Below are positions 1 through 35,823 of a stretch of 35,823 nucleotides of DNA, piece by piece. Source of the stretch: Ignavibacteriota bacterium. GTDB taxonomy: Bacteria > Bacteroidota > Ignavibacteria > UBA10030 > UBA6906. The stretch covers positions 12,624-48,446 of the forward strand of contig PMJR01000045.1 in the NCBI GenBank assembly GCA_003158475.1, read 5' to 3'. The notes beneath the pieces are model-generated. The model worked only from the letters and a program-made list of their open reading frames with translations. It did no database searches and was not told the origin of the DNA. Within the stretch, counting starts at the first letter, position 1. Each line of letters starts with the position of its first letter. The position numbers were made by a program, and so were the translations under genes.

Positions 1-1
1 A

Positions 2-223
2 CTCGGAGGGACCGGCCGGCGTCACGACTGGAAAATCAGCCGGCGAATCCGGGAGCAAGTGAAGATCCCGGTATTCCTTGCCGGGGGTTTGCATCCCGGG
101 AACGTCCGGGATGCGATCGACCAGGTCGGCCCGTTCGGCCTTGACGTTTGCAGCGGCGTCCGGTCGAGCGGATGCCTTGATGCATCCCGGCTCCTCGCAT
201 TCTTCAAGGCGGCAGGGTACTGA
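2..223 (+). CDS. trpF: phosphoribosylanthranilate isomerase, C-terminal part (5'-truncated by window)
   Basis: Read in the frame starting at base 2, the first 73 codons give the C-terminal third of a TrpF-type (beta/alpha)8 barrel and end in TGA at 221-223. The segment opens with a GGTGRRHDW motif; the equivalent Gly-Gly-Thr-Gly...Asp in TrpF carries the general acid Asp. It continues with PVFLAGGLHPGNV, which matches the phosphate-binding strand-loop, and ends with a VDVCSGVR-like element, here LDVCSGVR. The enzyme converts N-(5-phosphoribosyl)anthranilate to CdRP, the third step of tryptophan synthesis, in the cytoplasm. Only about 73 of the usual 200-230 residues are present, so the start and upstream neighbours cannot be judged. 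The next gene on this strand is 366 bases away, so trpF is probably the last gene of its operon. Confidence 0.85.
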   Translation, partial: LGGTGRRHDWKISRRIREQVKIPVFLAGGLHPGNVRDAIDQVGPFGLDVCSGVRSSGCLDASRLLAFFKAAGY

Positions 224-531
224 CAATACCTGCGCACAACCCCGCTTACGGGAGAAATTCTGCCAGTTCAAGGCATTGCAGGAGTGACATGCCCCCCGAG
301 AGGACCCCACAAAAGAAGCAGCCCGGACGCATTGTGTGTGGAACAGGGAATTCGTACTTTTTATGATCTCTGTTTTCTTCGCACGCACCGGTGACAGCCT
401 GCTTGCAGATTCGAATGTCGATGGCACTCTCCTGGTCCTGCAATCCGACGGACGAGGGACGTACATGTCAATGCATTTCTGATGCTCTCCGACAGGGACA
501 GAGGACTAGTATCTTGAACACACACGTCAGA
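224..531. other. intergenic stretch, no gene seen
   Basis: About 300 bases between trpF and the galK control region. Short open frames exist on both strands, but none has a start with ribosome binding site or any recognisable sequence. A -10-like TATGAT at 362-367 has only a poor -35 partner (TGGAAC, 17 bases upstream). No strong terminator hairpin follows trpF. Apart from the control elements at 532-569 I see nothing specific. Confidence 0.5.
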
Positions 532-555
532 CCACCGGCATTGATATGCCGGTGG
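532..555. promoter_or_regulatory. perfect 10-bp-arm palindrome, putative operator of the galK operon
   Basis: CCACCGGCAT at 532-541 is repeated as its exact reverse complement ATGCCGGTGG at 546-555, with a TGAT spacer. The right half of the spacer and arm coincides with the putative -35 box TTGATA (541-546). Because the predicted transcription start lies downstream near 576, the palindrome would not be in the mRNA, and no T-run follows it. It therefore looks like a DNA operator for a dimeric sugar-responsive repressor rather than a terminator. The repressor is not encoded in the window. Confidence 0.5.
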
Positions 556-569
556 AGAATCCTTAACAT
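541..569 (+). promoter_or_regulatory. putative sigma-70-type promoter of galK operon
   Basis: TTGATA (541-546), 17 bases, TAACAT (564-569). The predicted start near 576 leaves a leader of about 14 bases to the galK ATG at 590. The -35 lies inside the palindrome at 532-555, so repressor binding would block polymerase. Assigned by eye from hexamer match and spacing only. Confidence 0.4.
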
Positions 570-589
570 TCAAGAATCCTCCCTTGCCC

Positions 590-1774
590 ATGAGTCCCTC
601 TCGACATTCAATCGAACAAGAAGCGGTATCCGCTTACGTGAAGCACTTCGGGGCATCCCCCCAGGTCGTTGCTTCAGCCCCGGGGCGTGTCAACCTCATC
701 GGGGAACATACCGACTACAACGACGGATTTGTTCTTCCCGCCGCGATCGATCGCGCGACAGCGGTGGCCGTAGGAGCCCGGGATGACGACCGGCTCGTCA
801 TGAACCCCGGGTCGGCCCAGGATGCGAGTTTCTCCCTCGCGCGGCTTTATCCCTCGGAACAGCGGGCATGGACCGATTACCTGACCGGGGTCGCGTCGTT
901 GCTGCAGGGTCGAGGGACCCCCCTGTGCGGGGCGAACGTGTACGTTTACGGGAACGTCCCGCGCGGCGCGGGCTTGAGCTCATCGGCAGCACTCGAGCTT
1001 GCGACTGCCTTCGCACTGATCGAACTGAACGGCCTGGCGATCCCCCCGGTTGAAACGGCCAGGCTCTGCCAGCAGGCGGAGCATGAGTTCGCCGGCGTGA
1101 AGTGCGGAATCATGGACCAGTTCATTTCCTGCCTCGGCAGAAAAAACCACGCGATGCTCCTCGATTGCAGATCCCTTGCCTACGAACATGTCCCGATACC
1201 AGCGGGGGTTGAGCTCGTCGTCTGCGACACAGGAGTGAAGCGGGCCCTTGCCGGGTCGGAATACAACCAGCGACGCGAGGAGTGCAACACCGGAGTCCGC
1301 ATCCTCAGCTCGAAGCTCGCGGGTATCACCGCCCTGCGGGACGTGTCGCCTGCTCAGCTCCATGATCTCCAGGGGCTGCTGGACCCGGTCGTGCGGAGAA
1401 GGTGCATGCATGTCGTGACGGAAAATGACAGGGTCGTGCGCTCGGCCAGGGCACTGCGCGAGGGGAACCTCTCCGAGTTCGGAAAGCTCATGTACGATTC
1501 GCACCTGAGCCTCCGCAGGGACTACGAGGTGAGTTGCCCCGAACTCGACCTGATCGTCGATCTCTGCGCCGAGTCCGACGGCGTCTATGGAGCCCGGATG
1601 ACGGGTGCGGGGTTCGGCGGCAGCGCCATCTGCCTGACGAAACAGGGTTTTGCCGAAGGTGTGATCGCCAGGCTGAACGCCGGTTACCACGGAAAAAACG
1701 GGGAGAAAGCCTCCGTCTACGTCTGTTCGATCGACGACGGGGCCACCGTAAAGCGGGTCACGCCCGGAGCGTGA
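590..1774 (+). CDS. galK: galactokinase
   Basis: A GHMP-family sugar kinase that phosphorylates alpha-D-galactose to galactose-1-phosphate with ATP, the entry step of the Leloir pathway. All family signatures are present: the N-terminal galactokinase signature GRVNLIGEHTDYN at about residue 32, the phosphate-binding loop GAGLSSSAALE near 125, GIMDQFIS near 172 with the catalytic Asp, and the third GHMP motif MTGAGFGGSAI near 343. The length of 394 residues is normal. ATG 590 is chosen over TTG 584, two codons upstream; neither has a convincing Shine-Dalgarno, in line with the very short predicted leader. It is the first gene of a five-gene operon; the sugar-binding lipoprotein gene follows after 16 bases. 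No galT or galE is present here, so the rest of the pathway must lie elsewhere. Confidence 0.95.
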   Translation: MSPSRHSIEQEAVSAYVKHFGASPQVVASAPGRVNLIGEHTDYNDGFVLPAAIDRATAVAVGARDDDRLVMNPGSAQDASFSLARLYPSEQRAWTDYLTGVASLLQGRGTPLCGANVYVYGNVPRGAGLSSSAALELATAFALIELNGLAIPPVETARLCQQAEHEFAGVKCGIMDQFISCLGRKNHAMLLDCRSLAYEHVPIPAGVELVVCDTGVKRALAGSEYNQRREECNTGVRILSSKLAGITALRDVSPAQLHDLQGLLDPVVRRRCMHVVTENDRVVRSARALREGNLSEFGKLMYDSHLSLRRDYEVSCPELDLIVDLCAESDGVYGARMTGAGFGGSAICLTKQGFAEGVIARLNAGYHGKNGEKASVYVCSIDDGATVKRVTPGA

Positions 1775-1790
1775 ACAACAAGGGAGAACA

Positions 1791-2708
1791 ATGAAACGGA
1801 CGATCATCATCATGCTCATGTGCGCGCTCGGGATCTCGTGCGCGAAGAAGGATGAACAATCACACACCAGGACCATCGGCGTGGCTCTTCTTACCCGGGG
1901 ACACATTTTCTACAAGGACCTCGAGGAGGGACTCCGCAATGAGGCGGCCCGCCAGCACTACGAGCTTGTAATCACTTCCGCCGAGTTCGACCTCGGCAAA
2001 CAGATCAGCCAGATTGAGGATTTCGTCGCCCGCAGGGTCGACGCCGTCATCGTCTGTCCGGTGGACTCGAAGGGGATCGGCCCGGGCATCCGGAAGGCAA
2101 ACGAGGCGAACATCCCCGTCTTCACCGCCGATATCGCCTCGCAGGAGGGGAATGTGGTAAGCCACATCGCCTCCGACAACGTCGCGGGCGGGCGGCTTGC
2201 GGGAGAATACCTTGCGAAGGCGTTAAGCGGCAAAGGGAGAATCGCAATCATCAACAACCCCGTCGCTACCTCGGTGCTCGACCGCGTCCAGGGATTCCGC
2301 GAGGTGATCGCGAGATCCCCGGGAATCACGGTCGTTGCGGATGTGAACGGGCAGGCGGTTCGCGACAAGTCGCTCGAGGCCACTGCGGATGTGCTTCAGG
2401 GGAACCCCCGGCTTGACGGAATCTTCGGCATCAACGATGCAAGCGCCCTCGGCGCGCTTGACGCCGTCCAGCAGTTCAAGCGTGCGAACATCATCATCGT
2501 GGGGTATGACGCCACCCCGCCGGCCGCGGACGCGATCACCCGGGGAACGTCTCTCAAGGCGGACGTCATACAGTACCCGAAGAAGATCGGGACAATAACC
2601 ATCGAGATGATACGCGACTATTTTGCAGGAAAGCCGGTTCCCCCGCTCGTTCCGGTGGAAGTCGGCATCGCCGACGCTGAATACTTCCTCAAGAACCCTG
2701 AGAAGTGA
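1791..2708 (+). CDS. CUT2-family ABC transporter sugar-binding lipoprotein (RbsB/MglB-like)
   Basis: Periplasmic-binding-protein type 1 fold (Peripla_BP_4 family) of about 305 residues. It carries an N-terminal export signal ending in LGISC, an acceptable though not ideal lipobox, so the protein is probably a lipoprotein with lipidated Cys17. After a charged linker the mature domain begins with TIGVALLTRGHIFYKDL. DAVIVCPVDS, HIASDNVAGGRLAGEYL and GIFGINDASALGA are typical ribose-binding-protein-family landmarks around the hinge and ligand pocket. It would deliver a monosaccharide to the permease and ATPase encoded directly downstream. AGGGAG precedes the ATG. Family membership does not fix the sugar; galactose or a related hexose is inferred from the upstream galK, but ribose, xylose or mannose cannot be excluded. 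Confidence 0.9.
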   Translation: MKRTIIIMLMCALGISCAKKDEQSHTRTIGVALLTRGHIFYKDLEEGLRNEAARQHYELVITSAEFDLGKQISQIEDFVARRVDAVIVCPVDSKGIGPGIRKANEANIPVFTADIASQEGNVVSHIASDNVAGGRLAGEYLAKALSGKGRIAIINNPVATSVLDRVQGFREVIARSPGITVVADVNGQAVRDKSLEATADVLQGNPRLDGIFGINDASALGALDAVQQFKRANIIIVGYDATPPAADAITRGTSLKADVIQYPKKIGTITIEMIRDYFAGKPVPPLVPVEVGIADAEYFLKNPEK

Positions 2709-2710
2709 CA

Positions 2711-4201
2711 ATGGCTCCGCTGCTGGAAATGCGGGGGATCACCAAGAGCTATCCCGGCGTCCTGGCGCTCAGCGGCGTCGATTTCACGCTTCAGGCGGGT
2801 GAGGTCAACTGCCTCGTGGGGGAGAACGGCGCGGGAAAATCGACGCTCATCAAGGTGTTGTCCGGCGCGGTCATGAAGGAAGGCGGGACGATCAGTGTCG
2901 GGGGGGAAGATGCTCGCCTTGGATCTCCCGCCGACGCGCAGCATCTCGGCATCGGCGTGATATACCAGGATTTCAAGCTGGTCCCGGCGCTCTCCGTCGC
3001 CGAGAACATCCTCCTGGGGTGCGAACCGGTACGGAGACGGACACCGATTATCGACAGAAACGCGATGCGTGAGAAGGCCTCCGCGGCGCTGGGCCAGCTC
3101 GGGGAGGTGATCAACACAGGCACCCCCGTCGGGCAGTTGAGCGTTGCGCAGCAACAGATGGTTGAAATTGCCAAGGCGCTCTCCCGGAGTGTCAGGATTC
3201 TCGCCATGGACGAGCCAACCGCTCCCCTGACCGAACGGGAGACTCAGGCCCTCTTTAGAGTGATCCGCTCGCTCAAGGAGCGCGGCGTCGGGATCATCTA
3301 TATTTCCCACAGACTGGAAGAGATTTTCGAGGTCGGGGACCGGGTCACGGTTCTTCGCGACGGCACGCTCGTTCACACGTGCGGGATCAGGGAGATCGAC
3401 CGGCGGGGACTCATCCGGAAAATGGTGGGTCGTGAGCTCGAAAACGAATACCCGCGGGCTGCGCTGGAACGGGGGAAGGAGATACTCCGGATCGAGAACC
3501 TCAGTTCCGACCGGGTTTCGAACGTGAACCTCACCCTCTACAGGGGAGAGGTCCTCGGCCTCGCGGGCCTTGTGGGAGCGGGAAGGTCGGAGCTCGCCAG
3601 GCTCGTGTTCGGTGCCGACAGGCGGACCGGGGGGCGGATATTTCTTGACGGCAGGGAAATCGCCCCGGAATCCCCCCACCAGGCGATACGGGAGGGGATC
3701 GGTCTCCTGACGGAAGACCGGAACAGGTACGGCCTCATCATGCAGATGTCCATCAGAGAGAACATCTCTCTTGCCAATCTCCGCGCGATGCTCACCGGGC
3801 CGTTCATCGACCCGAGAAAAGAGGAGACCGCCGCGAAGCAACTCACGGATGACCTGAGGATCAAAGCCCCCGGCACAGGCGTGATCGTCGAAACCCTGAG
3901 CGGGGGGAACCGGCAGAAAGTCGTCCTGGCCCGCTGGCTGAACACAAAGGCACGCGTCCTGATTTTCGACGAGCCGACGGCGGGGATCGACGTCGGCGTG
4001 AAATATGAGATCTACACGCTCATCAACCGGCTTGCGGAACAGGGGGTCGGTGTGATAGTGATCTCCTCCGATCTGCCCGAGCTCCTCGGCATATGCCACC
4101 GCGTCGCGGTGATGTGCGAGGGACACCTTACCGGGGTCGTTGAAGGAGCCGAAGCAACGCAGGAAACCGTGATGACATACGCCCACAGGGACCGCCGATG
4201 A
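2711..4201 (+). CDS. CUT2-family sugar ABC transporter ATPase, two ABC domains (RbsA/MglA-like)
   Basis: About 496 residues with two tandem ABC cassettes, the hallmark of the CUT2 (ribose/galactose) subfamily. The first cassette has Walker A GENGAGKST near residue 36, LSVAQQQ as signature and Walker B ILAMDEPTAP. The second has a degenerate P-loop, GLVGAGRSEL, then LSGGNRQKVVLARWL and Walker B VLIFDEPTAGIDVG near residue 420. Domain asymmetry of this kind is normal for the family. It energises import by the permease encoded next. ATG 2711 is preferred; GTG 2705, overlapping the upstream stop, is possible. The stop overlaps the permease start (ATGA at 4198-4201), which implies translational coupling. 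Confidence 0.93.
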   Translation: MAPLLEMRGITKSYPGVLALSGVDFTLQAGEVNCLVGENGAGKSTLIKVLSGAVMKEGGTISVGGEDARLGSPADAQHLGIGVIYQDFKLVPALSVAENILLGCEPVRRRTPIIDRNAMREKASAALGQLGEVINTGTPVGQLSVAQQQMVEIAKALSRSVRILAMDEPTAPLTERETQALFRVIRSLKERGVGIIYISHRLEEIFEVGDRVTVLRDGTLVHTCGIREIDRRGLIRKMVGRELENEYPRAALERGKEILRIENLSSDRVSNVNLTLYRGEVLGLAGLVGAGRSELARLVFGADRRTGGRIFLDGREIAPESPHQAIREGIGLLTEDRNRYGLIMQMSIRENISLANLRAMLTGPFIDPRKEETAAKQLTDDLRIKAPGTGVIVETLSGGNRQKVVLARWLNTKARVLIFDEPTAGIDVGVKYEIYTLINRLAEQGVGVIVISSDLPELLGICHRVAVMCEGHLTGVVEGAEATQETVMTYAHRDRR

Positions 4202-5154
4202 GTTCACACCGCATCACAAGGAATCTCCCGCGTGAGTTCGGAATCGGGATCGCGTTCATCCTTGAATTCATACTCTTCTCCCTCCTCTCCCCCTACTTCT
4301 TCACGCCGGACAACCTGTTGAACGTCTCGCTCCAGGCCTCCATCACCGCCATCATCGCCGCCGGTATGACCTTCGTGATACTCACGGGGGGGATCGATCT
4401 CTCGGTGGGTTCACTTCTCGCCTTTGCGGGGATCGTTGCGACCACGGTGCTCAAGACCAGTCTTCCCCCCGTGACCGGGTTCATTCTCGCGATACTCGCC
4501 GGGCTGGCCGTCGGCTCGCTCTCCGGCGCATTCGCGGGATTCTGCATCACGCGGTTCAACATCGCCCCGTTTATCGTGACGCTCGCCACGATGACGATCT
4601 GGCGGGGAGCGGCATTCGTCTGGACGGATGGCCGCCCGGTCTGGGAGCTCCCGGCGGGGTTTGCATTCCTCGGCACAGGGCGGCTGCTGGCTGTGCCGGT
4701 GCCGACGATCATCATGGTACTGACATTCGTTGCATCGCATATCATACTGACGCGGACCCGGTTCGGCCGATACGTCTATGCCGTCGGCGGGAACATCGAA
4801 GCGGCCCGTCTCGCCGGAATACGGACCTGGAGGGTTCTCGTCAACGTGTACGTCCTTTCGGCGACGCTCGCGGCGCTCAGCGGAATCCTGCTCGCCTCCC
4901 GGATGAATTCCGGACAGCCGAATGCGGGGGTATCGTATGAACTCGACGTCATTGCCGCGGTCGTCGTCGGCGGGACGAGCCTTTCTGGCGGAGCAGGATC
5001 CATCGTCGGCACGTTCATCGGCGCAATGCTCATCGCCGTCCTCAGGAACGGATTGAACCTGCTGAACGTCAACTCGTACGTCCAACAGGTGATCGTGGGA
5101 GTCGTCATACTCCTCGCCGTGATGCTCGATCAGATCAGGAGGCACAGGAGGTGA
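4198..5154 (+). CDS. CUT2-family sugar ABC transporter permease (RbsC-like)
   Basis: A 318-residue polytopic inner-membrane protein of the BPD_transp_2 type, with about eight to ten hydrophobic segments. Landmarks are TFVILTGGIDLSVGSLLAF near residue 60, FIVTLATMTIWRG near 127, and the cytoplasmic coupling region followed by GGTSLSGGAGSIVGTFIGA near 260. These are characteristic of ribose/xylose/galactose permeases. It starts on the ATGA overlapping the ATPase stop and is 49 bases ahead of the mannosidase. It forms the channel of the importer; the substrate is unproven, with a galactose-type sugar inferred from galK. Confidence 0.92.
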   Translation: MSSHRITRNLPREFGIGIAFILEFILFSLLSPYFFTPDNLLNVSLQASITAIIAAGMTFVILTGGIDLSVGSLLAFAGIVATTVLKTSLPPVTGFILAILAGLAVGSLSGAFAGFCITRFNIAPFIVTLATMTIWRGAAFVWTDGRPVWELPAGFAFLGTGRLLAVPVPTIIMVLTFVASHIILTRTRFGRYVYAVGGNIEAARLAGIRTWRVLVNVYVLSATLAALSGILLASRMNSGQPNAGVSYELDVIAAVVVGGTSLSGGAGSIVGTFIGAMLIAVLRNGLNLLNVNSYVQQVIVGVVILLAVMLDQIRRHRR

Positions 5155-5203
5155 CGCTCCCCCCGCATCGGCTCCCCCACTCACCGACACGAGGAAACAC
5201 CCG

Positions 5204-8200
5204 ATGAAGATTCTGACCGTTGTGATGCTCGCCGTCCTCGTTCCCCTCGCGCTGTTCGGTCAGTCAAGCGTCGACAAACTGGTCGCGCAGCTCGAGTCCG
5301 TGAGCAAGGTGACGGTCGACAACTGGAGATACAGCACAACTTTTTCGGAGGACCCGACCAGACCCGGCTTCGACGATTCGCAATGGGCCACGCTCGCGAT
5401 CGACCGGAATCTATACATCGATTCGTGCTGGATCAGGAAGGAAGTCACTCTCCCGGAGAGGCTTCTCGGACAGGCGACATCGGGGACAGTCCGGCTCCTC
5501 GTCTCGGTCGACGATTACGGGTACTTGTTTGTAAACGGCGAAAACCGGGGTTACTTTCCGTGGGACGGGGAATTCGAGCTCACGAAGCATGCGCAACCCG
5601 GACAGAAGTTTCTCCTCGTGATCAAAGCGATCAACACCGGCGGACCCCTCCGCCTCCTCCGGGCTCAGATCCTGCCGGGGAGCGACAATCCGCTTGCCCG
5701 GACGGTAGATGATTTTTCGCTCGGGCTGAAGGTGGCGCAGAAACTCCTCAGCCCCGACACCTATCAAACGAACGCCCGGGTGAAGGTGGACCCGGGAGTG
5801 GACAAATCGCACATGGACCGGCAGGAGAAATCGAGGCTCAACATACTCCTGCAAACCACCGCGGCGGGGGTGGACGCAGATGCCCTCGTCAGCGGATCCC
5901 TCGACCGGTTCCGCATGTCGCTCTCCGCAGCACGGACAAGACTGGCGCCGGTCGCGGATTTCGTCCACCGCTTCACGCTCTATCTTGACGCGAACGCGCA
6001 CATCGACGCCGCATGGCTGTGGCGCTCGAAGGAAACGATCATGGTCTGCAGGAATACGTTCTCCTCTGTGATGAACATGATGGCCGCGCGACCCGATTTC
6101 ACCTACACACAGAGCTCCGCGGCGTATTACGACTGGATCGAACGTTTCTCTCCCGATCTTTTCAGGCAGATCCGGCAACGCGTGAAGGACGGACGATGGG
6201 AAGTCGTCGGCGGGATGTGGGTGGAGCCGGACTGCAACATCCCCTCGGGGGAATCCTGGTCGCGCCACCTGATGTACGCCAAGAAGTACTTCAGGAACAA
6301 GCTCGGCGCAGAAGTGAAGATCGGATGGAACCCGGACTCATTCGGCTATAACCAGAACATGCCGTCGTTCTACCGGAATGCCGGGATCGACGCGTTCATC
6401 ACGCAAAAGATCGGATGGAACGAGACCAATGTGTTCCCCTACCGGACGTTCTGGTGGGAATCACCGGACGGATCGAGGATACTGAGCTATTTCCCCTTCG
6501 ACTACGTGAACACGATCGACAATCCCTACCAGCTCGTCGACTGGATGAGGCAGTTTGAGGCCAATACCGGCTTCACGAAAATGCTGATACTCTTCGGGGT
6601 CGGCGACCATGGGGGCGGGCCTTCCCTTGAGATGCTCGACAGGATCGACAGGCTGAAGGAACTGGACATCTTCCCCAGGATCGAATACGGCACGGCGGGA
6701 AAATACATTGACTGGCTCCGGAGCAACGATCTGCGCGATCTCCCCGTCTGGAAGAACGAACTCTACCTCGAGTATCACCAGGGGACCTTTACGACACAGG
6801 CGGCGATGAAACAGTTCAACCGCTCCAACGAGGCGCTCCTGACCAACGCGGAGAAGCTCTCCTCGTTCGCTTCGCTCTCCGGCCGGCCCTACAATTCGGG
6901 CGCCATGGAGGAGGCGTGGAGGCACGTGATGTTCAACCAGTTCCATGACATCCTCCCGGGATCGGGGATACGCGAGGTCTACATCGACGCCACCGCGACG
7001 CACCGCGAAGCGCAATCGATCGGGCGTTACGAGCTTTCCCATTCGCTCGACCATATCGCCTCGCGTGTCAACACTGCGGCGCTCAGGCACGGCACGCCGT
7101 TCACGGTTTTCAACACACTCTCCTGGGAGCGCACGGACCTCGCCGCAGTCGATCTCCGGGAGGGGGACGAAGACTCCTATGCCGTGTTCGACGCACGCGG
7201 GAAAGAGCTTCCTTCGCAGACGGTCAGGAAGTCGCACTATGAACGCCAGGTGCTCTTCGTCGCCGGCCACATCCCCCCCTTCGGCTACGCGACGTTCGAG
7301 CTCAGGAAGCAGACTGCCCCGCGACCCGGGGGGTCTGCGCCCTCACCCTTCGCACCCGAGAACAGCCTGTTCCGCGTGGCAATCGACAGCGTGTCCGGAT
7401 GGGTGAAGAGCATTTTCGACAAGCGGAGTGGAAAGGAAATCCTGGCCGGAGCCGGCAACAGGATTCAGCTCCTTGAGGACCTCCCCAAACAATGGGACGC
7501 ATGGAATATCGGGCTGACAGGAAAGGAGTTCCCGACGGCGTTCCGGGGCGCCGTGGTCGTTGAGCAGGGACCGGTCAGGACCATCGTGCGCCTGGAGCGC
7601 GACTTCCTGAAACCCGGCGTGAAGAAAGACTTCCCGACAGAGGACTTCCCCTCATCGTTCTTCACGCAGGACATCGTACTGTATAACGGTCTCGATCGGA
7701 TCGACTTTACGACTGACGCGGACTGGTGGGAAGACCACACGATGGTCAAGGTGGCGTTCCCCCTCGCATTTGGGGACACCGTGGCAACATACGAGGCACC
7801 CTACGGGACGATCCGGCGGTCGACGCAGATGAGGAACAGCATTGAGCAGGCGCAGGTGGAGGTACCGGCTGCGCGCTGGGCCGACGTCTCGACGGACGAC
7901 TACGGCGTGTCGCTCATCAACAGCGCCAAGTACGGATATGACATCAAGGGAAGCACGATGAGGCTGTCGCTTCTCCGCTCTCCGAAATACCCGGATCCGA
8001 CCGCCGACAGGGGAAAGCACGTCATCAGCTACTCGCTCTATCCGCATTCCGGGCGGTGGCAGTCGGCCGCAACCCACCAGAGGGGGTACGAATTCAACAC
8101 GCCTCTCCTTACGGCAATGACAGATGCGCACGAAGGGAAACTCCCTGTGACAGAGTCGTTCCTTTCGATCACCCCGTCGAACCTGGTGCTGACCTCCGTC

Positions 8201-8923
8201 AAGAAGGCAGAAGAGGGGAATGCCTGGGTGCTCCAGTGGTATGACGTCAAAGGGGAATCATCAAGCGCCGTTGTTTCACTCCCCTTCCCCCCGTCCAGGG
8301 CGATGATATCAAATTTTGTGGAGGAGGACGGAGCACCCATCGGGGTGAAGGGGAACACGATCACCGTCCCCACGATCGCGCACGGCATTGTGACCGTGAA
8401 AGTATACCCGCAAGGACGCCGGTTCCGGAACGCCGGGGACCCCTCCCGGGAGGCCTGTCCCCCCTCAACCCGGCCTCAGAGCTTTCAGGACCCATGCAGC
8501 CCGCGAGCGGAATCCCCCGCTTCCATACGGGAGCTGTTGCTCGATAATGAGCCGGATCTCCCGTCTGAGATCCGGTTCCTTCTCCGCAATCCGGGCAAGA
8601 ACGGTCATCGAGAAGCATTTGACCGCGACAGGCGAATCTCCCGCCGAGAGGTATTCGAAGCAGAGAGTCGCCACCCTCCCGAGCAGTCCGGCGGGGATAT
8701 CCACATGCTGGAGCAGACGCACGACGTTCCGCCTGACCGCGATATGGACACCCGGCTCCTCCATTCGCGAGAGCATCCGGCTGATGTAGGGCCTGACGAG
8801 CGCCGGGTTCCGGTCTGCACAGATACCCACGGCCCATGCGGAGCGCTGCGTGATCCTGTATTCTCCCCGCAGGAAGAGGTCCATGAGCAATCCAAAACGC
8901 CTGGTGTCGTTGCCGATCCATGA
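5204..8923 (+). CDS. exported GH38 alpha-mannosidase with abnormal 3' extension
   Basis: The N terminus is a signal peptide ending near LALFGQ. A galactose-binding-like beta-sandwich (about residues 35-155) follows, then the GH38 catalytic domain and the large C-terminal beta domain. Zinc and catalytic landmarks are visible: NAHIDAAWLW near 265 (His and Asp zinc ligands), GWNPDSFGYN near 375 with the probable nucleophile Asp, GVGDHGGGPS near 466, and NQFHDILPGS near 580 (His ligand). It should release mannose from alpha-mannosides or N-glycan-like material outside the cytoplasm. Recognisable GH38 sequence ends around residue 1070 (near base 8410, TVKVYP). The remaining 170 or so codons are low-complexity and lie codon-for-codon antisense to the conserved gene at 8465-8983. 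The native stop therefore seems lost or frameshifted. GAGGAAA precedes the ATG; it is the last gene of the galK operon. Confidence 0.9.
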   Translation: MKILTVVMLAVLVPLALFGQSSVDKLVAQLESVSKVTVDNWRYSTTFSEDPTRPGFDDSQWATLAIDRNLYIDSCWIRKEVTLPERLLGQATSGTVRLLVSVDDYGYLFVNGENRGYFPWDGEFELTKHAQPGQKFLLVIKAINTGGPLRLLRAQILPGSDNPLARTVDDFSLGLKVAQKLLSPDTYQTNARVKVDPGVDKSHMDRQEKSRLNILLQTTAAGVDADALVSGSLDRFRMSLSAARTRLAPVADFVHRFTLYLDANAHIDAAWLWRSKETIMVCRNTFSSVMNMMAARPDFTYTQSSAAYYDWIERFSPDLFRQIRQRVKDGRWEVVGGMWVEPDCNIPSGESWSRHLMYAKKYFRNKLGAEVKIGWNPDSFGYNQNMPSFYRNAGIDAFITQKIGWNETNVFPYRTFWWESPDGSRILSYFPFDYVNTIDNPYQLVDWMRQFEANTGFTKMLILFGVGDHGGGPSLEMLDRIDRLKELDIFPRIEYGTAGKYIDWLRSNDLRDLPVWKNELYLEYHQGTFTTQAAMKQFNRSNEALLTNAEKLSSFASLSGRPYNSGAMEEAWRHVMFNQFHDILPGSGIREVYIDATATHREAQSIGRYELSHSLDHIASRVNTAALRHGTPFTVFNTLSWERTDLAAVDLREGDEDSYAVFDARGKELPSQTVRKSHYERQVLFVAGHIPPFGYATFELRKQTAPRPGGSAPSPFAPENSLFRVAIDSVSGWVKSIFDKRSGKEILAGAGNRIQLLEDLPKQWDAWNIGLTGKEFPTAFRGAVVVEQGPVRTIVRLERDFLKPGVKKDFPTEDFPSSFFTQDIVLYNGLDRIDFTTDADWWEDHTMVKVAFPLAFGDTVATYEAPYGTIRRSTQMRNSIEQAQVEVPAARWADVSTDDYGVSLINSAKYGYDIKGSTMRLSLLRSPKYPDPTADRGKHVISYSLYPHSGRWQSAATHQRGYEFNTPLLTAMTDAHEGKLPVTESFLSITPSNLVLTSVKKAEEGNAWVLQWYDVKGESSSAVVSLPFPPSRAMISNFVEEDGAPIGVKGNTITVPTIAHGIVTVKVYPQGRRFRNAGDPSREACPPSTRPQSFQDPCSPRAESPASIRELLLDNEPDLPSEIRFLLRNPGKNGHREAFDRDRRISRREVFEAESRHPPEQSGGDIHMLEQTHDVPPDRDMDTRLLHSREHPADVGPDERRVPVCTDTHGPCGALRDPVFSPQEEVHEQSKTPGVVADP

Positions 8924-8983
8924 AACGATGCGGTCAGTCTGGCGCCGGGAGTGTTCCTTCAGAAGTTCGGATTCGATGTCCAT
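8465..8983 (-). CDS. conserved alpha-helical (HEAT-like) protein of unknown function
   Basis: A 172-residue cytoplasmic protein, mostly amphipathic helices in a HEAT/DNA-alkylation-repeat-like pattern: an RGEYRITQRSAWAVG helix pair, then AVRRNVVRLLQHVDIP, then PVAVKCFSMTVLARIAEKEP, ending in GGFRSRAAWVLKAL. From memory this pattern matches a widespread Bacteroidota hypothetical family; its function is unknown to me. ATG 8983 (MDIESELLKEHS) is chosen because the in-frame extension to 9133 is low-complexity and carries no family-like sequence. No good ribosome binding site is visible. The gene is convergent with the mannosidase gene, whose open frame runs antisense across 8465-8923 with identical codon boundaries. 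The well-formed protein sequence makes this the genuine gene of the two in the overlap. Confidence 0.75.
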   Translation of the reverse strand: MDIESELLKEHSRRQTDRIVSWIGNDTRRFGLLMDLFLRGEYRITQRSAWAVGICADRNPALVRPYISRMLSRMEEPGVHIAVRRNVVRLLQHVDIPAGLLGRVATLCFEYLSAGDSPVAVKCFSMTVLARIAEKEPDLRREIRLIIEQQLPYGSGGFRSRAAWVLKALRPG

Positions 8984-9039
8984 GGCTGGGACGAAAACTA
9001 CAGAGTATCGCGGAAAAAGGCAACCGGACCATTCCTGTG

Positions 9040-9068
9040 TTGACCCGCGACCTCTTCTTGAGTACATT
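9040..9068 (+). promoter_or_regulatory. putative sigma-70-type promoter of class V aminotransferase gene
   Basis: TTGACC (9040-9045), exactly 17 bases, TACATT (9063-9068). The predicted start near 9075 is about 53 bases before the ATG at 9128. It lies in the divergent gap between the helical-repeat gene and the aminotransferase. By eye only. Confidence 0.4.
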
Positions 9069-9127
9069 GACAGATCCTCCCGAGGGCGCCGGCCGGAGGA
9101 GGGAAACACACAGAACGATGAAGGGTT

Positions 9128-10309
9128 ATGCACGCTCCGTTTTCTCCAGAGATACTCTCACGGGCCAGAGAGCTCTTCCCTCACCTGAAGCAGGGGAAGA
9201 TCTATCTCAATCACGCGGGGACGAGTCCGCTTTCCACGAGGGTCGTGGAAGCCATGACCGCGTACCTGAGGAGGCGATCCGAGGGGGAGCTGGACACTTA
9301 CCAAAACGACTTGGGTATGGTTGCAGAGTGCCGGACTGATGTCTCCAGGCTGATACGGGCGGAATCCGCCGACAGGATCGCCTTCCAATCCAACACGTCC
9401 GACGCGATCAACGTGATTGCGGCCGGGATCCCCTGGAAAACGGGGGACCGGGTACTCCTCGGAGACATCGAATTCCCCGCGAATATCTACCCCTACGTCA
9501 ATCTCAAACCGCTCGGAGTGGAGCTTGATTTCATCTCAGCACCTGACGGGAGGCTGACCACAGAGCTGATCGCCTCCAAAATCGGCCAGCACACACGCCT
9601 CCTCGCGCTCAGCGCCGTGCAGTTTCTTTCCGGACACCGGGGGGATCTCCGCTCGATCGGGAGCATATGCCGGAACAACGGGACGATATTCGCGGTCGAC
9701 GGAATACAGGCGGTGGGCGCCGTGAGAATCGATGTACAGAAGATGTCCATCGACGCGCTCTCGGCCGGCGCCCAGAAGTGGCAGATGGGACCGCACGGTT
9801 CGGGGTTCCTCTATCTGACGGAAGAACTCCAGTCGCGCATCCGCCAGAAAAACCTGGGCTGGCTCTCGGTGGAAAATCCATGGGATTTCTATAATTACGA
9901 ACAGCCGCTCGCCTCGTCCGCGCGGCGATACGAAGGGGGGAGTCTCAACATGCCGGGCCTCTGGGGGATGCGGGAGGCCATCGGAACGCTTATCGAATTC
10001 GGACCGGACGGGATTGAATCGCACATACTCGCGATCACCTCCCGGTTGATCGAGCGACTCATGAAGATTGACGGAGTTACTCTCTTTTCTCCCCTTGCGG
10101 AGGGGGAACGGGCCGGGATCGTCACCATCTCGCTGGCCGCACCGCTCGACCCCCAGACAGTGTTCGAAAAACTCAGGGACCGGGGGGCAGCGATCGCGAT
10201 CCGGGAAGGAAAACTCCGCTACTCACCGCACTTCTACAATTCGACGGGCGACATGGACCGCGTGGCGGATATGACGGAGGAGGTGATGCGTGAGGCGCAC
10301 GGGGGATAG
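9128..10309 (+). CDS. pyridoxal-phosphate enzyme, aminotransferase class V family
   Basis: A 393-residue fold-type I PLP enzyme. YLNHAGTSPLS near the N terminus, FQSNTSDAINVIAAG near residue 80, FAVDGIQAVGAVRID near 188 (Asp that contacts the PLP nitrogen) and the Schiff-base lysine in AQKWQMGPHGSGFLYL near 215 identify the class V family. This family holds cysteine desulfurases, isopenicillin-N-epimerase-like enzymes, kynureninases and selenocysteine lyases. I do not see the catalytic Cys loop (RxGxHCA type) of SufS/IscS; the equivalent C-terminal region reads IREGKLRYSPHFYNS, with no Cys. A desulfurase role is therefore unlikely, and an epimerase, lyase or aminotransferase role is more likely. 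GAAGGG stands just before the ATG. It is monocistronic and convergent with the glycosyltransferase gene; context gives no substrate. Confidence 0.85.
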   Translation: MHAPFSPEILSRARELFPHLKQGKIYLNHAGTSPLSTRVVEAMTAYLRRRSEGELDTYQNDLGMVAECRTDVSRLIRAESADRIAFQSNTSDAINVIAAGIPWKTGDRVLLGDIEFPANIYPYVNLKPLGVELDFISAPDGRLTTELIASKIGQHTRLLALSAVQFLSGHRGDLRSIGSICRNNGTIFAVDGIQAVGAVRIDVQKMSIDALSAGAQKWQMGPHGSGFLYLTEELQSRIRQKNLGWLSVENPWDFYNYEQPLASSARRYEGGSLNMPGLWGMREAIGTLIEFGPDGIESHILAITSRLIERLMKIDGVTLFSPLAEGERAGIVTISLAAPLDPQTVFEKLRDRGAAIAIREGKLRYSPHFYNSTGDMDRVADMTEEVMREAHGG

Positions 10310-10345
10310 ATGGCCGGACCGAAAACCCGGTTCTCCGAAGCAGGC

Positions 10346-11515
10346 TCACAGGAGCCAGTGATAGAGAAGGCGCCACCCGGCAGCAAGGGAGCGTGGTGAA
10401 TTCTGCCGCCGTCCCTCCTTCCGGGGGAGACTTGCAGCTTCCGCGAGGAGCGACTCGACGTTCGCGACCATTGTCGGAAGAGAGAAGACATTTTCCACCT
10501 TCCTGGCACCGGCCCTTCCCATTGAATTGCGGAGTCGGCGGTTGTCCACCAACGTGACCATTGCGTCGGCGAGCCTCTCGGGTGATCGCGGCGGGACCAG
10601 TATACCCGTCCTCCCGTCCTCGATGATCTCCGGGAGACTGCTCACATTGGAAGCAATGACGGCTTTCCCCGCGGCCATTGCTTCAACGGCAGCGTACCCG
10701 AATCCTTCCCAGTTCGACGGCATCACGAGAAAATCGATCCCGCGAAGAAACTCGGGGATGTTCTCCCGGAAACCCGCCAGGTATGCATGCCGGTCCAGAT
10801 TTCTGCTCCTCAGGAACTCCTGCACTGATGCGCGCAGGTTCCCGTCCCCTGCCAGGACGAGCTTTGCATTCCGGTGCTGTTTGACAAGGATGGCCATTGC
10901 TTCAAGGAGGGTCAGCAATCCCTTCTGCTCGTCCAGTCTCCCGACAAAACCGATCAGGCTGTCCTCTTCACCGACATGGAATTCTTCACGGAGGCTGCCG
11001 GATGCCGGAAGCCTGAACAGCCGGGCATCGACCCCCTTCCACACGACGTGGATCTTGTCCGCATCAAGCCACGGTGCGCTTATCAGGAGAGTGTTCTTAG
11101 TCGCATAGGAGTTCGCGATGACGACTGAGGCGACCTTGCCGTAGAAAAGCCTGTTGAGGAGAGTGTCCTTGAGTGGAAAATCGACCTCCCTGCTCACAAT
11201 AACAGGAACAGCTGCGAGCAAGGACGCCATCCCGCCGACGCGGAGCTCTTTTTCGGTGTGGACGCACACAACGTCGATTCTCCTCCCGACCATGAGTCTG
11301 GCGAGTCTCAGGATCGTGAACGGATCAAAATCGCCTCCGAACCTCACCGGCACCAGATCGATTGTCGACATCCGCATGCGCTTGTGGAGGGCGGAGTCCG
11401 GACGGCAGGCGACCGTCACGTTATGCCCCCGGGATCTGAGGGAGTCCACGATCTGGGTCAGGGAGACTTCCCCGCCGCCCCAGGTACGGCAGCTATTCAG
11501 AAAAAGTACGTTCAT
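10346..11515 (-). CDS. GT4-family glycosyltransferase
   Basis: A 389-residue GT-B glycosyltransferase. The N-terminal Rossmann half begins MNVLFLNSCRTWGGGEVSL, whose glycine-rich loop is typical for GT4 acceptor domains. The C-terminal half holds the donor-nucleotide site: GFVGRLDEQKGLLTLLEAM near residue 200, LVLAGDGNLR near 230, and the E-x7-E retaining motif in NWEGFGYAAVEAMAAGKAV near 285. It transfers a sugar from an activated donor to a lipid, protein or polysaccharide, probably at the inner face of the cytoplasmic membrane. The last 30 residues are basic and may bind membrane. It stands alone, convergent with the aminotransferase gene (36 bases apart). No polysaccharide cluster surrounds it, so donor and acceptor are unknown. 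Confidence 0.88.
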   Translation of the reverse strand: MNVLFLNSCRTWGGGEVSLTQIVDSLRSRGHNVTVACRPDSALHKRMRMSTIDLVPVRFGGDFDPFTILRLARLMVGRRIDVVCVHTEKELRVGGMASLLAAVPVIVSREVDFPLKDTLLNRLFYGKVASVVIANSYATKNTLLISAPWLDADKIHVVWKGVDARLFRLPASGSLREEFHVGEEDSLIGFVGRLDEQKGLLTLLEAMAILVKQHRNAKLVLAGDGNLRASVQEFLRSRNLDRHAYLAGFRENIPEFLRGIDFLVMPSNWEGFGYAAVEAMAAGKAVIASNVSSLPEIIEDGRTGILVPPRSPERLADAMVTLVDNRRLRNSMGRAGARKVENVFSLPTMVANVESLLAEAASLPRKEGRRQNSPRSLAAGWRLLYHWLL

Positions 11516-11587
11516 GGAGTTCCCGGCGATGGTGGCTGTCCCGAGCGGTATGGGGTAAGCGGTCCTGGAGGACGCACTGTTCTCTTT

Positions 11588-11616
11588 TTGACCATTTCGG
11601 GGATGAAACGTTTAAT
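11588..11616 (+). promoter_or_regulatory. putative sigma-70-type promoter of the TonB receptor operon
   Basis: TTGACC (11588-11593), 17 bases, TTTAAT (11611-11616). The predicted start near 11623 leaves a leader of about 180 bases before the receptor GTG at 11806. I recognise no cobalamin or other riboswitch in the leader. By eye only. Confidence 0.42.
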
Positions 11617-11805
11617 GACTTCAATCTCTGACATTTTGGGCGATTTCGCAATACTCAAGGCCAGGATTCGATAAAACAGGACTTTTTCCATGCATCCCGG
11701 GAACGCTGCGGAAGCAGGCTTCGTTATTGAAATTGAGAGGAGGCACGTACCCGTTCAGAATTGATACCACGTTCATACCCCTGAATTCAACCCGGCGAGG
11801 TATCA

Positions 11806-14166
11806 GTGCCCTCTCACGATCATTCCGACCGGCCCTCCGCGGGCCATCGCATCCTCCCTCTTCTCCCCCTGATCGCCTTCCTGTGTCTTGACGTGAGGGG
11901 AGGCGCGACCGCCCAGGAAAAATTCACGATGAGCGGGATCATAAAAAATGCCGAGAACGGTGAGGCCCTGATCGGCGCCTATGTGGTCGTGAAGGAACTC
12001 AAGAACGTCGGCGCATCGAGCAACGCATACGGATTCTTCTCACTCACAATCCCCGGCGGGCGTTACACCCTCCTCGTCCAGTATCTGGGCTTCAGGGTCC
12101 TCGCCGATTCCATAGACCTCACCCGGGACCGGACATTCAATTTCGCACTTGCCCCGGAGCCGATCACCGTCGGCGAGGTCGTCGTGTCGGGCGAGCGATC
12201 GGACAGGAACGTCACGTCCACGGTCATGAGTTCGAACAAACTCGAAATACGGGAGGTAAAATCCATTCCCGTCCTCCTCGGCGAAAAGGACATACTGAAG
12301 ACCATCCAGTTGCTCCCCGGAGTGCAGTCTGCGGGAGAAGGGAACACCGGGTACTACGCCCGGGGAGGGGGGCTGGACCAGAACCTGATCCTGCTCGACG
12401 AAGCCCCGATTTACAATCCTTCGCACGCGCTGGGGTATCTCTCGGTGTTCAATTCCGACGCGATCAAGGATGTCACGCTGATAACGGGAGGGATCCCCGC
12501 CGAATACGGGGGGCGCCTCTCATCGGTGCTCGACATCAGAACCAATGACGGGAACATGAAGGATTATGGTGCTTCAGGTGGAATCGGTCTTCTTGCCGCC
12601 AGGCTCACGATCCAGGGGCCGATCGTGAAGGACGAGGGCTCGTTCATGATCTCGGGGCGAAGGACCTACGCGGACATGTTTCTGAAGCTCTCGAGTGACA
12701 CCACGATCAACAGGACCAGCCTCTACTTCTATGATCTGAACGCAAAAGCAAACTACACACTGGGGGAGAAAGACCGCATCTACCTGTCGGGCTACCTCGG
12801 GAAGGACAATCTCGATTACCCCGATGTCATCGGGCTGCGCTGGGGGAACACCACTGCCACGGCCCGGTGGAACCACATATTCGGAGACCAGTTTTTCAGC
12901 AACACCGCGCTGACGTTCAGCGATTACCAGTACACGAACCTCGTGGGAACGAGCACGAGCCAGTATGAGATCACTTCCGGGATCAAAGACATCAACGGCA
13001 AGATCGACCTCCAGTATTTCATGAACGCAACGAGCATGTTCAAGTTCGGCGTCAACGCGATCTATCACACATTCATGCCGGGGTCGGTGACCGCGGGACC
13101 GACGAGTTCCGCCAACAGCGTCTCGCTCGAGCACCGGTACGCGCTCGAAAACGCCGCCTATGTCGCACACGAGTTCGAGCCTCTTTCCGGGTTCAAGATC
13201 AACTACGGGCTGCGGGCTTCCATGTTCAGCCTCATGGGCCCCGGTCACACCCTGACGTACGATGAGTACGGCGACATCATCGATACCGCCGGCTACGGAT
13301 CAGGCAAAGTTATCAAGACCTATGCAAGCTTCGAGCCCAGGTTCTCCGCTACATATCTTATTGATGAGGCAAGCTCCGTCAAAGGCTCCTATACGCGCAC
13401 CGCACAATACCTCCACCTGCTGTCGAATTCGACGACGGCAAACCCGAGCGACCTCTGGGTCCCGAGCAGCAACAACGTTAAACCCCAGTATGCCGACCAG
13501 GTGGCCATCGGGTACTACAGGAACTTCGAGGAGAATGAATTCGAATCCTCGCTGGAGCTGTATTATAAAAACATGATGAACCTGATCGATTACAAGAACG
13601 GCTCCGATCTGCAGATCAATCCCACCATCGAATCCCTTCTCGTACTCGGCAGGGGCTGGAGCTACGGGGCGGAATTCCTGATCAGGAAACGGGCAGGGCG
13701 TCTCAGCGGCTGGGTGGGCTATACGTGGTCAAAGACACAGGAGCAATTCCCCCTTATCAACAACGGCACGGTTTTCCCGGCACGCCAGGACCGGACGCAT
13801 GACATCTCTGTTGTCACGATCTATGACCTGAACGCAGCATGGAACTTTTCCGCGGTATGGGTGTACAACACGGGGAATGCGGTGACGTTCCCGGGAGGGA
13901 ACTACTGGATCGACAACCGGCTTGTCCCCTATTACACCGAGAGAAACGGGTACCGGATGCCCGCATACCACCGTCTGGACCTCTCGGCCACGTGGAAACT
14001 CGGAGAACGCTCGAACCTGAATTTTTCCATCTATAACGTCTATAACCGCATGAACGCGTATGCAATCTACTTCAGGCAGAACAGGACAGACCCGACCAGA
14101 ACGGAAGCCGTGCAGATAACGCTGTTTCCCATCATCCCGTCGGTCACCTACAATTTCAATTACTGA
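11806..14166 (+). CDS. TonB-dependent outer-membrane receptor with CarboxypepD_reg-like domain
   Basis: 786 residues. The signal peptide ends at about residue 36 (GATAQ/E). An N-terminal carboxypeptidase-regulatory-like beta-sandwich (about 40-120: SGIIKNAENGEALIGAYVVV ... YTLLVQYLGF) follows, then the plug domain with LPGVQSAGEGNTGYYARGGG near 170 and LLDEAPIYNPSH near 196, then a 22-strand-type barrel ending in VTYNFNY with a terminal aromatic, as outer-membrane barrels require. It imports a ligand using TonB-ExbBD energy. GTG 11806 is used because no in-frame ATG precedes the signal peptide and GCGAGG lies at suitable distance. The DUF4249 lipoprotein gene follows after 19 bases; receptor/DUF4249 pairs recur in Bacteroidota. 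No degradative enzyme adjoins the pair, so the ligand cannot be inferred; no SusD homologue is present. Confidence 0.93.
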   Translation: MPSHDHSDRPSAGHRILPLLPLIAFLCLDVRGGATAQEKFTMSGIIKNAENGEALIGAYVVVKELKNVGASSNAYGFFSLTIPGGRYTLLVQYLGFRVLADSIDLTRDRTFNFALAPEPITVGEVVVSGERSDRNVTSTVMSSNKLEIREVKSIPVLLGEKDILKTIQLLPGVQSAGEGNTGYYARGGGLDQNLILLDEAPIYNPSHALGYLSVFNSDAIKDVTLITGGIPAEYGGRLSSVLDIRTNDGNMKDYGASGGIGLLAARLTIQGPIVKDEGSFMISGRRTYADMFLKLSSDTTINRTSLYFYDLNAKANYTLGEKDRIYLSGYLGKDNLDYPDVIGLRWGNTTATARWNHIFGDQFFSNTALTFSDYQYTNLVGTSTSQYEITSGIKDINGKIDLQYFMNATSMFKFGVNAIYHTFMPGSVTAGPTSSANSVSLEHRYALENAAYVAHEFEPLSGFKINYGLRASMFSLMGPGHTLTYDEYGDIIDTAGYGSGKVIKTYASFEPRFSATYLIDEASSVKGSYTRTAQYLHLLSNSTTANPSDLWVPSSNNVKPQYADQVAIGYYRNFEENEFESSLELYYKNMMNLIDYKNGSDLQINPTIESLLVLGRGWSYGAEFLIRKRAGRLSGWVGYTWSKTQEQFPLINNGTVFPARQDRTHDISVVTIYDLNAAWNFSAVWVYNTGNAVTFPGGNYWIDNRLVPYYTERNGYRMPAYHRLDLSATWKLGERSNLNFSIYNVYNRMNAYAIYFRQNRTDPTRTEAVQITLFPIIPSVTYNFNY

Positions 14167-14185
14167 ACTTCAGCGGAGCATCACG

Positions 14186-15022
14186 ATGAACAGCAGATTC
14201 TTCCGTCATGCACGCGGAGCGGGGATTGCGGCCACGGCCCTGGCCCTTGCGTCTTTCTCCTGCCAGAAGGTCATCTCGGTCGATCTCAATAACGCGAACC
14301 CCCAGATGGTGACCGAGGCGATCGTCACGGACGGCCCGGGCCCGTACACGGTCCTGCTGAGCCGGTCGGGCGATTATTTCACCCCCTCCCTTTATTTTCC
14401 TCCCGTGACGCATGCATTTGTGACAATCGCGGACAATCTCGGTGTCACGGATACTCTGAAGGAGACGGTGAGCGGGACATATCACACGTCGGTACTCCAC
14501 GGCGGTCAGGGGAGGACCTATTACCTCCGGGTGGTCGCGGAAGGGAAGGAATACGACGCGATTTCCACGATGCCCCCCAGGGTCCCCATCGACACGCTTG
14601 TCGCGCTCCATTCGCGTGAATCCGACGGCGACCAGGTGTACAACCTGTATGTGTTTTTCAAAGACCCGCCTGAACCCGGGAATTACTACCGGATGAACCT
14701 CCGCGTCAACGTCCCGATATCCCCCGACTCCATTGACGGGAGGAGATACCACCTGTACAACGACAAGCTGACGAACGGCAATGAGGCGGCGGTCAGGATA
14801 CGGATGAGGAACTACTTCCAGCCGGGGGACACGGTCTGGGTGGACCTCCTCTCGATCGACAAAGCGTCGTACGACTACTTCAACACGCTGAACAACATAC
14901 TGACCTCCGATCGGAGCCCGACGTCGCTCGCCCCGGCCAATCCCAACACCAACCTCACCAACGGGGCCCTGGGATACTTCGCCGCATTCTCGGTGGATTC
15001 GAAAATCATCGTACTGCAATAG
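14186..15022 (+). CDS. DUF4249-family lipoprotein, partner of TonB receptor
   Basis: 278 residues with an N-terminal signal and lipobox ending ASFSC (Cys near residue 27), so it is a predicted lipoprotein of the outer-membrane or periplasmic face. The mature part shows the DUF4249 pattern: QMVTEAIVTDGPGPYTVLLSRS near residue 40, a bactofilin-like beta-rich region with YHTSVLHGGQGRTYYLRV, and a C-terminal YFNTLNNILTSDRSP ... LGYFAAFSV. Family members are encoded beside CarboxypepD_reg-type TonB receptors, as here, and are presumed to assist ligand capture by the receptor. Their biochemical function is not established. GGAG precedes the ATG. It is the last gene of the two-gene operon. Confidence 0.82.
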   Translation: MNSRFFRHARGAGIAATALALASFSCQKVISVDLNNANPQMVTEAIVTDGPGPYTVLLSRSGDYFTPSLYFPPVTHAFVTIADNLGVTDTLKETVSGTYHTSVLHGGQGRTYYLRVVAEGKEYDAISTMPPRVPIDTLVALHSRESDGDQVYNLYVFFKDPPEPGNYYRMNLRVNVPISPDSIDGRRYHLYNDKLTNGNEAAVRIRMRNYFQPGDTVWVDLLSIDKASYDYFNTLNNILTSDRSPTSLAPANPNTNLTNGALGYFAAFSVDSKIIVLQ

Positions 15023-15050
15023 CCTGGCGAGGACGCTCCTCCACTTCGTT

Positions 15051-15078
15051 CGTGTCTCCGCGTTCAGCGCGGCACACG
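15051..15078 (+). terminator. GC-rich hairpin between convergent genes, possible terminator
   Basis: CGTGT-CT-CCGCG (15051-15062), loop TTCAG, CGCGG-C-ACACG (15068-15078): ten base pairs with a small internal loop, 28 bases after the DUF4249 stop. No U-tract follows, so intrinsic termination is uncertain. The hairpin would also form on the opposite strand. Confidence 0.35.
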
Positions 15079-15179
15079 CCCCCACCGGCGGCACCGCACC
15101 AGAGCGCTGAATCCCGTCTCGGGGGCAGTACTTCCGGACGGCGGTAGTTTCCGATGAATGGAAAAAGGGGCCCTTCCGA

Positions 15180-15464
15180 TCACCCCCGCCCGATCCGGTA
15201 GACGGTGCCGGTGTCCAGATCCGTCACGACATCCCGGATCGCCTTGAAACCGACGTGACCGATCTCCTCGAAACGGTACACCGTTTTCACATGAAGCTCT
15301 TTCATCACGGGATTCTTACTGTGGATCCGGACAGTAAACGACCCCGAGCCATCCAGACAGGTGAACTTGCAGTCCAGGGCGAACAGCTCCCTCGTGCGCT
15401 TGAGCCTGCTGCCAACAAACACCCGCTTGCTCGACATATAGACTGCCTTGAATTCTCCAATCAT
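15180..15464 (-). CDS. small protein of unknown function
   Basis: 94 residues, soluble, with no signal or membrane segment. The sequence reads like a compact beta-rich domain: FKAVYMSSKRVFVGSR, FTCLDGSGSFTVRIHS, then VYRFEEIGHVGFKAIRDVVT, ending DTGTVYRIGRG. I recognise no family. It starts 18 bases after the stop of the urate-oxidase-N-like membrane protein gene and is probably the second gene of that operon. AGAGGGG lies upstream of the ATG at a rather long distance (about 12 bases). Composition and placement support a real gene, but no function can be assigned. Confidence 0.55.
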   Translation of the reverse strand: MIGEFKAVYMSSKRVFVGSRLKRTRELFALDCKFTCLDGSGSFTVRIHSKNPVMKELHVKTVYRFEEIGHVGFKAIRDVVTDLDTGTVYRIGRG

Positions 15465-15482
15465 GGTCGGTGTCCGCCCCTC

Positions 15483-16250
15483 TCACATTCCCTTGAGCTT
15501 CGTGGATTTCCTGTAGATGAGACTTACGCCGCACCAGCCGGCCAGAATGACTCCCAGAAGCCAGAGCGGGCTGTCCGCACCGGGAACCACTGTGTGTGAG
15601 TTGATCATCGTCCAGAGGAGCGGAACAGAGAGATATGTGTTGTGACGCGACCGCTGAGCTGTTCGGGCGACAAGGGCCGCATCCGGCGGGGTTCCCTCTT
15701 TCACTGCGGGGAGGATCTTCTTCTGAGCAGGCCATATCCTCATCCAGACATTTGCGACCATGATCACGCCGAACATCACGCCGATGTGAATGGTGTACGC
15801 CCGGTAACTGAACCCGGCCCAGTTGATCATCGCATAGACAATGACGGCAATCAGAACGAACCCCATGGCACCCATGACGCGGATGTCCTTCCCGAGCGGG
15901 CTCTTCGCAAGCGCATCATAGACCGGGAAAATCAGGAACACGACCGCCAGCATCACGATGCTCTTCACACCCCAGCCTTCCGCCCCCTGCTCGAACATGA
16001 GGCCGCCGTGGTAGAACACGAGCATGAGGAGGACCAATCCCGCGACAAACGTCCAGAGGGCTGCAAAGCGGAAAAAGTAAAGGGCACGGGGGATCAATTC
16101 CGGTATCACCTTCTTCTTTGTATCCCCGTCCAGTGCCGCGCCGAGCGGAACATTGACCCAGTTGAACCAGTAGAGCAATCCGATCCAGAGGATGCCCGCA
16201 ACGATGTGAATCCAGCGGAAGAGCACGTTCAGGATTTCGGTGTATTCCAT
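15483..16250 (-). CDS. urate-oxidase-N-terminal-like integral membrane protein
   Basis: 255 residues with about seven to eight hydrophobic segments. The pattern LFRWIHIVAGILWIGLLYWFNWVN at the N terminus, FFRFAALWTFVAGLVLLMLVFY near residue 60, YTIHIGVMFGVIMVANVWMRIWPAQKK near 150 and SVPLLWTMINSHT near 205 matches the membrane domain called Urate_ox_N (PuuD-type). Conserved His residues in the first, fifth and seventh segments could bind haem. The soluble cytochrome-c part with CXXCH, present in full-length PuuD proteins, is absent, so a urate-oxidising role is not shown; an electron-transfer or other membrane role is equally possible. AAGGAG stands seven bases before ATG 16250. A near-consensus promoter is 43 bases upstream. 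Confidence 0.8.
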   Translation of the reverse strand: MEYTEILNVLFRWIHIVAGILWIGLLYWFNWVNVPLGAALDGDTKKKVIPELIPRALYFFRFAALWTFVAGLVLLMLVFYHGGLMFEQGAEGWGVKSIVMLAVVFLIFPVYDALAKSPLGKDIRVMGAMGFVLIAVIVYAMINWAGFSYRAYTIHIGVMFGVIMVANVWMRIWPAQKKILPAVKEGTPPDAALVARTAQRSRHNTYLSVPLLWTMINSHTVVPGADSPLWLLGVILAGWCGVSLIYRKSTKLKGM

Positions 16251-16272
16251 CGGAGAACTCCTTCTCTATGGA

Positions 16273-16300
16273 TTGAGTCGTCATTTATGCCGAATATAGC
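16273..16300 (+). promoter_or_regulatory. putative promoter of four-helix membrane protein gene
   Basis: TTGAGT (16273-16278), 16 bases, TATAGC (16295-16300). The predicted start near 16307 is about 60 bases before ATG 16366. The -10 overlaps the -10 of the opposite-strand promoter at 16293-16321. Confidence 0.33.
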
Positions 16301-16321
16301 ACGCCTGCTCGTGAGTGTCAA
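16293..16321 (-). promoter_or_regulatory. near-consensus sigma-70 promoter of urate-oxidase-N-like gene
   Basis: On the minus strand: TTGACA (16321-16316), exactly 17 bases, TATATT (16298-16293). This is the best match to the bacterial consensus in the window, 43 bases upstream of the start codon at 16250. It supports ordinary housekeeping-sigma recognition in this organism. Confidence 0.6.
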
Positions 16322-16365
16322 GGAAACCTTCGGGCCCGGTCCATCGTTCTAATGTCAGACACAAC

Positions 16366-16857
16366 ATGAGGGATCCATCTGAAACAAATCGAGAGGGTAC
16401 TCAGGGGGAAGGCGGATTGATCGATCGATTCAATCCGGCCGTCCCCCGCCACTTCCTCTATGCGATCGCGGGGCTGCTCTGGACTCTGGCCGGAGGGTTG
16501 CTATGCCTGCGCGGAGCGATGTGGCTGGGAGAGTTACAATTCCCCGTGATCGCCTCGATCGAAGCTGCATCGCTCGCCATCGCCGCGGCAGGATATGTCT
16601 TCCTTTTTGCCGGAATCGTCCGGAAGAACATCATGCGGATCGGACGGCTCCCGGAACGCGCATGCGTCTTTGCCTTCACCGCATGGCGGGGGTACATCAT
16701 GATCGGGATCATGATGACCGCCGGAATTTCACTCCGCAGTTCCTCCATCCCCCTCTACTACCTCTCACTTCCCTACACCGCAATGGGGGGCATCCTGCTC
16801 GCGGGGAGCGCGATGTTCTACAGGGAGTTTCTCCGCATCGCGCTCATGAAACACTAG
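16366..16857 (+). CDS. four-helix integral membrane protein of unknown function
   Basis: 163 residues. After a polar N terminus of about 25 residues come four hydrophobic segments: FLYAIAGLLWTLAGGLLCL, SLAIAAAGYVFLFAGIV, YIMIGIMMTAGISL and YTAMGGILLAGSAMFY. A basic stretch between segments 2 and 3 (RKNIMRIGRLPERAC) and the FAFTAWRGYIMIGIMMTAGISLR region look conserved, and I recall similar hypothetical proteins in Bacteroidota, but not a function. ATG 16366 is chosen over GTG 16315 because the predicted promoter places the transcript start near 16307. It is convergent with the metalloprotease gene (15 bases). Confidence 0.65.
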   Translation: MRDPSETNREGTQGEGGLIDRFNPAVPRHFLYAIAGLLWTLAGGLLCLRGAMWLGELQFPVIASIEAASLAIAAAGYVFLFAGIVRKNIMRIGRLPERACVFAFTAWRGYIMIGIMMTAGISLRSSSIPLYYLSLPYTAMGGILLAGSAMFYREFLRIALMKH

Positions 16858-16872
16858 CCGGCAAAAAGTCCT

Positions 16873-19329
16873 TTACTGTTTCTTCTCCGGGAAGAGTATC
16901 TTTGATATCTGGTACCTGCTGTCCTGGAGATGCGCCTTCGTCTCCCTGTCGGACGCCTTCGGCAGCGCCCTGGCAAGCGATGCATCCAGATCTGCCAACT
17001 CGGCGCGTATGATTGCGCGTGCTTCACCCGCCAGCGGGGGGGGCGGCATGAGAACGAACCCGGGGGGAAGTCCGGGAGGGGGGGACCACGGAGGCGGGTT
17101 CAGCTTCGTCCCCAGGAGCTCGATGTACGCACGCTGGAGATTGCGGCGGTACACATCCGTCTTTACCGGGGCCGCGTCGAGTTCGCTCCAGATCCCCCTG
17201 CGCAGCTCAGCGCTCATCTCGCTCAACGTGTAGGGCTTCTCATTTTTCCCGGCAAGCGCGGCAGTGTTGACAAGCCGTTCCAGCCGTGCATTGCCGAGAA
17301 GGATGTTGAGGATGGACCGGTGTCCCGCGAGCACCCTCTCTTCGGTCCCCGTCGGTTCAAAGAGTGCGATAAGCCCGGGCTTCAGGATCTCGGTGGGTGT
17401 CCGGAAGCCTTCTTTCACGAGAAACGCCATCGCTTCCTTCTGCTTGTCGCGGGAGACGGGCGTATGGACGACCCCCTCCTGACCCGCGACCCTGCGTGTC
17501 ATCACCACGCCCCCGACTTCGTTTGCCACATGCCCGAATTCGAGTGTGCGCTGCGCGATAAGCTCTCCGTAGATCTCGCGCAGGTCGGAGTAATCTTCAC
17601 CGTCTCGTGTCGTCGCGTTCAGGAGCTTGCCGGCAATCCGGGCGATGTTCTTGAGTCCGTACGTCGTGGCAAGGACCGGGTCAGAACCGAGATCCTCCAT
17701 CTGCGCGGTCGGGTCGATGCCGTCGGGATCGCCGAACCGGAGATAGGGCTCCTTTTCCTGCCGCGCGGCGATCGCGTTCAATGAAGATTTCTCGTCATCG
17801 GGGGATTTCATTCCCGGGAAGATCCTGTACCCCCATTCGGTCGCAAACATATCGTACGGTCCGATCTTCGGGATCAACGTGGCGCCGTCGCCGGGCTGGG
17901 CAATGTAGTTGAACCGCCCGTAATCCATGATGGAGGCCTCGGTGCCGTATTTCGCCGTGAACGAGGGACTGCGGAGACTGTCCACCGGGAACTGTGAACT
18001 CGCCTTCATATTATGCGGGAACCCGAGCGTGTGGCCGACCTCGTGCGCGGTGATGTATTCCAGCATCCGTCCCATAAGCTCATCCGGGAGAGGGAGTTTG
18101 TCGCAGGCGGGATCGACAGCGCCGGCCTGGGTAAAATACCAGTTGCGGGCGAGGTTCATAACATTATGAAAGAAACCGATCTTGGAGTCAAGGATCTCCC
18201 CCGTGCGGGGATCACTGATATGAGGACCGTAGGCGTTTTCGATGTTTGACGGAAGCCATCGGATTGTCGGGTAACGGACATCCTCCGCACTCCAGTTTGG
18301 ATCATCCTTCGCCGATGGGGGGTCCATCGCAACGATTGCATGTTTGAATCCCGCCTTCTCGAATGCAACCTGCCAGTCCTCCACTCCCTTCTTGAGCCAG
18401 GGACGCCATTTGTCGGGTGTGCCGCGGTCAATATAGAATACGATCGGTTTTCTAGGCTCGACGAGGTCTCCGCGGAAATAGGCCGCAGAATCCTTCGGTT
18501 CCAGCCGCCAGCGGGAGATGAAGCGCCGCTGCTCGGCGCGCTGCGATTGGTAGCCGTAATCGTACTGGAATATCCCAAAGTACGATACACGCTGGTCATA
18601 CAGACGCGGGGACATGGGCCGCTCCGGGAGGCGGACCATCGAATGATGCATCACGATGCTGATCGTGCTGAGGGAAGGATCCATCGGAACCTGTCCGGCG
18701 TCATACGTCAGCGTCACTTCAATTTCAATGTTGTCGGGGAAAGGCTTCATCCGCTCGACGAACGACCGGGCGGGATCGAGACGGCGGACCTTGTACTGAT
18801 CGCGCGCCGACCTGGGGAGCCCGAACTCCGTCATGTCGGCCGTGAAGAGCCCGCTGACATCAATAAGGACGGCGCTGGAATCCTTGTTGTAGGCCTGGAC
18901 GTCGAATGACATCAGAATCGGTGCGTTCGTCGCTTTCCGCACGGCGTAACTGATGGGCAGAGAATCCGCTGCAACGGCGAAGTACATGACACTGCGGAGG
19001 AGTATCCTGTCTTCGATCCGCTCCCAGCGGGCAATCTGATCGTTGATTTCATCGCCGCCGTACCCCAGGCCCGTCTGCGTCCGGGCCTGACTTGAGACGA
19101 GGAGGAATTCCTTTCCGATTTCCTTTTTGGGTATCTCAAAATACCATTTACTCTTGACGCGGTAGACATTGAAGAGCCCCGTGTCGGCCTTCGCCTCTTT
19201 CGTTATCACGTCCGAAAAGGACTTGATCCCTTCTTTCGGCGGCACGGGAGGCTTAACCTCCTGGGCGGGAGCCGGAGCCAGCGCGAATGTCAGTGCTGCG
19301 GCAATCACCAGCGTGCGGTGGTAATGCAT
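16873..19329 (-). CDS. exported zinc-dependent metalloprotease (DUF5117/DUF4953 type)
   Basis: 818 residues with a signal peptide ending APAPAQ near residue 23. An N-terminal DUF5118/DUF5117-like beta region follows (GLFNVYRVKSKWYFEIP near 50, FLLVSSQARTQTGLGYGG near 75), then a metzincin-type catalytic domain with HEVGHTLGFPH at 429-439. Its three His are zinc ligands and Glu430 is the catalytic base. IMDYGRFNY near 470 is consistent with the Met-turn region. The C-terminal helical part ends LHDSRYQISKILFPEKK-like. Members are secreted or periplasmic proteases common in Bacteroidota; substrates are unknown. AAAGGAGAT precedes the ATG, which is only 3 bases after the PPK2 stop, so it is the last gene of the udk operon. 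Confidence 0.88.
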   Translation of the reverse strand: MHYHRTLVIAAALTFALAPAPAQEVKPPVPPKEGIKSFSDVITKEAKADTGLFNVYRVKSKWYFEIPKKEIGKEFLLVSSQARTQTGLGYGGDEINDQIARWERIEDRILLRSVMYFAVAADSLPISYAVRKATNAPILMSFDVQAYNKDSSAVLIDVSGLFTADMTEFGLPRSARDQYKVRRLDPARSFVERMKPFPDNIEIEVTLTYDAGQVPMDPSLSTISIVMHHSMVRLPERPMSPRLYDQRVSYFGIFQYDYGYQSQRAEQRRFISRWRLEPKDSAAYFRGDLVEPRKPIVFYIDRGTPDKWRPWLKKGVEDWQVAFEKAGFKHAIVAMDPPSAKDDPNWSAEDVRYPTIRWLPSNIENAYGPHISDPRTGEILDSKIGFFHNVMNLARNWYFTQAGAVDPACDKLPLPDELMGRMLEYITAHEVGHTLGFPHNMKASSQFPVDSLRSPSFTAKYGTEASIMDYGRFNYIAQPGDGATLIPKIGPYDMFATEWGYRIFPGMKSPDDEKSSLNAIAARQEKEPYLRFGDPDGIDPTAQMEDLGSDPVLATTYGLKNIARIAGKLLNATTRDGEDYSDLREIYGELIAQRTLEFGHVANEVGGVVMTRRVAGQEGVVHTPVSRDKQKEAMAFLVKEGFRTPTEILKPGLIALFEPTGTEERVLAGHRSILNILLGNARLERLVNTAALAGKNEKPYTLSEMSAELRRGIWSELDAAPVKTDVYRRNLQRAYIELLGTKLNPPPWSPPPGLPPGFVLMPPPPLAGEARAIIRAELADLDASLARALPKASDRETKAHLQDSRYQISKILFPEKKQ

Positions 19330-19332
19330 GAA

Positions 19333-20217
19333 TCATATCTCCTTTGTGGATGAGTGTCCCCCCTCGAGAGCCGTTCTGGCTTCCCTTAACCCCTTCAGGT
19401 GTTCGGGATCGGCGGCGGGGTATTTGAGTTTCAGCGATTCGAGAGTCGTGACGATGATGTCTGCGACCGCTGTCCGGGTGAACCACTTGCGATCGGCAGG
19501 TATGATGTGCCACGGAGCCCATGACGTGCTCGTGTTGCTGAATATATCCTCGTATGCTTTCATGTAGTCTTTCCAGAACGCACGCTCGCGGACGTCCGCT
19601 GACGAGAATTTCCAGTTCTTCTCCGGCGTATCGATCCGCTCAAGAAACCTCTTTTTTTGTTCCTTGTTTGAGATATTCAGGAAGAACTTGAGTATGACCG
19701 TGCCGTTCCGGGTGAGGTACTTCTCGAAGGCGTTAATCTGTTCGAACCGTTCCTTCCAGATGTCTTTTCCCACGAGCGAAGGGGGAATCTTCTGGTTCCG
19801 GAGGATCTCGGGGTGAACGCGGACGACAAGGACTTCTTCGTAGTACGACCGGTTGAAGATTCCGATGTGTCCCCTCGCGGGCACCTGTTTCATCGAGCGC
19901 CAGAGGTAGTCATGGGAGAGTTCCTCCGCCGACGGCGTCTTGAAGCTCACGACCTGGCATCCCGCCGGGTTCACGCCGGACATGACATGCTTGACCACGC
20001 CGTCCTTCCCGGCGGCGTCCATTGCCTGGAATATCAGGAGGAGCGCATAGGTGTTCTGTGCGTACAGGACATCCTGCAGAGCGGCCAGCTTGGCGATGTC
20101 GGACTGGAGTTTCTCGGCGGCGTCCTCCTTTGCGGAGAACTTCCCTGTGTACGCAGGGTCGTAGTCCTTCAGCTTTATGGTCTTCCCCGCAGGGACAAGA
20201 AGTCGGTCGTGATTCAT
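19333..20217 (-). CDS. PPK2-family polyphosphate:nucleotide phosphotransferase
   Basis: 294 residues with the single-domain PPK2 P-loop kinase fold. Visible motifs are the Walker A in IFQAMDAAGKDGVVKHV near residue 66, SGVNPAGCQVVSFKTPS near 80, the DYLWR element, FNRSYYEEVLVVRVHP near 122 (Walker-B/lid region), FFLNISNKEQKKRFLERI near 180 and TSWAPWHIIPADRKWFTR near 233. The overall pattern resembles class III PPK2 enzymes, which phosphorylate both AMP and ADP from polyphosphate. Class assignment by eye is tentative, and class I (ADP/GDP) remains possible. The start codon overlaps the stop of the MgtC/DUF4010 gene (ATGA, 20214-20217). It therefore sits in a tight operon with uridine kinase, suggesting polyphosphate-fed nucleotide supply. 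Confidence 0.9.
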   Translation of the reverse strand: MNHDRLLVPAGKTIKLKDYDPAYTGKFSAKEDAAEKLQSDIAKLAALQDVLYAQNTYALLLIFQAMDAAGKDGVVKHVMSGVNPAGCQVVSFKTPSAEELSHDYLWRSMKQVPARGHIGIFNRSYYEEVLVVRVHPEILRNQKIPPSLVGKDIWKERFEQINAFEKYLTRNGTVILKFFLNISNKEQKKRFLERIDTPEKNWKFSSADVRERAFWKDYMKAYEDIFSNTSTSWAPWHIIPADRKWFTRTAVADIIVTTLESLKLKYPAADPEHLKGLREARTALEGGHSSTKEI

Positions 20218-21455
20218 GGCATCAGCACCAGAGGGATGTGAAGGGCGGCCCAGAGAGCGTACCTCCAGGCGGTTTGTTTCCGCTCACCCCTGACAAGGAA
20301 TCCGAAGTACGTCCCTTTGGCGATCGTGTTGCTCATCATGGCGACGACCATCGCGGACACCACGACGCCGGCGGGGATATCGGCGGGGCGGGCAAGAGAG
20401 AGTATGAACGGATCGATATCGCCCACGCCGACAACAGCAGCGAGGCCGAGGAGTCCGGAATTCCCGAGAGTTCCCTTCACCACGGACGTGACAACCATCA
20501 GAACGACGAAAAGGGCGGCAAAGAGAAGCGCGGGGGTGATTTCGAACGGGTTATGCAACGGTGGGGCAGCAGGCTCCGGTTCGGCATCCTCCTTGCCGGG
20601 GGTCAACAGAGCGAGCAGCACGCCCGCTCCGGCAAGAATGGCGCATCTCCACCAGAGAGAGGGGAGCAGCTGCGGGCCGATGACGGCGATGAGAACGAGG
20701 ATCCGGAGATACGAAACGCTCGAGGCCAGGATCGCCGCCTGGAGCGCCCTCCGCCCCCGCTGGGGGGCCGTCTGAGCAGCGCGACCGACAGCGACAGTCA
20801 CAGCAGTGCTCGAGACAATGCCGCCGAGGAGTCCCGAAAGCCAGAGCCCGACCCTGTCCCCAAGCCGTTTTGACAGAAAATATCCCACGAACCCGATGGT
20901 AGAGACAAGTATGACGATCTCCCAGATGTGCGCCGGGTTGAGCTGGTAACGCGTGTACGGCTGATCGGGTAGGACGGGGAGAATAATGAGCGTGACAAGG
21001 AGGAACCTGAGCGTCGCAAGGAACTCCGCACGGTCCAGTTTCTCGACCCAGGTCTCGAGCGACGACTTCTCGGAGAGGAGTATGGTGTTCAGTACGCCGA
21101 CCGCCATCGCGGCCCAGATGTCGACAAGGAGCGCAAGAGCCCCCGTCACAAAAGTCAGGATCGCGGAGAACTCCGTCGTTGATCCGAACCTCTCGGCCCG
21201 GATCTTCGCAACGTACGAGATCGAGGTGAGCGCTATCATCGCCGCCAATCCGGCCGGGAGGATGAACGCGACTCCTATCTGTGAAAGCCAGGCGCAGCCG
21301 AAACCAAACATGGCGATCATCGGGTGCGTGCGCACCCCGCCGAAGACCATCGTCTTCCGCTCGATCTTCGCCCCTTCCCTCTCCAGGCCTACAAGGAACC
21401 CGAGCGCGAGGGCCACGGCAAAACGGAGTTGAGGGGTCCACTCAATTGTATTCAT
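20214..21455 (-). CDS. MgtC/SapB–DUF4010 integral membrane protein
   Basis: 413 residues, almost entirely hydrophobic. The N-terminal third (RFAVALALGFLVGLERE, GGVRTHPMIAMFGFG, TGALALLVDIWAAMAVGV) is the MgtC/SapB domain of about four helices. The rest (from about residue 170: LSKRLGDRVGLWLSGLLGGIVSSTAVTVAVG ... VSAMVVAMMSNTIAKG) is DUF4010, with a further six to eight helices. The family is abundant in bacteria. MgtC domains are linked to magnesium limitation and membrane energetics, but the two-domain protein has no proven transport substrate. It starts 7 bases after the udk stop and its own stop overlaps the PPK2 start, so a functional tie to Mg-dependent phosphotransfer is a reasonable inference only. 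Confidence 0.87.
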   Translation of the reverse strand: MNTIEWTPQLRFAVALALGFLVGLEREGAKIERKTMVFGGVRTHPMIAMFGFGCAWLSQIGVAFILPAGLAAMIALTSISYVAKIRAERFGSTTEFSAILTFVTGALALLVDIWAAMAVGVLNTILLSEKSSLETWVEKLDRAEFLATLRFLLVTLIILPVLPDQPYTRYQLNPAHIWEIVILVSTIGFVGYFLSKRLGDRVGLWLSGLLGGIVSSTAVTVAVGRAAQTAPQRGRRALQAAILASSVSYLRILVLIAVIGPQLLPSLWWRCAILAGAGVLLALLTPGKEDAEPEPAAPPLHNPFEITPALLFAALFVVLMVVTSVVKGTLGNSGLLGLAAVVGVGDIDPFILSLARPADIPAGVVVSAMVVAMMSNTIAKGTYFGFLVRGERKQTAWRYALWAALHIPLVLMP

Positions 21456-21462
21456 GGCGTAC

Positions 21463-22092
21463 TCACCGGACGGCCACCTCTCCGAGCATCATCCGGATCT
21501 TCGTCACCACCATATCGATCGCCACGGTGTTCTCCGCCCCACGGGGAATGATGATGTCCGCCCAGTGCTTGCTCGGTTCGACGAACTGCAGATGCATGGG
21601 TTTCACGGTCTTCATATACTGGTTCATGACAGATTCCATCGACCGGCCGCGCTCCAGTATGTCGCGCCGGATTCTTCTTATCAGCCGTTCATCGGCATCC
21701 GCATCGACAAACAGGCGAATATCCATGAGGTCCCGGAGCCGTCTGTCGAGGAGTATCAGAATGCCGTCGATGATTATTATCTCCTTCGGTTCGACACGCC
21801 GTGTCGCATCCAGCCGCCTGTGGTTCGTAAAGTTGTATATGGGCTGTTCCACCGGGCGTCCGGCACGGAGTTCCTCCATGTGCCGGACAAGGAGGTCCGT
21901 TTCGAGGGAATCGGGGTGGTCAAAGTTAATCTCTTCCGGGCGGAGTCCCCCGTGCGTGCTGATATCCTTATAGTACGAATCGTGCTGAATCACCGCGATC
22001 CGTTCCGGATCCAGATGCTGAAGGATGGCATTGGTAACAGTGGTTTTCCCCGACCCCGTCCCTCCGGCAATGCCGATGACGAGTTGTTTCAT
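21463..22092 (-). CDS. udk: uridine kinase
   Basis: 209 residues, typical length. It phosphorylates uridine and cytidine to UMP and CMP with ATP or GTP (pyrimidine salvage). The P-loop GIAGGTGSGKTTV begins at residue 7. FDHPDSLETDLLVRHM near 58 and IIIDGILILLDRRLRDLMDIRLFVD-type Walker B near 102 follow, then RRIRRDILERGRSMESV and the C-terminal KPMHLQFVEPSKHWADIIIPRG, all standard for Udk. ATG 22092 is chosen because the usual family N terminus begins there; a 50-codon in-frame extension upstream is atypical and crosses the predicted promoter. It is the first gene of the udk–DUF4010–PPK2–protease operon. Confidence 0.95.
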   Translation of the reverse strand: MKQLVIGIAGGTGSGKTTVTNAILQHLDPERIAVIQHDSYYKDISTHGGLRPEEINFDHPDSLETDLLVRHMEELRAGRPVEQPIYNFTNHRRLDATRRVEPKEIIIIDGILILLDRRLRDLMDIRLFVDADADERLIRRIRRDILERGRSMESVMNQYMKTVKPMHLQFVEPSKHWADIIIPRGAENTVAIDMVVTKIRMMLGEVAVR

Positions 22093-22137
22093 GAAGTCGA
22101 TGGCGCTGATCGAAGGATGAGCAAAGAAGTATCGCGT

Positions 22138-22166
22138 AAGATACGCCGCACGGGTGGGAGATGCAA
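22138..22166 (-). promoter_or_regulatory. putative promoter of the udk operon
   Basis: On the minus strand: TTGCAT (22166-22161), 17 bases, TATCTT (22143-22138). The predicted start near 22131 is about 40 bases ahead of the udk ATG at 22092. An inverted repeat GTATC-N6-GATAC (22129-22144) overlaps the -10 and start site. Confidence 0.42.
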
Positions 22167-22179
22167 GGGGACCTGTCCC

Positions 22180-22204
22180 ATGAGCATTTGCAATGAGCAT
22201 TTGC
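22180..22204 (+). repeat. 12-bp tandem direct repeat next to promoter
   Basis: ATGAGCATTTGC occurs at 22180-22191 and again at 22193-22204, one base apart (13-bp period). The second copy overlaps the putative -35 TTGCGG of the plus-strand promoter. It may be a regulator site or a simple duplication. Confidence 0.6.
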
Positions 22205-22230
22205 GGGATTGTGGCAGGATTTCGTATATT
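22201..22230 (+). promoter_or_regulatory. putative promoter of small-ORF/membrane-protein pair
   Basis: TTGCGG (22201-22206), 18 bases, TATATT (22225-22230). The predicted start near 22237 is about 32 bases ahead of the 22-codon ORF at 22269. By eye only. Confidence 0.38.
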
Positions 22231-22268
22231 GGTTATTCGCATGATGGCGTATTCTCACAGAAGGGTAA

Positions 22269-22337
22269 ATGCAGGAAATGGAAGAGAGAATTGCACAGCT
22301 CGAGGGGATGGCGTACGGGCAGGGAGTATCACGGTAG
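22269..22337 (+). CDS. 22-residue small ORF abutting the next gene (possible leader or small protein)
   Basis: ATG 22269 is preceded by AGAAGGG at 3 bases' distance and by an in-frame TAA, so the start is defined. The product begins MQEMEERIAQLEGM and ends GVSR before TAG at 22335-22337, immediately joined to the ATG of the next gene (TAGATG). The first 13 residues form a charged amphipathic helix. There is no Cys, signal or membrane segment, and no run of one amino acid that would suggest classical attenuation. The good ribosome site and exact junction suggest real translation coupled to the downstream gene. No family recognised. Confidence 0.45.
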   Translation: MQEMEERIAQLEGMAYGQGVSR

Positions 22338-22682
22338 ATGAAAAAAATCCTTCTCATCACCGCCGGGATCCTGACGATTGTCGTTTTGACGGGTTCCCTC
22401 CTTCTTTACCTGAACCGCGAAAAGATCGTCACCTACGCAACTGACAGAGCGCTGACCAAGGTCGAGGAGCAGGTCCTTCAGAGACTGCCGGACCGGAGGG
22501 CCGTCGATGACGCAAAGGCGGACTTCCTGAAACTCCACGAGCGGCTTCAGTCGGGCTCCGTCAGGACCGATGACGTCAAGGGGCTCGCGGCGATGTTTTA
22601 CAGCAGCTACAAGGAAGGGAAGATCGATTCGCTCAAGGCATGGGCGATTGTAGAGGAAGTACACCGGCTCGCGGCACAGTAG
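22338..22682 (+). CDS. small membrane-anchored protein of unknown function
   Basis: 114 residues. A single N-terminal hydrophobic segment (about 5-25, ILLITAGILTIVVLTGSLLLYL) would anchor it in the inner membrane. The rest is a soluble, highly charged helical domain (VTYATDRALTKVEEQVLQRL, then DDAKADFLKLHERL and MFYSSYKEGKIDSLKAWAIVEEV). No lipobox or cleavage site is obvious, so it is an anchored rather than released protein. The start ATG abuts the TAG of the 22-codon ORF; GGGAG lies about 11 bases upstream. It is convergent with argH (14 bases). I know no function. Confidence 0.65.
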   Translation: MKKILLITAGILTIVVLTGSLLLYLNREKIVTYATDRALTKVEEQVLQRLPDRRAVDDAKADFLKLHERLQSGSVRTDDVKGLAAMFYSSYKEGKIDSLKAWAIVEEVHRLAAQ

Positions 22683-22693
22683 GGCATGAGAGA

Positions 22694-22717
22694 CGGTTAT
22701 TGAGAGAGCCGCTTTTT
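22694..22717 (+). terminator. weak intrinsic terminator after small membrane protein gene
   Basis: CGGTT (22694-22698), 8-base loop, AGCCG (22707-22711; one G-T pair), C, then five T (22713-22717). It begins 12 bases after the stop codon and overlaps the last codons of convergent argH. The short stem makes it uncertain. Confidence 0.3.
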
Positions 22718-24094
22718 CCAGAGGCGGAGAGCCTTCGCGACTTCTTTCGGAGAAGTCGATCCGGAAGACTGCTTCATCGAAAGCGATGCGCGTGCGTCGA
22801 GAAGCGAGGAGACATCCCCCGAGAAGGCGGATGAACGCCGGGTATACTCCCTGAGAGGAAGCTCCCCGAGCGTGCAACGCCGCTCGGCGCACATCGCGAC
22901 AAGATCCCCCACGATCCCGTGCGCTTCACGGAAGGGGATCCCTTTCCGCACCAGATAGTCTGCAAGCTCGGTCGCCAGCAGTTGATCGCCGTTCAGCTCA
23001 TCCTCGAACCGCCCCGCATCAAAGGTCACGGTTGCCATCATGCGGGCGAGAATATCAAGAGACGCCGTCACGGTATCGGCCGCATCAAAGATCGGCTCCT
23101 TGTCCTCCTGCATGTCGCGGTTGTAGGCAAGGGGGAGTCCCTTCATGACGGTAAGAAGTGCAATCAGGTCCCCGTAAACGCGCCCCGTCTTGCCCCGGAT
23201 CAGCTCCGCCATGTCGGGGTTCTTCTTCTGGGGCATGATGCTGCTCCCCGTCGTGAAAGACTCCCCGATCTCAGCGAAGTGCCACTCCCTTGAAGTCCAC
23301 AACACCAACTCCTCGGCAATCCTGCTCGCGTGCATCATCGTGATCGCTGAGGCGCTGATGAATTCCACAAGCACGTCCCTGTCGCTCACCGCATCGATGC
23401 TGTTGGCAACGATCCCGTCCATCCCCAGCGTGCGGGCCGTCCGCCTCCTGTCGATCGGAAACGAGGTCCCTGCAAGCGCGGCGGCACCCAGGGGGGAGAG
23501 CGCCACGCGCTTCCGGCAATCGAGGAACCGCCCCCGGTCGCGTTCGAACATCTCGACATACGCGAGGAGATGGTGGGCAAGGAGGATCGGCTGTGCCCGC
23601 TGAAGGTGCGTGTAGCCCGGCATGATGACATCGCGGAAGGCCTGAGCTTTCCCCACGAACGCGCGCTGCACGGACCGGAGCAGGACGTCGACGTTGTCGA
23701 TTCGGCCCCGAAGAAAGAGCCGGATATCGAGGGCGACCTGGTCGTTCCTGCTCCGCGCGGTGTGCAGTTTCCCCCCCACCCCGCCCGTCAGAGCGATCAG
23801 TCGCTGCTCGACCGCCATGTGGATGTCTTCGGCGGTAAACCGTCCGGAACTGCCATCGATGCGGAGCCACGAAGCCCGGCCGGAGGCCACCTCGCGGCGA
23901 ATCGCCCGGAGGGCCCTTGTTATTTTCCGCCCGTCGGACACCGAGACGATCTTCTGCGCGGCAAGCATGCCGATATGCGCGATGCTTCCTTCGATGTCCT
24001 CGTCCGCCAGGCGGCGGTCAATTTCGAGCGATGACGAGAACCGGAGCGCATGAGGATCGAGCGGCCCCCGAAACCGGCCCTTCCATTGCTTCAT
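22697..24094 (-). CDS. argH: argininosuccinate lyase
   Basis: 465 residues of the fumarase/aspartase superfamily. It cleaves argininosuccinate to arginine and fumarate, the last step of arginine synthesis. Visible: [20 protein letters not shown] at the N terminus, [19 protein letters not shown] near residue 110 (substrate binding), [13 protein letters not shown] near 158 (catalytic His), and the superfamily signature [15 protein letters not shown] near 281, with the catalytic Ser in its flexible loop. Length is typical. The ATG lies on ATGA overlapping the argG stop (24091-24094), so translation is coupled. It is the last gene of the argCJBRGH operon. Confidence 0.96.
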
Positions 24095-25350
24095 CGGACC
24101 GGGACGGATTGCAGGAGGTCCTTCTCCGGCTGTTCTTCGAGTCCGGCTGCGACTGCGTTCTGCACCTGGTGGTAGGTGCGCACCGGAAGGCCGAAAATCT
24201 TGATAAAACCCTCGGACGCCCTGTGGTCAAACTGGTCCCCCTCCGTATACGTGGCAAGATCGGCGTTGTACAACGAGAAGACCGATTTCCTCCCGGCGAC
24301 GCCGACGTTTCCCTTGTAGAGCTTCACGCGCACCGTGCCGGTCACCGTCTTCTGCGTCTCTTCGACAAATGCGTTGAGCGCATCCCTGAGCGGCGAGTAC
24401 CAGAGGCCGTTATACACAAGATCGGCATACTCCGATGCGAGCTGGTTCTTCATGTGGAACACCGACTTGTCGAGCGTGAGACGCTCGAGCTCGGTGTGGG
24501 CGAAGTGGAGGATCGCGGCACCGGGAGCTTCATAGATCTCCCGTGACTTGATGCCGACGAGCCGGTTCTCGATGAGATCGATCCGGCCCACCCCGTGAGC
24601 GCCGCCCATGTCGTTCAGCGTGAAGACCAGGCTCACCGGCTCCAGACGTGAGCCGCCGACCCCGACCGGGATCCCCTCCTCGAAATCGATATCGACATAC
24701 TCCGGCGTATCGGGAGCCAGCTCCGGGGAAATGGTGCGCTGGTACGCGTCCGCGGGGGGCTCGATCATGGGGTCCTCCAGAACTCCGCACTCTATGCTCG
24801 TCCCCCAGATGTTTTCGTCGATCGAATACGGGTTTGCCACAGTGGCTGCAACGAGTATGTTGTTTTTTCGTGCGTAGGCGATTTCCTCCTCGCGTGATCT
24901 GAATTCCCATTCACGGAGTGGGGCGAGGACCTTCAGGTCGGGCGCAAGAGCTGCAATCGAGACTTCAAACCGGACCTGATCGTTCCCCTTCCCCGTGCAG
25001 CCATGAGCGACGTGCGTCGCCCCTTCTTTGCGCGCGATATCCACAATCATCTTCGCCAGCAGGGGACGCCCGAGGGCCGTCGCCATCGGGTACGACTTCT
25101 CATACACCGCCCCCGCCTTCAGTGCGGGCCAGACGTACCCGGTAAGGAACTCCTCCCTCAGGTCCTTGACATAGACCTTGGAAGCCCCGGTGGCGTAAGC
25201 CTTGGCCTGGACGCCGTTCAGCTCCTTCTTCTGGCCGAGGTCCCCCGTCGCCGCGATCACCTCCGCGTCCTTCCGCTCAATGAGCCATTTGACCATGACC
25301 GACGTGTCGAGACCGCCGGAATACGCGACCACTATCTTGGTGGATTTCAT
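24091..25350 (-). CDS. argG: argininosuccinate synthase
   Basis: 419 residues. It joins citrulline and aspartate with ATP to give argininosuccinate. The N-terminal PP-loop [17 protein letters not shown] is at residues 7-23, followed by [20 protein letters not shown] near 112 and [12 protein letters not shown], then [15 protein letters not shown] near 170 and the C-terminal multimerisation helix, which ends [17 protein letters not shown]. These define ArgG type 1. It is coupled at both ends: its ATG overlaps the argR stop (25347-25350) and its stop overlaps the argH start. Citrulline must come from an ornithine carbamoyltransferase encoded outside the window. Confidence 0.96.
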
Positions 25351-25799
25351 TCCAGTCCCTCTATGAGTTTATTCTTGAGAAATTGCAGTACCTGTTTCGT
25401 CTTGCGCCGGGAGCTGGGGACGATGAGAAGCGTATTGTCCCCGGCCACCGTGCCGATCACATCAGGGTGCCGCTGAACATCGATGAACTCCCCCACCGTG
25501 TTTGCACAACCGGGGAGCGTATGAACGACAATCATGCCTTCGTTGGAATCGATCGAAAGAACTTCCGCATTCACGAGCGGCCGGAGCGCCTGTACTTCCA
25601 CAGGCGCCTGCATCGCATAGTGGCCGCCCGCCGAGGAGACGATCCGGCTGACTCCGAGCTCCTTCATGTCGCGCGAGAGCGTCGCCTGCGTGACATCGCA
25701 GCCCCGTTTTTTCAACTCGCGGCGCAGCACATCCTGGCTCCCGATCTGCTTCGTCGCGACGATTTCTTTTATGGCAAAAAGCCTGGCCTGCTTCGTCAT
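25347..25799 (-). CDS. argR: arginine repressor (variant effector site)
   Basis: 150 residues, typical ArgR/AhrC. The N-terminal winged helix has the recognition helix in [17 protein letters not shown] near residue 37. A linker and the C-terminal hexamerisation and arginine-binding domain follow, with [13 protein letters not shown] near 94 and [12 protein letters not shown] near 116. In most ArgR proteins the last motif reads GDD, the acidic pair that contacts L-arginine; here the second Asp is Asn (codon AAT at 25436-25434). GAGGG precedes the ATG. The gene sits inside the operon it should control, between argB and argG, implying autoregulation. ARG-box-like sites lie at 29061-29099. Effector preference could be altered by the GDN variant. 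Confidence 0.93.
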
Positions 25800-25808
25800 G
25801 TCACACCC

Positions 25809-26687
25809 TCAGACCGTCACCGCCGTCCCGTTCCCGGCATGGATGAGCTCCGTGCCGATACCGAGATCGGTGAAGATTTCAAGGAGGATCGAGTGCTTGA
25901 TCCTGCCGTCGATGAGGTGCACTTTGTTGACGCCCGCGGCGAGAGCGGTGAACGCGGAGCGGATCTTGGGTATCATGCCGTTGCTGATGACCCCGTCCGC
26001 CATGAGCCGCTCCGCGAGCGGCCGGTCCATGCTGGGGACAAGAAGGTCGTCGGCCATGACTCCTTCGACGTCGCTCAGGAATACCAGCTTCTCCGCCCTG
26101 AGCTTCGCCGCAATCGCGGAGGCGGCGACGTCGGCGTTGATATTGTGCGGCTCACAGGCATCATTCACGCCGATCGGGGCGATCACGGGCATGATGCCGT
26201 TGTCCAGAAGAAGGTTCAGATATACGGTATTGACGCCGGTGACTTCACCGACCAAACCGAGGTCCACCCCCCCCTCCGCGGACCTCTTCACTTTCAAGAC
26301 ATGGGCGTCGATCCCGCAGAGTCCGACCGCCTCGCCGTCGTGCCTGTTGATCCTCCCGACAATGTCTTTATTTGTCTTTCCCGCAAGCACCATCTGGACC
26401 ACCTCCATCATCGGGGCATCCGTGTATCGCTGGCCGTTCACAAAGCGCGACTCGAGGCCGAGCTTCGAAGCGATGTCCGTGATCTCCTTCCCGCCGCCGT
26501 GGACGATCGCCACTTTGATGCCGATCTTCTTCAGAAGAGTCACATCCTGGGCGAATGCCTCGTTCAACTCGTCGTCCACCATCGCCGCACCTCCGTACTT
26601 CACGACGAAAGTCTTCCCTTCATACCGTGAAATATACGGGAGTGCTTCGATAAGGACTTCCGTCTTGGCGCCGAGCGAAGTGATCAT
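25809..26687 (-). CDS. argB: N-acetylglutamate kinase
   Basis: 292 residues of the amino-acid-kinase family, phosphorylating N-acetyl-L-glutamate. Visible: FVVKYGGAAM at residue 28 (the GGxAM phosphate-binding element), VAIVHGGGKEITDIASKLG near 60 (glycine loop), RFVNGQRYTDAPMMEVVQMVLAGKTNKDIV near 80, and NINADVAASAIAAKLRAEKLVFLSDVEGV near 180. The N-terminal helix ahead of the kinase core (TEVLIEALPYI) is the type found in hexameric, arginine-inhibited enzymes, so feedback inhibition is plausible but unproven. The start is 3 bases after the argJ stop, with TGAGG just upstream. argR follows after 9 bases. Confidence 0.95.
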   Translation of the reverse strand: MITSLGAKTEVLIEALPYISRYEGKTFVVKYGGAAMVDDELNEAFAQDVTLLKKIGIKVAIVHGGGKEITDIASKLGLESRFVNGQRYTDAPMMEVVQMVLAGKTNKDIVGRINRHDGEAVGLCGIDAHVLKVKRSAEGGVDLGLVGEVTGVNTVYLNLLLDNGIMPVIAPIGVNDACEPHNINADVAASAIAAKLRAEKLVFLSDVEGVMADDLLVPSMDRPLAERLMADGVISNGMIPKIRSAFTALAAGVNKVHLIDGRIKHSILLEIFTDLGIGTELIHAGNGTAVTV

Positions 26688-26690
26688 GCC

Positions 26691-28022
26691 TCAGGTCCGG
26701 TAATTTGCATTGATGTCCACGTACGCCTTGGACAGGTCGCATGTCCAGAATGACGCGCTCCCTTCCCCCTGCTGCAGGCTGACGGTGATCGTGATCTCCT
26801 TCCGGCTCAGGACCTTCTTCGCCTCCTCCTCGGAGAAATCAATCGTGTAGTTCCGCCGGAGGATCGGCACACCGCCGAAGAAGATCTCGACCTTTGCCGG
26901 GTCGAAGTCGATCCCCGAGTATCCCACGGCTGCCAGGATGCGGCCCCAGTTCGCATCTTCGCCGTGTATGGCCGTTTTGACGAGATTGGAGTTCGCGATC
27001 GCGCGCGCCGCCCTCACCGCGCTCGCTTCGTCCGCGGCCCCGGTCACATTGATCTCAATGAATTTTGTCGCCCCCTCACCGTCCTTCACGATCATCTTCG
27101 ACAGCGTGACAAGCATCTGCTCGAGAGCTGCGTAGAAGGCCTTGTAGTGCGGTCCCCCCACCTGCGTGAGAGGCTGCGCGCCCGACTCGCCGTTGGCAAG
27201 CACGGCAACCATGTCGTTGGTGCTTGTGTCTCCGTCGACGGAAATCCTGTTGAACGAGCGATCGGCGGCGCGGGAAAGGGCGGAACGGAGGACTGCCGGG
27301 GAGACTGCGGCGTCGGTTGTGACAAAAGCAAGCATGGTGGCCATGTTCGGCGCAATCATCCCGGAACCCTTCGCCATCCCCCCCATCGTCACCCGCACAC
27401 CATCGCAGTCGAATTCCAGCGCATGTTCCTTGACAAATGTGTCGGTTGTTATGATCGCCTCGGCGGCCGAGCCCCCCCCCTCGGGCGAGAGCACCGTCGC
27501 CGCCCTTTTTATCCCGTCGGTGATCGCTGTGATGGGGAGGAACTGCCCGATGACGCCGGTGGATGAAACGAGAACTTCACCCGGCCCCACGTTCAGGGCC
27601 GAGGCGGTCGCCCCGACCATAGCCCAGGCGTCCTTCATCCCGCGATCCCCCGTGCACGCATTGGCGTTCCCGCTGTTCACCACGATGGCGCGGAACGTGT
27701 GCGAACGCTCCATCTGTACCCGTGTGACAACGACGGGGGCCGCCTGGACCCTGTTCGTCGTCAGGACGACGGCCGCGGAGGCCGGTTCATCCGAGACGAC
27801 CAGACAGAGGTCCTTTTTCGATTTCTTGACGCCGCAATGGATGCCTGCCGCGCGAAACCCCTTCGGGGCAGTGATGCCGCCGGGGAGTTCCTTGAGGCCC
27901 GGGAGGGGGAGAATATCTGTCACCGCGGTGTCATGGTGAGGTTGCTCCCCCCCCGGCGCAATGACACCCGTCGCTTTCCCCTCACGGATGTTCTTCGACG
28001 TGCGTTCTGTACCACTGTTCAT
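26691..28022 (-). CDS. argJ: glutamate N-acetyltransferase / ornithine acetyltransferase
   Basis: 443 residues of the ArgJ Ntn-hydrolase-like family. It moves acetyl from N-acetylornithine to glutamate, recycling the acetyl group; bifunctional members also use acetyl-CoA. The autocleavage site is in GMAKGSGMIAPNMATMLAFV near residue 220, where Thr of ATML becomes the N-terminal nucleophile of the beta chain. GGITAPKGFRAAGIHCGVKKS near 48 and RISVDGDTSTNDMV near 260 are further landmarks. About 45 N-terminal residues precede usual ArgJ sequence; ATG 28022 overlaps the argC stop and is kept for coupling, but GTG 27923 is possible. No argA is seen, so ArgJ may also make acetylglutamate. A G9 run (27472-27480) encodes consecutive glycines. 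Confidence 0.94.
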   Translation of the reverse strand: MNSGTERTSKNIREGKATGVIAPGGEQPHHDTAVTDILPLPGLKELPGGITAPKGFRAAGIHCGVKKSKKDLCLVVSDEPASAAVVLTTNRVQAAPVVVTRVQMERSHTFRAIVVNSGNANACTGDRGMKDAWAMVGATASALNVGPGEVLVSSTGVIGQFLPITAITDGIKRAATVLSPEGGGSAAEAIITTDTFVKEHALEFDCDGVRVTMGGMAKGSGMIAPNMATMLAFVTTDAAVSPAVLRSALSRAADRSFNRISVDGDTSTNDMVAVLANGESGAQPLTQVGGPHYKAFYAALEQMLVTLSKMIVKDGEGATKFIEINVTGAADEASAVRAARAIANSNLVKTAIHGEDANWGRILAAVGYSGIDFDPAKVEIFFGGVPILRRNYTIDFSEEEAKKVLSRKEITITVSLQQGEGSASFWTCDLSKAYVDINANYRT

Positions 28023-29032
28023 TTCAATCCTGTCGCCTCAGGGAGACCGAACATGAGATTCATGTTTTGCACCGCCTGGCCCGCCGCTCCTTTGACAAGG
28101 TTATCGATCACGGACATGACGATGAGCTGGTTCGTCCGCCCTTCGATGGCAATGCCGATATCGCAGTAGTTCGTCCTTGTGACGGCGAGCATCTGAGGTA
28201 CCTGGCGGGTGATCCTGACGAACGGGTGCGGGGCGTAAAACTCCTCGTAGAGCGTCAGGAGCTCCGCGGCGCTCAGCGCGACCGACAATCCGGCGTGCGC
28301 CGTCGTGTAAATCCCCCTCGTGATCGGGATCAGATGTGGGACAAATGACACGGTCACCGCCGCACCCGAGGCCTCCGCGAGGACGCTTTCAATTTCAGGA
28401 ATGTGCTGATGGATGCCGATCTTGTAGGCACGGACATTCTCGTTGATTTCGGCAAAACTCATCTCCACGGAGGCGCTCCGACCCGCCCCCGAAACGCCCG
28501 AGAGCGAGTTGATAACGATCCCGCCGGGGTGAATGATGCCGTGTTTCAACGCCGGCAGGAGTGCCAGGATCGCACCGGTGGGGTAGCAACCGGGATTGGC
28601 GACGAATTTCGCTGCAGCGATCAGGTCCCTGTTGAGCTCAGGGAGTCCGTACACCGCCGCCGTAAGGAGTTCCGGAGCGGTGTGCAGGTGCCGGTAATAC
28701 TTTTCGTAGAGCCCTGCAGACCTGAGGCGGAAATCCCCCCCCAGGTCGATGATCCTTCTGACCCTGTCTCTGAGGAGCGGGATGATCTTCATCGCTTCCC
28801 CGGAGGGGAGGGCGACAAAAGCAACGTCGATGCCGTCGAGTCCCGCAGGGACGAGCTCGTCGTACTCCAGATCGCACTGCCCCGCAAAGGCCGGATAAAG
28901 GGCATCGACCCTTTTCCCGGCGGAAGAGGCTGCGGTCACCTTCTGTACCCGGACCCCGGGGTGGGAAGAGAGGACCCTCAGGAGCTCGGCCCCCGAGTAG
29001 CCCGATGCCCCGATAATTGCTGCGTTCACCAC
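28019..29032 (-). CDS. argC: N-acetyl-gamma-glutamyl-phosphate reductase
   Basis: 337 residues from GTG 29032. It reduces N-acetylglutamyl phosphate to the semialdehyde with NADPH. The Rossmann motif AIIGASGYSGAELLRVL starts at about residue 4. FVANPGCYPTGAILALLPAL near 141 carries the active-site Cys, and PHLIPITRGIYTTAHA near 235 is also typical. The start is uncertain: ATG 29068 adds 12 residues, and TTG 29098 lies upstream of the predicted transcription start (near 29078) and inside the operator, so it is rejected. GTG 29032 gives the usual family N terminus. It is the first gene of argCJBRGH; its stop overlaps the argJ start. Confidence 0.94.
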   Translation of the reverse strand: MVNAAIIGASGYSGAELLRVLSSHPGVRVQKVTAASSAGKRVDALYPAFAGQCDLEYDELVPAGLDGIDVAFVALPSGEAMKIIPLLRDRVRRIIDLGGDFRLRSAGLYEKYYRHLHTAPELLTAAVYGLPELNRDLIAAAKFVANPGCYPTGAILALLPALKHGIIHPGGIVINSLSGVSGAGRSASVEMSFAEINENVRAYKIGIHQHIPEIESVLAEASGAAVTVSFVPHLIPITRGIYTTAHAGLSVALSAAELLTLYEEFYAPHPFVRITRQVPQMLAVTRTNYCDIGIAIEGRTNQLIVMSVIDNLVKGAAGQAVQNMNLMFGLPEATGLK

Positions 29033-29060
29033 GGCGTTTCCCGATTCGGTTAAAAATTCT

Positions 29061-29099
29061 TCTTGCATAAATATGCAAAAACCTGTATTATTATGCAAG
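29061..29099. promoter_or_regulatory. pair of ARG-box-like palindromes between argC and argD
   Basis: Box 1, TTGCATA-AA-TATGCAA (29063-29078), has perfect 7-bp arms. Box 2, TGTATTA/TTATGCA (29084-29097), matches the same pattern with one mismatch in the outer arm. Their centres are 20 bp apart, equal to two 18-bp ARG boxes separated by 2 bp, the spacing expected for one ArgR hexamer. Both divergent promoters lie under the boxes. argR is in the argC operon. Confidence 0.6.
29063..29091 (+). promoter_or_regulatory. putative argD promoter
   Basis: TTGCAT (29063-29068), 17 bases, TATTAT (29086-29091). The -35 lies in ARG box 1 and the -10 in box 2. The predicted start near 29098 is about 38 bases before the argD ATG at 29136. 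Confidence 0.5.
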
Positions 29100-29113
29100 A
29101 ACTTTTTTCACAA
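29085..29113 (-). promoter_or_regulatory. putative argCJBRGH promoter
   Basis: On the minus strand: TTGTGA (29113-29108), 17 bases, TAATAC (29090-29085). The -10 falls in ARG box 2 and box 1 covers the start site near 29078. The -10 shares bases 29086-29090 with that of argD on the other strand. Confidence 0.5.
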
Positions 29114-29135
29114 TTTTTTTCCGCCGGGATCCGCC

Positions 29136-30332
29136 ATGACCATGCAGGCCAGGACAATGCAGGACAGGGAAGCCGCCACTTTCTTCCATACGTACAAGCG
29201 CCTTCCTCTCGAAGTGGAGCGGGGGGAAGGGGTGTACCTGTTCACGAGAGACGGGAAGCGCTACCTGGATATGTTCGCAGGACTGGCCGTCAACGCGCTC
29301 GGGTACGCCCATCCGCGCATCGTCGAGGCGATACGCTCCCAGGCGTCCCGCTATAGCCACCTGTCAAACTATTTCCTTCAGGAGACGCAGATACGGCTGG
29401 CCGAGCTGCTGACCAGTCTTTCCGGTTACCCGAGGGTGTTCTTCAGCAACAGCGGGACCGAGGCAATCGAGGGGGCGATCAAGATTGCCCGTAAGTGGGG
29501 CTCGACCCGGGGAAAGACCGAGATCCTGTCGCTGAGCAATTCTTTTCACGGGCGGACAATGGGAGCGCTTTCCCTGATGGACCGCCCGAAATACAGGGAC
29601 GGATTCGGTCCCTTCCTCGAAGGATGCCGTCTCCTGCCGTTCAATGACCCGGCGGCCCTCCGGAAATCCGTCAGCCCGAGAACTGCAGCCGTGATTCTCG
29701 AATTCATTCAGGGGGAGGGAGGCATCAGGCCGGTCTCAGCAGAGTTTGCGCGCACGCTGGCGGAACTGCAGAGCGAATCGGGGTTCCTTCTCATCGCGGA
29801 CGAAATCCAGTCGGGCGCCGGGAGGACGGGAAAGTTCTTTGCCTTCCAGCACTACCCGGTTTCCCCCGATGTCGTCACGCTCGCCAAACCGATCGGGGGG
29901 GGGCTCCCTCTGGGCGCCATACTCGCGACCGGCGATGTCGCGTCGGTGCTCGAGCCGGGGATGCATGGGACCACATTCGGCGGAAACCCTGTCGCCTGTG
30001 CGGCCGGCGTGGCGGTGCTGGAAGAAATCGAAGAGAAGAACCTGACCGGGCGCGCCGCGGTACTGGGGGAGAGACTGAAGGCCGGACTCAACGGCCTCGC
30101 GAAGGAATTCCCGGTTTTGATCAAAGAGGTTCGTGGTTTCGGCCTCATGGCCGGAGCTGAGCTCGACCGGAGCGGAGACGGAATCACGGATGCGATGAGG
30201 GAGAAGTGTATCCTCATCAACTGCACGGACACGACCGTGCTCAGATTCCTCCCCCCTCTTATCATTGAGGCATCCCATGTAGACGAGACCATCGCCACTC
30301 TCAGGGGGGTTCTCGCAAGTATCAAAAAATGA
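29136..30332 (+). CDS. argD: acetylornithine aminotransferase
   Basis: 398 residues of the class III, PLP-dependent aminotransferases, converting N-acetylglutamate semialdehyde to N-acetylornithine with glutamate. Visible: FHTYKRLPLEVERGEGVYLFTRDG near the N terminus, VFFSNSGTEAIEGAIKIAR near residue 88, NSFHGRTMGALS near 117, LIADEIQSGAGRTGKFFAFQ near 210 (Asp that binds PLP nitrogen), and the Schiff-base lysine in LAKPIGGGLPLGA near 250. ATG 29136 is chosen because the reading frame upstream enters the operator. ATG 29142 and ATG 29157 are alternatives, the last having AGGA at good distance. It is transcribed away from argC under the shared ARG boxes. A G9 run (29895-29903) encodes three glycines. 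Confidence 0.95.
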   Translation: MTMQARTMQDREAATFFHTYKRLPLEVERGEGVYLFTRDGKRYLDMFAGLAVNALGYAHPRIVEAIRSQASRYSHLSNYFLQETQIRLAELLTSLSGYPRVFFSNSGTEAIEGAIKIARKWGSTRGKTEILSLSNSFHGRTMGALSLMDRPKYRDGFGPFLEGCRLLPFNDPAALRKSVSPRTAAVILEFIQGEGGIRPVSAEFARTLAELQSESGFLLIADEIQSGAGRTGKFFAFQHYPVSPDVVTLAKPIGGGLPLGAILATGDVASVLEPGMHGTTFGGNPVACAAGVAVLEEIEEKNLTGRAAVLGERLKAGLNGLAKEFPVLIKEVRGFGLMAGAELDRSGDGITDAMREKCILINCTDTTVLRFLPPLIIEASHVDETIATLRGVLASIKK

Positions 30333-30340
30333 CATAGTAC

Positions 30341-30398
30341 TGCCAGAAATGGCAAATCCCGTTTCTGCATTTGACAATACGGTGAGTTTACGCTCACC
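30341..30398 (+). terminator. two short hairpins after argD
   Basis: TGCCA-GAAA-TGGCA (30341-30354) starts 9 bases after the argD stop; its GAAA tetraloop is stabilising. GGTGAG-TTTACG-CTCACC (30381-30398) follows 27 bases later. Neither has a U-tract, so they may assist termination or protect the 3' end, or the second may be an operator for the nfn genes. Confidence 0.3.
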
Positions 30399-30421
30399 CA
30401 TCCCGCCCAAATGCCCTAAGA

Positions 30422-30451
30422 TTGTTCAAAATTGAAGTTTTTTCTGATAAT
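30422..30451 (+). promoter_or_regulatory. putative promoter of nfnAB
   Basis: TTGTTC (30422-30427), 18 bases, GATAAT (30446-30451). The predicted start near 30458 is about 55 bases before ATG 30513. A weak -35; TTGACA at 30371-30376 has no -10 at proper spacing. Confidence 0.3.
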
Positions 30452-30512
30452 CCTCTGGCACGTCAATTGCGACCCCCTGTATGATCTTCCTACACCCAAA
30501 TGGAGAGGGCGC

Positions 30513-31367
30513 ATGTTCCAGATTATCGATAAGAAGGTCCTTGCTCCGACTATCACGAGGTTCGAAATCAAGGCGCCGTTCATCGCGCGGAAGAGGAAGG
30601 CGGGGAATTTCGTCATGGTGCGGGTTGAGGAGGGTGGGGAACGGATACCTCTGACGATCGCCGACGGGAACCCGGCCCTGGGGACGATCACGCTCATTGT
30701 GCAGGCGATCGGCGGCACGACGAAGCTTCTTTGCAGCAAGAACGCCGGCGACACTCTCCTCGACGTCGTCGGACCTCTCGGCAACCCTACACCGATCGAG
30801 GATCACGGTGTTGTCGCGTGCGTCGGCGGGGGTGTCGGCACCGCGGAGCTTTATCCGATTGCCAAGGCACTCAAAGAAGCCGGGAATCGGGTTCTCACCA
30901 TCATAGGCGCGCGCTCCAAAGAACTCGTGATACTCGAAAAAGAAATGAACGCCTGTTCCGACGAGACATTCGTGACGACCGACGACGGAACGTACGCGCG
31001 GAAAGGGTTCGTGACCGATCAATTGAAAGATCTGCTCGACGCTCCGGGGGGCGTGAATGCCGTCTACGCGATCGGCCCCCTCCCCATGATGAAAGCGGTG
31101 GCAAACCTTACGCGATCGTATCAGGTGGAGACGCTCGTCAGTCTCAACACGATCATGGTTGACGGGACGGGGATGTGCGGCGGATGCCGCGTCACTGTTG
31201 CCGGAGAGATGAAGTTTGCGTGCGTCGACGGCCCGGAATTCGACGGACACAAGGTGGATTTCGACGAGCTCATGATGAGGAATCGCACGTACGTGGACTT
31301 GGAACGAATCTCGGATCAGAAACATGTCTGCAGATTGACGGGCGTGAGCCAGGAGGCAGCCACATGA
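30513..31367 (+). CDS. nfnA: NfnA-type FAD/NAD-binding, [2Fe-2S] subunit (sulfide dehydrogenase/transhydrogenase)
   Basis: 284 residues of the ferredoxin-NADP reductase/dihydroorotate-dehydrogenase-electron-transfer family. The FAD barrel contains the RIPLTIAD element near residue 47 and the NAD-binding Rossmann half begins VACVGGGVGTAELYPIAKAL near 101. The C-terminal iron-sulfur loop MCGGCRVTV near 227 and the following FACVDGPEFDGHKVDF supply four Cys for a [2Fe-2S] cluster. With NfnB it would form the NADH-dependent reduced-ferredoxin:NADP+ oxidoreductase, which confurcates electrons from NADH and ferredoxin to NADP+. ATG 30513 follows GGAGAGGG and gives the usual N terminus; earlier in-frame codons do not. 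Its stop overlaps the nfnB start (ATGA at 31364-31367). Confidence 0.87.
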   Translation: MFQIIDKKVLAPTITRFEIKAPFIARKRKAGNFVMVRVEEGGERIPLTIADGNPALGTITLIVQAIGGTTKLLCSKNAGDTLLDVVGPLGNPTPIEDHGVVACVGGGVGTAELYPIAKALKEAGNRVLTIIGARSKELVILEKEMNACSDETFVTTDDGTYARKGFVTDQLKDLLDAPGGVNAVYAIGPLPMMKAVANLTRSYQVETLVSLNTIMVDGTGMCGGCRVTVAGEMKFACVDGPEFDGHKVDFDELMMRNRTYVDLERISDQKHVCRLTGVSQEAAT

Positions 31368-32854
31368 GTGTGAACAACCCACTGAAGCCATCGCAGCGGA
31401 TGAAGATTCCCCGCCAGGAATCCATCGAACAGCCGGCGGATCTGCGGAGCATCAACTTCCTCGAAGTGTCCTATGGCTTCGACGAGGAACGGGCAATCCA
31501 GGAGAGCCAGCGCTGTCTGGAATGCAAGCAACCCTACTGCACGGACGGCTGTCCCGTGGGGATCGACATCCGGGCGTTCATCGACCTGGTGGTGCAAAAA
31601 GACTATGTCGGCGCCGTGAGGAAGATACGGGAGGCAAACTATCTCCCCGCCATCTGCGGTAGGGTCTGCCCCCAGGAATCCCAGTGTGAATCCCTTTGCG
31701 TGATGGGGAAGAAGCTGACTCCGGTGGCCATCGGCAAACTCGAACGGTTTGTCGCCGACTACGAGATGAGGAACAATCTGTTCACTCCCCCGTTGATCAG
31801 TGAAAAGCGGCAGGAGAAAGTCGCGATCGTCGGGTCCGGACCTTCAGGACTCACGTGCGCGGCGGAACTGGCGCAGAGGGGATACCGGGTCACCATATTT
31901 GAAGCCCTTCATGCGGTCGGCGGGGTCCTCCGGTACGGGATCCCCGAATTCCGGCTCCCCAAAGAAATCCTCGATCTTGAAACCAACCGGATCAAAGCGC
32001 TCGGGGTCGAGATCCATACGAACTTCGTTGTGGGGAGGACGGCCACGATCGACGAGCTGTTCGATGAATGGGGATTCAAAGCCATATTCCTCGGGACGGG
32101 TGCCGGGACGCCGACGTTCATGGGTATTCCGGGGGAGAGCCTGAGCGGAGTTTATTCAGCGAACGAATTCCTCACGCGCGTCAACCTGATGGGGGCCTAC
32201 AAATTCCCCCAGAACGATACGCCGATCAGGGTGGGAAAGGCCGTCGGGGTGATCGGCGGGGGAAACACCGCGATGGACGCGGTGCGAACATCCAAGCGGC
32301 TGGGGGCGGAAAAAGCGTACCTCATATACAGACGCTCTCGCGGGGAGATGCCCGCCCGCGAAGAGGAGATACACCACGCGGAACAGGAAGGGATTGAATT
32401 CCTCCTGCTGACCGCGCCCCTCCGTATACTCGGGGACAGGAACAACTGGGTCCGCGGCATGGAATGCCAGAAGATGGAGCTGGGGGAACCGGATGAATCG
32501 GGACGCCGGAGGCCGGTGCCCCTGAAGGGTTCCGAGTTCACGCTCGAACTTCAAACGGTCATAGAGGCGATCGGACAGAAACCGAACCCGATCATACAGG
32601 CGACAACCCCGGGGCTCGAGACGAGCAAGCGGGGAACAGTCGTCACGAATGAAAATCAGAAGACGAGCCGTGAGGGGATATTCGCCGGAGGGGATCTTTC
32701 ACGCGGCGGGGCGACCGTGATACTGGCAATGAAGGACGGGAAGACCGCCGCGGCCGCGATACATGAGTACCTCGACACGCTTCATACGGCGGCGCAGATC
32801 GAAGGGTCCAATGGGCCAGATGTCGCGACTAACGAAACAGGCCGTACTTTTTGA
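31364..32854 (+). CDS. nfnB: NfnB / glutamate-synthase small-subunit-like NADPH oxidoreductase (GltA type)
   Basis: 496 residues. The N-terminal Fe-S domain has CLECKQPYCTDGCPVGIDI near residue 47 and CGRVCPQESQCESLCVMG near 97, the cysteines for two [4Fe-4S] clusters. Then come the FAD site VAIVGSGPSGLTCAAELAQRG near 152, the NADPH site VGVIGGGNTAMDAVRTSKRLG near 295, and EGIFAGGDLSRGGATVILAMKDGK near 445. The protein alone resembles archaeal GltA. Direct coupling to an NfnA gene, in the order nfnA-nfnB, makes the bifurcating transhydrogenase the better call, and absence of a glutamate-synthase large subunit supports this. NfnAB usually marks an anaerobic or fermentative redox economy. The last 26 bases overlap the convergent lipoprotein gene. 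Confidence 0.88.
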   Translation: MSVNNPLKPSQRMKIPRQESIEQPADLRSINFLEVSYGFDEERAIQESQRCLECKQPYCTDGCPVGIDIRAFIDLVVQKDYVGAVRKIREANYLPAICGRVCPQESQCESLCVMGKKLTPVAIGKLERFVADYEMRNNLFTPPLISEKRQEKVAIVGSGPSGLTCAAELAQRGYRVTIFEALHAVGGVLRYGIPEFRLPKEILDLETNRIKALGVEIHTNFVVGRTATIDELFDEWGFKAIFLGTGAGTPTFMGIPGESLSGVYSANEFLTRVNLMGAYKFPQNDTPIRVGKAVGVIGGGNTAMDAVRTSKRLGAEKAYLIYRRSRGEMPAREEEIHHAEQEGIEFLLLTAPLRILGDRNNWVRGMECQKMELGEPDESGRRRPVPLKGSEFTLELQTVIEAIGQKPNPIIQATTPGLETSKRGTVVTNENQKTSREGIFAGGDLSRGGATVILAMKDGKTAAAAIHEYLDTLHTAAQIEGSNGPDVATNETGRTF

Positions 32855-33245
32855 CGTGCCGGTACGCCATGTAACCCACGGCACCGGTCTGCACTGCCCC
32901 CAGCACCATCCGAAAGTAGCTCAGATCCTTCTCTTTCGCCCACTGCAGGCGGAGGGGGGACATGAGATCAGTGCGAGGCTCAAGAACTCCCCCGATGAAT
33001 GAACCCGCGCGGGGGAATCCGCCACCGGCGAACGTCATGGAGGGATCACGGAATGGAAATTCGGTCCCGACCGACGGCGGGAAAAGAAACATCGCACGAC
33101 CGAGCGAGAGCCCGGGGTCAAGCAGCACGATCCTGTTCACCGTACCTGTGTCCGCCGGGGGGGCCCCGGCGTGCTGCCGGGCTGTTGCCCCACAGGCAGA
33201 TGCGATGAGAAGGATACAAAGACCACCGAAAACCTGTTTTCCCAT
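32829..33245 (-). CDS. small predicted lipoprotein of unknown function
   Basis: 138 residues. The N terminus MGKQVFGGLCILLIASAC is a lipoprotein signal with lipobox IASAC (Cys18). The mature part has no recognised domain; it contains proline- and glycine-rich patches (FLFPPSVGTEFPF, FAGGGFPRAGSFIGGVLEPR) and a C-terminal helix, LSYFRMVLGAVQTGAVGYMAYRHV, that may be membrane-associated. There is no Shine-Dalgarno ahead of the ATG, and the best promoter upstream would start the transcript within a few bases of the ATG. It follows the GH51 gene by 44 bases on the same strand and overlaps the 3' end of convergent nfnB by 26 bases. Confidence 0.6.
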   Translation of the reverse strand: MGKQVFGGLCILLIASACGATARQHAGAPPADTGTVNRIVLLDPGLSLGRAMFLFPPSVGTEFPFRDPSMTFAGGGFPRAGSFIGGVLEPRTDLMSPLRLQWAKEKDLSYFRMVLGAVQTGAVGYMAYRHVKKYGLFR

Positions 33246-33253
33246 ATGTTGTG

Positions 33254-33282
33254 AATGTACACCGTGAACGGAGGAACGTCAA
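33254..33282 (-). promoter_or_regulatory. putative promoter of small lipoprotein gene
   Basis: On the minus strand: TTGACG (33282-33277), 17 bases, TACATT (33259-33254). The predicted start near 33247 is 2-3 bases from the ATG at 33245, so a leaderless mRNA would result. Confidence 0.35.
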
Positions 33283-33289
33283 GATAGGC

Positions 33290-34855
33290 TTACTTCAGGG
33301 TCAGCACGACCACGGAACACGGGGGGAGCTGCACGCGCAGATTCGTGCCGTCGAGCCGGGCCCCCCTGAACTCCGTCGGTTTCACGCGGGCCGGATCGTC
33401 AAACGTGTTGTGATCCTGGATCCTCCCGGAAGCAAGCACGCGTCCACTCACCGATGAGAAGGCCGCGCCGCGCATTTCAACTGCGACGTCCTGTGACCGG
33501 CCCGCGTCGATGTTCACGAGCGATATGTGTGTGGTGCCTCTCCTGTCGCGCGAGGCGGAGACAGAGATCGCAGGAAGGGATCCCTCCCCCACGGCATATA
33601 TGCCCCCCTGTACGCTTACCGGAAGCAGGAGGGCGTCATGGTGCACCGTGTACATCTCCATGACGTGGTAGGTGGGCGTCACGATCATGCGCTCTCCCTC
33701 CGTCAACACCACGGCCTGCAGGACGTTCACCGTTTGTGCGAGGTTCGCCATCCGTACCCTGTCGCAGTGGTTGTTGAATATGTTCAGTGTTACACCGGCG
33801 ATCATCGCATCGCGCATGGTGTTCTGCTGGTAGAGGAAACCGGGGTTCGTCCCCGGCTCCACGTCATACCATCCCCCCCATTCGTCCACTACAAGCGCGA
33901 CTCTTTTCTTCGGATCGTACATGTCCATGATCGTTCCGTGCCGCTGCACGAGATCCTCCATCTGCATCGCGCGGCGCATCGTCTCAAAGTATTCCGCCTC
34001 GGTGAATTCGGCGGCCGAGCCCTTGTGGTTCCAGTCGACCGCATAATGGTGGAGGGCGATCGCCTCGATCAACCCCTGCGGGATGTCACGCATCAACACT
34101 TCCGTCCAGTGGAAGTCGGCGGAACCGGCACCCGAGGCAATCCTCCAGAGAGAGCCGGATCCCGCGGCACCGGGGATGAATGTCGCAAACGTCCTGTAGA
34201 CGTTTGCATAGTATTCAGCGGTCATGTTTCCACCGCATCCCCAGGCTTCGTTTCCGACCCCCCAGAACCGAACGTTCCAGGGCTTCTCGCGCCCGTTCTC
34301 TTTCCTGAGGGCGGACATGGGGCTGACACCGTCAAAGTTCACGTATTGCACCCACTGGGCGAAATCCTGCACCGTGCCGCTCCCCACGTTCCCTGTGATA
34401 TACGGCTCCGCACCGAGCTGCTCACAGAGATCAAGGAACTCGTGGGTCCCGAAGCTGTTGTCCTCCGTAACCCCTCCCCACCAGCTATTGACGATCGCCG
34501 GCCGTTTCGCCCGGGGGCCGATGCCGTCCTTCCAATGATACGTGTCGGCAAAGCAACCGCCCGGCCAGCGGAGGTTCGGGATCCTGAGCTTCTTGAGCGC
34601 CTCGACGACGTCGGTGCGGATCCCCCGCTTATTGGGGATCTTTGTGGAGCCCTCCCCCACGTAGTACCCCCCGTAGATGCACCTGCCGAGGTGCTCCGAG
34701 AAATGCCCGTAAATGTTCCGGCTGATCGTGTCCTTCGCCAGATCGGCATTGATGACGACACGGGTCTGGCACGCGGCCGCGGCCGGGAGGAGAAACAGAA
34801 GGGCCGGAAGCGCAGCACGGAGGAACCGGCGAGGGCGTCGAATCAGAAATTGCAT
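33290..34855 (-). CDS. exported GH51 alpha-L-arabinofuranosidase
   Basis: 521 residues with an N-terminal signal ending PAAAACQ; the Cys could be lipidated or the peptide cleaved by signal peptidase I. The (beta/alpha)8 catalytic domain shows the GH51 order: [21 protein letters not shown] near residue 45, [18 protein letters not shown] near 93, the acid/base Glu in [14 protein letters not shown] near 195, and the nucleophile Glu in [13 protein letters not shown] near 320. A C-terminal beta-sandwich ends SVVVLTLK. It releases terminal arabinofuranose from arabinan or arabinoxylan outside the cytoplasm. ATG 34855 is preferred over the upstream ATG 34912, which would overlap the preceding gene. 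An A-rich leader without clear Shine-Dalgarno precedes it. Confidence 0.93.
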
Positions 34856-34881
34856 TTGAGTTTCATCTTTTTTGAGGAGGG

Positions 34882-35352
34882 CTATTGGTCGCTGGCGATG
34901 AACGATTCCCAACGGTTGGTAAAGTAATGCCCGTAGGCGCCGCGCCGCGCAAATGTCTGTTTCGACAGTTCCGGCCGGGGACGCTCCGCGAGACGCAGGC
35001 GGAACCGCTCACCGATCTCCCTCCAGTGCGGCTCCTCCCCGAGCGCCCACGGGGCGATCTGACACATTATCATTACAACGAACAACACTTCCGGATCCGT
35101 GCTGAATTCGCCGCCGAGTCGCTGGAAAAGCTCATTGATGCGGGTACGGTTCACGTCCTTCAGCCCTGTAAGGTACGGGGGTTCTGCCCGCCCGTACCAG
35201 ATGAGGAACAGGAGGCGCAGTGCCGTCTCCCGGTCAAGTGCTCCTTCTTTCCAGCGGGCCACAAAGGCGTCGTACGCCCGTCCCAGGGAGGGGGTGTGCG
35301 ATGAGGAGTAATGCTCCTCTTCGATCGCCGTTATTTTGTCGATTGAGAGCAT
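34882..35352 (-). CDS. cytoplasmic protein of unknown function
   Basis: 156 residues from ATG 35352 ([19 protein letters not shown]). It is helical, soluble and without signal peptide. Notable stretches are [41 protein letters not shown]-type helices in the first half, [19 protein letters not shown] near residue 87, and an aromatic C terminus, [18 protein letters not shown] recognise no domain. It is 26 bases upstream of the GH51 start on the same strand and is probably cotranscribed with it, but its soluble nature does not suggest a role in arabinan breakdown. A longer start at 35478 would add a basic, non-typical N terminus. Confidence 0.6.
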
Positions 35353-35401
35353 GACCAGAAAGGAAACACTTTTCCGGCGGAGAATCAATTGCGGACCCTT
35401 C

Positions 35402-35429
35402 TCGACCTTACGCCGGCTATGCCTATATT
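35402..35429 (+). promoter_or_regulatory. possible promoter of secreted-peptide ORF/STAS region
   Basis: TCGACC (35402-35407), 16 bases, TATATT (35424-35429). The predicted start near 35436 is about 31 bases before ATG 35467. The -35 is weak. Confidence 0.25.
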
Positions 35430-35466
35430 TCACCCTTTCAACTGTTCCCCATCTCCCCGGAAGAAC

Positions 35467-35618
35467 ATGACGAAGCAACCGCTCGTAGTGCCGGCATCCA
35501 TGTCACTTCTCTGTCTTTCTCTGTCTTTCTCAGGCTTTCTCAGGGTGCGGCAGCACAGAAATCCTTCACGGTTCGAAGCGGGAACGCAGAGGTTGTAACT
35601 GGACAGAGAGTTGCCTAA
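35467..35618 (+). pseudogene. possible small secreted-peptide gene split by repeat-tract frameshift
   Basis: ATG 35467 is preceded by GGAAG at 5 bases and opens a signal-peptide-like frame (MTKQPLVVPASMSLLCLSLSF) that leaves the hydrophobic pattern inside a 10-bp repeat tract and stops at 35598. One base out of phase (frame with GCG at 35547), the sequence continues as a good cleavage context, GAAAQ, followed by KSFTVRSGNAEVVTGQRVA and TAA at 35616-35618. Adding one 10-bp unit joins the two. It is either a decayed gene, a phase-variable one, or a sequencing error. The mature peptide would be only about 20 residues. No family recognised. Confidence 0.3.
35511..35545 (+). repeat. degenerate 10-bp tandem repeat
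   Basis: CTGTCTTTCT occurs exactly twice (35511-35520, 35521-35530), then as CAGGCTTTCT (35531-35540) and a partial CAGGG. The unit length is not a multiple of three, so copy-number change would shift frame in the ORF that starts at 35467. Confidence 0.65.
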
Positions 35619-35665
35619 ATTGATTTAGTGGTGATTCCGTCGCGAGAGAGAGCAGGTCAGGAGAG

Positions 35666-35823
35666 ATGGGAGTCAGAACCGAAACATTGCCCAGTGGGGT
35701 CGGGCTGATCGAGGTCAGGGGATCACTCCTTTCGGATGAGGAGGTTGCAGACCTGCGCAGGGGAGTCGCGGAGTTCGTGGACCGTCGCTGGCGGAGGCTG
35801 CTCATCGACTTCAGCGAAACGAA
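35666..35823 (+). CDS. STAS-domain protein (anti-sigma-factor antagonist-like), 3'-truncated by window
   Basis: 52 codons are visible from ATG 35666 to the window end, beginning MGVRTETLPSGVGLIEVRGS and ending RRLLIDFSET. The pattern is strand, GSL turn, helix DEEVADLRRGVAEFVDRRW, then central strand LLIDFSE; this matches the first half of a STAS domain as in SpoIIAA/RsbV and related regulators. In those, a Ser or Thr a few residues after the central strand is phosphorylated by an anti-sigma kinase; that position is beyond the window. AGGAG sits only two bases before the ATG, close for a Shine-Dalgarno. Neighbours downstream, needed to decide its partner, are not visible. Confidence 0.65.
   Translation, partial: MGVRTETLPSGVGLIEVRGSLLSDEEVADLRRGVAEFVDRRWRRLLIDFSET

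Follow-up and report, generated by a model that had tools for sequence, protein, structure and literature searches.

A conserved 36-bp dyad between argC and argD in an Ignavibacteria genome probably combines an ArgR-type operator with two opposed promoters

The divergent arginine genes argC and argD of an Ignavibacteriota bacterium are separated by 103 bp. This gap contains two TGCAT-type palindromes with a centre-to-centre distance of 20 bp, as well as promoter-like hexamers on both strands. Together they form a 36-bp dyad that, with a probability of roughly 0.8 in our estimate, serves both as an operator and as the core promoters for argD and the argCJBRGH operon. At least 13 related genera share the unit, which is conserved in 22 of their argD/argC gaps, and its argD-facing promoter is linked to the presence of the adjoining argD. 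An earlier note on this DNA had proposed face-to-face promoters with coincident -10 elements under a two-box ArgR operator. At the sequence level, conservation supports one ArgR-type operator for both genes and opposed sigma-70-type promoters that overlap, and it places the argC promoter elsewhere in the dyad.

Results

The arginine genes and the candidate repressor

The analysed stretch of 35,823 nucleotides (the window) carries argC, argJ, argB, argR, argG and argH in this order on the minus strand, with tight or overlapping ends, and argD on the plus strand (Table 1). Family profile matches bear out these gene calls, which the earlier note had made. The argR product contains the N-terminal DNA-binding and the C-terminal arginine-binding oligomerisation domains of the ArgR/AhrC proteins (Pfam), and its best solved relatives belong to the same group. 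Its score against the TIGR01529 equivalog is 120.8 bits, under the cut-off of 130.45. The candidate repressor gene sits within the argC operon, the one it would repress.

Downstream of argD, the region 30432-32854 holds sulfide/dihydroorotate dehydrogenase-like and NADPH-dependent glutamate synthase-type genes, possibly linked to glutamate supply. No operator was found in this region. An archaeal reading, in which the A/T-rich gap resembles TATA boxes, was ruled out by the family matches and by the Bacteroidota-type relatives.

Table 1 Features of the argC-argD region in window coordinates. Promoter elements and ARG boxes are predictions.
Feature	Coordinates	Strand	Details
Dyad unit, 36 bp	29063..29098		candidate two-box operator holding both putative promoters; conserved in 22 divergent gaps
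ARG box 1	29064..29077		TGCAT-AAAT-ATGCA; extended palindrome TTGCATA-AA-TATGCAA 29063-29078; centre 29070.5
ARG box 2	29084..29097		imperfect, TGTAT-TATT-ATGCA; centre 29090.5, 20 bp from box 1 centre
argD promoter -35, TTGCAT	29063..29068	+	box 1, outer half-site; TTGCAT is in all 22 divergent gaps and in 5 of 46 argC-only operators
argD promoter -10, TATTAT	29086..29091	+	box 2, inner half; TAnnnT is in all 22 divergent gaps and in 7 of 46 argC-only operators
argC promoter -35, TTGCAT	29093..29098	-	outer half-site of box 2; TTG in 68/68, TTGCAT in 67/68 argC operators
argC promoter -10, CATATT	29070..29075	-	inner half of box 1; nAnnnT in 68/68 argC operators
argC, N-acetyl-gamma-glutamyl-phosphate reductase	28019..29032	-	GTG start; TIGR01850 408 bits, cut-off 233.6; starts aligned
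argJ	26691..28022	-	TIGR00120 and NF003802 above cut-off
argB	25809..26687	-	TIGR00761 above cut-off
argR, candidate repressor	25347..25799	-	PF01316 59.7 bits (cut-off 27); PF02863 68.8 bits (cut-off 25)
argG	24091..25350	-	TIGR00032 above cut-off
argH	22697..24094	-	TIGR00838 above cut-off
argD, acetylornithine transaminase	29136..30332	+	TIGR00707 above cut-off; PF00202; ATG at 29136, 29157 also possible

A two-box operator in the argC-argD gap

All hexamers and palindromes quoted in the earlier note are found in the window at the positions given there, and two palindromes 20 bp apart do cover the argC-argD promoter region, far above what shuffling yields. The gap fits two TGCAT-N4-ATGCA boxes at a distance of 20 bp with 1 mismatch among 20 scored bases, while the best of 5,000 dinucleotide-preserving shuffles has 6. 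The exact TGCAT-N4-ATGCA sequence has only two matches in the whole genome, a 3.75-Mb draft for which genome-wide counts come from pattern searches and a 395-kb sample. In whole-genome scans of four members of the genus (the window's own genome and three congeners), allowing up to 3 mismatches to the two-box pattern detects one site per genome, the argC-argD gap; a reversed control pattern gives 0 matches in the same scans.

The dyad has the sequence features of a two-box ArgR operator: palindromes built from TGnAT-type half-sites, centres in the range of 20-21 bp, and overlap with a promoter. Its position, its conservation and the argR gene within the operon make it a candidate ArgR operator.

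Conservation in the family and the order

The region upstream of argC was extracted from 17 members of the family, 16 of which have argD divergent from argC. It contains a gap-free conserved block, TTGCATRAWTATRC-N8-G-TATNNTTATGCAA, and all 16 divergent cases have a distance of 20 bp between the box centres. No other conserved block was seen in the argC-argD gap of the family alignment. Across the order, the composite pattern with up to 3 mismatches is present in 66 of 98 genomes, with 0 matches to the reversed control, and all but a few of the sites lie immediately upstream of argC. The operators at two further loci, L089 and L090, are the same as those of the order members G075 and G069.

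Five full-length argC orthologues missed by the pattern were fetched independently. All five carry the 36-bp unit with more mismatches, which removes most of the detection bias. Four have paired boxes at a distance of 20 bp and read TTGCAT-N17-TATATT or TATACT, and the fifth (G054) has TTGTAT-N17-TATATT. Conservation in orthologous argC-argD gaps, which the earlier note had named as the test that could refute it, is seen in all 22 intact gaps.

Two mirrored promoters within the dyad

The putative argD promoter reads TTGCAT-N17-TATTAT on the plus strand. It is mirrored on the minus strand by TTGCAT-N17-CATATT, the putative argC promoter. Most relatives have TATATT or TATAAT as the mirror -10; in the window and its genus it begins with C, making it a weak element there. 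TTGCAT agrees with the -35 consensus TTGACA at TTG only.

A sample of about 430 kb of the same genome, window included, supplied 118 upstream regions in which the -35/-10 geometry was assessed. TTG-N20-TAnnnT occurs 19 times in these regions, compared to 1.9 times in shuffles and 6 times on the other strand. This enrichment indicates that the classical geometry is the right one to apply, and TTG-N17-nAnnnT is conserved in the argC operators, as expected for sigma-70-type promoters. The Bacteroides-type -33/-7 motif was not clearly enriched in the 118 regions (1 vs 0).

For argC, the earlier note had proposed a different minus-strand promoter, TTGTGA (29113-29108) and TAATAC (29090-29085), whose -10 bases would be common with those of argD. 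These letters are present with a 17-bp spacer, and E. coli has many bidirectional promoters with a shared -10, whose starts are separated by 18, 10 or 23 bp (PMC12825309). However, the pair is not conserved and is probably not the argC promoter. The -35 position differs in each of three congeners, so that not even the genus retains TTGTGA, and the 22 divergent relatives show TTGTGA, AAGTGA, TGTTGA, TAAGTG, CCTCCA and others there. The proposed -10 ends in C in 22/22, and its bases are explained by box 2 together with the argD -10. We consider transcription of argC from this pair very improbable. The conserved -10 hexamers do not coincide; they are separate, with 10 bp between them (29070-29075 and 29086-29091). 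The predicted argD start stays at about 29098, as in the earlier note, while that of argC moves from 29078 to about 29063, the mirror-position promoter being the conserved one.

Divergent and argC-only operators

The operators fall into two classes. In 22 of them, from 13 genera, argD is divergent from argC; these belong to families f1 and f3 and to a single genome (G085) of family f5. In the other 46, from 22 genera of families f5 and f6, no argD was found beside argC, although a divergent argD is still possible in the 2 cases with less than 210 bp of upstream contig. The argC-directed promoter (TTG, N20, nAnnnT) is present in 68/68 operators, including 46/46 of the argC-only class, and in the 22 divergent gaps both strands carry TTGCAT-N17-nAnnnT. 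The argD-side TTG and TAnnnT occur together in 22/22 divergent and 0/46 argC-only operators (Fisher p 2.5e-18, counted by sequence and uncorrected for kinship; the divergent cases come mostly from two families and the counts are not independent).

Single bases show the same contrast. Base 29063, which is part of the argD-side TTG only and lies outside the TGCAT arm, carries 2.00 bits in the divergent class vs 0.19 in the argC-only class. For base 29086, the T with which the argD -10 begins, the values are 2.00 vs 0.01. The equivalent positions on the argC side are conserved in both classes. In nearly all argC-only operators the argC-distal half-site is TTGCAT, while the proximal half-site decays. 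The inner half-sites read TGTAT where a -10 overlies them and are variable where none does. Selection thus tracks the presence of a gene to transcribe. Such a pattern marks a promoter, whereas a symmetric repressor site would not leave it.

It could be argued that the dyad is an ArgR operator only, with true promoters elsewhere in the gap and the hexamers as by-products. ARG boxes are A/T-rich, TTGCAT is itself an extended half-site, and the palindromes are striking on their own in the shuffle test. Yet a symmetric repressor fails to explain why the distal TTGCAT is kept while the proximal one decays, leaves the dependence of the inner TGTAT on an overlying -10 unexplained, and would act in a gap that has no second conserved block. 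This makes the operator-only explanation improbable.

Alternatively, the argC direction alone could be a real promoter, with argD transcribed from a promoter elsewhere or through weak divergent leakage. The argC-only operators of 22 genera show the argC promoter to be the ancestral or general component, and similar argC-directed units lie upstream of argC in some Firmicutes. Against this, the argD-directed TTGCAT and TAnnnT are invariant in the 22 divergent gaps and absent together from the 46 argC-only operators, and we regard an argC promoter alone as extremely unlikely.

Two exceptions within families follow the same rule. G085, divergent within an otherwise argC-only family, has the mirror promoter, as expected. 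G007, whose argC has no adjoining argD in a divergent family, keeps TTGCAT-N17-CATATT for argC; the argD -10 is lost, and a new box has been gained 20 bp further towards argC.

A decayed operator lies upstream of argD in G013 (L225 553-588, contig C385), where neither argR nor argC was found. TTGAAT-N17-TATTTT towards argD is kept, with mismatches in both palindromes. In this single case, the repressor sites look to have decayed after loss of the repressor.

Extent of the regulon

The earlier note had expected boxes at other arg genes such as argF. No comparable box pair was found at the examined argF/ornithine carbamoyltransferase loci from the window's own genome, its genus, family or order, and each genome of the genus has one operator. 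In the lineage of the window, ArgR may be a switch confined to the arg cluster that also represses its own gene.

G085 carries three two-box operators, at argD/argC, at argR-argG and at one third site (L208 2197-2232, L209 2201-2236). Its regulon is wider than that in the genus of the window.

The window's genome has one ornithine carbamoyltransferase above the family cut-off (L052/L228, G000:C123), adjoining a carbamate kinase. A second one of 304 aa is present in congeners (L219-L221) and was not found in the window's genome, which reflects either a gap or a loss. Second argC-like genes of G014 and G020 (L261 and L260, about 40% identical) are without boxes and follow a LysX/ArgX-like frame; they were therefore not counted as argC of the arg operon. 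These paralogues are probably amino-group-carrier lysine or arginine pathway genes.

Discussion

Our results are consistent with a unit in which the same bases are used by repressor and polymerase. In each ARG box, the outer half-site TTGCAT would act as the -35 of the promoter reading across to the far side. The inner half-site (TGTAT or TGCAT followed by A/T) would supply the -10 for the promoter in the opposite direction, with 17 bp between this -10 and the -35 in the other box. In the presence of arginine, one ArgR hexamer bound to both boxes could cover all four hexamers and silence both directions. As argR would be silenced too, this implies negative feedback. When arginine is absent, a sigma-70-type polymerase would bind in one orientation at a time and transcribe either argD, from about 29098, or argC, from about 29063. 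Steric exclusion between the opposed polymerases is likely, given the overlap of the promoters. We infer ArgR binding, repression, autoregulation, mutual exclusion and the start sites from this anatomy.

It is possible, though rather doubtful, that the exact mirror symmetry itself is selected. Loading in one orientation would then fix the ratio of argD to argCJBRGH upon derepression, and the inner TGTAT half-sites would be a compromise between repressor and polymerase.

The dyad is a compact natural example of such an arrangement, and many relatives have only one of the two genes beside the unit. The contrast between divergent and argC-only operators separates, base by base, the needs of the repressor from those of the polymerase in each direction. 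The unit therefore lends itself to comparative and experimental studies of how polymerases compete where divergent promoters overlap, in a lineage for which we know of few experiments. It also yields sharp predictions for the specificity of ArgR (TGCAT half-sites) and for the start sites of argC and argD.

The bidirectional promoters of Warman, Grainger and colleagues share one common -10 (PMC12825309). As in the argC-argD gap, pseudo-symmetric DNA is engaged by polymerase either way, and a repressor can silence both directions (AcrR at PacrA/acrR). The argC-argD dyad does not belong to this class: its candidate for a shared -10 lacks conservation, it has two distinct -10 elements, the predicted starts are about 35 bp apart, and each -35 lies over the predicted start of the other promoter. 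The earlier note had suggested that the two arms may compete even without arginine. Among E. coli bidirectional promoters, five were tested; their basal transcription did not suffice for competition, and only strong activation brought it out (PMC12825309).

Operators that control a single direction can likewise consist of two palindromic boxes lying over a promoter. At E. coli carAB P2, binding of ArgR and of polymerase to a two-box operator is mutually exclusive (PMC6245113). The half-sites of the dyad are TGCAT/TGTAT, compared to the TGAAT type of E. coli. The arg genes of Streptomyces have contiguous 20-nt boxes, so the spacing is 20 bp there as well (PMC5839063). Several Firmicutes (L093, L104 Blautia, L107 Aneurinibacillus, L111, L112) carry an argC-directed TTG-N17-TATAAT upstream of argC, within two ARG-box-like palindromes 20 bp apart. 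This is a single-sided form of the unit. It is probably the widespread one, with the double-sided form a variant.

The closest known system is the argECBH operon of E. coli, reportedly described as bipolar by Piette et al. in 1982 (cited in PMC4258820) and Charlier et al. in 1992. Its promoters point towards each other and are both overlapped by the operator. In our own check of the MG1655 sequence, the argE-argC gap contains a pair of ARG boxes at a distance of 21 bp. Among enteric and vibrio-like bacteria, clusters with argE divergent from argCB are the usual arrangement (PMC1382215). A limited literature search yielded no description of an argD/argC version. In both systems, arginine genes diverge from a gap that holds two ARG boxes, and argC belongs to one of the two arms; in ours, sequence and conservation indicate a single operator covering two opposed, overlapping promoters. 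The differences are in the partner gene (argD instead of argE) and the distance of the box centres (20 instead of 21 bp). Unlike in argECBH, both promoters lie wholly inside the two boxes at mirror positions, argR is part of the operon, and the genome has no further operators. The argC-argD unit appears to be a compact variant of the argECBH design, with the operator and two opposed promoters in the same 36 bases.
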